Shown: one piece after another, positions 1-64,000 of the stretch
Numbering within the stretch: the first letter of the stretch is position 1
How the letters are laid out: each line of letters begins with the position of its first letter
Source: Bacteroidota bacterium
GTDB lineage: Bacteria > Bacteroidota > Bacteroidia > AKYH767-A > OLB10
DNA length: 64,000 nt
Direction: 5' to 3'
Assembly: GCA_018268195.1 (NCBI GenBank)
Contig: JAFDWZ010000033.1
Span: 1 to 64,000, forward strand
Notes under the pieces: generated by a model
What the model saw: the letters and a program-made list of their open reading frames with translations, nothing else
Told to the model about the DNA's origin: nothing
The model's database searches: none
Program-made: the position numbers and the translations under genes

Positions 1-18
1 TGTATCAAGACAAAAGAA
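1..18. repeat. Possible end of a dispersed palindromic repeat
   Basis: The minus strand of the first 18 bases reads TTCTTTTGTCTTGATACA. From memory this matches the left part of a palindrome (TTCTTTTGT...ACAAAAGAA) scattered between genes in many Bacteroidota genomes. The other arm would lie outside the window, so the repeat cannot be confirmed here. The following stretch up to the TonB receptor holds no gene I can support. Confidence 0.3.
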
Positions 19-261
19 CGTAAGAAAGAAGAACACGTACTCTTATCAGCGAAGTTGTACTTATAAAAATTAACTTACCCTGAAATAAACTAAAACCCAG
101 CCTGCCCACCGGAGCTTCGTAATCACACAATCTTACGACCTGCCGAGGTTGATTAACTTTATTTTTGTATGCCATATCAACCTCAGCTATTAACAAATCT
201 GTTGCAGACTTTGCAAAATCAAATCCGTTGCGGTACTTTTACCTATGCTTAAATAAGTTGT

Positions 262-3093
262 ATGAAATCATTTTACGGACTTTTTCTTCTGACCTTTGTC
301 ACAACCTTTGCTTATAGTCAGACCAGAATTTCAGGAATTATTAAAGATGCTTCTTCCGGTGAAACCCTCATCGGTGCCACAGTAGTTATTAAAGGCACTA
401 CCGAGGGTTCGCCTACTGATATTAATGGAAAATTTTCTTTCGAAACAAACCGGAATTTCCCTCTTCAGTTGGTGGCCTCATTTGTGGGATATATAAATCA
501 GGAATTAACGGTAAGCAATGAAACTCCTGTAGTCATCAGACTGAAGAAAAACGAAGTGTTACTGAAAGATGTAACCGTTACCGGAAGTCGTATTTCAGAG
601 AAACAAAAGGAATCGCCCATTACGGTTGAAGCTATGGATTATATTGCCATAAAAGAAACACCGGCAGCGAGTTTTTACGAAGGACTAGGGCAGTTGAAAG
701 GAGTGGACCTTACATCGGCAAGTCTTGGATTTAAAATTGTAAATACACGCGGATTTAACAGCAGCTCACCGGTACGCTCACTGCAGCTGATTGATGGAGT
801 AGATAATCAGTCTCCCGGATTGAATTTTTCTCTTGGAAATTTTCTTGGAAGCAGTGAGTTGGATGTGCAAAAAGTGGATTTGATTGTTGGTGCAAGCTCT
901 GCTTATTACGGACCTAATGCATTCAACGGAGTTATCAGCATGACCACACGAAGCCCTTTTGAGTCGCCCGGTTTGCAGTTTATGATTAAAATGGGAGACC
1001 GCAAACTGAATGAATATGCATTGCGCTTTGCTCAAGTATTTAAAAATAAAAAAGGTGAAGATAAGTTTGCATACAAACTAAACTTCTACCGCATGTCGGC
1101 ACTCGACTGGAAGGCGGATAATTATGCTCCTACAGATGCTTCACGAAATACATCCTATAACCCGGGAGGCTACGATGCAGTAAATGTGTATGGCGATGAA
1201 GATATGAATGGCACCGACTATAATAAATATCCCGGTGCATATCCGGGGCTGATGTCTTTCAACCGTAAGGGTTACAAAGAAGAAGATTTGGTGGATTACA
1301 ACAGCGACAATACCAAGGCCGGTATTGCTTTGCATTATATGTTGAATCCCAAAATTGAGGCTATTGTTGCATCTAATTACGGCACAGGTTCAACCATTTA
1401 TCAGGGTGATAACAGATATGTACTCAAAAATATCAAGTTCCTTCAAAACCGTATCGAACTCAGGCAGAAAGACCGTTGGTTTATCCGCGCTTATTCAACT
1501 GAAGAAGATGCCGGGCAATCCTATGATGCCTATTTTACTGCTCTGTTGTTGCAGCGTTCAGCAAAGAGCGATGGCGACTGGAAAATTGACTACGAAAATT
1601 TCTGGAATGCCAACTACAGTCTTCCCAAACTCCGACAGCTTCCCGGATTTCCTCAACCTCCTGCATTCGGCCCGGCCTATGTGCAATGGCTTCAGGGCAT
1701 CAACCCTTTTCTGATGACGAATTATTATGATTCGCTGCTATATTATCATCAGCAGGCACAAGCTTATGCAAGTGGAGCAGGTAATCCGCAAAATCAAAAC
1801 CTGGCTTACTTTGAACCGGGAACTGCAAGGTTCGATTCGGCATTTCAGGCCATCACCTCACGCAAATCCTATTCACAGGGAGGCTCTCGCTTTTTTGATA
1901 AATCAAAACTGTATCATCTGCAAGGCGAATACAAATATCCAAACAAATGGGTTGATGTAGTTATTGGTGGCAATTACCGCATTTACAAACCTAATTCCGA
2001 AGGAACTATTTTTTCCGATACAAGTTATGTGTCGTATAGAATTTCAGGAAATGATACACTTGGATTGGATACCTTGCGCAAACGCATTTCAGTGGAGGAG
2101 TTTGGTTTTTATGCAGGTTTGGAAAAGAAAATATGGAAAGAAAAACTGAAACTCAATGTTACTTGCCGCCTCGATAAAAATCAGAATTTTAATTATCTGA
2201 TATCACCGGCAGGTTCTGTGGTTTTTACTCCCAATCAGAATCACGTTTTAAGAGTATCTTTCTCATCAGCCATTCGCAACCCTACTTTAACCGACCAATA
2301 TTTATTTTATCAGGTAGGTCGTGCAACACTTCTCGGAAATTTATACGGCTATCATGATTTACTCACTCCTGAGTCAGTAACCACTTTTTTCGATAGCAGC
2401 AAATCATCTTTCAGGTTTTTAAATTACTTTGATGTTGGGCCTGTAAAACCCGAAAAAGTAAAAACACTTGAAGCAGGTTATCGCGCTACTTTGTTTAATA
2501 AACTTTATGTAGATGTCAACGGCTATTATTCATGGTATCGCGATTTTATAGGTTATCAGATAGGTGTTGATGCCGATACCGTTTCTATTAACTCCTTCGG
2601 AGGTACAATTTATGATCTGGTGTTTAACCGCGCAGTGCGTGTTGCTTCCAATGCCAAAAAACAAGTAACTACACAGGGCGTTTCCATAGGCTTAAATTAT
2701 TACATCGGAAAATATTATGCGCTTACCGGAAATTATTCATGGAATAAACTTAATAAAGCTGGAACGGATGATCCTTTGATTCCTGCATTCAATACACCTG
2801 AACATAAATTTAACTTGGGTGTGAATGGACGTGATATTTACGGATTTGGTTTCAACATCAATTACAAGTGGGTACAGGGATTCAAGTATGAAGGTTCACC
2901 GCAATTTACAGGAGAAATTCCTTCCTATGATATGGTAGATGCACAGATTAATTATCATCTCAAAGAAGCCGGTACTACCTTTAAACTGGGAGCAATGAAT
3001 TTGCTTAACAACAAACATTACGAAATTTACGGAGGACCATTGGTGGGTCGTTTGGTTTATTTTTCAGTGTTGTTTGAAGTTGCTAAACTCTGA
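262..3093 (+). CDS. TonB-dependent outer membrane receptor with carboxypeptidase-like N-terminal domain
   Basis: This is an outer membrane active transporter powered by TonB-ExbBD; its substrate cannot be told from sequence. Residues 1-19 are a signal peptide ending AYSQ. Residues about 22-96 form a carboxypeptidase-regulatory-like beta-sandwich (GETLIGATVVIKGT, then DINGKFSF), typical of Bacteroidota receptors. The plug follows at about 99-232 (VTVTGSRIS, NTRGFNSSSPVRSLQLIDGV, YYGPNAFNGVISM), and the rest is a 22-strand-type barrel ending FSVLFEVAKL. The 943-residue length is normal. No SusD-like partner lies next to it, so it is more likely a metal, cofactor or small-molecule receptor than a glycan system. 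The next gene is convergent and ends 9 bp away. Confidence 0.9.
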   Translation: MKSFYGLFLLTFVTTFAYSQTRISGIIKDASSGETLIGATVVIKGTTEGSPTDINGKFSFETNRNFPLQLVASFVGYINQELTVSNETPVVIRLKKNEVLLKDVTVTGSRISEKQKESPITVEAMDYIAIKETPAASFYEGLGQLKGVDLTSASLGFKIVNTRGFNSSSPVRSLQLIDGVDNQSPGLNFSLGNFLGSSELDVQKVDLIVGASSAYYGPNAFNGVISMTTRSPFESPGLQFMIKMGDRKLNEYALRFAQVFKNKKGEDKFAYKLNFYRMSALDWKADNYAPTDASRNTSYNPGGYDAVNVYGDEDMNGTDYNKYPGAYPGLMSFNRKGYKEEDLVDYNSDNTKAGIALHYMLNPKIEAIVASNYGTGSTIYQGDNRYVLKNIKFLQNRIELRQKDRWFIRAYSTEEDAGQSYDAYFTALLLQRSAKSDGDWKIDYENFWNANYSLPKLRQLPGFPQPPAFGPAYVQWLQGINPFLMTNYYDSLLYYHQQAQAYASGAGNPQNQNLAYFEPGTARFDSAFQAITSRKSYSQGGSRFFDKSKLYHLQGEYKYPNKWVDVVIGGNYRIYKPNSEGTIFSDTSYVSYRISGNDTLGLDTLRKRISVEEFGFYAGLEKKIWKEKLKLNVTCRLDKNQNFNYLISPAGSVVFTPNQNHVLRVSFSSAIRNPTLTDQYLFYQVGRATLLGNLYGYHDLLTPESVTTFFDSSKSSFRFLNYFDVGPVKPEKVKTLEAGYRATLFNKLYVDVNGYYSWYRDFIGYQIGVDADTVSINSFGGTIYDLVFNRAVRVASNAKKQVTTQGVSIGLNYYIGKYYALTGNYSWNKLNKAGTDDPLIPAFNTPEHKFNLGVNGRDIYGFGFNINYKWVQGFKYEGSPQFTGEIPSYDMVDAQINYHLKEAGTTFKLGAMNLLNNKHYEIYGGPLVGRLVYFSVLFEVAKL

Positions 3094-3101
3094 AAATATT
3101 T

Positions 3102-3836
3102 TCAGGAAATTTTTTGTAACACTTCCAGCATCAATGTTGCCGTTTTGTTTTTTAAACTTTCAACATCAGCTTCCGTCATACCTTTGGTGCTAATCGGTTC
3201 GCTCCATTCAGCAATAATTTTTCCCGGCATCAATGCTATAGGCGATTTAGGCGAAAGCAGTTTATCGGAATTTACAACAGTGAGCACGGCAAGGGGTGTT
3301 TGAGTGGCTATTGCCAGCCTGAAAGCTCCATCTTTAAATGGCATCAGAGGAGCATCGGTAATATTTCGTGTTCCTTCAGGACAAAGAAAAACAGAAATTC
3401 CTTCATCAATAGTTTTTTTCATCACTTCAATGCTGCGTTGACGGTCTTTTCTGTCGCTGCGCTTTACGGTGATGTATAATCTTCTGATAACATAGCCCAG
3501 AAGCGGAATACGTGCAAGCTCTTCTTTCGACAAAAACCTGAATGTATTGGAACAAGCTCTTGCAAACAGCGGTATGTCCAGCATTGATTTATGATTGGCA
3601 GCAAAAACATAACATTGCTCCGGATGGATGTAATGTGTGTTACGCACTTCGTAGCGGATAAAGAAACATCGGAACAGAAATAGTGCCCACAGCCTCGAGA
3701 GATTATGTGCATAACAGGCAGCATTCTTTTTGCCCGATAGTGTAAATATCAGGAAGTAAGCCGGAAAAACTATCAGTAATGAGAGTGAAAAAATGATTGT
3801 GGCATAGCAACCAAAAAGAACTTTGAGCACTTTCAT
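3102..3836 (-). CDS. 1-acyl-sn-glycerol-3-phosphate acyltransferase (PlsC family)
   Basis: Predicted to acylate lysophosphatidic acid to phosphatidic acid in membrane phospholipid synthesis. It has an N-terminal membrane segment (LFGCYATIIFSLSLLIVFPAYF), the catalytic HX4D motif in ANHKSMLDIPLF and the substrate-binding FLCPEGTRN motif. The reading frame extends 16 codons further upstream but only to a TTG. The first ATG (3836) starts a conventional membrane anchor and is preferred; it gives 244 residues, normal for the family. A second, shorter acyltransferase of the same superfamily lies at 48264-48812, so the exact acceptor of each is uncertain. Confidence 0.85.
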   Translation of the reverse strand: MKVLKVLFGCYATIIFSLSLLIVFPAYFLIFTLSGKKNAACYAHNLSRLWALFLFRCFFIRYEVRNTHYIHPEQCYVFAANHKSMLDIPLFARACSNTFRFLSKEELARIPLLGYVIRRLYITVKRSDRKDRQRSIEVMKKTIDEGISVFLCPEGTRNITDAPLMPFKDGAFRLAIATQTPLAVLTVVNSDKLLSPKSPIALMPGKIIAEWSEPISTKGMTEADVESLKNKTATLMLEVLQKIS

Positions 3837-3910
3837 AACAGTGGCAAAGAAGCAGTAAGATGAATCATAAAAATTATTTGCCAAAAATAAGGAAATTAAC
3901 CCCTCATTGA

Positions 3911-5236
<1,326 letters not shown>

Positions 5237-5279
5237 TAGAGTAGAACGTATATTTTTAAAGCCTGAAAATTAATCTGAG

Positions 5280-5546
5280 ATGGAAGAAGAAAAACAAATT
5301 GAAGAAGAAGAAGGTAAAGGGAAACGCATACGTGTAAGAAAAAGAATCAGGATAAAGAAGAAGAGCGACCCGAAAAAGAAAATGAAAAAAATATTCAGGA
5401 TAATTGTTTGGATTCTTGTCATCATTTCATTTATAGCAACTATAGTAGTTTTATTCTCTGAATCAGATATTACCTACCAACAAACAAAAAAACAAAAGGT
5501 AAAAACTGAATTTTTTAATAAAGTGCCAATTTTTTTAAACCTTTAA
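5280..5546 (+). CDS. Small charged single-pass membrane protein, function unknown
   Basis: An 88-residue protein I cannot assign. The first 12 or so residues are acidic (EEEKQIEEEEG). The next 25 are strongly basic with a short internal repeat (KRIRVRKRIRIKKK). One hydrophobic helix follows at about 46-64 (IIVWILVIISFIATIVVLF), then a 25-residue polar tail. The positive-inside rule places the basic region in the cytoplasm. It lies 43 bp after enolase and 47 bp before citrate synthase on the same strand. Many Bacteroidota have an FtsB/DivIC-like gene beside enolase, but this protein lacks the coiled coil after the membrane helix, so I do not call it that. Confidence 0.7.
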   Translation: MEEEKQIEEEEGKGKRIRVRKRIRIKKKSDPKKKMKKIFRIIVWILVIISFIATIVVLFSESDITYQQTKKQKVKTEFFNKVPIFLNL

Positions 5547-5593
5547 ACATTCAGCTCAATTTAACGTTACAATATAGATAATATACAACAAGT

Positions 5594-6913
5594 ATGGATA
5601 ATATAAAAGAAAAGTTTAAAGAGAAAGCATTGCCAATGTCTGCTGCCATAAAAGATGTCATCAAGACACATGGCAATTTTGTTTTAGGACAATATACAGT
5701 AGAGCAGGTTTATCAGGGTATGAAGGGCATGGTAGGTATGGTAACAGAAACCAGTAAGCTCGACCCCAATGAAGGCATTCGCTTTCGCGGTTATTCCATT
5801 CCCGAATTAAGAGAAAAACTTCCTGTTTCAAAGGAAGGTCCGGAACCCTTGCCTGAAGGAATTTTTTATTTGCTGCTCACCGGTGAAATGCCGCAGCTAA
5901 AAGACGTGATTGAGGTGAACAATGAGTGGATGAAACGTGCCACAGTACCCAAACATGTGTTTGATATGCTTGATATGCTTCCGGAGAAAACACATCCCAT
6001 GACTCAGTTTTCAATGGCTATTATGGCTTTGCAAACCGAATCGGTTTTTGCTCGCAAGTATCGTGAAGGCATGAATAAAAAAGATTATTGGGACCCGATG
6101 TACGAAGATGTGATGAATCTTATTGCACGTCTTCCGAGAATTGCTGCTTACATCTATCGCTCCACTTACAAAGACGGAAAACACATTGAACCGGATCCGA
6201 AATTAGACTGGGCAGGAAACTTTGCACACATGCTCGGCTTCGAAGAACTTGACTTCCGTAAACTCATGCGGCTGTATCTTACTATACATGCCGATCATGA
6301 AGGCGGAAACGTTTCTGCTCATGCAACCCATCTTGTTGGAAGTGCATTAAGCGATCCTTATCTTTCGCTTGCAGCAGGAATGAACGGACTGGCAGGACCA
6401 TTGCATGGTTTGGCTGCACAGGAAGTGGCCCGCTGGATAATTGAATTGAGAGATAAATATGACGGAGTACCTACGCGTGAACAGTTGACTGATTTTATCA
6501 AAGATACTTTGGCCAATGGAAAAGTAGTTCCCGGTTACGGTCATGCAGTACTGCGTAAAACCGATCCCCGTTATACAGCACAGCAAGATTTTGCCAAGAA
6601 ATACATGGCCAATGACGAACTCTTTAAAATAGTTCAGTTATTGTATGAGGTAACACCTGAAATCCTGAAATCTACAGGTAAGATTAAAAACCCATGGCCA
6701 AACGTAGATGCTCACTCAGGTATTCTTCTCATGCACTATGGCCTGGTAGAATATGATTTTTATACTGTGTTGTTTGGTGTGTCACGTGCTATAGGCGTAC
6801 TGACTTCACTTCTTTGGGACAGAGCTTTGGGCTCACCAATAGAGCGCCCAAGTTCAGTAACCACACAGTGGATTATGGATAAAATAAAATCAGGTGAAGA
6901 AGTGAAAGCTTAA
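5594..6913 (+). CDS. gltA: Citrate synthase, eukaryotic-like (Si) type
   Basis: Condenses oxaloacetate and acetyl-CoA to citrate, the entry step of the TCA cycle. The 439-residue protein carries the catalytic triad regions of citrate synthase: GMNGLAGPLHGLAAQEV (first His), VVPGYGHAVLRKTDPR (second His and Arg) and PNVDAHSGILL (catalytic Asp). The surrounding sequence (HEGGNVSAHATHLVGSALSD) resembles the mitochondrial-type enzyme more than the NADH-regulated hexameric E. coli form. It lies downstream of enolase and the small membrane protein and ends at a strong hairpin terminator. Confidence 0.95.
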   Translation: MDNIKEKFKEKALPMSAAIKDVIKTHGNFVLGQYTVEQVYQGMKGMVGMVTETSKLDPNEGIRFRGYSIPELREKLPVSKEGPEPLPEGIFYLLLTGEMPQLKDVIEVNNEWMKRATVPKHVFDMLDMLPEKTHPMTQFSMAIMALQTESVFARKYREGMNKKDYWDPMYEDVMNLIARLPRIAAYIYRSTYKDGKHIEPDPKLDWAGNFAHMLGFEELDFRKLMRLYLTIHADHEGGNVSAHATHLVGSALSDPYLSLAAGMNGLAGPLHGLAAQEVARWIIELRDKYDGVPTREQLTDFIKDTLANGKVVPGYGHAVLRKTDPRYTAQQDFAKKYMANDELFKIVQLLYEVTPEILKSTGKIKNPWPNVDAHSGILLMHYGLVEYDFYTVLFGVSRAIGVLTSLLWDRALGSPIERPSSVTTQWIMDKIKSGEEVKA

Positions 6914-6931
6914 ACATTTTGCCTGTAAAAT

Positions 6932-6966
6932 AAAAAGCTGCTGTAAGATTTTACAGCAGCTTTTTT
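6932..6966. terminator. Bidirectional intrinsic terminator between gltA and the NlpE-META gene
   Basis: A perfect 15-bp stem, AAAAAGCTGCTGTAA pairing with TTACAGCAGCTTTTT, encloses a 4-nt GATT loop. It has A-runs on the left and T-runs on the right, so it can end transcription from gltA (plus) and from the katG operon (minus). Confidence 0.9.
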
Positions 6967-6993
6967 GTTTGACTGATATATCCGTGATAAATT

Positions 6994-7767
6994 TTATTTC
7001 ACGCGTTTGAAAAGGAGCAAAGGAGCCATGCGACCTTTGTTTATGGAAAGAGTGCTGTCGCCCGTAGTAAGATTATCAGCTTCATGGAGTGCAGCTAAAA
7101 ATTCTTGTTCTAAATTGTCAGGGCATGCCATCAACGTTGACAATCCATCACTGATTTCGAGCTTAAACTGATTTTTGATTTTATAATTCAATTGCAGCAT
7201 GTTACAATTAGCCTTTGCCTCAAGTTTTCCATCCGCAGAATGAAAAATGAGATAATGTGTTTCCGCACTTCCGTTAACAGGTTTGCCATTTATTTCTGTC
7301 AGCTGCCAGCGTTTATCTTCAACTTCAGGATTTCCGTTTTTTACGAGAATATAATTTGATGCCATCGCTCCTTGAATTTCATTGCCCTCTGAGTCTAACT
7401 GTTTTATCTGATGTTCTTCTACTTTGAATTTGTCCGATCCTTCACCTTCTTTTATTCCGCTAAGCTTAATGTTATTTCCTTCCCGCTTGAAAGTGCCGGT
7501 TAAAGTGTGTGCAGTGGTATCTTTTCCAAGATAGATTGTCGTCAATGTATAAGTGCTATCACTATTAAGCTGAAGTTCTGTTGCTATACCATCACAGTCA
7601 GCACAAGGCATGATGCCTGAATACGCACCTTTCCAATCTAACACGTTTTGCGAAATAGGATTCTCGGCTGATGGTACATCATTCTGATTAGCATTTTTTG
7701 TGCTGCATGATATCATGAAACTTGTCACCACCAGTGCTGAAGTTGTTTTGATTAAATTTAAATACAT
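6994..7767 (-). CDS. NlpE-META two-domain lipoprotein
   Basis: Predicted envelope lipoprotein of 257 residues. The signal sequence ends in a lipobox (TSFMISCSTKN, Cys about 21). Residues about 48-145 match the NlpE N-terminal domain (GAYSGIMPCADCDGIATEL with a CxxC, then NSDSTYTLTTIYLG and GTFKREGNNIKL), a family linked to copper resistance and envelope stress sensing. Residues about 150-255 match the META/HslJ domain (KRWQLTEINGKPVNG, KANCNMLQLNYKI, TLMACPD). It is the third gene of the regulator-katG operon, 20 bp downstream of katG, which suggests a role in oxidative or metal stress at the envelope. The ligand is unknown. Confidence 0.82.
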   Translation of the reverse strand: MYLNLIKTTSALVVTSFMISCSTKNANQNDVPSAENPISQNVLDWKGAYSGIMPCADCDGIATELQLNSDSTYTLTTIYLGKDTTAHTLTGTFKREGNNIKLSGIKEGEGSDKFKVEEHQIKQLDSEGNEIQGAMASNYILVKNGNPEVEDKRWQLTEINGKPVNGSAETHYLIFHSADGKLEAKANCNMLQLNYKIKNQFKLEISDGLSTLMACPDNLEQEFLAALHEADNLTTGDSTLSINKGRMAPLLLFKRVK

Positions 7768-7787
7768 AGATAATTTTATTTAATGGT

Positions 7788-10390
<2,603 letters not shown>

Positions 10391-10412
10391 GAATAAAATG
10401 GCAATAATTCGC

Positions 10413-10446
10413 CAAAGATAATAATTCTCATTTAGAAGTAAATCAA
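10413..10446 (-). promoter_or_regulatory. Promoter and Fur/PerR-like operator of the regulator-katG-NlpE operon
   Basis: On the minus strand the -7 box TATCTTTG (10413-10420) exactly matches TAnnTTTG. A TTG lies 23 bp upstream (10444-10446). The near-perfect palindrome GATAAT-A-ATTCTC (10417-10429), a 6-1-6 arrangement like Fur-family boxes, overlaps the -7 element. The predicted start of transcription is about 16 nt before the regulator ATG. Bound repressor would block the promoter. Confidence 0.6.
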
Positions 10447-10604
10447 TTCATCGGTTTTTCAGAAATGAGCCTTGCAAAGAGGTAATGATGATATGGATGT
10501 GACAGGCAGTTGACCAACTCAGGTTAATGATAGAATTTAAGACCTAGCAGAAAAATATCGAGCATATACGGAATAACCTAAAAAGCACAAGGGCTTCTGT
10601 AATA

Positions 10605-13118
10605 TTATCTTAATGTCCCCCGTTTAGGTCGTTTTATCCATTTATATACTTCAAACCATAATACCGAAACAGCAGAAATAAGCAGACAAATCCATAGTTC
10701 TTTCATCGTTAAACTGCTGACTTTAAAAAAATCTGCAAATGCATCAATATTCAAAATTGCAAAAAGTAAAAGAAGTGTAGCTCCTGTTACAATAGGGAAT
10801 AATTTGTTTTTATGTTTAATGCTTTCAAAAATGCTAAAAACGAACGAGCGATTGGACATGCTCAGAAGAATATTTGCAAAAATCATAGTAGTAAAAACCA
10901 TTGCTCTTGTGGTCAGCTCATTGCCATTGTAATGAACGGAATATTGGTACGCACAAAGCACACCGATTGTAATGAGTAATCCTTGCACAATACTTATTCC
11001 TAACTCGCGCCAGTTTAGAAAAGTGTCAGTCATTTTTCTGGGTTTTTGTAGCATGGCACCTTTCTCCAAAGGTTCGTTTTCATAAACAATAGAACAGGTT
11101 GGCCCCATAATTAATTCAAGAAAAATAACGTGTACCGGAGTGAATATATACGGATAAAGCCAGCCAAGAAATAATGGAAGTGATACTGTTAAGATGATAG
11201 GTATATGAATGGATATAATATATTGAACAGCTTTTTTAATGTTGCTATAAATTCTTCTTCCGGCAGCAATTCCTATTATCAGTTTTTCTAAATCATCATT
11301 AATAATCACCAATGAAGCAGCGGCTTTGGCAATTTCTGTTCCTTTATTTCCCATAGCTACTCCAATATGAGCTGCTTTAAGTGCAGGAGCATCATTCACG
11401 CCATCTCCTAACATTGCAACAACTTCTTCGTCACGTTTAAGAGCATTTACCAACTTTAATTTCGCTTCCGGAAACATACGCGTGAACAAAGTAGTTTGCC
11501 TCGACACTTTAATCAATTCTTCGTCTGAAAGGTTAGCAATTTCTGACCCGTTTACAACAGTTGATGTTTGAGTAATACCGGCTTGTTGAGCGATTGCTTT
11601 AGTAGTATCCTCATTGTCGCCTGTAATTACCTTTACCTTAATGCCTGCAGCGTAAATTCGCTGAAACACTTCATGCATCCCTTTTTTAGGGGGATCGTAG
11701 AAGACGGTAAATCCTAAAAAATCAAAACTAAAGTCCTGTTGTTTTTCGGGGAAATTATTTCCACTGAATGATGATTTGGCTACACCTAAAACACGATAAC
11801 CCTGACTTCCGAAATGTTTTATCTGCTTCTGTAATTTCTCTTTTTCAGCTGCTGATAAATTGCACACGCTTAGTATGGCTTCCGGAGCACCCTTTGCAGC
11901 AATTATTCTTATGCTTGATGCATTTTCAAACAAATGTGTCATCATTGGAGGTTTTCCCTCCAGCGGATACTCATGTATCATCTGAAACTCTTTCCGTTGA
12001 TCAGTGGATTGAGTTTGTTCGTAAACGCGATGCAATGTTTTTTCCATTGGGTCAAAAGGCACCGGTTCACTGCTCCACATTGCATATTGTATCAATTCGG
12101 AAAGAACAGGAGTATTAAACTCAGTATCTTCAAATACTTTGTTGGTACGGTAATCATACAGCACTTTAAGGTGCATGGAGTTTTCGGTAATCGTTCCGGT
12201 TTTGTCTGTGCATATAACGGTAGTGCTGCCAAGAGTTTCAACCACAGTACTACGCTTGATAATGATCCCTTCCTGCATTAATTTCCAAGCACCTAATGCC
12301 ATAAAGGTGGTGAATGCAACAGGAATTTCCTCGGGTAGTATTGACATCGCCAAAGTTAATCCTGTCAGCATACTTTCAATGATGTCACGTGATTGCCAAA
12401 AGCTATATCCCCACACTAACATAAAAACAACTATTCCAATCACAGCCATCCATTTAACAAATTTTGTGATTTGTATTTGCAAAGGCGACTGCTCCTCGCG
12501 AATTTCCTGAATAGATAGTCCGATTTTTCCCAGCTTGGTTTCACTACCAATTTTTTCTACTTCGAAAACCGCTAATCCGGAAACTACCACTGTGCCGCTA
12601 TACACATTTCGGTCTTCAGTTTCCTGACTTTTAAATACTGAAAATGATTCTCCTGTTAACGAAGCTTCATTAACTGAGAAATCGTTACTGTGAACAATTT
12701 TTCCATCGGCATTTATCATTTTCCCTTCTTCAATAATACATAAGTCGCCTACAGCAATTTGATGAGTTGGTATTTGAATCACTTTTGAATTGCGAATAAC
12801 AATACTTTGAACTTCGTTAAGTTTTTTCAACGCTTCTAATGCTTTCTTACTTCTGTTGTCCTGATAAAAAGAAATTGCTGAAACAGCTAAAATTGCCAGA
12901 AACATAAATAAGGCTTCTCCATAATTTCCTACAACTAAATATATAACTGAAATGGTATATAATAAAATCAGCATCGGCTCTTTTAAAACCGCAAGTAGAA
13001 TTTTTATCCATGAACTATTTGAAGAGGAGGAAATTTTATTGTAGCCATAATTCTTTTGCGAAGCGGCAACTTCTGAATCATTCAAACCGGAAAGATGTGC
13101 AGGTATGTTAAATGACAT
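10605..13118 (-). CDS. Cation-transporting P-type ATPase (calcium-type, P2)
   Basis: An 837-residue inner-membrane P-type ATPase. It shows the cation-ATPase N-terminal domain (LSGLNDSEVAASQKNYGYNK), the actuator motif VNEASLTGES, the membrane helix 4 motif ILPEEIPVAFTTFMALGAW, the phosphorylation site CTDKTGTITEN and the hinge MLGDGVNDAPALKAAHIGVAMG. The PEEIP form and overall layout fit calcium-type pumps rather than heavy-metal or potassium pumps, since no CPC or N-terminal metal domain is present. It starts 20 bp after phoR on the same strand and is the last gene of the phosphate array. Ion specificity is inferred only. Confidence 0.88.
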   Translation of the reverse strand: MSFNIPAHLSGLNDSEVAASQKNYGYNKISSSSNSSWIKILLAVLKEPMLILLYTISVIYLVVGNYGEALFMFLAILAVSAISFYQDNRSKKALEALKKLNEVQSIVIRNSKVIQIPTHQIAVGDLCIIEEGKMINADGKIVHSNDFSVNEASLTGESFSVFKSQETEDRNVYSGTVVVSGLAVFEVEKIGSETKLGKIGLSIQEIREEQSPLQIQITKFVKWMAVIGIVVFMLVWGYSFWQSRDIIESMLTGLTLAMSILPEEIPVAFTTFMALGAWKLMQEGIIIKRSTVVETLGSTTVICTDKTGTITENSMHLKVLYDYRTNKVFEDTEFNTPVLSELIQYAMWSSEPVPFDPMEKTLHRVYEQTQSTDQRKEFQMIHEYPLEGKPPMMTHLFENASSIRIIAAKGAPEAILSVCNLSAAEKEKLQKQIKHFGSQGYRVLGVAKSSFSGNNFPEKQQDFSFDFLGFTVFYDPPKKGMHEVFQRIYAAGIKVKVITGDNEDTTKAIAQQAGITQTSTVVNGSEIANLSDEELIKVSRQTTLFTRMFPEAKLKLVNALKRDEEVVAMLGDGVNDAPALKAAHIGVAMGNKGTEIAKAAASLVIINDDLEKLIIGIAAGRRIYSNIKKAVQYIISIHIPIILTVSLPLFLGWLYPYIFTPVHVIFLELIMGPTCSIVYENEPLEKGAMLQKPRKMTDTFLNWRELGISIVQGLLITIGVLCAYQYSVHYNGNELTTRAMVFTTMIFANILLSMSNRSFVFSIFESIKHKNKLFPIVTGATLLLLFAILNIDAFADFFKVSSLTMKELWICLLISAVSVLWFEVYKWIKRPKRGTLR

Positions 13119-13138
13119 AGGCTTACATGAAGGTAGTT

Positions 13139-14842
13139 TTACTTATGCAACTGAAAAATAAATTCCAATCCGCCTTCTTTTCTGTTTTTAGCTGTGATGT
13201 TTCCTTTGTGAAAATGTACAGCATTTTTTACGATAGATAATCCCAATCCGCTTCCGCCTGTGTCTCTTGTTCTGCCTTCCTGCACACGATAAAATCGTTC
13301 AAACAAACGGTTTAAATGCGTTTCGTCAGAAATACCTATGCCGGTATCATAAAATGAAAAATAGTAATATTCACTGTCTTCGTTGAAAACTGAAAGATGG
13401 ACTTTTATATGTTCACCGGCATAACGAATGGCGTTCTCAATCAGGTTTCTGAAAATGGAAGTTAATAAGTTTAAATTGCCCTGTATTGTAATGTTGTCGG
13501 GTAGTTGCCAATCCCATTGAATGTCCTTTTGTAAAAGTTCAACGGATAATTCACTTCGAATTTTTTGCAATAAAGGTTCTAACTTTACTCTTTCAGATTC
13601 AAAAGATTGAGGAGCTTCTTCTAACTTAGCAAGTATGCTCATGTCTTTAATCATTTCGGAGAGGTTGAGTGTTTGCGCATAAGCCTGATTGGTAAAATGG
13701 AGTTTCCTTTCTTCTGTTAAAGGTTGTTCCAGTATGGTTTCTAAGTAGGCTCTGATGCTTGTAATGGGTGTGCGCAACTCATGGGCAATGTTGCCTGTCA
13801 TCTCTAGTTTAAGTTGTTTCGTTTTTTCTTGTTGGGTGCTATCGCTAAGTATTATTTCAAAACTGTTATCATTAAATAGGGTAGTGCGTAAGGAAAATAT
13901 TTTTCCATGTTTTTTTATTTGTGTTTCAAAATAACTTTCGTTTCTTGTTGATAGAAATTGATGCAATTCAAAAAACAGTTCGTCATGAAGTATGATTTCC
14001 GGGTTGCTTTGAGGCTTATCGGTGAGTTGATTGAGGTACTGTACAAATAGGCCGTTGTGAAATTCTACTTGCTGCGATGCTGAGAAAAAGCAAATTCCTT
14101 CCTCAGAGATTTGAATGTGCTGCAATAATTTCTGTTTCTCTAATAGTAAATTCTTTTTACTTGCTTCCACTTGCTGGTAGCTTTCCGATATTTTTTTTCC
14201 GATTTCTCCCAGCTCATCATTGCCGAAAGATACCTGATTATCGAAAGGATGCACCGCAAAATCTCTAAGCCGTTTAATAGACGTGCCAAATTGTTGAGTA
14301 ATGCGATGAATAACAAATACAGATAACACAAACAATAGAAATAAGAAATATAAAAACAGGTTGTCAGTTTTTAAGAAATGTTGCAATTGGATGTTGTAAG
14401 GGAGAGCCACTCGTATAAAAACAATTCCATTTTTTTTTGCGTAGTATAAATAGGGGTGGTGATTAGAAACAGATTCCCTTATATCTTTCCCTTTTCCGTT
14501 TTGTGCTGATGAAATAATTTCCGGACGATTGGCATGATTCTCCATTTTAGAAATATCTGCCACCATGTTATCATACTGCACCTTGCCATGCGCATCTATA
14601 ATTGTGATGCGTAGGTCATTTGGCAGAAAGGATTGAACGGAGTTGATTGCAGAGTCGTATGAAATAGGAGTGTTGCCAATTGTGGTTTGTATGATTTGGG
14701 TGTAGATATCGAGTTTTTCTTCTAAGGCTTCTGTTTTAAAAGTGCTTTCACGCGATTGCTCTAACAATGCAATGCCAACTGCGAATGCTGTAAACAACAA
14801 TGCAAAATATAGAAATAGCCGTTGACGAAAACTCAACTTCAT
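13139..14842 (-). CDS. phoR: Phosphate-regulon sensor histidine kinase (PhoR-like)
   Basis: A 567-residue membrane kinase that would phosphorylate the adjacent PhoB-like regulator. It has two membrane helices (about 8-26 and 158-178) flanking a periplasmic domain, then a linker, a PAS-like region and the kinase core. The core shows the H-box NIAHELRTPITSIRAYLE, N-box NLIENAIRYAG, G1 box DTGIGISDE and G2 box GGSGLGLSIVKNA. Its start overlaps the phoB stop by 4 bp (ATGA). The assignment to phosphate rests on the pst genes and phoU in the same array. The periplasmic domain makes it longer than E. coli PhoR. Confidence 0.92.
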   Translation of the reverse strand: MKLSFRQRLFLYFALLFTAFAVGIALLEQSRESTFKTEALEEKLDIYTQIIQTTIGNTPISYDSAINSVQSFLPNDLRITIIDAHGKVQYDNMVADISKMENHANRPEIISSAQNGKGKDIRESVSNHHPYLYYAKKNGIVFIRVALPYNIQLQHFLKTDNLFLYFLFLLFVLSVFVIHRITQQFGTSIKRLRDFAVHPFDNQVSFGNDELGEIGKKISESYQQVEASKKNLLLEKQKLLQHIQISEEGICFFSASQQVEFHNGLFVQYLNQLTDKPQSNPEIILHDELFFELHQFLSTRNESYFETQIKKHGKIFSLRTTLFNDNSFEIILSDSTQQEKTKQLKLEMTGNIAHELRTPITSIRAYLETILEQPLTEERKLHFTNQAYAQTLNLSEMIKDMSILAKLEEAPQSFESERVKLEPLLQKIRSELSVELLQKDIQWDWQLPDNITIQGNLNLLTSIFRNLIENAIRYAGEHIKVHLSVFNEDSEYYYFSFYDTGIGISDETHLNRLFERFYRVQEGRTRDTGGSGLGLSIVKNAVHFHKGNITAKNRKEGGLEFIFQLHK

Positions 14843-15528
14843 AACACATCAGGGTTAAAACGATAACCGTAACCTGTACGGCTGGAGATGACATCACTGT
14901 ATGCTCCGAGTTTTTTGCGCAACCGCACAATGTGTACATCTACGGTACGCTCGGTAATGTAGGGAGTTTCTTTCCAGATGATATCAATGATTCGCTCACG
15001 CGAGAATAATGTTTCCGGTTTTTGTGCAAAAAGTGCAAGTAATTCAAATTCAGTTTTTGTTAAAGCAACTTTCTCCTGATTGATAAAAACTTCTTTTGCG
15101 TTCAAATCAATAGTAAGTGCTCCTATTGTCAACCGGTTGATTTTTTCTTCTATTGCTATTTTGTCTTTGGTTCGTTTCAATACTGCCTTAACACGTGCAA
15201 TTACTTCTTTGATAGAGAAAGGCTTTGCTATGTAATCATCACCTCCAACAGAGAACCCTGTTAGCATGTCGTTCTCGGTGTCTTTAGCGGTTAAGAAAAT
15301 TATAGGGGTGGTAATTTCTTGTTTTCGTAGTTGCTCAGCAAATTTATATCCCGACATTCCACCCATCATCACATCCAATAATATCAAATGAAATTCTGCC
15401 AAAGGTTTTTTTAATGCTTCTTCGGCAGAATACACAGCTTCTACCTCAAAACCTTCGTTCTTCAGATTAAATTCCAGTATCTCTGAAATGTTTTTATCAT
15501 CATCTACTAATAGTATTTTGTGTGGCAT
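14839..15528 (-). CDS. phoB: Phosphate-regulon response regulator (PhoB-like, OmpR family)
   Basis: A 229-residue two-domain transcription factor. The receiver domain (1-120) carries the acidic pocket VDDDKN, the phospho-acceptor Asp in LILLDVMMGG and the conserved Lys in YIAKPFSIKE. The C-terminal winged helix (about 130-227) has TKTEFELLALFAQKP and the recognition region TERTVDVHIVRLRKKLG. It overlaps phoR by 4 bp and follows phoU after 38 bp. It probably binds the 11-bp GTAAY direct repeats upstream of pstS and the porin. Confidence 0.93.
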   Translation of the reverse strand: MPHKILLVDDDKNISEILEFNLKNEGFEVEAVYSAEEALKKPLAEFHLILLDVMMGGMSGYKFAEQLRKQEITTPIIFLTAKDTENDMLTGFSVGGDDYIAKPFSIKEVIARVKAVLKRTKDKIAIEEKINRLTIGALTIDLNAKEVFINQEKVALTKTEFELLALFAQKPETLFSRERIIDIIWKETPYITERTVDVHIVRLRKKLGAYSDVISSRTGYGYRFNPDVL

Positions 15529-15566
15529 TTGATGCTTTACATATTGGTTGCAATAATAATTAATTA

Positions 15567-16235
15567 TTATTCAGACTTAACTTTATGTTTCAAAACTTTT
15601 GCATCCAAATAAAAAACAATTTCTTCCACAATATTGCTGCAATGGTCGCCAATTCGTTCCATTTTACGTATTAGCAATATCAGTTTTAAACCGCAATTGA
15701 TTTGTGAAGGATTTTGAGTCAAATAGGCTTCCAGTTTGCGAAAGGCAGCATGGTATATTGCATTCACTTCTTTATCTTTCATTAATATCTTTCCTGATGT
15801 TCTGGTGCTTTCTGAACTAAGCGCTACGTAGCTGTCTGACATCATGTGAAGCAACATTTCGAACATTTTTTCTAATTGCAATTCTTCCATTAACGCCTGG
15901 TTTATTGGTGCACAGTCGTTGTCAATTATATGTTTGGCAATTCCTTCAGCATAATCGGCAATACGTTCTAAGGTTATGCTGATTTTCATGATAGACAATA
16001 TCAACCGAAGGTCTATAGCTACGGGATTGAACAATGCGATATAGTTTTCGCAGGAGCGTTCTATTTTTAATTCAAAGGCATCTACACGTTTTTCTAATCG
16101 AATAATTTCCAATGCGGTTTCAATATCGTTGTGTAGCAGCGATTGCTTAGCTTTCTCTACCTGAGAAATTACTAATCGCCACATTTGGCTTATGTCTTCT
16201 TTGAGAGTTAATACCTCTTGTTGGTTATGCTTCAT
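15567..16235 (-). CDS. phoU: Phosphate signalling protein PhoU
   Basis: A 222-residue all-helical PhoU homolog that links the Pst transporter to the PhoR kinase and represses the regulon when phosphate is plentiful. Two PhoU repeats are visible with the typical motifs ERIADYAEGIAKHI and ERIGDHCSNIVEEI (the ExxxD metal-binding motif). Its start codon overlaps the stop of the methylglyoxal synthase gene by 4 bp (ATGA), so the two are translationally coupled. phoB follows 38 bp downstream. Confidence 0.93.
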   Translation of the reverse strand: MKHNQQEVLTLKEDISQMWRLVISQVEKAKQSLLHNDIETALEIIRLEKRVDAFELKIERSCENYIALFNPVAIDLRLILSIMKISITLERIADYAEGIAKHIIDNDCAPINQALMEELQLEKMFEMLLHMMSDSYVALSSESTRTSGKILMKDKEVNAIYHAAFRKLEAYLTQNPSQINCGLKLILLIRKMERIGDHCSNIVEEIVFYLDAKVLKHKVKSE

Positions 16236-16705
16236 TGTAGTATTCGGTTTTTATATTTATCAATCTGTTCGTTTGTTCCAAAATGGAATCCATTTGTAAA
16301 TAGTGGTGATGTAATAATTAAATCGGCTGTAGAACGTGAACAAGCATAAATGATGTTGTATAAAGTTGCTATGCGGAGTAAAGCTTTAATATCTACATCA
16401 TGTGGCTGCGGTTCCATGGCATCCCAGAAGAAAAATAGTGCATCAATCTCTGCATTGCATATTGCAGCACCTAATTGTTGGTCGCCAACTAGAGGTCCTG
16501 ATTTTAGTTTTGTCATATTCAAGGGAAATTCCACTCCGTTTTCAAGCATACATTTTTGAAACATTTCTCCCACTAAATTTCCGGTTGTGCCAGTGCAAAC
16601 CAATTCATACTGTATTAATTCAATCCAGTGACATCTTACCCAATCGAGCAATTCTTGTTTGCAATTATCATGGGCAACTAAGGCAATTCTTTTAACTAAT
16701 TTCAT
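16232..16705 (-). CDS. mgsA: Methylglyoxal synthase
   Basis: Converts dihydroxyacetone phosphate to methylglyoxal and inorganic phosphate, a bypass of lower glycolysis that is inhibited by phosphate in characterised enzymes. The 157-residue protein has the family signatures RIALVAHDNCKQELL (active-site His/Asp), CTGTTGNLV (phosphate-binding loop), SGPLVGDQQLGA (catalytic Asp region), FFFWDAMEPQPHDVDIKALL and the C-terminal TADLIITSPLF. The usual GGDQQ reads VGDQQ here. The gene lies between pstB (35 bp away) and phoU (4-bp overlap), an unusual location that ties it to phosphate starvation. Confidence 0.93.
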   Translation of the reverse strand: MKLVKRIALVAHDNCKQELLDWVRCHWIELIQYELVCTGTTGNLVGEMFQKCMLENGVEFPLNMTKLKSGPLVGDQQLGAAICNAEIDALFFFWDAMEPQPHDVDIKALLRIATLYNIIYACSRSTADLIITSPLFTNGFHFGTNEQIDKYKNRILQ

Positions 16706-16740
16706 ATTTTTTAATTGTGTTTTTCATTTACTGATTTTTT

Positions 16741-17487
16741 TTAACCAAATCTTCCTGTAATATAATTTTGAGTTGATTCTTTATCGGGATTTAGAAACAT
16801 TTTTTTGGTATCGCTGTACTCAACCAATTCACCGTGCATAAAGAATCCGGTGTTGTCGCTCACACGGGCTGCTTGTTGCATATTGTGGGTTACAATTACA
16901 ATGGTATAGTGTTGTTTTAACTCATGAACCAGTTCTTCAATCTTAGAAGTTGAAATGGGGTCTAATGCAGAAGCAGGTTCGTCCATAAGGATTACCGATG
17001 GAGCCACTGCTAATGCTCGCGCAATGCAAAGTCGTTGTTGTTGTCCGCCTGATAATTCATAAGCTGACTTTTGTAACTTGTCTTTTACTTCATCCCACAG
17101 AGCGGCTGCCTGTAACGATTCTTCCACTCGTTGTTTGATAAAATGTTTATCGCCCATATCATTCACCCGCAATCCATAAGCAACGTTTTCGAAAATAGTT
17201 TTTGGAAAGGGATTGGGTTTTTGAAACACCATTCCAACCCGCTTACGCAATGCATCCACATCGGTAGATTTCTCATAGATGTTTTTTCCGTCAATCAGAC
17301 ACTCGCCTTCCAGTCTGGTATTTTCTATAAGGTCATTCATTCGGTTAAACAAGCGAAGGAAAGTAGATTTTCCGCATCCTGATGGTCCTATAAATGCAGT
17401 TATGGTGTTTGGTTTTATTGCAATACTGATATTCTTGATTGCATGAAAATCGCCATAGTAAAAGTTTATATTTCTTGTTTCTATCAT
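16741..17487 (-). CDS. pstB: Phosphate ABC transporter ATP-binding protein PstB
   Basis: Cytoplasmic ATPase of the high-affinity phosphate importer, 248 residues. It shows Walker [13 protein letters not shown], the Q-loop [19 protein letters not shown] typical of PstB, signature [18 protein letters not shown], Walker [16 protein letters not shown] and the switch His in [16 protein letters not shown]. The start ATG is supported by the conserved beginning [18 protein letters not shown]. It lies 26 bp after pstA and 35 bp before mgsA, co-directional with both. Confidence 0.97.
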
Positions 17488-17513
17488 TATTAATGTCTTT
17501 TGAATTTTGTTTT

Positions 17514-18365
17514 TTATTTCGAGCGTTTCTTCTCTAATTTTCTCCTTATAAACGTTGCAAGCAAATTCATTGTCAGCACTATTAAAATAAGCACTAATGC
17601 AGTTCCATAAGCCATTGGGCGCGATGCTTCAATATCGGTTCCACTGGTTGCCAATACATACAGATGATAGGGCAGAGCCATTGCCTGATCAAAAACTCCT
17701 GATGGCAGATGGGGTAAAAAATATGCGGCTACGGTAAATAAAATAGGAGCTGTTTCGCCAGATACTCTTCCGATGGATAATATGAGACCTGTAATTATAT
17801 TGGGCATGGCAGCAGGTAAAACTACTTTGCTAATAGTTTGTAATTTAGTAGCACCCAATGCCAAACTTGCTGCTCTATATGTATCCGGTACAGCTTTTAA
17901 TGCTTCTTCTGTTGTGCGAATGATAACAGGTAATGCCAATAGTCCTAAGGTTAATGAACCCGCAAGCAATGAATCTCCAAAATTGAGTTTGTTTACAAAC
18001 AACGACATACCAAATAATCCAAATACAATGGATGGTACACTAGCAAGATTATTGGTCATCATACGAATGGTTTTTACAATCCATCCTTTGCCTGCGTATT
18101 CCTGTGTGTAAAGTGCAGACATTACTCCCAAAGGAAATGCAAACAGCAAACTGCCTATGGTTAAATATAGCGTACCGACTATTGCAGGAAATATTCCTCC
18201 CGTAGTCATACCTTCTCCGGGAAATTTACTTAGAAATTCCCAATTAATTACACGAACTCCGTTGATAATGATGAAGCCCAGAATACTAAAAAGGATGAGG
18301 ACTACTATTATTCCCAGAAGTTTAAAAATCAAGAAGGCTACAAACTGACTGTGTTTTTTATTCAT
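17514..18365 (-). CDS. pstA: Phosphate ABC transporter permease PstA
   Basis: Inner-membrane permease subunit of the phosphate importer, 283 residues with six predicted helices. The binding-protein-dependent transport signature is visible in [20 protein letters not shown] (EAA-type loop that contacts PstB), as are the typical PstA regions [20 protein letters not shown] and [19 protein letters not shown]. It begins 4 bp after pstC and is followed by pstB, the standard pstCAB order. Confidence 0.96.
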
Positions 18366-18369
18366 GAGA

Positions 18370-19584
18370 TTAATGTGGTTTGTAATTTTTCTTTTTTGAA
18401 ATGATTTCAGCTGATATAGAAATAATCATGGTGAACACAAACAGAATACATCCCAGTAAAAACAAGGCTTGATAGTGAGGGCCTCCGGCAGGAGCTTCAC
18501 CTAACTCTGCTGCTATTGTTGCCGGGATGGTTCGCACAGATTGAAATATGGAATGAGGCATTACGGCTGCATTTCCGGTTACCATCATTACAGCCATCGT
18601 TTCACCAATAGCTCTTCCAATACCTAATACTACGGCTGCTGATATACCTGATTTGGCATAAGGAACAACTACCCTGTAAATAGTTTGCCATTGTGTGGCT
18701 CCCATAGCTAAGCTTGCTTCACGCATCGCTCTTGGTGTGTTTCTCAGCGCATCTTCTGCAACTGAAATAATGGTAGGCAATGCCATAATTGCTAAAAGCA
18801 AACTTCCTGTAAATGCTGTTTCTCCAACTGGCAAGTGAAGCGATTTCTGTATTGCAGGAACCAATACTACCAATCCGAAGAATCCATAGACTACTGAAGG
18901 AATTCCGGCAAGCAATTCTATTACCGGCTTCAATAACCTACGCTGTTTTTCACTTGCTAATTCTGATAAATAAATAGCAACGCCTAAGCCTAGTGGTAGT
19001 GCTATGATTAATGCAACAATACTCACCAACAGCGTACCCAATACCAAAGGCATTACACCGAAAAACGGAACCGGAGTTGCAGTTGGCATCCATTCTTTAC
19101 CAAGGAAATAATCGGAGGGTTGTATGTTGTGAGATACTAATGCTTTTACTGAACTTCCTATCGGTGCATATTGCTTGGGCAAAAAGGCAAGAATATTTTC
19201 ATCCTGAGCAATAAGTTCTCCCAGCTTTTGAGGAAGCAATGCATAGTTTTCGCCTAACTCATCTTCCGGATATACCGAAAATGCATCATCAATCCGGAAT
19301 ATTTTTATTTCACCGTCTTTACCTCCAATATCTTTCCAATTTGTAATTTCTGAGTCAAATATTTTTTTAGTTTCTGCAGGGCTTAATGTGTTTATCGGAT
19401 TCTGAGCATGTACATAAAGTTCATAACCTTGTTCTACTTCAGGTGATTTAAAAAGTGCAGCACCTTCGGTAAACAAAAAGATAGTTATAAAAACAATAGC
19501 GATGCCTGTTATGGCACCGCTAAAGGTCAATAAATACTCTGTTGTTTTGTCAAGTATGCGTCTGATTATTTTCTTTTTTTGCAT
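18370..19584 (-). CDS. pstC: Phosphate ABC transporter permease PstC with a PstS-like periplasmic insert
   Basis: Inner-membrane permease of the phosphate importer. The C-terminal two thirds are standard PstC (LLAGIPSVVYGFFGLVVLVP, EASLAMGATQWQTIYRVVVP). Between the first helix (about 15-37) and the second there is an extra segment of about 100 residues. It resembles the second lobe of PstS: NPINTLSPAETKKIF and DSEITNWKDIGGKDGEIKIF in PstC match NPSNKVTKLTKEQLEGIF and TGKITNWKEVGGEDLKI in the adjacent PstS. At about 404 residues it is roughly 85 longer than E. coli PstC. The frame opens six codons earlier at a TTG; the first ATG (19584) is preferred. Confidence 0.93.
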   Translation of the reverse strand: MQKKKIIRRILDKTTEYLLTFSGAITGIAIVFITIFLFTEGAALFKSPEVEQGYELYVHAQNPINTLSPAETKKIFDSEITNWKDIGGKDGEIKIFRIDDAFSVYPEDELGENYALLPQKLGELIAQDENILAFLPKQYAPIGSSVKALVSHNIQPSDYFLGKEWMPTATPVPFFGVMPLVLGTLLVSIVALIIALPLGLGVAIYLSELASEKQRRLLKPVIELLAGIPSVVYGFFGLVVLVPAIQKSLHLPVGETAFTGSLLLAIMALPTIISVAEDALRNTPRAMREASLAMGATQWQTIYRVVVPYAKSGISAAVVLGIGRAIGETMAVMMVTGNAAVMPHSIFQSVRTIPATIAAELGEAPAGGPHYQALFLLGCILFVFTMIISISAEIISKKKNYKPH

Positions 19585-19606
19585 TTCTGTTTTTTCAATC
19601 AACGAA

Positions 19607-20428
19607 TTACTTAATGTTGATATATCCTACTTCTTCTACTATTTTTTGTCCGGCAGGTGAGAGGATGAAATCAATGTACTTTTTAACTTTGTTTTCTGAT
19701 TGAGCAAGATAATAGTAGAATAGTGGTCTTACAACCGGATAGGTTTTGTTTTTGGTATTCTCCACTGAGGGTGCGGTATAAGTTTTTCCTTTGTTAAACG
19801 AAACTGATACTGCTTGCACGGAGCTGTTGAGATATGCTAACCCTACATAAGCAATAGCGCCTTTAGTTTGACTTACCGATTGAATGATGGAACCATTTGC
19901 AGGCATGCTCATAATCCCTGACATGTAGTTTTTATTACTCAATACATGCTCTTTAAAAAATTCGTAAGTACCTGATGATGTTTCTCTGGAGTAAGGTATA
20001 ATTTTTAAATCCTCACCACCAACTTCTTTCCAGTTTGTTATTTTCCCGGTAAAGATTCCTTCTAATTGCTCTTTGGTAAGTTTAGTAACTTTGTTACTCG
20101 GGTTTATAATTACAGCTAAAGCATCCAAAGCAATGGTTACTTCTTTAACGGTTTTCCCACTCTCCTGAAGTTTTTGTTTTTCCGAAAATTTGATTTTCCG
20201 TGAAGCCTGTGCAATGTCAGTTGTACCTTCAATCAAAGCAGCTAAACCTACTCCCGAACCGCCACCGGTAACAGTTACTTTATTATCGCTGTTGGTTTTC
20301 ATAAATACTTGTGCCGCTTTCTCTGATATTGGCAATACGGTTTCGGAGCCTTTAATTTTTTGAGCATTTACATTGAATGCAATTCCGCAAAGGGCTAACG
20401 CGAATAAGATTTGATTTTTCATTTTCAT
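19607..20428 (-). CDS. pstS: Phosphate-binding protein PstS
   Basis: Periplasmic phosphate-binding protein that feeds PstCAB. A signal peptide (MKNQILFALALCGIAFNVNAQ) precedes a compact binding-protein fold with the phosphate-contacting motifs KGSETVLPISEKAAQ, VTGGGSGVGLAALIEGTTDI and PYSRETSSGTYEFF. At about 273 residues it is shorter than E. coli PstS, as is common in this phylum. The frame extends to a TTG at 20452, but that lies inside the predicted -7 box. The ATG at 20428, or the next one at 20422, is therefore the start. It has its own Pho-box promoter in the 57-bp gap after the porin. Confidence 0.95.
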   Translation of the reverse strand: MKMKNQILFALALCGIAFNVNAQKIKGSETVLPISEKAAQVFMKTNSDNKVTVTGGGSGVGLAALIEGTTDIAQASRKIKFSEKQKLQESGKTVKEVTIALDALAVIINPSNKVTKLTKEQLEGIFTGKITNWKEVGGEDLKIIPYSRETSSGTYEFFKEHVLSNKNYMSGIMSMPANGSIIQSVSQTKGAIAYVGLAYLNSSVQAVSVSFNKGKTYTAPSVENTKNKTYPVVRPLFYYYLAQSENKVKKYIDFILSPAGQKIVEEVGYINIK

Positions 20429-20449
20429 TTTTATTTTTATTTCTCGTTG

Positions 20450-20505
20450 CAAAATTCTTTTGATGTTGTTACAATGGATAGTAGATTATATTACGATTTG
20501 GTTAC
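20450..20505 (-). promoter_or_regulatory. Candidate Pho box and -7 element upstream of pstS
   Basis: On the minus strand four consecutive 11-bp units are GTAACCAAATC (20495-20505), GTAATATAATC (20484-20494), a degenerate TACTATCCATT (20473-20483) and GTAACAACATC (20462-20472). Three of the four fit GTAAYnnnATC. A near-consensus -7 box GAATTTTG lies at 20450-20457, its 5' end exactly 37 bp after that of the second GTAAY. The 11-bp spacing resembles the direct-repeat geometry of PhoB sites in other bacteria. Confidence 0.7.
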
Positions 20506-20509
20506 GTTT

Positions 20510-21778
20510 TTAAAACTTATACTGCAAACGAAAAGTGAATACATCGTCTGAAAGGTTGCTATCGTAACCACTCAGATTAGTAGATTTTTCATTGGTAGTT
20601 TTATCGTAATAAGCAGTTAGGCGCAAACTGCCATTGATACGCCACATCAAACCTGTTCCAAGTGTGCTGTATGCAATGTCGCCTTTTCCTGTGCCGTTTA
20701 GCCCAATATCATTTTTCGAAACCTTGGAATTCGGGTCGTAGTAATCATATTTAACTATCAGCGATAATGGTATATTTCCCAAATCCTGAACAAAAGTTAT
20801 ATAGTACCCGCTGAAATTTCTGATATAGGTATCATTGGTAGGCAGGGTAGAGTAGTTAGGACTTTTGGAATCGCTCTTGTTACCTGGTTGTGTGCCCCAA
20901 ACATATTCACCATAAATGCTTGTCATTCCCAATACGGACATGGTAGCAAATTGTGCGTCTATCCCAAAATATTCTCTCTTGGCATAAGCCCTATAATTTG
21001 CAGTGTCTTTATTCACAACAAATGATTTTCCATTCATGGTGTAAACACTTGACGACCCCTGATATACGCCACCTCCGTAGTATGATAATCCACCACTGAT
21101 ATTGGTTATTTCTCTTAAGTTCTTTTTGAAACTAAGATGTCCGATAAAATCTTTGCGGTTATCCATATCCGGTTTTATACCATTACCGCCAATGATAGCT
21201 GCTTCTAATTTAACAATATTCCATGGAGAAGTTTTGGCTGCTTGCAAAGTAATCATAGCTCCCAAATCTCTTTCTTCAGGAAACAGAGTAGTGGTAACGG
21301 TAGCTCTCTCGGGCGATTCTCTTTTTGAAGAAGAGTATGCTACTTCGTATCCAAATGGGCGATCAAATACACCCGCTTTTATGAAACTGCTTCCTGCCCA
21401 AGGGTCTTTAACAGTAATAAAGGCATCTTTCAGCCCGATTCCTTTTTCAGTAATATCCAATTGAAACACACCACCGGCAATGCCTTTTTCATAAGCCAGT
21501 TTTACACGACCTCGCCTGATTCCAAAACGGCTAAAACTTTCATTGGTATTGGTGTTAGCTCCACCAACTTTTAGCGAAGCGTATTTTTCGCCATATTGAA
21601 ATTGCGTTTGTACATAGCCTGAAATCTTCAGTTGTTGCAATAGCTTGATATCACTCTCGTGTGACTGAACCTGTTGCTCTAATTGTTTTAATGAGTCAAC
21701 GGTTTCTTCCGTTTGTTGCGCAATAGTTGCTGTAGTGGCCATCAGCATACAGCTTAGATAAATCATTGTTCTTTTCAT
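20510..21778 (-). CDS. Phosphate-selective porin (OprP/OprO family)
   Basis: A 422-residue outer membrane porin, predicted to let phosphate or polyphosphate enter the periplasm. It has a signal peptide (MKRTMIYLSCMLMATTATIAQ) and a short coiled coil (about 25-48, SLKQLEQQVQSHESDIKLLQ) typical of trimeric OprP-type porins. The barrel shows RFGIRRGRVKLAYEKG and FIKAGVFDRPFGYE, and the C-terminus DVFTFRLQYKF ends in Phe as expected for an assembled outer membrane protein. It is the first gene of the phosphate array, has its own Pho-box-like promoter, and stops 57 bp before the TTG-opened pstS frame. Confidence 0.88.
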   Translation of the reverse strand: MKRTMIYLSCMLMATTATIAQQTEETVDSLKQLEQQVQSHESDIKLLQQLKISGYVQTQFQYGEKYASLKVGGANTNTNESFSRFGIRRGRVKLAYEKGIAGGVFQLDITEKGIGLKDAFITVKDPWAGSSFIKAGVFDRPFGYEVAYSSSKRESPERATVTTTLFPEERDLGAMITLQAAKTSPWNIVKLEAAIIGGNGIKPDMDNRKDFIGHLSFKKNLREITNISGGLSYYGGGVYQGSSSVYTMNGKSFVVNKDTANYRAYAKREYFGIDAQFATMSVLGMTSIYGEYVWGTQPGNKSDSKSPNYSTLPTNDTYIRNFSGYYITFVQDLGNIPLSLIVKYDYYDPNSKVSKNDIGLNGTGKGDIAYSTLGTGLMWRINGSLRLTAYYDKTTNEKSTNLSGYDSNLSDDVFTFRLQYKF

Positions 21779-21802
21779 TAAATATTTTCGTTATATTTTA
21801 TG

Positions 21803-21858
21803 CAAAAGAACAGAGGGCTTATTGCGCGCCTGTTTCAGGATTGTTACAATGTGATTAC
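21803..21858 (-). promoter_or_regulatory. Candidate Pho box and -7 element upstream of the porin
   Basis: On the minus strand GTAAT (21854-21858) and GTAAC (21843-21847) are direct repeats 11 bp apart (GTAATCACATT then GTAACAATCCT). The near-consensus -7 box TTCTTTTG (21803-21810) starts exactly 37 bp after the second repeat, the same geometry as upstream of pstS. The predicted leader before the porin ATG is about 18 nt. Confidence 0.7.
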
Positions 21859-22000
21859 ATTTTTCGCGAAACCATATTATGGTTTATGGAGAATGAATTC
21901 ATGAGTTGTGGTTTTAAAAGAATTTGTTGCATGGATCAGCTGTAGCCTAAGAAGAAGGAATGTCATTTCTGTAAGCCTAAAAAATCATGTAAAATAATCG

Positions 22001-22495
22001 TTAAATCACTTTTATAAAAAATGCGAATAGTACAATCGAAATTATCAGATCTGTCCATTGGGCAAACTTTTCATTTACGCCTGAATTTTGTTGGAGAGTG
22101 TGTTGAATACCTGCAATGCCAAAATATAGTCCGCTTGCAAAAGCACTTACAATTCGCCACTCAGGTTTGAATAATGAAATAAGTGCCACTAAGCCGAAAC
22201 AAATATTTGCAAAACCTAATTCCCGAAGAATAGGGAAACTCTCCGTGTTGTCAATATGAAAAATATGTTTGGCTGTGAAGGCCGGATTTTTTATTTGCTT
22301 TATTCCTGCTAAGAATAAACGAAGCCCCACTGCTGAAAAAAGGAACCACTTGATGAACAGAAAAAATGTAGGAGATGAACCGGAAATAAGATTATCAGAA
22401 AAAAGGAAAATAATCGGCAACACAAATGTCAGTACACTTACACTTACGATGTAAAATTTATTGGGTAAATCTTCAGTGTTGTTTGTTGTGTTCAT
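22001..22495 (-). CDS. Small multi-pass membrane protein, DUF6790-like
   Basis: A 164-residue integral membrane protein with four hydrophobic helices (about 17-36, 43-63, 90-110 and 147-163). The middle part PILRELGFANICFGLVALIS and SGLYFGIAGIQH recalls DUF6790 membrane proteins, but I hold that loosely. No catalytic motif is visible. It follows a second small membrane protein after 32 bp on the same strand, so the two probably form an operon. No function can be given. Nothing links it to the downstream phosphate genes, which have their own promoter. Confidence 0.7.
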   Translation of the reverse strand: MNTTNNTEDLPNKFYIVSVSVLTFVLPIIFLFSDNLISGSSPTFFLFIKWFLFSAVGLRLFLAGIKQIKNPAFTAKHIFHIDNTESFPILRELGFANICFGLVALISLFKPEWRIVSAFASGLYFGIAGIQHTLQQNSGVNEKFAQWTDLIISIVLFAFFIKVI

Positions 22496-22527
22496 GGTGT
22501 TAAATGATGTTGGTTAGATTGGTTATT

Positions 22528-22899
22528 TTACTTGCTACTAATATTTTTCAGAGTGATACCCGCTGTTGACAGAAAAGGAAGCGTAGAAATAAGGATTTTC
22601 AAATTCATTTCCATTAGACCTATAATAAACATTAGCCCTAACAGCAATCCCAAACATGCTATACCTGTGTAAGTAAGAATTTTACCCGGTCTCTTTTGAA
22701 ACAAAGTAATAAAAAGCAGCAGCTGACCTAATAGAGGAATAACTGTAAACGGATGTATTACTGATTTCGAAGCGGAGAATAATTTATTGATAACCTCGTA
22801 TTCAGCTTCAAACAAGAAGGCGCTGTTGTTACCACTCCATTGCAGGTAACCAATCAGTGAAGTAAGAATTAACAACAGATTTAAAACCTTGTATTTCAT
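22528..22899 (-). CDS. Small four-helix membrane protein, function unknown
   Basis: A 123-residue protein with four predicted membrane helices (about 4-21, 52-68, 76-95 and 101-117) and no recognised motif. It is upstream of, and co-directional with, the DUF6790-like gene. An exact -7 box (TACTTTTG, minus strand 22980-22987) lies about 80 bp upstream and may drive both genes. The 245-bp gap to clpC otherwise holds only that promoter candidate and the clpC terminator. Confidence 0.65.
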   Translation of the reverse strand: MKYKVLNLLLILTSLIGYLQWSGNNSAFLFEAEYEVINKLFSASKSVIHPFTVIPLLGQLLLFITLFQKRPGKILTYTGIACLGLLLGLMFIIGLMEMNLKILISTLPFLSTAGITLKNISSK

Positions 22900-23087
22900 T
22901 TCTTAGTTCAAGAGAATTTGAATTTGGAATTCGATGTATGATATCTGTTTTAAATGCTCTAATGATTGAAATCAGTATTCAAAAGTAAACATTCCCTGAT
23001 ACGATATTTTCCTTTTTCTTTTCAATTCTCACTCTTTGAAAATAGTATTACTTCTCTTGTGGGATGATTATTTCTAATGCAAACTAT

Positions 23088-23123
23088 AAAAACAAAAGAG
23101 CCACCTATGATGGTGACTCTTTT
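23088..23123 (-). terminator. Intrinsic terminator of clpC
   Basis: On the minus strand AAAAGAGTCACC pairs with GGTGGCTCTTTT across a short loop, with one mismatch, and a T-rich tail (TTTTGTTTTT) follows. It begins about 20 bp after the clpC stop. Confidence 0.8.
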
Positions 23124-23144
23124 CTGCTAAAACAATTTTCACAA

Positions 23145-25706
23145 TTATGGATTGTTCTCTTCTTTTTTCTTCTTCGGCTTTGCCGGAGGTGTTGCCTTGG
23201 AAATATTAGCTTTTAGTGTGTTTGATTCTTTATCAAATACTACCTCAATGCTGTCGCCTTCCTGCAATTCGGATTTGATGATTTCTTCAGCAAGCATATC
23301 TTCCACATATTTCTGAATAGCTCGCTTCAATGGTCGTGCACCGTAGCTTTGGTCATAACCTTTGTCGGCAAGAAATTCTTTTGCCTCATCATTGAGCTTA
23401 ATCTTATATCCCAGTGCAGTAATGCGTGAGTAAAGTTTTTCAAGTTCAATGTCAATGATTCGTATGATATCATCCTTGTTGAGTTGATTAAACACTACTA
23501 CATCATCAATACGGTTCAGAAATTCAGGAGCGAATGCTTTTTTCAGTGCATTCTCAATCACACCACGAGCATGATCGTCCATCTGTGCTGTTTTGGCTCC
23601 TGTAGCAAAACCTACTCCCGAACCAAAATCTTTCAACTGACGTGAGCCAATGTTGCTTGTCATAATGATGATGGTGTTTTTGAAATCTACCTTACGTCCT
23701 AAAGAGTCGGTAAGTTGCCCGTCATCTAAAGTTTGCAACAGAAGGTTAAACACATCAGGATGTGCTTTTTCAATTTCGTCAAGCAACACTACTGCATAAG
23801 GTTTACGTCTTACTTTTTCAGTAAGCTGTCCGCCTTCTTCATATCCTACATATCCCGGAGGCGCTCCAATAAGGCGCGATACGGCAAATTTTTCCATATA
23901 TTCACTCATGTCAATGCGGATGAGTGCATCATCCGAGTCGAACAAATAACGTGCAAGTACTTTCGCCAGCTCTGTTTTTCCAACTCCTGTAGGTCCTAAG
24001 AAAATAAAGGAGCCTATCGGCTTGTTGGGGTCTTTCAATCCGGCACGGTTACGCTGTATGGCGCGTACCACTTTCTGAATAGCTTCGTCCTGACCAATCA
24101 CTTTACCTTTCAGTTCATCAGGCATTTTTATCAGACGTGCTGTTTCAGCCTGTGCCACACGTTGCAGAGGAATACCACTCATCATGGATACCACTTCTGC
24201 CACATCTTCTTCGGTTACGGCATAACGCTGATTTTTTGTTTCATCTTCCCACTGTTTTTTGGCAGCTTCGAGCTGATCTATCAGTTGTTTTTCAGAATCA
24301 CGCAGGCGTGCAGCTTCTTCGTATTTCTGGCTGCGTACCACTCTGTTTTTTTCTGTTTTTATCTCCGCTATTTTTCCTTCCAGTTCCACAATATTTGCCG
24401 GAACATGTATGTTGGACAAATGCACACGTGAGCCTGCTTCGTCTAATGCATCAATGGCTTTATCGGGCAGAAAACGATCGGTGATGTAACGGTTTGTCAG
24501 TGTCACACAGGCTTTCAGTGCTTCAGGGGAATAATTTACATGGTGATGTTCTTCATAACGGTCTTTGATGTTGTTAAGAATCTCCACGGTTTCATCTACC
24601 GAAGTAGGGTCAATAATTACTTTCTGAAAACGTCTGTCAAGTGCTCCGTCTTTTTCAATGTACTGGCGGTATTCATCCAGTGTGGTAGCACCTATACATT
24701 GTATTTCGCCTCTTGCCAATGCGGGTTTAAACATGTTGGAAGCATCCAATGAACCACTGGCACCTCCGGCACCAATGATGGTGTGTATCTCGTCAATAAA
24801 AAGAATTACATCAGGCGATTTCTCAAGTTCATTCATCACCGCTTTCATACGCTCTTCAAACTGACCACGGTATTTGGTTCCTGCCACCAGTGAAGCAAGG
24901 TCCAATGTAACAATACGTTTGTTAAACAATACTCTTGATACTTTACGCTGAATGATGCGCAATGCAAGACCTTCGGCAATGGCCGATTTTCCTACTCCGG
25001 GTTCACCAATGAGAATGGGGTTGTTTTTCTTTCTGCGCGAAAGTATTTGCGATACGCGCTCAATTTCTTTGCTGCGGCCTACAATAGGATCCAATTTTCC
25101 TTCTTCGGCAGCCTTGGTAAGGTCGCGCCCGAAGTTGTCAAGTACAGGAGTTTTGGATTTGGCATCACCTGCTTTTTTAGAGGTGGAGCCGCTTCCCAAT
25201 CCCGGACCTTCGTCATCATCTTTGTTATACGGGTCGTCAGAGGGCGATTGTGGTGCTTCTGATTTAAAATTGGATTTGAAGGTTTCCAGTTCCTCACGCA
25301 TAATTTCGTAATTCACACCAAACTGATTGAGAATTTGCGTTGCAATGTTGTCTTCGTCTTTCAGTATAGAAAGCAAAAGATGTTCAGTGCCGATGATATC
25401 ACTCTTAAAAATTTTAGCTTCGAGATAGGTTATCTTCAATGCTTTCTCGGCTTGTTTGGTCAGAGGAATATTGTTCAGGTTGCTGACATTTCCTGAGTTG
25501 GATTTTACTGCATTCTCAACGGATTTACGCAGTTCTACCAGATTTATGTTTAGTGATTTCAGGAATTTAATAGCCATTCCTTCACCTTCACGTATCAGGC
25601 CCAGCAACAAGTGCTCTGTACCTATGTAATCATGACCTAAACGCAGTGCTTCTTCACGGCTGTAAGTGATAACGTCTTTTACTCGGGGGCTGAATTTTGC
25701 TTCCAT
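23145..25706 (-). CDS. clpC: ATP-dependent Clp protease ATPase subunit ClpC
   Basis: Hexameric AAA+ unfoldase that feeds proteins to ClpP. The 853-residue protein has the full ClpC layout. Two Clp-N repeats (about 1-145) are followed by an acidic linker and the first AAA+ domain with [13 protein letters not shown] and [18 protein letters not shown]-type middle domain comes next ([20 protein letters not shown]). The second AAA+ domain has [17 protein letters not shown] and [16 protein letters not shown], and then the D2-small domain. The middle domain separates it from ClpA and ClpB. It is monocistronic, with a promoter in the divergent gap to gyrA and a terminator downstream. Confidence 0.96.
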
Positions 25707-26010
25707 TATTCTGAGTTTTAATATATTTTAACGGTAAAAATCTGAAATAGTTTACTTATTATAATCAGGTAATTTCATTAAATTACCAACAACAAACCTA
25801 ACAATTATTTTTCAAACAACCTGTTAGTAAATCTTTATAACATTTTCACTCGTTTTGAACATAAAATGTGCCATTAAAACCTTACCTTCGCAAACATGAC
25901 AAAAGAGGTAGTATTGGCGCAATGAACTAAACTAAATGTGACAGCCTTTACACTTTAGATTCTAAAAATTAAGATATTATTTAAAGCTTTTATAAACGAT
26001 TAAATTTATT
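25707..26010. other. Divergent clpC-gyrA intergenic region (304 bp)
   Basis: No gene is supported here. The clpC side holds an exact -7 box and a palindrome, described separately. On the gyrA side the best -7 candidate is TACCTTCG (25883-25890), one mismatch from consensus, which would give a leader of about 110 nt. A nine-codon reading frame (ATG at 25896, stop at 25923-25925) lies in that leader; I see no evidence that it is translated. Confidence 0.6.
25768..25819 (-). promoter_or_regulatory. clpC promoter with a palindrome at the predicted transcription start
   Basis: On the minus strand the -7 box TAGGTTTG (25793-25800) exactly matches TAnnTTTG, with a TTG 16 bp upstream (25817-25819). 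Just downstream is a perfect 8-4-8 inverted repeat, GGTAATTT-CATT-AAATTACC (25768-25787), which covers the predicted start of transcription. It does not match CIRCE or the CtsR site. Confidence 0.5.
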
Positions 26011-28578
26011 ATGTCAGAAGGAGAAAAAATAGTCCGTATTAACATTGAGGAGGAAATGAAAACAGCCTACATTGATTATTCAATGTCGGTAATTGTGTCA
26101 CGTGCATTACCTGATGTGCGCGATGGTTTTAAACCTGTACACCGCAGGGTGCTTTACGGAATGCTTGAGTTGGGTGTACTATCCAACCGCGCTTATAAAA
26201 AATCAGCTAGAATTGTAGGGGAGGTGCTTGGTAAATATCACCCACATGGTGATGCATCAGTTTACGATACTATGGTGCGTATGGCTCAGGAATGGAGCCT
26301 GCGTTATCCACTCGTTGACGGACAGGGAAACTTCGGAAGTATTGATGGCGACAGCCCGGCAGCTATGCGTTATACGGAAGCACGACTGAAGAAAATTGCC
26401 GAAGAAATGCTTGCCGACATTGACAAGGATACCGTTGATTTTAAACTGAACTTCGATGATACTTTACAGGAGCCTACCGTGTTGCCTGCCAAAATTCCAA
26501 ACCTGCTGGTAAACGGTGCTGCCGGTATTGCCGTGGGTATGGCCACCAATATGCCGCCTCACAATCTCACAGAAGTGTGCAAGGCCATCATCGCATATAT
26601 TGACAACAAGGAGATTCTGGTTGATGAGTTGCTTCAGTATGTAAAAGCTCCCGATTTCCCTACCGGTGGAATAATTTATGGTTATAGTGGTGTGAAAGAA
26701 GCCTTGCTTACCGGAAGAGGTCGTGTGGTAATGCGTGCCAAAGCCAACATCGAGAGTATGGAAAACGGCAGAGAACGCATCATCGTTTCTGAAATCCCTT
26801 ACATGATTAACAAAGCCGAGATGATTAAGAAAACGGCTGACCTTGTAAATGATAAGAAAATTGAAGGAATATCAGACATCAGAGATGAAAGCGGAAGAGA
26901 TGGTATGCGTATTGTGTATGAAATAAAACGCGATGCAATGGCAAGTGTGGTGTTAAACAATTTATACAAACACACTCCGCTGCAAACATCCTTTGGTGTA
27001 AACAACATTGCATTGGTTCACGGACGCCCGTTACTGCTCAATCTCAGAGACCTGATTCAATATTTTGTGGAGCACAGACATGAAGTGCTGGTTCGCAAAA
27101 CGAAGTTTGAACTTGCTGAAGCTGAAAAACGAGCTCATATCCTCGAAGGATTACTTATTGCACTTGACCATCTTGATGAAGTTATTGCCCTCATACGTGC
27201 ATCACAAACGCCTGATGAAGCCAAGGCCGGATTGATGGAAAAATTTGCGTTATCCGAAATTCAATCTAAGGCCATTCTCGACATGCGTCTGCAACGTTTG
27301 ACAGGTCTTGAACGCGATAAAATCAAAGAAGAATATGCTGAGCTGATGAAACTGATTGACTACCTGAAAAAGGTGTTGGACAGCGAAGAACTCAGAATGT
27401 CAATTTTGAAAAAGGAAGTTACTGAAGTTGCTGAAAAATATGGGGATGACCGCAGAACAGAAATTATATATGCCGCTGATGATATCAGTATGGAAGATAT
27501 GATTGAAGATGAGGCTGTGGTGGTAACTATTTCGCATATGGGTTACATCAAACGAACACCGCTTACCGAGTACCGCACTCAAAACAGAGGCGGACGCGGT
27601 TCAAAGGGAAGCAGCACACGCGATGAAGATTTTGTAGAACATCTTTTTGTGGCAACCAATCATAATTATATTCTCTTGTTTACACAGAAAGGACGTTGTT
27701 TCTGGCTTAAAACTTATGAAATCCCTGAAGGCAACAAGCAATTTAAAGGAAGGGCTATTCAAAACCTTATAAGCATTGAACCTGATGACAAGGTGTTTGC
27801 ATTTATCAATGTAAAAACACTCGAAGACGAAGAGTATATCAATAATAATTTCATTGTGATGTGTACCAAACAAGGTGTCATAAAGAAAACACCTCTTGAA
27901 GCATATTCACGCGTACGTCAAACCGGTATAAATGCCATCAACATTAATGATGGTGATGAACTTATTGAAGCAAAACTTACCAATGGTAATAATGAAATAT
28001 TACTTGCCGTAAAATCAGGACGCGCAATCCGCTTTAATGAAAATACAGTGCGTACTGTTGGACGAAATTCCATAGGTGTAAGAGGAGTATCGCTCGACAA
28101 CGAAACGGATGAAGTGATAGGAATGGTATGCGTACAAAATCCGAAGGAAGAAACCATTTTGGTAGTTAGCGAAAAAGGTTTTGGAAAACGAAGCGACTTG
28201 GAAGATTATCGTGTAACCAACAGAGGTGGTAAGGGAGTGAAGACAATGAACATTACCGAGAAAACAGGAAATCTTATTGCCATTAAATGTGTGACCGAAG
28301 GCGATGACCTGATGATTATTAATAAATCGGGAATCACCATTCGCATGGAAGTGAAAGACCTCCGAATTATGGGACGTAATACACAAGGAGTAAAACTCAT
28401 CCGCTTGGATGATGATGACTCCATTGCATCGGTTGCTAAAGTAGATGTTGATGACGCAGAAGCTGAAGTAGAAACAGATATTACAGACGAAAATTCGACA
28501 GGAGAAATAAACAACAACGATGTTTCGGACAATACAACTCCTGAAACAGATAATAATGAACCACCCGTTAATGAATAA
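26011..28578 (+). CDS. gyrA: DNA gyrase subunit A
   Basis: Breakage-reunion subunit of gyrase, 855 residues. The N-terminal topoisomerase part has [20 protein letters not shown], the helix region [17 protein letters not shown] and the catalytic Tyr in [10 protein letters not shown]. The GyrA-box of the wrapping domain is present as [10 protein letters not shown] (about residue 530), which supports gyrase over topoisomerase IV. Six beta-pinwheel repeats follow, then a Glu/Asp/Asn-rich tail. The residue aligned with E. coli Ser83 is Ala, with Ser next to it. A TPR protein gene follows after 26 bp. Confidence 0.96.
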
Positions 28579-28604
28579 ATAAAATCATAAGCTATAAATT
28601 AAAA

Positions 28605-29726
28605 ATGAAAAGATTAATTATCGCATTGCTGGCATGTGTATCCACAGCAGCAATGGCACAAAAAGCACAGGTACAGTCGGCTTACAGTTATCTGAAATAC
28701 GAACAGCTCGACAAGGCAAAGGAAGCAATTGACATTGCAGTGAACCACGAAAACACCATGAACTATGATAAAGCATGGTACTATCGCGGATTGATTTATC
28801 AGTCCTTGTATAAGAATGAGAAATTCGGAAATCTGGATAAAAATCCATTGCAGGAAGCACTGAAGTCGTATAATAAGGCTATGGAGTTAAATCCTAAATT
28901 TGAGTATCGCGATGATATTGAAGAAAAGAAAAAACAACTTGCACAACAATTCGCCAATCAGGGATATATTGATTATCTCTCAAAAAATTATGCAGGAGCA
29001 CTTTCTGATTATGAAGGTCTGTTGAGTATTGCACCTAATGATACAGGGGTTTATTATAATGCTGCCATCTGTGCGGAACGTGCTAATGAACCTTCAAAGG
29101 CAAAACTGTTTTATGCTAAATTGGACGAAATGAAATACAATGATGCTAAAATTTATCAACCTTATGCACAGTTGTACCTTACTGAAGGCGATACAGCCAA
29201 AGCCCTTGAAATTTTGTCCAAAGGATTGGCACGCTATCCCGATGAAAAATCTATTCTGATCACACAAACCAATATTTACATAGTGTCAGGACGTACTGCC
29301 GAGGCACTGAAAGCTATCAATCTTGCAATTGAAAAAGACCCGGGCAACGCTAATCTGTATTTTGCCAAAGGAACTTTATGCGAAAAGTCCGATACCAATA
29401 AAGATGCAGCCATTGCAGCTTATAAAAAAGCGGTTGAACTGAAGGATGATTATTTTGATGCCTATTACAACCTCGGTGCGCTGTATTTTAACGATGGTGC
29501 CCGTCTTGCCAATGAAGCCAACAGCATTAAGGATAATGCAAAATATGCAAAGGCCAAAGCGGTTTTTGATGCTAAATTTAGCGAAGCTAAACCTTATCTC
29601 GAAAAAGCTTATAGCCTGAATCCTAAAGATCAGAGCACATTGCTTTCTCTGAAACAATTGTATGCCACACTCAACGATACGGTGAACTACGAAAAGATTA
29701 AGAAAGCACTTGAAGAAGTGAAATAA
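28605..29726 (+). CDS. Secreted tetratricopeptide-repeat protein
   Basis: A 373-residue periplasmic or envelope protein with a signal peptide (MKRLIIALLACVSTAAMAQ). TPR helices fill nearly the whole mature part; repeats are visible around residues 40-90, 122-160, 180-230 and 235-290 (for example NPLQEALKSYNKAMELNP and AAIAAYKKAVELKDDYFDAY). It is likely a scaffold for protein contacts; no enzymatic motif is seen. It lies 26 bp after gyrA on the same strand and ends at a strong terminator, so it is probably co-transcribed with gyrA. The partner is unknown. Confidence 0.85.
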   Translation: MKRLIIALLACVSTAAMAQKAQVQSAYSYLKYEQLDKAKEAIDIAVNHENTMNYDKAWYYRGLIYQSLYKNEKFGNLDKNPLQEALKSYNKAMELNPKFEYRDDIEEKKKQLAQQFANQGYIDYLSKNYAGALSDYEGLLSIAPNDTGVYYNAAICAERANEPSKAKLFYAKLDEMKYNDAKIYQPYAQLYLTEGDTAKALEILSKGLARYPDEKSILITQTNIYIVSGRTAEALKAINLAIEKDPGNANLYFAKGTLCEKSDTNKDAAIAAYKKAVELKDDYFDAYYNLGALYFNDGARLANEANSIKDNAKYAKAKAVFDAKFSEAKPYLEKAYSLNPKDQSTLLSLKQLYATLNDTVNYEKIKKALEEVK

Positions 29727-29748
29727 ATCGTATTGAAAATAGAATTTT

Positions 29749-29786
29749 CGGGGCTTGCACCAACAGTGCAAGCCCCGTTTGTTTTT
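29749..29786 (+). terminator. Strong intrinsic terminator after the TPR gene
   Basis: A perfect 12-bp GC-rich stem, CGGGGCTTGCAC with GTGCAAGCCCCG, encloses a CAACA loop and is followed by TTTGTTTTT. It closes the gyrA-TPR transcription unit. Confidence 0.92.
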
Positions 29787-29815
29787 AATGTAATTTTACC
29801 GACTCAATATTTTGC

Positions 29816-31045
29816 ATGAATAAAAATAAAATCATCAATGACCCGGTTTATGGTTTCATCACCATTCCTACCGAACTGATTTTTGACATAATTGAACATC
29901 CTTTTTTTCAGCGGCTCAGACGTATCAGGCAACTCGGGCTTGCTCCTTATGTGTACCCGGGTGCCATACATACACGCTTTCATCATGCGCTGGGTGCTAT
30001 GCATATAACTATGCAGGCCATAGACACTCTGCGTAGCAAAGGCCATGAAATTACCAAAGAAGAAGAAGAAGCATTGTGCATTGCTATTGTATTGCACGAT
30101 ATTGGTCATGGACCTTTTTCGCATGCTCTTGAAAATTCCATCGTTAAAAAAGTGCCACATGAGCACATTTCAATGTTAATAATGGATGTACTGAATCGCC
30201 AGTTCAGCGGAAAGCTTACCATGGCGATTTCGATTTTCAGAAATGAATATCATAAAAAATTTCTGCATCAGTTAATCAGCAGTCAGCTCGACATGGATCG
30301 TCTTGACTATCTTACCAGAGACAGTTTTTTTACAGGTGTTTCAGAGGGAGTTATCAGCATTGACCGTATTCTGAAAATGCTGAATGTGGCAAATGATGAA
30401 CTGGTGGTGGATGAAAAAGGTATTTATTCAGTCGAGAAATTTATTGTCGCCAGACGACTGATGTACTGGCAGGTCTATCTGCACAAAACAGTGCTTGCAG
30501 CCGAAAATCAACTCATTCAAATTCTGAAAAGAGCGAGAGAACTAGCACAATCAGGAATGGATTTATTTGCCACCGGCACCTTTAAAAAATTCCTCACTCA
30601 TAATTATACTGAAAAGGATTTTGTTGAGAACCCGGAACTGATAAGTCTGTTTTGCAAGCTTGATGATTTCGACATTTTTGCCAGTATAAAGGAGTGGGCT
30701 GATCATGAGGATATGATTCTTTCTCATCTCTCAAAAGGAATGGTCAACAGGGATTTGTATAAGCTGCGACTTCGTTCAAATCCTTTTGATGATAATGAGT
30801 TAAATGAATTCAGAAGTGTATTGAGTAAGAAATACAATATCAATGGCGACCTTCAGAAATATTTTGTCTTCACCGGAAAAATTGAGAACAGCGCTTATAC
30901 CACACGTCAGGAAAATATCAATATCCTTTTCAAAAACGGAGAGGTAAAAGATATAGCATCTGCTTCTGACAATCTCAGTATTTCAGCTTTATCCAAACCG
31001 GTTGTCAAACATTACCTGAGTGTGGACAGCCTCTGTTTTAAATAG
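29816..31045 (+). CDS. HD-domain phosphohydrolase (dGTPase/SAMHD1-like superfamily)
   Basis: A 409-residue cytosolic metal-dependent phosphohydrolase. The HD-domain ligands are visible in TRFHHALGAMH, VLHDIGHGPFSHALE and the later DMDRLDYLTRDS. The opening INDPVYGFITIPTELIFDII is typical of the YdhJ-type subgroup related to dGTP triphosphohydrolases and SAMHD1. Its substrate is unknown; nucleotide hydrolysis is inferred from the family. It is convergent with rnhB, with only 5 bp between stops and no terminator hairpin visible. Confidence 0.85.
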   Translation: MNKNKIINDPVYGFITIPTELIFDIIEHPFFQRLRRIRQLGLAPYVYPGAIHTRFHHALGAMHITMQAIDTLRSKGHEITKEEEEALCIAIVLHDIGHGPFSHALENSIVKKVPHEHISMLIMDVLNRQFSGKLTMAISIFRNEYHKKFLHQLISSQLDMDRLDYLTRDSFFTGVSEGVISIDRILKMLNVANDELVVDEKGIYSVEKFIVARRLMYWQVYLHKTVLAAENQLIQILKRARELAQSGMDLFATGTFKKFLTHNYTEKDFVENPELISLFCKLDDFDIFASIKEWADHEDMILSHLSKGMVNRDLYKLRLRSNPFDDNELNEFRSVLSKKYNINGDLQKYFVFTGKIENSAYTTRQENINILFKNGEVKDIASASDNLSISALSKPVVKHYLSVDSLCFK

Positions 31046-31050
31046 AAACT

Positions 31051-31689
31051 CTAATCCGTACCAAACGTAAGTTTTGTCTGAAAGGCTTTCAGCTGAAAAC
31101 TTTTTCGATGGTATTCGCAATAACCATGTTGCATAATTGCTTTCACATGGCTATTTGTTGCATAGGCTTTATTTTTTTTCCAGTTATATTGCGGATAAAG
31201 TTGATCCAGCTTTTCCATATACTCATCGCGGTGTGTTTTTGCTAGTATAGATGCTGCGGCAATTGAAAGGTAGGTGGCATCTCCTTTTACTATACACACA
31301 TGTTTTATTTCAGGATAAGTTTTAAAACGATTGCCGTCAATGAGTAATAATTCAGGAACTGTTTTCAGTTGAGCTATAGCGCGATGCATGGCAAGCCATG
31401 ATGCTTGCAAAATATTAATAGTGTCAATTTCCTTATGTGTGCAACTGCCTACAGCCCATGCCACTGCATTTTTTTCAATCTCTATTCGCATCATTTGGCG
31501 TTGTGCAGCACTAAGTTTTTTGGAGTCATTCAGCAATTCATGTTGATATTTTTCAGGAAGAATCACTGCAGCAGCATAAACCGGTCCTGCAAGGCAGCCT
31601 CTGCCGGCCTCATCTACTCCTGCTTCAATAAATTTGCTGTATGCCGACTTTAACATATCGGCAACAAAGGTATTTAATGCTATAGACAT
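31051..31689 (-). CDS. rnhB: Ribonuclease HII
   Basis: Cleaves RNA in RNA-DNA hybrids and starts removal of single ribonucleotides from DNA. The 212-residue protein has the type 2 RNase H motifs: AGVDEAGRGCLAGPVYAAAV (first Asp-Glu pair), LLIDGNRF (Asp), and KGDATYLSIAAASILAKTHRD (Asp plus the RNase HII Ser-Ile-Ala-Ala-Ala-Ser block). The C-terminal YPQYNWKKNKAYATNSH is also characteristic. It is divergent from the BatA-like gene. Confidence 0.96.
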   Translation of the reverse strand: MSIALNTFVADMLKSAYSKFIEAGVDEAGRGCLAGPVYAAAVILPEKYQHELLNDSKKLSAAQRQMMRIEIEKNAVAWAVGSCTHKEIDTINILQASWLAMHRAIAQLKTVPELLLIDGNRFKTYPEIKHVCIVKGDATYLSIAAASILAKTHRDEYMEKLDQLYPQYNWKKNKAYATNSHVKAIMQHGYCEYHRKSFQLKAFQTKLTFGTD

Positions 31690-31718
31690 TTTTCAGAATT
31701 TGCCCAATAGTAATTAAG

Positions 31719-31726
31719 TATATTTG
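31719..31726 (+). promoter_or_regulatory. -7 box of the BatA-like gene
   Basis: TATATTTG is an exact TAnnTTTG match. Transcription would start near 31733, which rules out the upstream ATG at 31724 and supports the ATG at 31748. Confidence 0.6.
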
Positions 31727-31747
31727 CCGCCACACCGTAAGTGCTCC

Positions 31748-33787
31748 ATGTCTGTTCAGTTTGTACAACCTTCTTTTCTCTGGTTTTTAGCCTTTCTCGC
31801 AGTTCCTGTAATTATTCATTTATTCAATTTCAGGCGCTTCAGGAAAATTCTTTTTACCAATGTAAGGTTTCTCAAAGAGCTTAAAGAAGAAACGCAATCC
31901 CAGTCGAAGCTTAAACATTTGCTCGTATTGTTTTCACGACTCTTGGCCATTGCCTTTATTGTTCTGGCTTTTGCCCAGCCTTTCATTCCAAAGAATAAGG
32001 ACCAAATGACCTCAGGGCAGAATGTGGTAAGTGTGTATGTAGATAATTCTTTCAGCATGAACCTGCAAGGCGATGATGGCACGCTGCTGGATGAAGCAAA
32101 AAATAAAACAAGAAGTATCATAAGCACTTTCCCTTCTTCAACAAAGTTTCAACTGCTGACAAACGATTTCAGAGGAGAGCAACAGCGTGTGCTCAGCAAA
32201 GAAGAGGCATTGGAGCTGACGGATAAAATAAAAATATCCTCCTCGTCACGCAATGCGAAAGATGTTTTTATCAGACAAAATGATTTCTTTAAACAAGATC
32301 ATAGCGAAAACCATTCGGCATTCTGGGTGTCTGACTTTCAAAAGAATTATTTTGGACAACCATTCACTGATAAGGACTCTACCTTGCAGTTGAATCTGGT
32401 AAGCCTTAGCACATCATCACCTTCCAACATTTATGTGGATTCCTGCTGGCTGAATACTCCGGTGGTGCAAATGAATGTACCTGCTGAACTGAGTATAAAA
32501 GTGGTTAATGATTCAAAAGAAGCAGCAGAGGTGCCGGTAAAGTTTTATCTCAACAAAACGCAGAAGGCTGTTGCTACTGTTAAAGTAAATGCAGAAAGCG
32601 AAGCAACCACTACGCTTAACTTTACGGTGTCGCAGCCCGGATGGCAACAAGCCATGATCAGTATTGATGATAATCCTGTAACATTTGACGATTCCTATTA
32701 TCTGACGTTTCGTATTGCAGCAAAAATTTCAGTATATCACATCGGTAGCAGTAAAAATGTATATGTAAGCAAGTTGTTTGAAAACAATGACATGATAAAC
32801 TATGCATTTGCGATGCAGTCGGCAGTTGATTTTTCTCAACTTCGGCAATCTAATACCGTAGTGCTAACCGACCTCAAAGATCTTTCTTCAGGCATGAGTG
32901 AAGAGCTTTCTCAATTTGTGAAACAAGGCGGAACGCTGATGATTTTTCCCGATAGCGTGGTGAATCCCGGAGGTTATGCGGCTCTTTCACAACAGCTGAA
33001 CCTGCAAGATTATCTTTCAATCAATGGCAATGAAGAGAAAGTAGGTAAACTTGATTTCGAGAACAGTTTATTCAAAAACATGTTCGAGAAGATTGATGAA
33101 AATATGAATCTTCCTTCGGTAAAATTGCATTACGATTTAAACAACAGACTTCAGTCGGGGAGTATAAAGCTCATGCAACTCCAAAGCGGTGCAGCCTTCC
33201 TGAATTTGTATCATGTGGGTTTAGGTAAGGTTTATCAGTTCACTTCTCCGGCACAATTTACTTCTGGAGCATTTGTGGCACATGCCCTTTTTGCACCGGT
33301 ATTATTTAAAATAGCATTGCAAAGTATTCCTTCCGTACAGCCGACCTTTATAGCCGGAAAAAATGATGCTTATAAATTAAATATTTCAAACACAGGTGAT
33401 GCGGTATTTCATTTAGTCAACAACGATTTGAAAACGGATATCATTCCTGATGTTAAATCTTCAGCCGGAGAAACAGTGGTGAACTTTAATAATATTGCTG
33501 ATGCAGGTATTTACAAACTGTTAATGCGCGACAGCACAGTTGCCGAAATAGCAATTAATTACGACCGTGCAGAATCGGCAATGAAATTTTGTGATGACAA
33601 TGACCTGATGGGAATTTATACTCCCACAGCATTCAAATCAGTAGAATTACTCAAAGATAAAACATCGGTGTTTGAAAAGAAATTGAATGAACGCAACCGC
33701 GGAATTCCGTTGTGGAAGTATTGTGTTATTGCCGGGTTACTGTTTCTGTTAGCTGAAACGTTGTTGTTGAAATATTATAAAGTTTGA
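31748..33787 (+). CDS. BatA-domain membrane protein with vWA-like region
   Basis: A 679-residue inner-membrane protein. The N-terminus is the BatA/aerotolerance double membrane domain (FVQPSFLWFLAFLAVPVIIHLF; RRFRKILFTNVRFLKELKEE; LLVLFSRLLAIAFIVLAFAQPF). A large extracytoplasmic region follows that starts like a vWA fold (VVSVYVDNSFSMNLQG) without a complete metal site. A C-terminal helix (YCVIAGLLFLLAETLLL) ends the protein. Such proteins are common in Bacteroidota; their role is poorly known. The start at 31748 is chosen because the longer frame begins inside the -7 box. A dihydroorotase-like gene follows after 23 bp. Confidence 0.85.
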   Translation: MSVQFVQPSFLWFLAFLAVPVIIHLFNFRRFRKILFTNVRFLKELKEETQSQSKLKHLLVLFSRLLAIAFIVLAFAQPFIPKNKDQMTSGQNVVSVYVDNSFSMNLQGDDGTLLDEAKNKTRSIISTFPSSTKFQLLTNDFRGEQQRVLSKEEALELTDKIKISSSSRNAKDVFIRQNDFFKQDHSENHSAFWVSDFQKNYFGQPFTDKDSTLQLNLVSLSTSSPSNIYVDSCWLNTPVVQMNVPAELSIKVVNDSKEAAEVPVKFYLNKTQKAVATVKVNAESEATTTLNFTVSQPGWQQAMISIDDNPVTFDDSYYLTFRIAAKISVYHIGSSKNVYVSKLFENNDMINYAFAMQSAVDFSQLRQSNTVVLTDLKDLSSGMSEELSQFVKQGGTLMIFPDSVVNPGGYAALSQQLNLQDYLSINGNEEKVGKLDFENSLFKNMFEKIDENMNLPSVKLHYDLNNRLQSGSIKLMQLQSGAAFLNLYHVGLGKVYQFTSPAQFTSGAFVAHALFAPVLFKIALQSIPSVQPTFIAGKNDAYKLNISNTGDAVFHLVNNDLKTDIIPDVKSSAGETVVNFNNIADAGIYKLLMRDSTVAEIAINYDRAESAMKFCDDNDLMGIYTPTAFKSVELLKDKTSVFEKKLNERNRGIPLWKYCVIAGLLFLLAETLLLKYYKV

Positions 33788-33810
33788 AATGTAAAACTTA
33801 ATTTTGTCGT

Positions 33811-35079
33811 ATGGATGCATTGCTGAAATCGGTACGGGTAGTTTACCCGGGAAACAGCCACCATCAGAAGGTGCGTGATATTTTAATTATCAATGGCAGA
33901 ATCAGACAAATTGCAGCAAGCATTACCGACACAGATTCGGTAAAGACCATTGATTTGAAAGGCAAATACGTTTCTCCAGGTTGGCTCGATATGAAAGCCA
34001 ATTTTCGCGACCCTGGTGATGAATACAAAGAAGACTTAACGAGTGGTTCACGTGCAGCAGCAGCAGGAGGTTTTACCGAAGTACTGCTGATGCCTTCGGT
34101 GCATGCGCCCGTGCAGTCTAAAGCGCAGGTTGAATATTTGTTGCAGAAAAGTAAAAGTAATCTGGTAACCTGCCATGTTGCAGGATGCCTTACTGAAAAC
34201 CGTGCCGGCAAAGATATGGCTGAGATGTTTGACATGATGCAGGGTGGTGCAATAGCTTTTACCGATGATAAACTTGCTACACATGATGCGGGCTTGTTGC
34301 TCCGCTGTTTTTTATACGGTCAGTCGGTAAACGCTGCTATCATCGTTTATGCTGATGAACCTTCGCTAAGTGGTAAGCACCTCATTAACGATAGTGTTTA
34401 CAGCGTGAATACCGGTATGAAAGGAAGTCCCGCTGTGGCTGAGGAAATAGGACTGAGTAAAATATTACGGGTTGCTGAATATGTAGAAGTACCTGTTCAC
34501 ATAAGTGGTGTTTCAACTGCAGGAAGCGTGCAATTGCTACGCAATGCAAAATCAAAAGGAATAAATTTTACTGCTGAAGTTTTTGCACATCATTTACTGA
34601 TTGACGATTCGCAGGTAGAAAGTTTTGATTCTAATCTGAAAGTGAAACCTGTTTTCAGAAGCAAGCAGGACATTGCAGCACTTAAGAAAGGAGTTCTGGA
34701 TGGAGTGATTCACGTTGTATGCAGCGATCATTCACCGCATGAGGACGATGTGAAAAATGTTGAATATGATTTTGCCGCTCATGGCATTGCCTCAGCCGAA
34801 ACTACTTTTGCAACACTGAATACAGCTTTCAAAGGACAGCTACCGGTTGACATTCTTGTAGAAAAACTTGCACTCAACCCTAGAAATATTTTAAAACTTC
34901 CGATGCCATCATTCTCCGAAGGAGAAATAGCAAATATGACTGTATTTTCTACAGATGAGGAATGGACTTTCCGTGCCGATAAAATGGTATCGCGCTCACA
35001 TAACAATCCTTTCGACAACACCACCTTTACCGGAAAAGTTACGGGAGTTATCAATAACAATAAGATTTCAGGATTTTAA
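33811..35079 (+). CDS. Dihydroorotase-like amidohydrolase, metal site degenerate
   Basis: A 422-residue protein with the dihydroorotase/allantoinase layout: a small beta-domain start (LIINGRIRQIAASI), the entry motif SPGWLDMKANFRDPGDEYKED, AEVFAHHLLIDD and CSDHSPHEDD. True dihydroorotases have HxH where this protein has Lys62-x-Asn64. The later metal-ligand His of the HxxHxST block is Gly233 (VHISGVST). The His of AHHL and the Asp of CSDHSPH remain. It is probably an inactive PyrC-like paralog or has a changed function, so I withhold the pyrC symbol. It lies 23 bp after the BatA-like gene and 21 bp before rsmA. Confidence 0.8.
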   Translation: MDALLKSVRVVYPGNSHHQKVRDILIINGRIRQIAASITDTDSVKTIDLKGKYVSPGWLDMKANFRDPGDEYKEDLTSGSRAAAAGGFTEVLLMPSVHAPVQSKAQVEYLLQKSKSNLVTCHVAGCLTENRAGKDMAEMFDMMQGGAIAFTDDKLATHDAGLLLRCFLYGQSVNAAIIVYADEPSLSGKHLINDSVYSVNTGMKGSPAVAEEIGLSKILRVAEYVEVPVHISGVSTAGSVQLLRNAKSKGINFTAEVFAHHLLIDDSQVESFDSNLKVKPVFRSKQDIAALKKGVLDGVIHVVCSDHSPHEDDVKNVEYDFAAHGIASAETTFATLNTAFKGQLPVDILVEKLALNPRNILKLPMPSFSEGEIANMTVFSTDEEWTFRADKMVSRSHNNPFDNTTFTGKVTGVINNNKISGF

Positions 35080-35100
35080 TTCTGAAAAACAAACTGCATT

Positions 35101-35877
35101 ATGCAACAAGTACGACCAAAGAAATTTCTTGGACAGCATTTTTTATCGGATAAGATTATTGCGGAACGAATTGTAGATGCTTTATCTTTCAATGGTTACA
35201 GAGATGTTATTGAAATTGGCCCGGGAATGGGCGTGCTTACCGAAATAATTGCAGGCAGAGTAGAAGGGAAGTTGCACGTTGTTGAAATTGATGCCGAATC
35301 GGTAACTTTTCTGCAATCGCACTTCACCGAAGGGAAACTGAACATTATTCAGGATGATTTTCTGCAGATGGATTTATCGAAGCTTCTGACCGGTCCCACA
35401 GCGGTGATAGGAAATTTCCCTTACAATATTTCTACTCAGATTATTTTTCGTGTGTATGATAACCGCGACAGCATTGTCGAAGTGGTAGGAATGTTTCAGA
35501 AGGAAGTAGCTCAGCGTATATGTGCAGCTCCGGGTAACAGAGTGTATGGAATTCAAAGTGTGCTCATGCAATCGTGTTTCGACTGTGAGTATTTGTTTAC
35601 GGTTGAGCCCAATGTTTTTATTCCTCCTCCCAAAGTTCAGTCAGGAGTGATACGACTGCGGTTGAATAAAGAAAAACAAATCATAAGCAGCGAGGCTGAT
35701 TTCCGCAAGGTCATTAAGACTGCATTTAACCAACGGAGGAAAACCTTGCGCAATGCACTGAAAGGAATACTTGCTCCATCTCAATCTGCCGATATGTTAC
35801 CTTTCAAAGAAAAAAGAGCTGAAGAATTAAGCTGGCAACAGTTTGACGAACTTACACAGTGGGTTACCCACCCTTAA
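35101..35877 (+). CDS. rsmA: 16S rRNA (adenine-1518/1519-N6) dimethyltransferase RsmA (KsgA)
   Basis: Dimethylates two adjacent adenines in the 3' hairpin of 16S rRNA, a late small-subunit maturation step. The 258-residue protein shows the start KKFLGQHFLSDKIIAERIV, the SAM-binding VIEIGPGMGVLTEIIA, the acidic VVEIDAESV and the catalytic motif IGNFPYNISTQI. The C-terminal helices include FNQRRKTLRNALKGIL. Its stop codon overlaps that of the convergent LUD gene (shared TTAA). Confidence 0.96.
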   Translation: MQQVRPKKFLGQHFLSDKIIAERIVDALSFNGYRDVIEIGPGMGVLTEIIAGRVEGKLHVVEIDAESVTFLQSHFTEGKLNIIQDDFLQMDLSKLLTGPTAVIGNFPYNISTQIIFRVYDNRDSIVEVVGMFQKEVAQRICAAPGNRVYGIQSVLMQSCFDCEYLFTVEPNVFIPPPKVQSGVIRLRLNKEKQIISSEADFRKVIKTAFNQRRKTLRNALKGILAPSQSADMLPFKEKRAEELSWQQFDELTQWVTHP

Positions 35878-36512
35878 ATATTCTCATCAAAAGGCTGAAT
35901 AAGAATTACCGTAATGCGGCTTAATTCACCAGCATGAGCAAGCAATTTTCGATTGCCGTCAATCACAAGAATTTCTTCAGGCAGTTTGTTTTCATTTTGT
36001 GCTTTTATAAAATCTAATGCTTCTTTTAAATCGGGTACTACCTGATGTGCATGTGCAATCACCATCAGGTTTCGCGCTGACGACATTAAACGCATATCGC
36101 CCGTCATGTTTTTAGAAAAAACGATAGTACCCTGACCGGATATCAGACATTCACAAGGCAAGACTACAACCTGCAAATCGGTGTCGGTTTCCGCTTCGAA
36201 AACACTTTGATGTGGAAATTCAAACTCATCAAAAAATGCGGAAAGGTTTCTGTCAATACAAACCACATCGGTATAGTTGTTTGTGTCGCAAGTCATCAGT
36301 ATGGTTTCCATCAGTTCTATTCTGCCATTGCATAATACAAACTGACCGTTGGCAGCAGTAAACTTCTCTGCAAATTCTACTTCAAGAGGTAATCCCGACT
36401 GATGATACACGCAGGTATCCATATCCAGATTAGGGAAGGGGTTAGGTGTTTTCGAAATTAACGCACTTCGTACCTTTTTAAGAACTTTCTCTCTGTTGGT
36501 ACTCTCGTCCAT
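35874..36512 (-). CDS. LUD-domain protein (LutC/YkgG family)
   Basis: A 212-residue cytosolic protein of the LUD superfamily, to which LutC of the lactate-utilisation complex belongs. Visible features are the start REKVLKKVRSALISKTPNPFP, the core LVIAHAHQVVPDLKEALDFI and the C-terminal end LSRITVILIQPFDEN. No lutA or lutB partner lies nearby, so a role in lactate oxidation cannot be claimed. It sits 9 bp after ftsH in the minus-strand group rsfS-ftsH-LUD and its stop overlaps that of rsmA. Confidence 0.78.
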   Translation of the reverse strand: MDESTNREKVLKKVRSALISKTPNPFPNLDMDTCVYHQSGLPLEVEFAEKFTAANGQFVLCNGRIELMETILMTCDTNNYTDVVCIDRNLSAFFDEFEFPHQSVFEAETDTDLQVVVLPCECLISGQGTIVFSKNMTGDMRLMSSARNLMVIAHAHQVVPDLKEALDFIKAQNENKLPEEILVIDGNRKLLAHAGELSRITVILIQPFDENI

Positions 36513-36521
36513 ACCTTTATC

Positions 36522-38561
36522 CTATATAGTTCCCTGTGATATTGTTGTGGTGTCAGGTGTTTCAGTTTCTTTTACTTTCTCTCCATTGGGTATTGTTGAA
36601 TTGAAAGTAGCTTTTTCTGACTCTGCCCATTGGCGCTGACCAAAAATTTCTTCCAGATCTTCTTTGAAGATTACTTCTTTTTCGAGAAGCCTTTTTGCCA
36701 ATTTATCCAATTTATCCTTGTTTTCTCTCAGCAATTCTTTAGTTCTCTTATATGCAGCATCAATCAGCTTTTTCACTTCTTCATCAATAATCTCAGCGGT
36801 TTTTTCGCTGTAAGGCTTGTTGAAATTATAATCCTGCTGTCCTGACGAATCGTAATAACTGATGTTGCCAATACGTTCATTGAGTCCGAAAATACTCACG
36901 GAAGCATAAGCCTGCTTGGTGATTTTTTCAAGATCGGAAAGTGCTCCTGTACTGATTGTTCCGAATACTACCTCTTCGGCAGCACGACCTCCTAATGCAG
37001 CACACATCTCATCAAATATCTGTTCTTTATTGGTCAATTGTCTTTCTTCGGGCAGATACCAAGCGGCTCCCAGCGAGTTGCCTCGCGGAACAATGGTAAC
37101 TTTCACCAGCGGGTGAGCATATTCCAGCAACCAACTTACCGTAGCATGTCCCGATTCATGATAAGCGATTACACTCTTCTCATGCTTGGTGATGATTTTA
37201 TTTTTCTTTTCTAATCCGCCAATGATACGGTCAACAGCAGCAAGAAAATCTTCTTTTCCGATAGCAGTTTTATTAAGGCGTGCTGCTATCAATGCTGCTT
37301 CATTACAAAGGTTGGCAATGTCGGCACCTGAGAATCCGGGTGTTTGTCGCGCAAGGAATTTTATATCCACCGTGTGGTCAATCTTCAGACCTTTGGTATG
37401 AACTTTAAATATTTCTTCGCGACCTGTCAGGTCAGGTAACTCAACATAAATTTGTCTGTCGAAACGTCCGGGTCGCAACAGTGCACGGTCAAGAATATCG
37501 GCACGGTTTGTTGCTGCAAGAATGATTACTCCTGTATTACTTCCGAAGCCATCCATCTCTGTCAGCAACTGATTTAATGTACTTTCTCTCTCATCATTTG
37601 CACTGAAGGAAGGTGCTTTTCCTCTGGCACGACCAATTGCATCAATCTCATCAATGAATATGATACTTGGCGCTTTTTCTTTTGCCTGCCTGAATAAATC
37701 GCGTACACGTGATGCACCAACTCCTACAAACATCTCCACGAAATCGGAGCCGCTGAGAGAGAAGAACGGCACCTGTGCTTCACCGGCAACTGCTTTTGCA
37801 AGTAAGGTTTTTCCGGTTCCCGGAGGGCCTACAAGCAATGCACCTCTCGGAATTTTACCTCCTAATTGAGTATATTTTTTAGGATTTTTCAGAAAGTCAA
37901 CAATTTCCATTACCTCTACTTTGGCTTCTTCAAGTCCCGCCACATCGTTGAAAGTAACTTTCACATTCAAGTCCTTATCGAATAACTGTGCCTTTGATTT
38001 TCCAATGTTAAATATCTGACTTCCGGTACCTCCGCCACCCATTCTGCGCATGATAAATATCCATACCACAACAATAATCGCAAATGGAAGAAGATTCCAT
38101 AACAACACTTCCAGAATAGAGCGGTCATTGTTGTTATATTCAGGAACAATTTTTTCGTTGTCAGGGAAATCTTTTTGAATATCCTCCATCTTTCTTTCAA
38201 AATTGCCAACATCACCAATGGGCATATAGTAATGTGGCCCCGGATTAAGCCCGTTGCCAAAAGGTTTGTGACTTACGGCTTTATAACGATCCTGATCCAG
38301 TTTGTCTTTTTTAATTGTTATTTCAGCACGTTCACGGTTTACAATTTCTACCTTTTCTACATCATGATTCAAGAGCATTGTTTTCTCGAATTCACTCATG
38401 TTGGTCAGTTTAGGTTTGTCACCCAGCCCCAATACCCATATCACAAAAATCAACAGGAATACAATGGCATATATCCATGAAAAATTGAATCCCTTCCCAG
38501 GAGGTTTTGGTAGTTTGTTAAATGGCTTTTTCTTTTCTCCGCCTTTGTTTTCTTCCGACAT
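36522..38561 (-). CDS. ftsH: ATP-dependent zinc metalloprotease FtsH
   Basis: Membrane-anchored AAA+ protease that degrades membrane and regulatory proteins. The 679-residue protein has an N-terminal helix (about 29-45), a periplasmic domain and a second helix ([19 protein letters not shown]). The AAA+ module shows Walker [17 protein letters not shown], Walker [16 protein letters not shown], the pore motif MFVG and the second region of homology. The zinc protease site is [16 protein letters not shown]. The C-terminal tail beyond the protease domain is polar. It lies 79 bp after rsfS and 9 bp before the LUD gene. Confidence 0.97.
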
Positions 38562-38640
38562 TATTTTTTTAACTAATTTTCTTTATTTGAAATTCTTTGT
38601 ATCAACAATCATGCAAACGGCAAAATGGCAGATTTGTTAG

Positions 38641-39084
38641 TTATATGGCAGCGATTTTTTCTTCCTGCGCATCTGCCCACAAATTTTCAAGACCATAAAA
38701 CTCGCGTTTTTCAGCAAGGAATACATGCACCACCACGTTAAAATAATCCATCAGTATCCATTCTGCATTTTGTTTTCCTTCTATGCTGAAAGCTGTCTCT
38801 TTTACTTTCTTAAAAACATTTTCTTCAATATTACGCACTATGGCGTCAACCTGTATTTTATTTCCTGCCTGACAAATTACGAAGTAATCTGCCATAGCAT
38901 TCTTCAATTCTTTTAGGTTTAAAACTACAATGTTTTCACCTTTCTTATCTTCAATACTGTCAACAATTACCGACAGCATTTTTGCCGTACTATCCTTTGG
39001 TTTACGTTTTACCGGTTTGCGTGTAGTTTTTTTAAGTGCTACGTTTTTGGAGCTTTTTGTTTTTGTTTCTTTTTTAACCGCCAA
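38641..39084 (-). CDS. rsfS: Ribosomal silencing factor RsfS with a basic N-terminal extension
   Basis: Binds uL14 on the large subunit and blocks subunit joining when nutrients are short. The RsfS core runs from about residue 36 (MLSVIVDSIEDKKGENIVVLNL) through MADYFVICQAGNKIQVDAI and GKQNAEWILMDYFNVVVHVF. The first 35 residues are Lys/Thr-rich and the frame opens with TTG, not ATG. The exact -7 box at 39116-39123 gives a 24-nt leader to that TTG, while the first internal ATG (38979) would leave about 130 nt. I favour the long form but either start is possible. Confidence 0.88.
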   Translation of the reverse strand: MAVKKETKTKSSKNVALKKTTRKPVKRKPKDSTAKMLSVIVDSIEDKKGENIVVLNLKELKNAMADYFVICQAGNKIQVDAIVRNIEENVFKKVKETAFSIEGKQNAEWILMDYFNVVVHVFLAEKREFYGLENLWADAQEEKIAAI

Positions 39085-39115
39085 GTTTCGTTAATATTTA
39101 TAATTCAGTATAATA

Positions 39116-39149
39116 CAAAAGTAGTAAAAATTACTTTAGACTACCTTTG
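39116..39149. promoter_or_regulatory. Divergent -7 boxes for rsfS and birA
   Basis: On the minus strand TACTTTTG (39116-39123) faces rsfS. On the plus strand TACCTTTG (39142-39149) faces birA, 4 bp before its ATG. Both match TAnnTTTG exactly. The birA message would be nearly leaderless. Confidence 0.55.
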
Positions 39150-39153
39150 CACA

Positions 39154-39891
39154 ATGTTTTATGATGCACAATGGTTTTTTCTTGAGGAAACCGATTCCAC
39201 TAACAATGCAATTCAACAAAAGTTAGCTCAAGGCATTCTGCCCGAAGGCTCTGTAGTTTTGGCAGACTATCAAAGCAGCGGCAAAGGGCAGCGGGGAAAC
39301 TCCTGGCAAAGCAATCCCGGTGAAAACCTCCTTTTCAGTATGGTGCTGTACCCGGTTTTTCTAAAGGCGGAAAGCCTATTTTGGCTGAGCAAAGCTATTG
39401 CGCTGGCGGCAACCGATTTTGTGGCTAATCATTGCCATGAAGTACAGATCAAATGGCCGAACGATATTTATGTTTCAGGCAAAAAGGCCGGTGGAATTTT
39501 AATTGAAAACACTTTCCGTGGTTCAGAGATTTATGCAGCTATTGTAGGAATAGGGTTAAACCTCAACCAGTATAGTTTTGAAGAACAACTTTCTAAAGCT
39601 ACTTCAATGAGAATAGCTTCAGGGAAAAATTTCGATGTGCGCACTTCGGGCAAGGAGCTGTTTGAATGTATTCAGCATCGCTATGCACAACTGAAGCAAA
39701 ATGCTTTTGAGCTTTTGGATAATGACTATCATCGGTTGTTATATCGCCTCCATATTCCCTCAAAATTCCGGAGTAATAACCATGTGTTCAACGGAGTGAT
39801 AAAGTCGGTAAACGCTCAGGGTTTATTACTGATAGATACTCCGTCAGGTCAACAGACTTTTGATATCAAAGAAATTGTTTTTCTCGACTAA
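39154..39891 (+). CDS. birA: Biotin--[acetyl-CoA-carboxylase] ligase
   Basis: Activates biotin with ATP and attaches it to biotin carboxyl carrier proteins. The 245-residue protein lacks the N-terminal DNA-binding domain of E. coli BirA, so it is a ligase only. Motifs are EETDSTNNAIQQKL, the biotin-adenylate loop SSGKGQRGNSWQS, the catalytic Lys region IKWPNDIYVSGKKAGGILIE and IVGIGLNLNQ. A short C-terminal SH3-like domain follows. It is relevant to the acyl-CoA carboxylase subunit at 46 kb, though not linked to it. Confidence 0.95.
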   Translation: MFYDAQWFFLEETDSTNNAIQQKLAQGILPEGSVVLADYQSSGKGQRGNSWQSNPGENLLFSMVLYPVFLKAESLFWLSKAIALAATDFVANHCHEVQIKWPNDIYVSGKKAGGILIENTFRGSEIYAAIVGIGLNLNQYSFEEQLSKATSMRIASGKNFDVRTSGKELFECIQHRYAQLKQNAFELLDNDYHRLLYRLHIPSKFRSNNHVFNGVIKSVNAQGLLLIDTPSGQQTFDIKEIVFLD

Positions 39892-40028
39892 AAAGTGATT
39901 TTCAATCTTCTGTTGATTATAACAGAGTTTATTTTTAATCATTAGTAAACTGTGATGTAAACTACGTTTGGTCCGTCATGTCCAACTATAAAATCCGGAA
40001 AAAACAGGACTTTAGATGAAGTTGGTTT

Positions 40029-41747
40029 TCAGGTTTTTGATTTCAATAAATTACTCATCCACTGCAGTGGAATACTGAGTGCAAAAACCAGCAAAGCCCC
40101 CACAACATTCAGCCATAAAAATCCCAAACCAATTATTCCTTTGTTGTCGAGAATAAATAACGCAATTACTGCTAGTTCGCTGATGATTGCCGCTATAAAA
40201 ACGGCATTTCCTGCTATTTTTTTAGCATAAAATCCAACCAGGAAAATGCCTAAAATCACTCCGTAAAATAGGGAACCTAACACATTCACTGCCTCAATGA
40301 GACTGCCCATGCCTACAACCATTTGTGCAACTACAATACAAAACAAACCCCAGAGCAAGGTGTAAAGTTGTGAAAGCCTGAAGTCACTGATTTTTTGTTT
40401 TCGCTCAGCATTCAGGGTGTTTTTTCTGAATCGTGTATGGAAATCTATCATCGTACAACTTGCCAAAGAGTTTAGCGCAGCAGCTATACTTCCCCAAGCG
40501 GCCAAAAAGATGATGGCAATCAGCAATCCGATTAATCCTTTAGGCAAATAATCAATCACAAACCTCAGAAAAATATAGTTGGTATCATTATCATCACCTT
40601 GAATGCCTGCTGTTTTAAACAATTTCTTATACCGTTGTTTTATAACTTGCGAAGAGTCATTTAGCGCTCTAAGTGCTATACGTGTTTGCTCTTTATTTTG
40701 AGAATAGTTTTTTAATGCTTGCGCTTTCAATTTATTCAACTCGTTATAATGCTGTTCCAAAATCATGGCGCTGTCCTTCTTGCTGCTCTCTTCTAGTTTT
40801 TGTTGCTGTACAGGATTGAAAAAGATGGGCTGCGGCTTGTACTGATAGAATGAAAACAACAGCACTCCGATGAGTAAAATAAAAAATTGCATGGGCACTT
40901 TTACCAAACCGTTCATGAGTAATCCCTTTCGGCTTTCAGTGGTATCTTTTGCGGTCAGATATCTTCCCACCTGACTTTGGTCTGTGCCGAAATAGCTTAA
41001 AGCCAGAAAAAATCCGCCAATCACACCACTTATGATGTTGTATTTATCCTTCCAGTTGAATCCGTTTTTGTCAAAGCCTGTGGTGATGACATTCATCTTG
41101 TCGCTGCTACCTCCGATATTCAGTGCATCCGTAAATCCGATGCCTTCAGGCAGCAATTTCACTATCATAAATCCTGCAAAGAACATTCCCGTAAATATGA
41201 TAAACAGTTGCAATTGTTGTGTATAAGCCACCGCTTTTGCCCCTCCTGAAACTGTGTAAATAATCAGCATGCCTCCCATCACCATATTGGTGAAAAAAAT
41301 ATCCCATCCCATCAGCGAAGAAAGTATGATGGAAGGTGCGTAAATACTGATACCGGTGCTTAAACCTCGCGACAACAAAAACAGAAATGAGGTGAAAGTT
41401 CTGGTTTTATTATCGAAACGTTCTTCCAGATATTCATAGGCTGTAAAAACTTTAAGTTTGCTGAACAGAGGGACAAACGTAATGCACAACACCACCATGG
41501 CAAGCGGCAATCCGAAATAATACTGAACAAATCGCATTCCATCAGTAAATGCCTGACCGGGTGCTGAAATAAAAGTGATGGCGCTGGCTTGAGTGCCCAT
41601 AATGCTCAGCAATACAAGATACCAAGGCATGGAGCGGCTACTTAGAAAATATCCCTCCAGATTTTTTGCTGTGCGACTTTTATACAAACCATAGGCTATG
41701 ATTACAATAAGCGTAATGGAAAGTACAATCCAGTCTAAAAAACTCAT
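40029..41747 (-). CDS. Sodium:solute symporter (SSS family) with a charged insert
   Basis: A 572-residue inner-membrane Na+-coupled transporter with about 13 helices. Family signs include LEGYFLSSRSMPWYLVLLSIMGTQAS near the start, the sodium-site region GAKAVAYTQQLQLFIIF and LSYFGTDQSQVGRYLTAKD. Between two helices (residues about 303-388) is a hydrophilic insert, largely helical with coiled-coil character (QHYNELNKLKAQALKNYSQN). The substrate is unknown. A 39-residue membrane peptide gene ends 21 bp upstream and a VOC protein precedes that, all co-directional. Confidence 0.9.
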   Translation of the reverse strand: MSFLDWIVLSITLIVIIAYGLYKSRTAKNLEGYFLSSRSMPWYLVLLSIMGTQASAITFISAPGQAFTDGMRFVQYYFGLPLAMVVLCITFVPLFSKLKVFTAYEYLEERFDNKTRTFTSFLFLLSRGLSTGISIYAPSIILSSLMGWDIFFTNMVMGGMLIIYTVSGGAKAVAYTQQLQLFIIFTGMFFAGFMIVKLLPEGIGFTDALNIGGSSDKMNVITTGFDKNGFNWKDKYNIISGVIGGFFLALSYFGTDQSQVGRYLTAKDTTESRKGLLMNGLVKVPMQFFILLIGVLLFSFYQYKPQPIFFNPVQQQKLEESSKKDSAMILEQHYNELNKLKAQALKNYSQNKEQTRIALRALNDSSQVIKQRYKKLFKTAGIQGDDNDTNYIFLRFVIDYLPKGLIGLLIAIIFLAAWGSIAAALNSLASCTMIDFHTRFRKNTLNAERKQKISDFRLSQLYTLLWGLFCIVVAQMVVGMGSLIEAVNVLGSLFYGVILGIFLVGFYAKKIAGNAVFIAAIISELAVIALFILDNKGIIGLGFLWLNVVGALLVFALSIPLQWMSNLLKSKT

Positions 41748-41768
41748 TCCAGTCAGTAGATAATTGGT

Positions 41769-41888
41769 TTAAAACTTAAACATTATGGTAATCCTGTAGA
41801 AGAAAACTATCAGCAATGCCAGAAAGGCAATGACAAACAGATACCGGTATCCCCACTTGCCGAATAATGGAACTTTTTTTCCTCTCAT
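41769..41888 (-). CDS. 39-residue single-pass membrane peptide
   Basis: A small gene below usual length cut-offs. The product starts MRGKKVPLFGKWGYRYL, continues into a hydrophobic helix (FVIAFLALLIVFFYRI) and ends TIMFKF. Its ATG overlaps the stop of the VOC gene by 4 bp (ATGA), which supports translation, and it ends 21 bp before the symporter start. The basic N-terminus should be cytoplasmic. The position suggests an accessory subunit of the symporter; this is inference, since I recognise no family. Confidence 0.7.
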   Translation of the reverse strand: MRGKKVPLFGKWGYRYLFVIAFLALLIVFFYRITIMFKF

Positions 41889-42277
41889 AAATTCTCTGCA
41901 AATGCAATTATATGTCCGTCCGAATCGGCAAGGTAACAAACCTTATCTCCCCAGTTTCTGTTTTGAGGAGGGCTGATAATTTTAGCTCCGCATTTTTGAG
42001 CATGCTCATATTCTTTTTGAACATTTCCCACATGCAAGTAAAGTTCGCAGCGCGGAATTCCTGAACCTTCTGACGGATGAGGAGTGTTTCCCGCAAGAAT
42101 TTTTGCAATACCATTCTCAGGCATCAATCCCAGTTTACAGTGATCGGATAGCAGGAACTCCGTCATACCCGGAACATTTAAAACAGGTTGTTGTTGCAAC
42201 ATGGCAGAGTAAAATTCCGTACTCGCCTGTTGATCTCTCACGTATAAAATTATTTGTGTATCAATAACAAGGTTCAT
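41885..42277 (-). CDS. VOC-family (glyoxalase/bleomycin-resistance fold) protein
   Basis: A 130-residue protein with the paired beta-alpha-beta-beta-beta units of the vicinal-oxygen-chelate fold (IILYVRDQQASTEFYSAML; CELYLHVGNVQKEYEHAQKC; VCYLADSDGHIIAFAEN). The final Glu in IAFAEN matches the usual C-terminal metal ligand; other ligands are unclear. Reaction and substrate are unknown. It is the first gene of the minus-strand trio with the 39-residue peptide (4-bp overlap) and the sodium symporter. Confidence 0.82.
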   Translation of the reverse strand: MNLVIDTQIILYVRDQQASTEFYSAMLQQQPVLNVPGMTEFLLSDHCKLGLMPENGIAKILAGNTPHPSEGSGIPRCELYLHVGNVQKEYEHAQKCGAKIISPPQNRNWGDKVCYLADSDGHIIAFAENL

Positions 42278-42425
42278 GATTTCCAGGATTGATAATCATC
42301 ACTACTTTTAGCTTATATTGAATAAGTATGATTTTTAATATTTATTGTCAAAGGTAGCATATTGAGCGGAAGTACTTGATTTGTTAGTGTAATGCATTTA
42401 AACTTTCACAGATTGCCTAAAAATG

Positions 42426-42433
42426 TAAATTTG
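42426..42433 (+). promoter_or_regulatory. -7 box of the ammonia-lyase operon
   Basis: TAAATTTG exactly matches TAnnTTTG. Transcription would start at about 42440, at the first ATG (42442). The second ATG (42457) would then have a leader of about 17 nt and may be the true start. Confidence 0.5.
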
Positions 42434-42441
42434 CCATCTTT

Positions 42442-43989
42442 ATGCAAAAAAATAGTATGGTTAACACATTGACCATTGACGAAATTGAACAAATAGCGTT
42501 CAAAGGTAAACAGGTTGTTATCGGTGAAAGTACACGTGATGACATCAATAAATCATTTAGTTTCCTGGTTGATTTTTCGAAGGATAAAATCATTTATGGA
42601 ATCAACACCGGTTTCGGGCCGATGGTGCAGTTTAAGGTTGAAAGTCACGAGTTGAACCAACTGCAATATAATCTTATCCGCAGCCATAGCAACGGAGCAG
42701 GAAACGTGCTGAACGAAGTTTATGCACGTGCAGTTGTTGTAGCCCGACTGAATAATTTCTTACAAGGTCATTCCGGAATAAGTCCTGAGGTAATTTCACT
42801 GCTTACAGAATTTCTGAATCATAATATCATACCTGAAATTTTTGAACATGGCGGAGTAGGTGCCAGTGGCGACTTGGTGCAGTTGGCGCATCTTGGACTT
42901 AACCTTATCGGAGAAGGGTATGTTTATTATCAGGGCAAAAGAGAAAAAACCGGAGATGTTCTCAATCGGTTGAAATTAAAACCTCTCACACTGAAATTAC
43001 GTGACGGATTAGGTATAATCAATGGCACTTCCTGCATGACAGGTATTGCTGCAGTAAATCTGATTTATGCACAGCGCCTTCTTAAATGGGGGACAGTAGC
43101 TTCTGCAGTCATCAACGAAGTAATTGAGTCGTTTGATGATTCTTTTTCTGAAGAGTTGAATGCCGTAAAGCAACATCATGGTCAACAACAAATAGCATCA
43201 CAAATGCGTCAGTTTCTGGAGGGCAGCCATTTGGTACGCAGCCGCAAGGAATTGTTTTCCGACCATCAGGAACTCAGCCGAACTGAGTTTAAAAATAAAA
43301 TTCAGGAGTATTATTCCATCAGATGTGTTCCACAAATCCTCGGACCGGTGTTCGATACCTGTATGGCAGCTATTGCTGTTACTGAGAATGAACTGAACTC
43401 CACCAACGATAATCCGGTGGTTATTCCTGATGCTGATAATGTATTTCACGGAGGTAATTTCCATGGCGATTATATTTCACTTGAAATGGATAAGTTGAAA
43501 CTTGCTATGACAAAGCTTACGGTTCTTGCAGAGCGACAGCTTAATTTTCTGTTGAATAAAAAACTAAACCGTAAATTTCCTCCTTTCCTTAACAAAAGGA
43601 AACTGGGCTTTAATTTCGGACTTCAGGGAATGCAGTTTGTGGCTACCAGCACCACTGCCGAGAGCCAGAGCTTGTGTACTTCGGTTTATGTTCATAGTAT
43701 TCCCAACAATAACGATAATCAAGATGTGGTAAGTATGGGAACAAACAGCGCTCTCATTGCCAAAAAAGTTATTGATAACGGATATGAAGTGATGGCAGTA
43801 CTCATGATGGCCGTAGCTCAGGCTATTGACCTGCTGCCCGAAAACGAATTTGAAAAATTAGCACCAAAAACTAAACAACTGCACAAGTATTTACGCAGTC
43901 ACACAGCAGTGATTGAAGAGGATATCCCTCAGTTTGAAAATATCAGAAAGGTAGTTGAACTTCTAAAAGAAAATCATTTTACATCATGA
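42442..43989 (+). CDS. Aromatic amino acid ammonia-lyase (HAL/PAL/TAL family), probably tyrosine ammonia-lyase
   Basis: Removes ammonia from an aromatic amino acid using a self-formed MIO prosthetic group. The Ala-Ser-Gly triad that forms MIO is in HGGVGASGDLVQL (about residue 141). The catalytic Tyr is in IIYGINTGFGPM, and the C-terminal block is HSIPNNNDNQDVVSMGTNSA. The selectivity loop reads LIRSHS, formally His-lyase-like. However, the protein closely resembles in many stretches what I recall of Flavobacterium johnsoniae tyrosine ammonia-lyase, which has the same loop. It is followed by FabG- and ketoacyl-synthase-like genes, which fits p-coumarate supply for a flexirubin or aryl polyene. 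The true start may be 42457. Confidence 0.87.
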   Translation: MQKNSMVNTLTIDEIEQIAFKGKQVVIGESTRDDINKSFSFLVDFSKDKIIYGINTGFGPMVQFKVESHELNQLQYNLIRSHSNGAGNVLNEVYARAVVVARLNNFLQGHSGISPEVISLLTEFLNHNIIPEIFEHGGVGASGDLVQLAHLGLNLIGEGYVYYQGKREKTGDVLNRLKLKPLTLKLRDGLGIINGTSCMTGIAAVNLIYAQRLLKWGTVASAVINEVIESFDDSFSEELNAVKQHHGQQQIASQMRQFLEGSHLVRSRKELFSDHQELSRTEFKNKIQEYYSIRCVPQILGPVFDTCMAAIAVTENELNSTNDNPVVIPDADNVFHGGNFHGDYISLEMDKLKLAMTKLTVLAERQLNFLLNKKLNRKFPPFLNKRKLGFNFGLQGMQFVATSTTAESQSLCTSVYVHSIPNNNDNQDVVSMGTNSALIAKKVIDNGYEVMAVLMMAVAQAIDLLPENEFEKLAPKTKQLHKYLRSHTAVIEEDIPQFENIRKVVELLKENHFTS

Positions 43990-44717
43990 ATTGTGCATTG
44001 ATAACAGGAGCCTCACGAGGGTTGGGAAAGGCCATTGCTTTGCAACTGGCAACAGACCATAAAATGCATATTCTCATAAATTATGCTTCTAATAAAGAAG
44101 CTGCCGAGAAAACACTTGCGGAGATACAAGCTTTAGGCGGAAGTGGGGAGTTGTTGCCGTTTAAAGTTCAGGATAAAGAAGAGGTAACAAATGCTGTAAA
44201 ATCCTGGCAGGAGAAAAATCCGGATAACTTTATTAAAGTGTTGGTAAACAATGCAGGCATTACCAAGGACGGATTGCTGATGTGGATGCCTGAGAAAGAT
44301 TGGGATGACGTGGTGAATATTTCCGTTAAAGGATTTTACAATGTTACACAAAGTGTCATTGAGCAGATGTTGCGCAAGCGCGAAGGAAGAATCATCAATG
44401 TGGCTTCACTATCGGGGTTGAAAGGTAATGCAGGACAAACCAATTATGCAGCAGCAAAGGGTGCACTCATCGCAGCCACCAAATCATTAGCTTTTGAAGT
44501 AGCTAAAAGAAAAATTACTGTCAATGCAGTAGCTCCCGGATTTATTAAAAGTGACATGACAGAAGGTCTTGACGAAAAAATGTTGAGTAAAATGGTGCCA
44601 ATGGAACGATTTGGTACTCCCGAAGAAGTAGCACACGTAGTAAGTTTTCTCGCATCCGACAAGGCATCTTATATTACGGGTGAAGTAATCAATATTAACG
44701 GAGGAATTTATTCGTAA
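43986..44717 (+). CDS. FabG-like 3-oxoacyl-ACP reductase (short-chain dehydrogenase)
   Basis: A 243-residue NAD(P)H-dependent reductase. The Rossmann motif is LITGASRGLGKAIALQLA, the NNAG motif is VLVNNAGITKDGLL, and the catalytic Ser-Tyr-Lys are in INVASLSGLKGNAGQTNYAAAKG. The C-terminal end YITGEVININGGIYS is typical of FabG. Its ATG overlaps the ammonia-lyase stop (ATGA) and the ketoacyl synthase begins 3 bp after its stop. It is therefore more likely a pathway-specific reductase for polyene elongation than the housekeeping FabG. Confidence 0.9.
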   Translation: MNCALITGASRGLGKAIALQLATDHKMHILINYASNKEAAEKTLAEIQALGGSGELLPFKVQDKEEVTNAVKSWQEKNPDNFIKVLVNNAGITKDGLLMWMPEKDWDDVVNISVKGFYNVTQSVIEQMLRKREGRIINVASLSGLKGNAGQTNYAAAKGALIAATKSLAFEVAKRKITVNAVAPGFIKSDMTEGLDEKMLSKMVPMERFGTPEEVAHVVSFLASDKASYITGEVININGGIYS

Positions 44718-44719
44718 TC

Positions 44720-45937
44720 ATGCATCGGGTAGTTATAACAGGTATTGGCATTTATTCCTGCATAGGAAAAAATCTTGAGCAAGTACGGCAGTCGCTTTAC
44801 GAAGGGAAAAGTGGAATTATTTACGACCCTGAACGCAAAGAACTTGGATTTCGCTCAGCATTAACAGGCTTTGTTGAAAATCCTGACCTCAAAAATTTTC
44901 TTCACAGGCGCGATCGCCTTGGAATGCACCAGCCTGCAATGTTTGCATATATGTCCACACGCGAAGCCTTGGAGTTAGCTAATTTAGATGTTGACTTCCT
45001 GGAAAAGAATGAAACTGGAATTATTTTTGGGAATGACAGCACTACAGGTTCTGTTATCGAAACGATTGACAAAGCCCGTAAGAAGAAAGATAATACCCTG
45101 ATAGGAAGTGGTGATATTTTTCAGAATATGAATTGTACGGTTAATATGAACCTTGCAACCATTTACAAACTTAAAGGCATCAACTTTACACTGAGTGCGG
45201 CCTGTGCAAGTGGCTCTCATTCTATCGGTATGGGTTATCTGCTCATCAGGCAGGGGCTGCAGGAAAGAGTAATTTGCGGAGGAGCGCAGGAAATAAATCC
45301 TTATGCCATGACCAGCTTTGACGGACTTGGAACTTTCAGCACAAGAGAATCTGATCCGCTAAAAGCTTCCAGACCTTTCGACAAAAATCGTGACGGGCTT
45401 ATCCCTTCAGGAGGAGCTGCAACCGTTATCATCGAATCACTTGAATCAGCACAAAGAAGAGGAGCAAAAATTATTGCTGAAATTGTAGGTTATGGATTTT
45501 CTTCCAATGGCGACCATATTTCTAATCCAAGTTTTGAAGGACAGCAACGCTCTTTAATCATGGCAATGAATCAGGCAGGTATTAAACCTTCTGCAATAGA
45601 TTATGTAAATGCTCATGCTACTTCTACGCCTGCAGGTGATGGTATTGAAGCAAAGGTTATTGGAGAAATTATCAGTCATCAGGTGCCGGTAAGTTCTACC
45701 AAATCAATGACAGGACATGAATGTTGGATGGCCGGTGCCAGTGAAGTTATTTACTCATTGCTGATGATGCAAAATAATTTTATCGCTCCCAACATCAACT
45801 TTGAAGAACCGGATGATGATACCCGCAACATCAATGTGATAGCACAAACGAAAGAGCAAAATATTGATTGCTTCTTATCCAATTCATTTGGATTTGGCGG
45901 TACCAATTCAGCGTTGATAGTACGAAAGTTTAAATAA
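44720..45937 (+). CDS. Beta-ketoacyl-ACP synthase (FabF/FabB type)
   Basis: A 405-residue thiolase-fold condensing enzyme. The active-site Cys is in LSAACASGSHSIGMGY, the two His are in YVNAHATSTPAGDGIE and KSMTGHECWMAG, and the C-terminal end is NSFGFGGTNSALIVRKF. All catalytic residues are present, so it is an active synthase rather than a chain-length factor. It is the last gene of the ammonia-lyase operon. No ACP, ligase or dehydratase lies nearby, so the remaining pathway genes must be elsewhere. Confidence 0.9.
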   Translation: MHRVVITGIGIYSCIGKNLEQVRQSLYEGKSGIIYDPERKELGFRSALTGFVENPDLKNFLHRRDRLGMHQPAMFAYMSTREALELANLDVDFLEKNETGIIFGNDSTTGSVIETIDKARKKKDNTLIGSGDIFQNMNCTVNMNLATIYKLKGINFTLSAACASGSHSIGMGYLLIRQGLQERVICGGAQEINPYAMTSFDGLGTFSTRESDPLKASRPFDKNRDGLIPSGGAATVIIESLESAQRRGAKIIAEIVGYGFSSNGDHISNPSFEGQQRSLIMAMNQAGIKPSAIDYVNAHATSTPAGDGIEAKVIGEIISHQVPVSSTKSMTGHECWMAGASEVIYSLLMMQNNFIAPNINFEEPDDDTRNINVIAQTKEQNIDCFLSNSFGFGGTNSALIVRKFK

Positions 45938-46001
45938 CAAACTTAGTTCCGTATTCGAACTTTTCATGGTTGATTATTAATCCCATTGAAAAATGAGGCT
46001 A

Positions 46002-46028
46002 TAACTTTGCTTCATTAGTTTACTTTTG
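46002..46028 (+). promoter_or_regulatory. Two candidate -7 boxes of the acyl-CoA carboxylase gene
   Basis: TAACTTTG (46002-46009) and TACTTTTG (46021-46028) both match TAnnTTTG exactly. The second leaves a leader of about 18 nt before the ATG at 46053 and is the better candidate. Confidence 0.55.
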
Positions 46029-46052
46029 CCGTCTGATTTATAAGAAAGTGAT

Positions 46053-47693
46053 ATGTCCGATAAACTGAATCTCGAATTTAATATTAACGAAGATGCCTAC
46101 AAAACACTGTTGGCGCAACTTCAGAAAAAACTGAGTACTGTATTTGAAGGCGGTGGTAAAAAAAGTGCTGCTAAACAAAAGGAACGTAACAAAATGCTGG
46201 CACGTGAGCGTATTGCTTATTTGCTCGATAAAGATAAACCACAGTTTGAAGTAGGTGCTTTTGTGGCTGATGGTATGTATGAAGAGTATGGAGGATGCCC
46301 TTCAGCAGGTGTGGTGGTAATCATCGGTTACATCAGCGGAAAACAATGTATTGTTGTTGCCAACGATGCAACCGTTAAAGCAGGGGCGTGGTTTCCGATG
46401 ACTGCAAAGAAAAATTTGCGTGCTCAGGAAATAAGTATTGAAAATCGTTTGCCTATAGTTTATCTGGTTGACAGTGCAGGAGTTTTTCTGCCTATGCAGG
46501 ACGAGATTTTTCCCGACAAAGAACATTTTGGTCGCATATTCCGCAATAATGCAATCATGTCGGGCATGGGCATTATTCAGGTGGCGGCAATCATGGGAAG
46601 TTGTGTTGCCGGTGGTGCCTACCTTCCTATTATGAGTGATGAAGCCATGATAGTGGATAAAACAGGTTCGGTATTTCTTGCAGGTAGTTATCTGGTAAAA
46701 TCTGCCATTGGCGAAGACATAGATAATGAAACGCTGGGCGGTGCTACCACACACTCTGAGATTTCAGGTGTAACGGATAATAAATTTCCAGATGATGCAT
46801 CTTGCCTCGATTATATCAAAAGATTATTTGATAAGATTGGTGATTTTGACAAGGCCGGATTTGACCGTGCTGAGCCTGCTGAACCTAAACTTAATCCCAA
46901 AGAAATTTATGGTATCATACCTGCTGAAAACAGCAAGCAATACAATATGCACGAAGTGATTTTGCGATTGGTTGATAACAGCGAGTTTGATGAGTATAAA
47001 GAAAAATATGGACAGAGTGTGATTTGCGGTACTGCTCGCATTGACGGATGGGCCGTTGGCATTGTTGCCAATCAGCGCAAGGTGGTGAAAAGCAAGAAAG
47101 GTGAGTTACAGATTGGCGGTGTTATTTACAGTGACAGTGCCGATAAAGCAGCACGATTTATCATGAACTGTAATCAGCGAAAAATGCCTCTCGTATTTTT
47201 ACAGGATGTAACCGGATTTATGGTAGGTAGCCGCAGTGAGCATGGCGGAATTATTAAAGATGGAGCTAAAATGGTGAATGCAATGGCCAATAGTGTGGTT
47301 CCTAAATTTACAATCATTGTGGGCAACAGTTATGGAGCAGGTAATTATGCCATGTGTGGCAAAGCTTATGATCCGCGACTGATAGCAGCATGGCCTTCGG
47401 GACAGATTGCTGTAATGGGTGGTGCACAAGCAGCAAAAACTTTGTTGCAGATACATGTTGCTGCACTTAAATCACAGGGCAAAACTATTTCACAAGAAGA
47501 TGAAAATGCGCAACTAAAAGCCATTACCGATAAATATAATTCGCAAACTTCGCCTTACTATGCCGCATCACGTATGTGGGTTGATGCAATCATTGACCCT
47601 GTGGAGACACGAAAAATGATTAGCATGGGAATAGAAATGGCCAATCACGCACCCATCACAAAACAATATAACGTTGGCGTTATTCAGACTTAA
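46053..47693 (+). CDS. Acyl-CoA carboxylase carboxyltransferase (beta) subunit, methylcrotonyl-CoA carboxylase type
   Basis: Transfers the carboxyl group from carboxybiotin to an acyl-CoA. The 546-residue protein has both carboxyltransferase halves. The N-half has AAIMGSCVAGGAYLPIMSDE and the C-half has IVGNSYGAGNYAMCGKAYDPR and WPSGQIAVMGGAQAA. These forms resemble methylcrotonyl-CoA carboxylase beta more than propionyl- or acetyl-CoA types, so a leucine-catabolic role is possible. No biotin carboxylase or carrier gene lies nearby. It has its own promoter and a terminator, so it is monocistronic. Confidence 0.9.
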   Translation: MSDKLNLEFNINEDAYKTLLAQLQKKLSTVFEGGGKKSAAKQKERNKMLARERIAYLLDKDKPQFEVGAFVADGMYEEYGGCPSAGVVVIIGYISGKQCIVVANDATVKAGAWFPMTAKKNLRAQEISIENRLPIVYLVDSAGVFLPMQDEIFPDKEHFGRIFRNNAIMSGMGIIQVAAIMGSCVAGGAYLPIMSDEAMIVDKTGSVFLAGSYLVKSAIGEDIDNETLGGATTHSEISGVTDNKFPDDASCLDYIKRLFDKIGDFDKAGFDRAEPAEPKLNPKEIYGIIPAENSKQYNMHEVILRLVDNSEFDEYKEKYGQSVICGTARIDGWAVGIVANQRKVVKSKKGELQIGGVIYSDSADKAARFIMNCNQRKMPLVFLQDVTGFMVGSRSEHGGIIKDGAKMVNAMANSVVPKFTIIVGNSYGAGNYAMCGKAYDPRLIAAWPSGQIAVMGGAQAAKTLLQIHVAALKSQGKTISQEDENAQLKAITDKYNSQTSPYYAASRMWVDAIIDPVETRKMISMGIEMANHAPITKQYNVGVIQT

Positions 47694-47713
47694 AAAATAA
47701 AACGTATCGAAAT

Positions 47714-47744
47714 AAAAAAAGCTGCTTTTAAAGCAGCTTTTTTT
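47714..47744. terminator. Bidirectional intrinsic terminator
   Basis: AAAAAAAGCTGCTT pairs with AAGCAGCTTTTTTT around a 3-nt loop. A7 and T7 runs flank the stem, so it serves the carboxylase gene (plus) and the convergent small secreted protein (minus). Confidence 0.9.
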
Positions 47745-47766
47745 ATAAGTGTTTTATCTCTTTTGC

Positions 47767-48186
47767 TTAATTGGTTTTACTCTTTGTGACTGATTTACTA
47801 GCAGTAGAATACAATTTTGATACATCGTTAAAAGCAGTTTGTACCACACTTAGTTTTTGTTTTACTTCAGTATCAGGTTGCTCTAAACTGATTGAACCAT
47901 ATAACTCCTTACAAGAATTTGCAAGAGTAACGGTTGCAGCTTTCATTTGAGTGGCATCAACACCTGCAGGAACTTCTGCTTTATACAAATCTACTGCAGC
48001 ATTAATGAGCGATTCAATATTGGTTTTTATCGGTTTAAGGTCTCCGGATTTACTGGCTTTGGTGAAATCAGACAGAATGTTTTTGAATGAGTTCAACTCA
48101 GCCCAGCTACCTGTAGTTTTGTTTGCCTGACTGTAAGCACTTGCAGTGATGGCAATAAATGCGATGAAAGCAAATATCTTTTTCAT
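47767..48186 (-). CDS. Small secreted helical protein, function unknown
   Basis: A 139-residue exported protein with a clear signal peptide (MKKIFAFIAFIAITASAYSQ). The mature part of about 120 residues looks like a helical bundle (SFKNILSDFTKASKSGDLKP; VDATQMKAATVTLANSC), with a single Cys. I do not recognise a family. It is divergent from the acyltransferase at 48264 and ends at the shared terminator. Its periplasmic location is inferred from the signal peptide alone. Confidence 0.75.
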   Translation of the reverse strand: MKKIFAFIAFIAITASAYSQANKTTGSWAELNSFKNILSDFTKASKSGDLKPIKTNIESLINAAVDLYKAEVPAGVDATQMKAATVTLANSCKELYGSISLEQPDTEVKQKLSVVQTAFNDVSKLYSTASKSVTKSKTN

Positions 48187-48263
48187 TTTTTTTAAAATAT
48201 TATTTTGTGTACCTGCAAATATACTATAAAAGAAGCTAATTCAGAATACTTTTTTACTTTTAC

Positions 48264-48812
48264 ATGATGTCGAGATTCATCTATAATTTATTTTTTAAGC
48301 TTTTTGGTTGGAAAATCAAAGGCGCAATACCTCCCGAACTGAAAAAGTATGTGATGATTGTGGCACCGCATACCAGCAATGTTGATTTTTTGGTGGGGCT
48401 GGCGGCAAGAAGTATCCTGCGGATTGACACCAAATATCTTGCAAAAAAGGAACTCTTTAAACCTCCTTTCGGATGGTTGTTTTATGCTTTGGGAGGTTAC
48501 CCGGTTGACCGTTCCAAGCACAGTAACATGGTTGATAAGGTAGCCGAAATCTATAATCAGCATGAAAGATTTTCAATCTGCATCACCCCTGAAGGTACAC
48601 GGAAGTATTCACCCGTTTGGAAGACGGGCTTTCACAAAATTGCCCTCAAAACGCAAACTCCTATCCTTATGATAGCCTTTGATTATCCTTCAAAAACGGT
48701 TGTTGTAGCTCCCCCTTTTATGCCAACAGAAAACACGGAGGCTGATATTGAGCACATTAAGAATTATTTCCGTCAGTTTAAGGGTAAAAACCCTGAGCAA
48801 GGAGTTCTGTAA
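48264..48812 (+). CDS. PlsC-family lysophospholipid acyltransferase (short form)
   Basis: A 182-residue acyltransferase of the PlsC superfamily. The HX4D catalytic motif is in VAPHTSNVDFLVG and the binding motif is ICITPEGTRKYSPVWKTGFHK. It lacks the N-terminal membrane helix of the longer enzyme at 3102-3836; only a short hydrophobic N-terminus is present. Such short forms in Bacteroidota are often annotated as glycerol acyltransferase and may act on other lysolipids. The ATG at 48264 is followed directly by another ATG. Confidence 0.82.
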   Translation: MMSRFIYNLFFKLFGWKIKGAIPPELKKYVMIVAPHTSNVDFLVGLAARSILRIDTKYLAKKELFKPPFGWLFYALGGYPVDRSKHSNMVDKVAEIYNQHERFSICITPEGTRKYSPVWKTGFHKIALKTQTPILMIAFDYPSKTVVVAPPFMPTENTEADIEHIKNYFRQFKGKNPEQGVL

Positions 48813-48920
48813 AAAAATCAGAAAACACTATTTTTTTATTTCATTGAAAAACCGATATTTGCAGCCCCGAATTCAGGGAGATTTTCGGGATTATGTTTAA
48901 CGGTATAAAAATTAATTAAC

Positions 48921-49457
48921 ATGCCAACAAAAATCAGATTGCAACGGTTCGGAAAAAAAGGCCAGCCGTTTTACCATGTAGTGGTGGCAGATTCGCGTGC
49001 TCCCAGAGATGGTAAGTTCATTGAAAAAATCGGAGTGTACAATCCAAAAACCATTCCGGCAACCATTGATCTTAATATCGACCGTGCAGCTCATTGGATA
49101 GCTAACGGAGCACAGCCTACTGATACTACTCGCGCCATTTTAAGTTATAAAGGCGTATTGTACAAACATCACTTACAAGGTGGTGTGAAAAAAGGCGCTC
49201 TTACTCAGGAGCAGGCCGATGCTAAATTCAATGCTTGGATGGAAAGCAAAAACCTGAAGGTGCTTCAGCATTCGCAGAAAGTACAGGCTACTAAAGCTGA
49301 CGATTCAAAAAATCGCCTTGCTGAAGAAGCTAAGAAACGTGAAGCTATTGCAAAGGTTATTGCTGAGAAACGTGCTGCTGCAAGCGTAGCCGCTGCAGAA
49401 AGCGCTGCACAGGAACCTGCTGCCGAAGGTGGTGAAACTCCTGCCGAAAACGCATAA
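48921..49457 (+). CDS. rpsP: 30S ribosomal protein S16 (bS16) with C-terminal extension
   Basis: Small-subunit ribosomal protein. The conserved part is the first 80 or so residues (MPTKIRLQRFGKKGQPFYHV, VVADSRAPRDGKFIEKIG, YNPKTIPATIDLNIDRAAHW). At 178 residues it is about twice the E. coli length. The rest is a basic helix followed by an Ala/Glu-rich tail, as is common in Bacteroidota. It is followed by rimM after about 27 bp, a conserved pairing, but trmD and rplS are not next to them here. Confidence 0.97.
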   Translation: MPTKIRLQRFGKKGQPFYHVVVADSRAPRDGKFIEKIGVYNPKTIPATIDLNIDRAAHWIANGAQPTDTTRAILSYKGVLYKHHLQGGVKKGALTQEQADAKFNAWMESKNLKVLQHSQKVQATKADDSKNRLAEEAKKREAIAKVIAEKRAAASVAAAESAAQEPAAEGGETPAENA

Positions 49458-49484
49458 GTTTAACTTTTTTGATAATGCCCTTTG

Positions 49485-50009
49485 ATGATGGGTTTTGACG
49501 GTTATTTCTTTTATGGAACAATCGGTCGTACTCACGGTATCAAAGGGCATTTGATTTTAAAATGCTCCGATACCTTCAGCTTTAAGAAAAATGAACCTAA
49601 GGAGTTTTTTATCAGTGAAAACAACAGCCTGAAAGCTTTCACGCTGAAAGAAATTTCTTTTAATCCGCCTTTTACACGATTTCTTCTCGAAACAGTTCAA
49701 AACATGACTGAAGCTGAATCGTTCTTAAAAAAGGATGTTTACCTGCCTCTGAATATTCTTGCACAAAGCCACACTCCTTATAAACACGAGTTGCAGGACG
49801 CCAGAGTAGAAGATGAAAACAAGAACTTTATAGGAAACATAAAAAGTATTCTGGAATTTCCACAACAACTCATTGCACAGGTTTTTACCGACAAAGGGCA
49901 GGAAGTGCTTATTCCGTTGAATAACCACTTTATTCTGAATTATAATAAAAGCACAAACATCCTCACCGTGCAATTACCTGACGGTCTCCTCGATATCTAT
50001 TTAACTTAA
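49485..50009 (+). CDS. rimM: Ribosome maturation factor RimM
   Basis: Assists late 30S assembly and binds S19. The 174-residue protein has the N-terminal RimM barrel (YFFYGTIGRTHGIKGHLIL, FTRFLLETVQNMTEAESFL) and a PRC-barrel domain (QDARVEDENKNFIGNIKSIL, EVLIPLNNHFIL) ending in the typical PDGLLDIYL. The frame opens with a TTG at 49482, but two ATG codons follow directly (49485, 49488), so one of these is the start. It lies after rpsP on the same strand. Confidence 0.93.
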   Translation: MMGFDGYFFYGTIGRTHGIKGHLILKCSDTFSFKKNEPKEFFISENNSLKAFTLKEISFNPPFTRFLLETVQNMTEAESFLKKDVYLPLNILAQSHTPYKHELQDARVEDENKNFIGNIKSILEFPQQLIAQVFTDKGQEVLIPLNNHFILNYNKSTNILTVQLPDGLLDIYLT

Positions 50010-50128
50010 CAGACTTTATCTTCTTTTATTTCAATACAATTTCATGACAATGTCTTATATAAGCATTTTTCATGTAATGACGTTGTTTTTTTTCAGACAT
50101 TCGCACAACTTTTCAGAGGAGAAACAAG

Positions 50129-52552
50129 ATGAAATATATCGGAGAACAACTGATATGGGGACAGATAGGAAGTGGCTTGATTTTTACAGCCTTCGTGAGT
50201 GCATTATTTGCGGCCATATTATACATCATAAGTACAGTTAATGAAACTAAAGCTACGTGGATGCGTCCGCTGGCACGAAAGTTTTTTGCGGTTCATGGCA
50301 TTGCCGTTTATGGTGTTTTCTTTTTGCTGCTCTATCTTATTTTTAATCACCGCTTCGAGTATTTTTATGTATGGCAACATTCCAGCTTAACCATGCCCAT
50401 GCATTATATTCTTGCCTGTATCTGGGAAGGGCAGGAGGGAAGTTTTTTACTTTGGATGTTGTGGCATGTGCTCATTGCATTGTTCATTACGCGCAGAACC
50501 AGACAATGGGAAGCTCCTGTCGTAGGCATCATTGCAATGGTACAAGTGTTTCTTGCATCCATGTTGCTTGGAGTTTATGTGTTCGATTATAAAATAGGAA
50601 GCAATCCGTTTTCTCTTCTTCGTCATCACGAGCAGTTTGCTAATCTTCCATTCATTCAGATGCCCAATTATCTCGAAAGAATTAAAGACGGAAGAGGTCT
50701 GAATCCTTTATTACAGAATTACTGGATGGTCATTCATCCGCCAACATTGTTTCTCGGATTTGCATCCACAGTTATTCCTTTCGCCTTTGCTATTGGCTCA
50801 CTGTTGCGAAAAAATGTTTCTGACTGGATAAAACCAGCTCTTCCTTATACATTTTTCGGCATCATGATTTTAGGTGCAGGAATTCTTATGGGTGCTGCAT
50901 GGGCTTATGAGGCATTAAGCTTTGGTGGATTCTGGGCATGGGATCCTGTTGAGAATGCATCACTGGTGCCATGGCTCATTCTTGTAGGAGCAGGTCACGT
51001 GATGTTGGTTTACCTGAAGAGACAACGTGCATTAATCAGTACCTATGTGCTGAGTATTTTGTCGTTTCTGTTGGTCCTTTACAGTACATTCCTCACCAGA
51101 AGCGGAATTTTAGGGGAAACTTCTGTTCATGCATTTACTGATTTGGGAATGAGTGGTCAGTTGATTTTTTACATGTTGTTCTTTGTTGTTTTGTCAGTGG
51201 TGCTGCTGGCTGCAAACTGGAAAAAACTACCAAAGGAAGAAGGTGATGACAGCATTACATCACGCGAATTCTGGATGTTTATTGGCATGCTCGTGCTCTG
51301 TATTTCAGCAGTGCAGGTAACCTTTACCACCAGCATTCCGGTATTCAATAAATTATTCGGTTTAAAGCTTGCACCTCCTGTGGATGTGAAAGAGCATTTT
51401 AATTCATGGCAGATTCCTATAGCAATGATACTTTGTTTGCTCATGGCCATAGGTCAGTTTTTTAAGTACAAACACAGTGATTCTAAGGAAGTGTTTAAGA
51501 AACTGATGCTTTCTTTCTTGATTTCGGTTGGATTAACAACAGTTATTGCACTTGCATTGCAATGGCATAGCATTCATTTTATATCTCTGGCATTTGCATG
51601 TGTATTCAGTGTCATTGCCAATACCGATTATTTTTTCCGTATCATCAAAGGTAAATTATCTTTCAGCGGAGCTTCCATTGCTCACATTGGTTTTGCATTT
51701 ATTATCCTCGGTGCGCTTATTTCAAATGCCAATTCAAGAATTATTTCCAAGAACAAACTCAATATTGATCTTGGAAAAGATTTTCCGAATAATGAAAACA
51801 TCATGCTCGCCAAAGGCGATACCTTGCAGATGGGAAAATACTTTGTGACCTACACCGGTCGTGAGAAGGACGGGGTTAACGTTTATTTCAATATTGATTA
51901 TTTCAAACCTAATAACCGTGACGGCAGCCTGAAAAAAGCTTTCACGCTGAAACCTATCATTCAGCTTAACGAAAGAATGGGCAACAGTGCCGAGCCTGCA
52001 ACCAAATGGTTCCCTGATAAAGATATTTATACACACATCACCTATGCCAATCTGGATGAGTTTACCGGTAAGGAATCAGCTGAGGAATATGATGAGCCGG
52101 TAGAACATGAAATGGCTACAGGAGATACTTTGGCAACTTCCAACAGCCTGATTGTGCTGAAAGGTATTGCAAAAGATAATTCTGAAGTAGAGATTGAATC
52201 TTTTGACAGCTTTGGGGTGAAAGCAAAACTGGAAGTTACCGATGTCAACAAGAAGAAGCATGAAATTGATCCTGTGTTTCTGGTAAAAGACCGCATGGCG
52301 GTTTCAAAAAATTATTTTATTGACGAACTCGGTCTTAAAATCCGTTTCACAGGTCTCGACCCTGAAGGTGGAAAAATAAAACTTGAAATTGCAGAGAAGA
52401 AAGCCAACAAGAGAGATTTTATTATCATGAAAGCCATCATTTTCCCTCATATCAACTTGCTTTGGGCAGGATGTATTCTGATGATTGTTGGCGCCTGGAT
52501 TTCTGCAGTGAAGCGTTTTAAAGAAAATGTTCGCTATGCAGGCAAAAGCTGA
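50129..52552 (+). CDS. ccsA: Cytochrome c biogenesis protein CcsA (CcmF-like haem lyase)
   Basis: Large inner-membrane protein (807 residues, about 14 helices) that delivers haem and joins it to apocytochrome c. The haem-handling Trp-rich motif is FGGFWAWDPVENASLVPW. The opening QEGSFLLWMLWH and HPPTLFLGFASTVIPFAFAI are typical of CcmF. A periplasmic domain of about 200 residues precedes the last helix. No ccmB, ccmC or ccmE lies in the window. The DUF2520 gene overlaps its 3' end. Confidence 0.9.
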   Translation: MKYIGEQLIWGQIGSGLIFTAFVSALFAAILYIISTVNETKATWMRPLARKFFAVHGIAVYGVFFLLLYLIFNHRFEYFYVWQHSSLTMPMHYILACIWEGQEGSFLLWMLWHVLIALFITRRTRQWEAPVVGIIAMVQVFLASMLLGVYVFDYKIGSNPFSLLRHHEQFANLPFIQMPNYLERIKDGRGLNPLLQNYWMVIHPPTLFLGFASTVIPFAFAIGSLLRKNVSDWIKPALPYTFFGIMILGAGILMGAAWAYEALSFGGFWAWDPVENASLVPWLILVGAGHVMLVYLKRQRALISTYVLSILSFLLVLYSTFLTRSGILGETSVHAFTDLGMSGQLIFYMLFFVVLSVVLLAANWKKLPKEEGDDSITSREFWMFIGMLVLCISAVQVTFTTSIPVFNKLFGLKLAPPVDVKEHFNSWQIPIAMILCLLMAIGQFFKYKHSDSKEVFKKLMLSFLISVGLTTVIALALQWHSIHFISLAFACVFSVIANTDYFFRIIKGKLSFSGASIAHIGFAFIILGALISNANSRIISKNKLNIDLGKDFPNNENIMLAKGDTLQMGKYFVTYTGREKDGVNVYFNIDYFKPNNRDGSLKKAFTLKPIIQLNERMGNSAEPATKWFPDKDIYTHITYANLDEFTGKESAEEYDEPVEHEMATGDTLATSNSLIVLKGIAKDNSEVEIESFDSFGVKAKLEVTDVNKKKHEIDPVFLVKDRMAVSKNYFIDELGLKIRFTGLDPEGGKIKLEIAEKKANKRDFIIMKAIIFPHINLLWAGCILMIVGAWISAVKRFKENVRYAGKS

Positions 52553-53318
52553 TGTTTTAAATGTGGTAATTGTTGGTTCGGGCAATGTGGCTATGCAACT
52601 GGCAATGCTGCTGAATATATCAGGGAATAAAGTTGTTCAGGTCGTAAGCCGTAATAGTAAAACCGGAAAACAATTAGCCAAACTATGCAATTGCGATTTC
52701 AACGCAGAAGTGAAGGCAGCAAAAACCAATGCCGATATTTGTCTGATTGCAGTTAACGATGACAGTATTGCCGAAGTAGTTCGCCAACTTCCGGAGATGA
52801 AAACCACCGTAGTGCACACTTCAGGTCTTGTGCCGATAGATGTGCTGAAGAAGAAATTCAGGAATTGTGGAGTGATGTATCCCGTACAATCACTAACGGC
52901 ACACTCTGAAATTTTTTCGGAACTGATATTTTGCGTGGAGGCATCAGGAAAAAAAGCGATGCAAATAATTGAAAAGGTGCTGCAGAATATCAACTGCCGT
53001 TTCGTAAAGTTAAATTCAGCAAAGCGTGAGAAACTGCATCTTGCCGCAGTTATTGTCAATAATTTTACCAATCATTTGTATAGCCTTGCTTACGATTATC
53101 TGAAACACCATAAAATTGATTTTAATATTCTTCAGCCACTCATTGAAAATACGGCATTGCGAATTGAAAGCAGCAACCCTTCAGCATTACAAACCGGACC
53201 TGCATTGCGAGGCGACAGAAAGACAATTCAGCGGCATTTGCAGCTATTGAAAAATAACCCTGAGCTTGCTGACGTTTATAAGAAAATGACAAAATCTATT
53301 GAGAAAAACAGAAAATGA
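52527..53318 (+). CDS. Rossmann-fold protein with DUF2520 domain
   Basis: A 263-residue dehydrogenase-like protein. The nucleotide-binding motif VVIVGSGNVAMQLAMLL lies near the N-terminus. The DUF2520 C-terminal part contains the conserved VIVNNFTNHLYSLAYDYL and GPALRGDRKTIQRHL. It resembles pyrroline-5-carboxylate reductase in fold, but its substrate is unknown. It overlaps ccsA by 26 bp, or 17 bp if the second ATG at 52536 is used. Its stop overlaps the next gene by 4 bp. Placement directly before a KdsC-like phosphatase is, from memory, common in Bacteroidota. Confidence 0.85.
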   Translation: MFAMQAKADVLNVVIVGSGNVAMQLAMLLNISGNKVVQVVSRNSKTGKQLAKLCNCDFNAEVKAAKTNADICLIAVNDDSIAEVVRQLPEMKTTVVHTSGLVPIDVLKKKFRNCGVMYPVQSLTAHSEIFSELIFCVEASGKKAMQIIEKVLQNINCRFVKLNSAKREKLHLAAVIVNNFTNHLYSLAYDYLKHHKIDFNILQPLIENTALRIESSNPSALQTGPALRGDRKTIQRHLQLLKNNPELADVYKKMTKSIEKNRK

Positions 53319-53818
53319 GTATCAGCTACAAACAGAAACTTAAAGACATCCGATGTTTTATTTTTGATGTGGATGGCGTACTTACCAATGGTATGCTGCA
53401 CATTACCAATGACGGAAAATTATTGCGCCAGATGAATATCAAGGATGGTTATGCCATGCAACTGGCTATTAAGAAAGGGTATCATGTCATTATCATCTCA
53501 GGAGGTAAGGACGAAGGTGTTGCCATCCGCCTGCAAAAGCTCGGTATTAAAGAAGTGTATTTGGGAGTGGGAGATAAGTTGCAGCAGTTACTTTTGGTAA
53601 CACAACAGCATCATCTGCAGAAAGAACAGGTATTGTATATGGGCGATGATATGCCCGACTTTGAAGCAATGCAATATACCGGTCTGCCTTGCTGTCCGCA
53701 GGATGCAGCATTTCAGATAAAAGATATTTGCAGTTACATATCACCTTTCAAAGGTGGTGAAGGATGTGTAAGAGATGTTATTGAGCAAGTGCTAACGCTA
53801 AATAAAGACTGGGCATAA
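53315..53818 (+). CDS. HAD hydrolase, KdsC-like (3-deoxy-D-manno-octulosonate 8-phosphatase family)
   Basis: A 167-residue type C0 HAD phosphatase without a cap domain, as in KdsC, which releases phosphate from Kdo-8-phosphate for lipopolysaccharide core synthesis. The motifs are CFIFDVDGVLTNGML (nucleophile and acid Asp), VIIISGGKDEGVAIR (Thr/Ser motif) and YMGDDMPDFEAM (motif IV). KdsA and KdsB are not nearby, so the substrate is inferred from family. It overlaps the DUF2520 gene by 4 bp and abuts the UbiA gene. Confidence 0.88.
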   Translation: MSISYKQKLKDIRCFIFDVDGVLTNGMLHITNDGKLLRQMNIKDGYAMQLAIKKGYHVIIISGGKDEGVAIRLQKLGIKEVYLGVGDKLQQLLLVTQQHHLQKEQVLYMGDDMPDFEAMQYTGLPCCPQDAAFQIKDICSYISPFKGGEGCVRDVIEQVLTLNKDWA

Positions 53819-54763
53819 ATGGAATTTTTCAGACTCATAAGAATCGGTAATCTTGCCATGCTTGCACTGGCACAGTGCTTGGTGTATTACATGGTGGTAG
53901 TGCCCCTGCTTAAAGTTTCGGAATTTACGCCATCATTATACACATGGCAGTTTGCATTAATTGTTTTATGTACGGCACTCATTACTGCCGGAGGTTATGC
54001 CATCAATGATTTTTTTGATAAAGATATTGACGCTGCCAACGGTATCAGAAAAACACCGAACATCAGCCCATGGGCAATGAAAACAATTTATTTTTCATTT
54101 TCGCTGATTGCTGTTGCTATTGGCGCATATCTTACCTATGGTTTAAAATTACGTCAGTTTGCATTAATATTTTTGCTCACTTCTGCATTGCTGTATTTTT
54201 ATTCAGCTTCATATAAGCGATTACCACTTGTCGGAAATTTTGTGGTAGCTTTTCTGTCGGCATTAGCCATTTTTCTGCCGGCATTTGCCGACTATGAAAT
54301 GCAATATGCTTTTCGTGATATTAAATTACCTGTTGTTAACGAGCGGATGTATAACCTTCGTTTGATTATTGCTATTACAAGTGCGTATTCGCTCTTTGCT
54401 TTTCTTATGACCTTTGTGCGTGAGATTATAAAAGATTTGGAAGATATGGAAGGCGATAGAATGTATGGATGCAAAACATTGCCTGTGGTAGCAGGCACAA
54501 AACTTGCAAAATATGTAGCAATCTTTTTTCTGTTTTTGATATTCATATTGCTGGTCATGATACAAATTCATTTCGAGTGGTGGAGTCAGACTATGGCATT
54601 CTTTTATCAGGTTGCAGCCATTCAATTACCATTGTTGGCACTTGTCATATATTTGTTTTTGGCAAAGGAGAAAAAACAGTTTCATTTAGCAAGTCTGCTT
54701 GCTAAACTCACCATGCTGGGAGGAATATTGTCTTTGCCGGTATTGTATTATTCGGGATTATGA
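53819..54763 (+). CDS. UbiA-family prenyltransferase
   Basis: A 314-residue integral membrane prenyltransferase with about nine helices. The two Asp-rich Mg-diphosphate motifs are NDFFDKDIDAANG and EIIKDLEDMEGDRMYG. Similar Bacteroidota proteins are commonly annotated as geranylgeranylglycerol-phosphate geranylgeranyltransferase, a name carried from archaea. The real acceptor in bacteria is uncertain and may be a quinone or another lipid. It starts directly after the KdsC-like stop (TAAATG) and ends 34 bp before the deacetylase gene. Confidence 0.85.
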   Translation: MEFFRLIRIGNLAMLALAQCLVYYMVVVPLLKVSEFTPSLYTWQFALIVLCTALITAGGYAINDFFDKDIDAANGIRKTPNISPWAMKTIYFSFSLIAVAIGAYLTYGLKLRQFALIFLLTSALLYFYSASYKRLPLVGNFVVAFLSALAIFLPAFADYEMQYAFRDIKLPVVNERMYNLRLIIAITSAYSLFAFLMTFVREIIKDLEDMEGDRMYGCKTLPVVAGTKLAKYVAIFFLFLIFILLVMIQIHFEWWSQTMAFFYQVAAIQLPLLALVIYLFLAKEKKQFHLASLLAKLTMLGGILSLPVLYYSGL

Positions 54764-54797
54764 TTTAACAGATTTTAAGCTGCACTTATATAGCACC

Positions 54798-56102
54798 ATG
54801 TTACTGGTATTTACACAACAATCGTCACCAAGGCTCCGATATATTTTAAAACTCTTTATTGAAGAGTTGATGGGAATTCCTTTTAAGCTCACTCATAACA
54901 GAGAAGACTTTAAGAGCTACAGCGGAGCTAAGCTGAATTATTCTGAGTCGCCAATAGAAAATGAGCCTTTTATTTTTTCGGAGAAGCTTCTTTTTGAAAA
55001 AGGAATAGAAGATCAGCAGTTTGGCTTTACTGAATGGGCAGGACAAAAAGCATTTTATGCAACACATCCCAAATACCTCATCCCATTTGATGTTTTTGCA
55101 GCATCCTTTTATCTCGTCAGCCGTTACGAGGAATATTTGCCTCACCTTCGTGATTCACATGATCGCTACAATGAAACAGAAAGCCTTGCTTACACACGCG
55201 GTTTTTTGCAGAAACCTTTAATAAATATCTGGGCAAAAAATCTTCGCGAAGTTTTACTCAGTTACTATCCGGCATTGTCTTACACTCCTTCACGTTATCG
55301 TTATATCAGCACCATTGATATTGATAATGCTTATGCGTATCTTGAAAAAGGATTTATGCGCACGGCAGGTGCTTATGGCAGATCGGTTATCAACCTCGAT
55401 TTTCAGCAGATAGTTGAACGCACCAAGGTATTGTTGCGTCTGGCACACGACCCTTATGATACCTATGACCTGATGCTCGATTTGCATAAACGTTATAAAG
55501 TGAATGCTATTTATTTTTTTCTGATGGGTGAGTATGGTGAGAATGATAAAAACGTATCGGTTGACAGTCGCACTTTTCAATCTCTTATTCAGTCGTTGGC
55601 TGACTATGCCGAGACCGGAATACACCCCAGCTATGGCTCCAACAGCAGGCCGGGACGTTTGCAGAAAGAAGTGCAGATTTTGTCACGCATACTTAAACGT
55701 GAAGTAAAGAAAAGCCGTCAGCATTTCCTCAAACTTAAACTTCCTGATACTTACAGGAAACTTATTGATGTGGATATTAAAGATGATTTCACCATGGGTT
55801 ATGCAGGCAACATTGGTTTTCGTGCAGGAATTTGTTCACCATTTAATTTTTACGACCTCGACAATGAAACGTCAACTACACTGCGTGTTCATCCTTTTGC
55901 AGTGATGGATGCCACCTTCCGTTATTATCTGAAAGTAGAACCTTATCAGGTGATTGATATGATTAAGCCATTGGTAGATGAGGTGAAAGCAGTGAATGGA
56001 ACCTTCATCAGTTTATGGCATAATGAATCGCTCAGCGAAAACCATATCTGGAAAGGTTACCGCAGTGTTTACGAAGAGTTACTCAGAATAGCTTCGGCAT
56101 AA
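54798..56102 (+). CDS. Polysaccharide deacetylase family protein
   Basis: A 434-residue protein with a NodB-like deacetylase fold in its C-terminal half. The first catalytic block is STIDIDNAYAYLEKG, the His block is ETGIHPSYGSNSRPG, and the later block is TMGYAGNIGFRAGICSPF. The N-terminal 130 or so residues match the extra domain (DUF7033-like) often found with it. No signal peptide is evident. The frame opens at a TTG inside the preceding gene; the ATG at 54798 is preferred. It abuts the next gene (TAAATG), so the two are coupled. Confidence 0.83.
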   Translation: MLLVFTQQSSPRLRYILKLFIEELMGIPFKLTHNREDFKSYSGAKLNYSESPIENEPFIFSEKLLFEKGIEDQQFGFTEWAGQKAFYATHPKYLIPFDVFAASFYLVSRYEEYLPHLRDSHDRYNETESLAYTRGFLQKPLINIWAKNLREVLLSYYPALSYTPSRYRYISTIDIDNAYAYLEKGFMRTAGAYGRSVINLDFQQIVERTKVLLRLAHDPYDTYDLMLDLHKRYKVNAIYFFLMGEYGENDKNVSVDSRTFQSLIQSLADYAETGIHPSYGSNSRPGRLQKEVQILSRILKREVKKSRQHFLKLKLPDTYRKLIDVDIKDDFTMGYAGNIGFRAGICSPFNFYDLDNETSTTLRVHPFAVMDATFRYYLKVEPYQVIDMIKPLVDEVKAVNGTFISLWHNESLSENHIWKGYRSVYEELLRIASA

Positions 56103-57017
56103 ATGGAAATAGTTTTTCTCAGACATAATGATATTGACAAAACAATGTGGGATGAAGCAATAGCTTCTGCTCACAACTCCTTGCCTTATGCTTACTCCTG
56201 GTATCTCGACTGTGTTTGCCCTGGATGGAATGCTTTAATAAGTGAAAATTATCAGTTTGTTTTTCCTCTTACCGAAAACCGGAAATTCGGAATCAGCTAT
56301 TTATATCAGCCATATTTTGCGCAGCAACTCGGTTTGTTTTCATCACAAAAAATATCTTCAGAAATTATGCACCATTTTCTAAATGCAATTCCTGATTATT
56401 ACAAGTTGGTTGAGATAAATCTAAATTATGCAAATGCTATGCATGATGCTGGTTACGTGGTGAGCAAAAGAAAAAACTTTGAGTTACATCTGGCGAAACC
56501 ATATTCGGAAATAAAAAAATTTTATTCCGAGAATCAGAAAAGAAACATTGCAAAAGCAGAAAAAAGCGGACTGAAGCTGACAGATGAAATTTCTATTTCA
56601 GAAATTATTGAATTATTCAAACTCGACAGAGGTGCCGGACTTGAAACCATGAAACCTAAACATTACCTGCTGCTAACAGAACTATGGCAGGTATTACAGA
56701 ATAAAAAAATGTGTTTTTTAAGAGCCGTTTCTGACGGGCAGAAAAACTATTGCGGTGCCTTATTTATTAAAACGGATAAGCGGATAATTTTTATCTTTTC
56801 GGGCAACAGCGATGAGGGTAAAGCAAGAGGCGCCATGTCATTTCTTATTGATTCGGTAATTAAGGAACACAGCGAAAAACCTATGATTTTTGATTTTGAA
56901 GGCTCCAATAACCCCGGACTTGCACGATATTACAGTAGTTTCGGTTCAAATGAACTCGTATATTTACACCTGAAAAAAAACACACTTTCCTTTCCATTTA
57001 GGCTGCTTAAAAAATAA
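56103..57017 (+). CDS. GNAT/FemAB-like acyltransferase
   Basis: A 304-residue protein with a FemAB/GNAT-type fold: NSLPYAYSWYLDCVCPGWNAL at the start, a lysine-rich KNFELHLAKPYSEIKKFYSEN linker and the late block MSFLIDSVIKEHSEKPMIFDFEGSNNPGLARYYSSFG. Such proteins transfer amino acids or acyl groups to cell-surface or lipid substrates. The direct abutment with the polysaccharide deacetylase suggests a shared envelope-glycan role. The acceptor is unknown. Confidence 0.75.
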   Translation: MEIVFLRHNDIDKTMWDEAIASAHNSLPYAYSWYLDCVCPGWNALISENYQFVFPLTENRKFGISYLYQPYFAQQLGLFSSQKISSEIMHHFLNAIPDYYKLVEINLNYANAMHDAGYVVSKRKNFELHLAKPYSEIKKFYSENQKRNIAKAEKSGLKLTDEISISEIIELFKLDRGAGLETMKPKHYLLLTELWQVLQNKKMCFLRAVSDGQKNYCGALFIKTDKRIIFIFSGNSDEGKARGAMSFLIDSVIKEHSEKPMIFDFEGSNNPGLARYYSSFGSNELVYLHLKKNTLSFPFRLLKK

Positions 57018-57019
57018 TT

Positions 57020-57667
57020 ATGGTAAACCTTATCAGTCCAAACAATTCTTTAGTAAACCAGTTCGTTGCTGAGCTGCGCGATGTTGAAATACAAAATGAC
57101 AGAATGCGTTTCAGGAGAAACCTTGAGCGCCTTGGCGAAATTGCAGCGTATGAAATCAGCAAAACGTTCAACTACGAAAATACGGATGTAACCACTCCGC
57201 TTGGTGTAGCTACTGTACCTCTCATGCAGAGCCAACCGGTTTTGGGAACTATTTTAAGAGCAGGTTTGCCACTGCATCAGGGATTGTTAAACTATTTTGA
57301 TCAGGCTGATAATGCTTTTATTTCGGCATATCGCAGACATCATAAGGATTCAACTTTTGATATTCACCTGCAGTATGTGTCAACACCTCCTATTGCCGGA
57401 CGTATATTAATACTTTGCGACCCCATGCTTGCTACCGGTCAGTCGCTGGTAGAAACTTACAAAGCTTTACTGGAAATGGGTGTTCCTGCTTATACCCACA
57501 TTGTTGCAGCATTGGCAAGCAGGCAGGGTATAGAATATGTGAAAGCAAATGTATCTGATGATATGACCATCTGGGTAGGTGCTATTGATGAAGAATTAAC
57601 GGCACAGTCATACATAGTTCCCGGATTGGGCGATGCCGGTGACCTGGCCTATGGTGAGAAAAAATAG
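57020..57667 (+). CDS. upp: Uracil phosphoribosyltransferase
   Basis: Salvage enzyme that makes UMP from uracil and PRPP. The 215-residue protein shows LGTILRAGLPLHQGLLNYFD, the PRPP-binding motif ILILCDPMLATGQSLVET and the uracil-binding C-terminal IVPGLGDAGDLAYG. It is only 2 bp downstream of the acyltransferase-like gene, though the functions seem unrelated. Confidence 0.93.
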   Translation: MVNLISPNNSLVNQFVAELRDVEIQNDRMRFRRNLERLGEIAAYEISKTFNYENTDVTTPLGVATVPLMQSQPVLGTILRAGLPLHQGLLNYFDQADNAFISAYRRHHKDSTFDIHLQYVSTPPIAGRILILCDPMLATGQSLVETYKALLEMGVPAYTHIVAALASRQGIEYVKANVSDDMTIWVGAIDEELTAQSYIVPGLGDAGDLAYGEKK

Positions 57668-57716
57668 CACCTGACAAAAAAAATCAGTATTTTTCGGAAC
57701 AGACATTAATCCTCTC

Positions 57717-58301
57717 ATGAGTGAGCCGCTAAAAATATTGATGGTTATCTTAATCAGCAGTGTAAAATTTGTTGTAGGGCCTGCCTTTGCTTATTACGAT
57801 GATAATTTCGATTTCACTTTTTTCGAAGCGGTTATTTATCCTGTTATCGGAGGAATGCTCGGTGTTTTTGTGTTTAGTTTTTTCAGCGATCAGGTTGGCA
57901 AACTTTGGACTTACATCAAAAATAATTTATCGAATACTGTAAAGAAGAAAAACAGACTTTTTTCAAAGCCTACGATAGATTCGGATGAAAAAATTATGGT
58001 AAACTATACCTATGTGGAAGGCAAAGGCGAAAATAAACCCAAAATTTTTACTAAAAGAAACCGCAGAATCATCACGCTGTGGCGCAAATATGGTTTGTTT
58101 GGAATTGCATTCATCACTCCCGTAATTTTATCCATTCCCATTGGCACTATCATAGCATCACGATTAGTAAGTAGTCGAAAGAAAGTTTTTCTTTTTATGT
58201 TTGTAAGCATATCATTCTGGTCTGTAGTGATGGTTTCGTCATTCGAACTTTATCATGCTTACTCCATCAAAGCCCTTCAGCAAAAAATGCTTGAACCATG
58301 A
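57717..58301 (+). CDS. Four-helix membrane protein, function unknown
   Basis: A 194-residue protein with two N-terminal helices (about 5-23 and 38-58), a basic cytoplasmic loop of about 65 residues (KNNLSNTVKKKNRLF, KIFTKRNRRIITLWRKYGLFG) and two C-terminal helices (about 129-150 and 158-178). The sequence LFGIAFITPVILSIPIGTIIASR recalls small transporter or DedA-like re-entrant segments, but I cannot name a family. Its stop overlaps the start of the HAD gene by 4 bp, so they are co-translated. Confidence 0.7.
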   Translation: MSEPLKILMVILISSVKFVVGPAFAYYDDNFDFTFFEAVIYPVIGGMLGVFVFSFFSDQVGKLWTYIKNNLSNTVKKKNRLFSKPTIDSDEKIMVNYTYVEGKGENKPKIFTKRNRRIITLWRKYGLFGIAFITPVILSIPIGTIIASRLVSSRKKVFLFMFVSISFWSVVMVSSFELYHAYSIKALQQKMLEP

Positions 58302-59002
58302 AATTAAAGAAAAGTTATACGCATCTCTTATTTGATTTGGACCATACCCTCTGGGATACCGATAAAAATGCAGGCCTGGCACTGATTGAACTCTATGAGG
58401 AAAATAACCTGAAACAATATGGTATTTCGGACTATCAGGAGTTTGTTGATAAATATACGGCTATCAATAACCGTATGTGGACAGATTATTCTTTAGGTAA
58501 GATAAAAAAATCCTATCTGCGCACAGGACGGTTTGAGCAAACACTCAAACATTTTAGAATAAGCGATGAAAAACTCGTAGAGCAGTTAGCAGATTTTTTT
58601 GTGAATCGAACACCTTTAAAAAAACATTTGTTGCCACATGCAACCGAATTATTAAATCATCTGCAAGGGCGTTATGAGTTGGCTATCGTTACCAATGGTT
58701 TTGCCGAAGCACAACACACCAAACTTAAATCGTCAGACATTGCACATTTTTTTTCGCAGGTAGTCATATCTGAAGAAGTGGGATATCATAAGCCCGACCC
58801 GCGTATTTTTATTCATACGGCTGAAATTTTAAATGCACCTGTTGAAGATTGTTTGATGATAGGCGATAATGCTGAAACAGATATTGCAGGTGCTATTGCT
58901 GCAGGAATGGATTGTGTTTATCTGAATCGGACCAACGTAATTCACGACCTGCCTGTGACATTTGAAGCCGACAATTTGCAAAAGCTTATTAAACTGCTCT
59001 GA
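58298..59002 (+). CDS. HAD pyrimidine nucleotidase, YjjG type
   Basis: A 234-residue haloacid-dehalogenase hydrolase. The motifs are HLLFDLDHTLWDTDKN (nucleophile and acid Asp), LAIVTNGFAEAQHTKL (Thr), GYHKPDPRIF (Lys) and MIGDNAETDIAGAIAAG (metal Asp). The opening and the four-helix cap fit the YjjG family, which dephosphorylates nucleoside monophosphates including non-canonical pyrimidines. It overlaps the unknown membrane protein gene by 4 bp and is followed by rsgA after 8 bp. Confidence 0.87.
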   Translation: MKLKKSYTHLLFDLDHTLWDTDKNAGLALIELYEENNLKQYGISDYQEFVDKYTAINNRMWTDYSLGKIKKSYLRTGRFEQTLKHFRISDEKLVEQLADFFVNRTPLKKHLLPHATELLNHLQGRYELAIVTNGFAEAQHTKLKSSDIAHFFSQVVISEEVGYHKPDPRIFIHTAEILNAPVEDCLMIGDNAETDIAGAIAAGMDCVYLNRTNVIHDLPVTFEADNLQKLIKLL

Positions 59003-59010
59003 CAATAAGA

Positions 59011-59919
59011 ATGAAATCGCAACATGGAATTGTAACCAAAACTACAGGAAGTATAATTACTGTAAGGTCAGATAAGGAAGTAGTTCAGTGTCGCATTAAA
59101 GGAAATTTCAGAATAAAAGATATTGATGCCACCAACCCTGTTGCCGTAGGTGATGAAGTAGCATTTGAAAACGGATTTATCACCCAACTTTTGCCCCGCA
59201 GAAATTACATCATCCGAAAGTCAAAAAAGTTAAGCAAGCAGGTGCAAATTCTTGCAGCTAATGTGGACCATGCATACCTTATTGCTACTCCTATATTGCC
59301 GCGCACTTCTACCGGATTTATTGATCGCTTTCTTGCTACTGCCGAAGCATATTCCATTCCGGCATCTGTAATTTTTACAAAATCTGATTTGTATGATGAG
59401 GAACTTAGCGCGTATGTAATGGAACTTACTCAAATGTATAATGCAATAGGTTATGCAACCTATGTTGTTTCGTCCTTCGATGAGTCAACATTGAATGGGT
59501 TGAAAGAAAAACTCAAAAACAAGGTCAGTCTTTTTTCAGGACATTCGGGAGTGGGCAAAACTTCACTCATTAATGCACTTATACCGGGATTGAATTTGCG
59601 CACAGCGCCCATTTCGGAACAACACCTTACCGGAAAACATACAACAACTTTTGCCGAGATGACGGAGCTTCCGTTTGGAGGATTTATAATTGACACACCG
59701 GGAATCAGAGAGTTTGGTATTGTAGATTTCAATCAACAGGAAGTTACTCATTATTTTCCTGAATTTTTTAAATTGCTGCCGCAATGCCGCTATAACAACT
59801 GTATTCATGTCAACGAAGAAGGCTGTGCTGTACTTGCTGCGCTTGAAAGAGGAGAGGTAAGTGCATCGCGTTACCATAATTACATCAGTATATTAAATAA
59901 CGAAGATATTTATCGCTAA
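59011..59919 (+). CDS. rsgA: Ribosome small-subunit-dependent GTPase RsgA
   Basis: Circularly permuted GTPase that checks late 30S assembly. The 302-residue protein has an N-terminal OB fold (HGIVTKTTGSIITVRSDK), the permuted GTPase motifs with FTKSDL (G4) before SGHSGVGKTSLINALIP (G1) and FIIDTPGIREFG (G3). A C-terminal zinc site is seen in CRYNNCIHVNEEGC. It lies between yjjG-like and dtd genes, spaced 8 and 3 bp, in one operon. Confidence 0.96.
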   Translation: MKSQHGIVTKTTGSIITVRSDKEVVQCRIKGNFRIKDIDATNPVAVGDEVAFENGFITQLLPRRNYIIRKSKKLSKQVQILAANVDHAYLIATPILPRTSTGFIDRFLATAEAYSIPASVIFTKSDLYDEELSAYVMELTQMYNAIGYATYVVSSFDESTLNGLKEKLKNKVSLFSGHSGVGKTSLINALIPGLNLRTAPISEQHLTGKHTTTFAEMTELPFGGFIIDTPGIREFGIVDFNQQEVTHYFPEFFKLLPQCRYNNCIHVNEEGCAVLAALERGEVSASRYHNYISILNNEDIYR

Positions 59920-59922
59920 ACA

Positions 59923-60369
59923 ATGAGATTGGTAATTCAACGTGTAACACAGGCTGAGATTAACATTGATGGCGCAATGCATGCTTCCATTGCAAACGGA
60001 TTACTTATTCTTCTGGGAATTTCAACAGATGACAACACAGAGGATGCCGATAAACTTTCAAAAAAAGTTACTGCCCTGAGAATTTTCAGTGATGAAAACG
60101 GACAAATGAATCGCTCGGTTACAGATATAAAAGGAGAAATACTTATTGTTTCGCAGTTTACACTTTATGGCGATGCTTCCAAAGGTAACAGACCTTCGTT
60201 TATTCATGCCGCAAGACCCGAGCAGGCAATCCCACTCTATGAATATTTTGTTCAGAAGGTACGTGAAGGGTGTGACCTACCTGTGAAAACAGGAGTGTTT
60301 GGTGCGGATATGAAAATACATCTTGTGAACGATGGACCGGTAACCATCATTATGGATTCAAAAAAATAA
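59923..60369 (+). CDS. dtd: D-aminoacyl-tRNA deacylase
   Basis: Removes D-amino acids, and glycine wrongly loaded on tRNA-Ala, from tRNA. The 148-residue protein is full length with the characteristic SQFTLYGDASKGNRPSF, the cross-subunit Gly-cisPro motif in NDGPVTIIMDS and the start MRLVIQRVTQAEINIDG. It begins 3 bp after rsgA and ends 3 bp before the MazG-like gene. Confidence 0.96.
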   Translation: MRLVIQRVTQAEINIDGAMHASIANGLLILLGISTDDNTEDADKLSKKVTALRIFSDENGQMNRSVTDIKGEILIVSQFTLYGDASKGNRPSFIHAARPEQAIPLYEYFVQKVREGCDLPVKTGVFGADMKIHLVNDGPVTIIMDSKK

Positions 60370-60372
60370 TAA

Positions 60373-60699
60373 ATGACAATAGCAGAAGCACAACAAACAG
60401 TTGACCATTGGATAAAAACCTATGGCGTAAGATACTTTAATGAACTTACCAATATGGCATTACTGACTGAAGAAGTAGGAGAACTTGCAAGAGTTATTGC
60501 CCGAAAGTATGGTGAGCAATCGTTTAAAGATAGCGAGTCAGAAAAAAACCTTGCTGATGAAATGGCCGATGTGTTATTTGTATTAATTTGTTTAGCGAAT
60601 CAAACAGGAGTAGATTTAACGCAGGCAATGGAACGAAATATTGAAAAGAAAACAAAACGCGATAATAACCGCCATCACTCGAATGATAAATTGTTGTAA
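60373..60699 (+). CDS. MazG-like nucleotide pyrophosphohydrolase
   Basis: A 108-residue all-alpha NTP pyrophosphohydrolase of the MazG/RS21-C6 type, predicted to clean non-canonical nucleoside triphosphates. Metal-binding acidic residues appear in LLTEEVGELARVIARKYGE (EExxE) and NLADEMADVLFVLICLAN (ExxD). It is the last gene of the operon that includes yjjG-like, rsgA and dtd genes. Confidence 0.88.
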   Translation: MTIAEAQQTVDHWIKTYGVRYFNELTNMALLTEEVGELARVIARKYGEQSFKDSESEKNLADEMADVLFVLICLANQTGVDLTQAMERNIEKKTKRDNNRHHSNDKLL

Positions 60700-61022
60700 A
60701 TTTTCTGAGTTTGCGAAATGGTAATACCGATGGTATTATCCGAATTTGGAATATAATGGTCGAAATTGATTTAACACAATTGTGTAATTCAAAGAGGTTT
60801 TAATCGTGTTACAAAAAAACTTGCGGTCATAAGATAGCTTTTCTCGAGTGTGTTTTGTAAGTAAATAACATGGCTATATTTGTGGCTGCATGGTTAGTGT
60901 GGAGGTGCTATCACTTAGAAACATAAAGTTCAATTCGGTGTTGTCTTTTTTATTTCAGTTGACTCGGATGCAACAGTGGTAACGATGGTTTTTCTAATTT
61001 CGTCATCCAATAATCCATACGA
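60700..61022. other. Gene-free region before the cation transporter (323 bp)
   Basis: This stretch holds a 7-bp hairpin TAATACC-GAT-GGTATTA extended by two G-C pairs (60720-60741), possibly the end of the upstream operon. It also holds a perfect 12-bp palindrome ACACAATTGTGT (60774-60785), the promoter described separately (60854-60882), and a 134-nt transcribed leader. Within the leader is a 30-codon open frame (60890-60982, starting MVSVEVLSL) of doubtful significance. No larger gene or structured RNA is recognised. Confidence 0.6.
60854..60882 (+). promoter_or_regulatory. Full-consensus Bacteroidota promoter of the cation transporter
   Basis: TTTG (60854-60857), a 17-bp spacer and TATATTTG (60875-60882) match the two-part Bacteroidota promoter TTTG-N17-TAnnTTTG. 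The transcript would start near 60889. Confidence 0.65.
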
Positions 61023-61898
61023 ATGACTTTACAGCAGCAGGCAGTTAAAACAATATGGGTGAGTATTATTGGTAATACTTCACTTGCAGTGGTAAAATGG
61101 CTTGCGGGTTTTTTTGGCAATTCCTATGCTTTAATTGCTGATGCTATTGAATCTACAACCGATATTTTTTCTTCCTTATTGGTGCTTTTCGGGTTTAAAT
61201 ATGCCAATCGCCCTGCCGATGCCAATCATCCTTATGGACATGGCAAAGCCGAACCGCTTATTACTTTTCTGGTAGTGGGTTTTTTGTTGATAGCTGCAAC
61301 CTTTATTGCTTATGAAAGTATCATTCATATTAGAACACCGCATCTCACACCGAAGCCTTACACACTCATAGTGCTTGCTGTGATTATTTTTGGGAAAGAA
61401 TTTTTTTATCGTTTTGTGAATAAAAAAAGTAATGAGCTGAAAAGTGTTGCTCTTAAAGCTGACGCTTGGCATCATCGCAGTGATGCTATTACTTCTCTGG
61501 CGGCTTTCTTTGGCATAGCTGTGGCCATATTCATGGGCAAGGGTTACGAGGCTGCCGATGACTGGGCTGCACTGGTGGCTGCAGGATTTATTTATTATAA
61601 CAGCTATCGTATTTTCAGACCTGCTCTTGGCGAAATTATGGATGAGCATGTGTATGACGATGTGATTGCCGATATACGCAAAGTGGCTGCCACTGTAGAA
61701 GGCGTTATTAATACTGAAAAATGTTATGTTCGCAAGTCAGGCATTCACTATCTGGTTGATTTACATATCACCGTCAACTCTCATATCACTGTGAGCGAAG
61801 GCCATCGTATTTCGCACCACCTTAAAGATAAACTGCTTCTTGAATTACCCCACATAACAAATGTGCTCATCCATATTGAACCGGATGAGCACATTTAA
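61023..61898 (+). CDS. Cation diffusion facilitator family transporter
   Basis: A 291-residue inner-membrane metal/proton antiporter with six helices and a cytoplasmic ferredoxin-like C-terminal domain. Helix 2 carries YALIADAIESTTDIFSS, and helix 5 the metal site ALKADAWHHRSDAITSLAA (HxxxD). The loop has ANHPYGHGKAEPLITF. The C-terminal domain has a His-rich stretch (HITVNSHITVSEGHRISHHL). Zn, Fe or Mn are all possible. The last 14 codons form one arm and the loop of a perfect hairpin. It is convergent with the sigma factor gene. Confidence 0.92.
   Translation: MTLQQQAVKTIWVSIIGNTSLAVVKWLAGFFGNSYALIADAIESTTDIFSSLLVLFGFKYANRPADANHPYGHGKAEPLITFLVVGFLLIAATFIAYESIIHIRTPHLTPKPYTLIVLAVIIFGKEFFYRFVNKKSNELKSVALKADAWHHRSDAITSLAAFFGIAVAIFMGKGYEAADDWAALVAAGFIYYNSYRIFRPALGEIMDEHVYDDVIADIRKVAATVEGVINTEKCYVRKSGIHYLVDLHITVNSHITVSEGHRISHHLKDKLLLELPHITNVLIHIEPDEHI
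61859..61896. terminator. Perfect 14-bp hairpin overlapping the end of the transporter gene
   Basis: AAATGTGCTCATCC (61859-61872) pairs with GGATGAGCACATTT (61883-61896) across a 10-nt loop. The right arm includes part of the stop codon. It lies between convergent genes and can form in both transcripts. No long T-run follows, so termination or 3'-end protection are both possible. Confidence 0.65.
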
Positions 61899-61917
61899 AA
61901 TGGGTAACTAAAATATT

Positions 61918-62784
61918 TTACTGACCTAAATAAGCTTTCAGCAACTTGCTCTTCGAATTCTGACGAAGTGTTTTAATGGCTTTTTCTTTAAGCTGACGTA
62001 CGCGCTCACGGGTGAGATCAAATTTTTCACCTATTTCTTCCAATGATAATCCGTGCTCTACGCCTATGCCGTAAAATAATTTGATGACATCTTTTTCGCG
62101 TTCAGGTAAAGTTTCCAATGAACGATTGATTTCGGTATGCAACGATTCAGCCATCAGAGTACTGTCTGCATGAGGAGCATCAGGATTGGTAAGTACATCC
62201 AGCAAGGTATTGTCTTCTCCCGGAACAAAAGGGGCATCCATTGAAACGTGGCGACCCGGCATTTTCATGGTGTATGAAATACGCTCTGTATCAACTTCCA
62301 GTTCGTTGGCCAGCTCTTCAGCAGTAGGTTCACGTTCAAATTTTTGTTCAAGATTCGAAAATGCTTTTTTTACTTTATTGGCTGCACCAATCTGATTCAG
62401 GGGCAAACGTACTATACGTGCTTGCTCGGCCAATGCCTGCATAATTGACTGACGAATCCACCATACGGCATAAGAAATAAACTTAAATCCTCTGGTTTCA
62501 TCAAATCGTTTTGCGGCTTTAATCAAACCAAGATTACCTTCATTAATCAAATCGGGAAGACTAAGTCCTTGTGACTGATATTGCTTGGCAACAGATACTA
62601 CGAAACGCAGGTTGGCTCTCACTAATTTCTCCAAAGCACGTTGGTCTCCTGCACGTATTTTCCTGGCTAATTCTACCTCCATTTGAGCGGTAATTAATTC
62701 TTCTTTTCCAATTTCCTGAAGGTACTTTTCAAACGATGCGCTTTCACGGTTTGTAATTGACTTCGTAATCTTTAGCTGTCTCAT
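61918..62784 (-). CDS. rpoD: Primary sigma factor (RpoD/SigA, Bacteroidota type)
   Basis: Housekeeping sigma-70 factor that reads the TAnnTTTG/TTTG promoters seen across this window. At 288 residues it is short and lacks the region 1.1 and large non-conserved insert of E. coli RpoD, as expected in this phylum. Visible regions are 1.2 ([17 protein letters not shown]), 2 ([36 protein letters not shown]), 3 ([10 protein letters not shown]) and 4 ([20 protein letters not shown]). It is convergent with the cation transporter. Confidence 0.95.
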
Positions 62785-62878
62785 TTATATGTTTTTATTG
62801 TTTTCTAATTTTATCGCAATGTAAGAACAAAAAACGAATTTTATAGTTTTAAATTGTTACTTTTTTTTCAAAGCGCTG

Positions 62879-62886
62879 CAAATATA
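62879..62886 (-). promoter_or_regulatory. -7 box of the sigma factor gene
   Basis: On the minus strand TATATTTG exactly matches TAnnTTTG, giving a leader of about 90 nt. The sigma factor probably drives its own gene. Confidence 0.5.
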
Positions 62887-63021
62887 ATACGCCAATAGCC
62901 CTTACGCTACATTTATTTTTTGCCTTTTAAGTAGCATTCTGTCTGTCAAACTATTATGTTTGCTTTTTAATTAAAATTGCTTCGCTTTTAACCATTTTTT
63001 AATTTAAAAATCCGGCAAATT

Positions 63022-63525
63022 ATGAAACTAGTTAATCAAAATTTAACCAAAAAAGGAAGCCTATTTCTACCTTTTGCGTTTTCGTTTGCGTTCATTATCA
63101 GCGCAATAACAGTAAATGCGCAGAATGTAAAACCCGCTAAAACGAATGCTTCCGAGCACAAAGCATTGTCAATAGGAAAATGTTGGGTAAAAACGGACTC
63201 ATTGATCATTAAAGAACTTACCAAAGAAGACCTTGCTGCCTGGGTTGACCATCCGCCTTTCAGGTTGCAGTGCGATAACAATAAGGATTATCACCTGAAA
63301 TTTTATGAATTTACGGTGCTCACCTTAAACCCCTTTGAAAACAAAACTTATGGCGTGGGTGATGATCGTATGATTCCAATTCTGGCACGTAAAGCCATCA
63401 ATAATCTGAAGAATGGCGATACCGTGATTTTAAAAGGTGTGGAATTGGCAAATAATGAAAATGCCGATGTAGAAAAAATAACTACACTGAGTTTTAAAAT
63501 TGTGGAAAAGGAAACTCAGAAATAA
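63022..63525 (+). CDS. Secreted protein with a possible GldM-C-like domain
   Basis: A 167-residue exported protein with a long signal peptide (about 1-34, ending NAQ). The mature part includes a short Cys-containing segment (IGKCWVKTDS, FRLQCDNNKD). It then has a beta-rich stretch (YEFTVLTLNPFENKTYGVGD; NNLKNGDTVILKGVELANNE; TTLSFKIV) that recalls the C-terminal domain of the gliding protein GldM. The match is by eye and weak; no other gliding gene is nearby. Its end overlaps the convergent DUF2279-like gene by 10 bp. Confidence 0.7.
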   Translation: MKLVNQNLTKKGSLFLPFAFSFAFIISAITVNAQNVKPAKTNASEHKALSIGKCWVKTDSLIIKELTKEDLAAWVDHPPFRLQCDNNKDYHLKFYEFTVLTLNPFENKTYGVGDDRMIPILARKAINNLKNGDTVILKGVELANNENADVEKITTLSFKIVEKETQK

Positions 63526-64000
63526 ACCGGATGAAATTTCCATTGCTGCTTGGTATTGTATTCTAATGCAGGCAGTGGAAATTTAATGAAACGTGTGGCT
63601 TCGAAAATAAATTTCAAAACTCTGGAATTGGTTTTAATTTTTGTAAGGTCAATGTCGGGTGAAATATAAAACTGACGGCATCGCTCAAATGGCGGAATAA
63701 TTTTGTCATGGTAAACAGTGGAATTGCTGAAAGCACCGGTCATTCCTTCAGCACCATATCCAAATGCAAGGTTCAGAAAGGCAGGAAATTTTGAATCCTT
63801 TTTTAAGAAGGAATGGATGTTGGCCGAGAGCCATATAGTCTGACCGTTATAATCTTTAAATAATTGTTCTTTAAAGTTGCTCCCCATCAGGTCGGGGCGA
63901 TATTGTGCATATTGGGTTTGATGAAAAGAAAATTTCAACTCCATGCGTTGTTCATGCCATAATAACTGTTGTGAAATAAACAATGCCGACCCGGTAGTGT
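63516..64000 (-). CDS. DUF2279-like envelope protein, 5' end outside the window
   Basis: The frame is open to the right edge, so only the C-terminal 160 or so residues are seen. A TTG at 63983 is in frame, but coding continues upstream of it (TTGSALF before ISQQLLWHEQ). The blocks KDYNGQTIWLSANIHSFL, AFLNLAFGYGAEGMTG and RQFYISPDIDLTKIKTNS fit the Bacteroidota DUF2279/YfiM-like family, predicted periplasmic or outer membrane proteins of unknown role. Recognition is from memory. Confidence 0.75.
   Translation of the reverse strand, partial: TTGSALFISQQLLWHEQRMELKFSFHQTQYAQYRPDLMGSNFKEQLFKDYNGQTIWLSANIHSFLKKDSKFPAFLNLAFGYGAEGMTGAFSNSTVYHDKIIPPFERCRQFYISPDIDLTKIKTNSRVLKFIFEATRFIKFPLPALEYNTKQQWKFHPVYF

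Follow-up and report, generated by a model that had tools for sequence, protein, structure and literature searches.

The promoters of the porin gene and of pstS in the phosphate-transport (pst) array of the window, the whole 64,000-nucleotide stretch of DNA that was analysed, share one four-rung ladder of short direct repeats. We propose that this ladder is a Pho operator, composed of four head-to-tail 11-bp units, (G/T)TAAY-N6, whose starts precede the -7 box by 48, 37, 26 and 15 bp. Judged from sequence comparison, it is very probably a binding site of PhoB. We are also largely confident in the complete explanation, in which the PhoB and PhoR proteins encoded in the same array would activate both promoters through this ladder under phosphate limitation.

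Few operators are as well known as the Pho box in Proteobacteria, Firmicutes, Actinobacteria and cyanobacteria, while Bacteroidota are a dominant phylum in the gut, soil and sea. An earlier note on this DNA had described the operator as one not defined for this group; indeed, no Bacteroidota Pho box was found in the open-access literature searched. The 11-bp-repeat Pho box as a kind has long been known. What is new here is the core, its regular repetition as four units, its placement relative to TAnnTTTG and the link of the first base to the regulator, although priority is not claimed for these. Such a phase-locked consensus could make phosphate regulons predictable in Bacteroidota genomes, and the ladder allows PhoB activation to be tested point by point where the promoter is read by a non-E. 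coli-type sigma factor. It also forms one half of a regulator-operator pair whose two members seem to have changed specificity together.

Architecture of the two promoters

On the minus strand, the porin promoter reads GTAATcacattGTAACaatcctgaaacaggcgcgcaataagccctctgTTCTTTTG, with repeats 11 bp apart, and the pstS promoter reads GTAACcaaatcGTAATataatctactatccattGTAACaacatcaaaaGAATTTTG, with spacings of 11 and 22 bp; at both, the second repeat starts 37 bp before the octamer. Unit positions (-48, -37, -26 and -15) are counted in bp from the start of the unit to the -7 octamer, and all coordinates are collected in Table 1. The letters and distances given in the earlier note for both promoters are exact throughout, and its observation that three of the four pstS units fit GTAAYnnnATC was borne out. 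It had correctly placed repeats 37 bp from the -7 box, but the operator is not the pair at -37 that it proposed; four units, at -48, -37, -26 and -15, take its place. Overlooked at that stage were GAAAC (-26) and GCAAT (-15) at the porin promoter, as well as the identity of the third pstS repeat with the -15 rung.

Both -7 boxes carry TTTG, and the single mismatch of each falls in TA. The earlier note had counted one mismatch per promoter, which is right, and had read it as expected for activated promoters; this reading fits, yet relatives show the mismatch too, which makes it a habit of the lineage. Among the phylum promoters (n=116), the TA positions of the -7 box are occupied by T in 96 and by A in 88.

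Table 1. Genes of the pst array and elements of its two promoters in the window
Feature	Position	Strand	Evidence or sequence
Porin gene, outer-membrane, OprO/OprP-like	20510..21778	-	homology to relatives
pstS	19607..20425	-	TIGR02136, 256.5 bits
pstC	18370..19602	-	TIGR02138
pstA	17514..18365	-	TIGR00974
pstB	16741..17487	-	TIGR00972
Methylglyoxal synthase gene	16232..16705	-	between pstB and phoU
phoU	15567..16235	-	TIGR02135
phoB, Bacteroides-type, proposed binding protein	14839..15528	-	NF053854, 317.6 bits, curated cut-off 270
phoR, Bacteroides-type	13139..14842	-	NF053855, 581 bits, cut-off 500
Ca2+-type P-ATPase gene	10605..13118	-	start 20 bp past phoR, same strand
pstS operator unit 1 (-48)	20495..20505	-	GTAACCAAATC, GTAAC
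pstS operator unit 2 (-37)	20484..20494	-	GTAATATAATC, GTAAT
pstS operator unit 3 (-26)	20473..20483	-	TACTATCCATT, TACTA, degenerate
pstS operator unit 4 (-15)	20462..20472	-	GTAACAACATC, GTAAC
pstS promoter -7 octamer	20450..20457	-	GAATTTTG, one mismatch to TAnnTTTG
Porin operator unit 1 (-48)	21848..21858	-	GTAATCACATT, GTAAT
Porin operator unit 2 (-37)	21837..21847	-	GTAACAATCCT, GTAAC
Porin operator unit 3 (-26)	21826..21836	-	GAAACAGGCGC, GAAAC
Porin operator unit 4 (-15)	21815..21825	-	GCAATAAGCCC, GCAAT
Porin promoter -7 octamer	21803..21810	-	TTCTTTTG, one mismatch to TAnnTTTG

Conservation within the genus group

The genus-group set comprised 13 porin and pstS promoters from seven genus-level genomes, namely the window's own, G001, OLB10, G003, the BROCD021 MAG, OLB11 and the SJ452 MAG, and the four-unit ladder is found in these 13 promoters. 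Conservation upstream of orthologous pstS and porin genes, which the earlier note had named as a test of its idea, therefore held. Unit 1 keeps its T, unit 2 its TA and unit 4 its AA with little or no variation; the first base of unit 1 is G in 12 of the 13 promoters, and many spacer columns are low in information. Pairwise identity of the units reaches 0.75 at porin and 0.80 at pstS promoters, against 0.37 and 0.49, respectively, for the spacers. Even the less canonical rungs are kept: unit 3 is GAAAY or GAAGT in five of the six porin promoters of the group, and the GCAAT of porin unit 4 recurs in G001 and G002. TTTGCA of the -7 box is retained across the genus. In G003, whose PstS is just 64% identical, GTAAT-11-GTAAC persists, and its second unit again starts 37 bp from the octamer.

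Specificity in the genome

In the 3.0-Mb genome that carries the window, the bare GTAAYN6GTAAY pattern occurs at chance frequency (47 matches vs 50 for the reversed-pattern control). The earlier note would have taken such a frequency as evidence against the operator, but a motif of 16 bp is too short for its frequency to decide the matter; only the phased architecture is informative, and the full architecture is specific. When TTTG at the proposed distance is added to the pattern, three exact matches remain in the genome, two of which are the window promoters. A profile built from relatives only, with the window excluded, recovered the window promoters at E=1.2e-7 and 9.6e-5, the next match standing at 0.11, and a profile from 50 promoters outside the genus recovered them at E=6e-8 and 1.3e-6, followed by a match at 0.07. 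Since both profiles single out the window promoters, the stringent site is limited to the pst array in its own genome; with just two sites, no wider regulon is seen there.

Weak matches of the profiles in this genome (E>=0.07) were considered as further regulon members and rejected; those inspected, from the relatives-only profile, were mostly intragenic or lacked a convincing ladder together with a -7 box.

Occurrence across Bacteroidota

Outside the genus, 163 regions upstream of porin and pstS genes were compared with 836 control regions that precede other genes of these loci. GTAAY-GTAAY spacings in the 163 regions concentrate at 11 (28 pairs), 22 (37) and 33 bp (11), every other spacing being represented by 0-4 pairs. 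Distances from GTAAY to the octamer peak in the same manner at 15 (56), 26 (15), 37 (52) and 48 bp (20), with 0-5 elsewhere. In the 836 control regions, no GTAAY phase was found, and the distribution is flat (5, 6, 5 and 5 at 15, 26, 37 and 48 bp). The profile trained on the genus exceeded 99% of the null in 95 of the 163 outside promoters, while its reverse-complement control did so in 4. A refined profile raised the count to 116 of 163, a figure that is not out-of-sample, as the same set was used in later training rounds; 47 of the 163 promoters have no clear ladder. Because of the shared ancestry of the promoters, p-values overstate their independence. The strongest rungs phylum-wide are -37 and -15, as would fit dimers repeating every 22 bp, and the weakest is -26, which would overlie the place of the -33 element, a position matching its weakness.

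The phylum profile was then applied to seven genomes with studied loci and, at E<=1e-3, to 60 Bacteroidales genomes, an even draw from the order of a Parabacteroides genome. The genes directly following its matches encode PstS (including a second PstS family), PstC, the porin, the PiT phosphate permease (Pfam PHO4), PhoB-type regulators and TonB-dependent receptors, some of which adjoin pst. Of 21 matches in the 60-genome scan, 13 precede core phosphate genes or PhoB-type regulators, 2 precede TonB receptors, 2 precede small carboxypeptidase-regulatory-like proteins, and 4 have no evident link. In two Bacteroidales genomes, the ladder lies upstream of phoB itself. The recurrence upstream of phosphate genes in other genomes that the earlier note had called for was thus found before pstS, pstC, porin, PiT and phoB genes. 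In one Bacteroidales genome, the divergent porin and pstC promoters (L242/L253, G069:C3:360477-360656) carry two back-to-back ladders about 60 bp apart; this divergent gene pair resembles the head-to-head pst layout of Bacteroides fragilis. The predicted operator is phylum-wide and not peculiar to the array of the window. Taken with the 11-bp period, the fixed phase relative to the -7 box, the conservation and the specificity described above, all predictions for a PhoB operator that lend themselves to computation are borne out.

The probable regulator and its match to the operator

The PhoB homolog that the earlier note had recognized in the same array scores above the curated cut-off of its family model (Table 1). 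The closest PDB entries to its DNA-binding domain are those of E. coli PhoB, including 3t72 and 1gxp, with DNA complexes among them. The recognition helices of the window PhoB (RTVDVHIVRLRKKL) and E. coli PhoB (RTVDVHIRRLRKAL) differ at 2 of 14 positions.

A tree of PhoB proteins from the sampled genomes separates two clades, with a support of 100/100 for the split. Type B unites Bacteroidales, the genus of the window and a few other MAGs, while type O holds all sampled family- and order-mates. Among 61 relatives, NF053854 was passed by G000, G001 and G003 alone, and the G002 copy is frame-shifted. The residue corresponding to position 201 of E. coli PhoB is R in type B and K in type O; this numbering is presumed from the 3t72 alignment and from the C-terminus of E. 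coli PhoB. In E. coli PhoB, R201 contacts a guanine. At the -37 unit, the first base is G in 24 promoters and another base in 2 of type B, as opposed to G in 1 and another base in 21 of type O (Fisher p=3e-10, uncorrected for the common ancestry of the promoters). Type-O promoters keep the four-rung phase, with TTAAC as their units. In the sequences compared, whether the putative unit opens with G or T depends on the PhoB clade and goes with residue 201 (R or K).

One tentative explanation, to which we give less than even weight, is that the genus acquired its pst-phoBR cassette together with the operator from a Bacteroidales-type lineage, replacing the native system. It is suggested by the placement of the window PhoB in a clade apart from the sampled family- and order-mates and by the joint switch of the first base from T to G and of residue 201 from K to R. 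If true, the Bacteroidota Pho system would be a natural record of the co-change of regulator and operator specificity, at the scale of about one residue and one base.

Two further observations concern PhoB of the congeners. The PhoB of G003 (locus L063) is 60% identical to that of the window and groups with a Chitinophagales MAG instead of with the window and G001, which suggests more than one phoBR cassette exchange within the genus. In OLB10, the PhoB region (L062 12831-13518; G002:C8:87842-88372) contains an in-frame TGA and is matched by two tblastn pieces in different frames; either this is an error of sequencing, or the regulator is broken while its operators are intact.

Comparison with described Pho boxes

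The E. coli Pho box consists of two 11-nt direct repeats with a CTGTCAT core, arranged head-to-tail (PMC4415409) and ending some 10 bp short of the -10 element (PMC1906773). The ladder likewise consists of 11-bp head-to-tail repeats in the place of the -35 element, at a fixed site replacing -35/-33, and stands at phosphate-uptake and other phosphate genes; the recognition helices are near-identical. The geometry of the E. coli Pho promoter equals that of the window within about 1 bp, the core of the last unit starting 15 bp before the -7 octamer. Unlike in E. coli, the core is (G/T)TAAY and not CTGTCAT, four units are the rule, and the ladder is set against the TAnnTTTG of a different primary sigma factor. 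The absence of CTGTCAT is not disqualifying, because the Pho box consensus varies by species (PMC4415409). Moreover, GTCAY of E. coli and GTAAY of the window differ in a single base, and the OLB11 porin promoter has GTCAT at -15.

The SphR Pho boxes of cyanobacteria, CTTAACCT repeats with a 3-bp linker (PMC1906773), resemble the ladder in their 11-bp period, TTAAC-containing units and at least three tandem copies. They differ in phylum and promoter, and the Bacteroidales-type unit has G first at -37 and -15. Within Bacteroidota, the DAP-seq motif of Riemerella anatipestifer PhoP, an OmpR-family regulator, is TTTAACA, with 583 ArcA-like sites (PMC9603813). Its TTAAC core is similar to the type-O unit; the main text of that paper does not contain "pst", and no 11-bp phased ladder is described in it. 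B. fragilis PhoB (BF1576), a Bacteroides PhoB and thus of the type to which that of the window belongs, was shown by EMSA with purified protein to bind a 512-bp pstC promoter fragment (PMC3547664). In the phoB mutant, expression of the pst genes and the phosphate permease collapses, with pstC down about 428-fold and the permease about 52-fold; the paper gives no mapped site or consensus (PMC3547664). A phosphate-starvation study in Flavobacterium johnsoniae named a regulon and no motif (PMC8115612).

Proposed mechanism and alternative explanations

Under phosphate limitation, PhoR would phosphorylate the array-encoded PhoB, and phosphorylated PhoB would then bind as tandem dimers to units 1-2 and 3-4. 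Unit 3 is degenerate, which weakens the case for two independent dimers. The proximal dimer (-26/-15) may replace the -33 element and recruit the primary sigma factor to the weak -7 box. As an outcome, the porin gene and the pstSCAB-phoU-phoBR array would be switched on. Because phoB lies downstream on the same strand, cotranscription of the array, with transcripts presumably reading through from pstS to phoB, would make positive autoregulation likely.

The ladder could also be a real operator of another OmpR/PhoB-family response regulator. OmpR-family regulators generally favour direct repeats of about 10-11 bp, and the genome itself encodes several PhoB-like regulators (6 matches). We nevertheless consider this assignment unlikely, as the base that opens the unit varies in parallel with the PhoB clade and the operator stands before phoB itself in two Bacteroidales genomes. 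Direct binding of a pst promoter by B. fragilis PhoB (PMC3547664) argues in the same direction.

Less specific origins of the repeats are harder to reconcile with the data. A general core-promoter context of Bacteroidota, such as an A/T-rich UP-like or -33 element without any specific operator, would account for the fixed distance to the -7 box and the overlap with the -33 region; it is very improbable, given that the GTAAY phase is absent from the 836 control regions and that the profile finds in the genome are limited to the pst-array promoters. An accidental likeness between the two promoters, arising from short repeats in A/T-rich DNA, would agree with the chance frequency of GTAAYN6GTAAY alone, but it is refuted by phase-locked conservation across species and its probability is close to negligible.

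Other genes of the array

On the minus strand, the gene order is porin, pstS, pstC, pstA, pstB, methylglyoxal synthase, phoU, phoB and phoR. The porin gene adjoins pstS in most relatives. A Pfam search of the window porin (20510-21778) returned nothing, even at E=1e-3, and one homologous relative stands barely above the cut-off of PF07396 (Porin_O_P); this branch of porins escapes the Pfam model.

G001, OLB10 and the BROCD021 MAG also have the methylglyoxal synthase gene in their pst loci (88-89% identity), as do loci L091, L092, L102, L107 and L113 (62-67% identity). The placement of this gene apparently puts a phosphate-releasing glycolytic bypass under Pho control. No close copy of the Ca2+-type P-ATPase gene that follows phoR was found in the congeners' pst loci examined; the B. 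fragilis PhoB table includes a calcium-transporting protein (PMC3547664). The PstC of the window has an N-terminal extension that matches part of the PstS family model (E=5.7e-7, residues 59-102), and a comparable N-terminal extension is visible in the PstC of locus L253.
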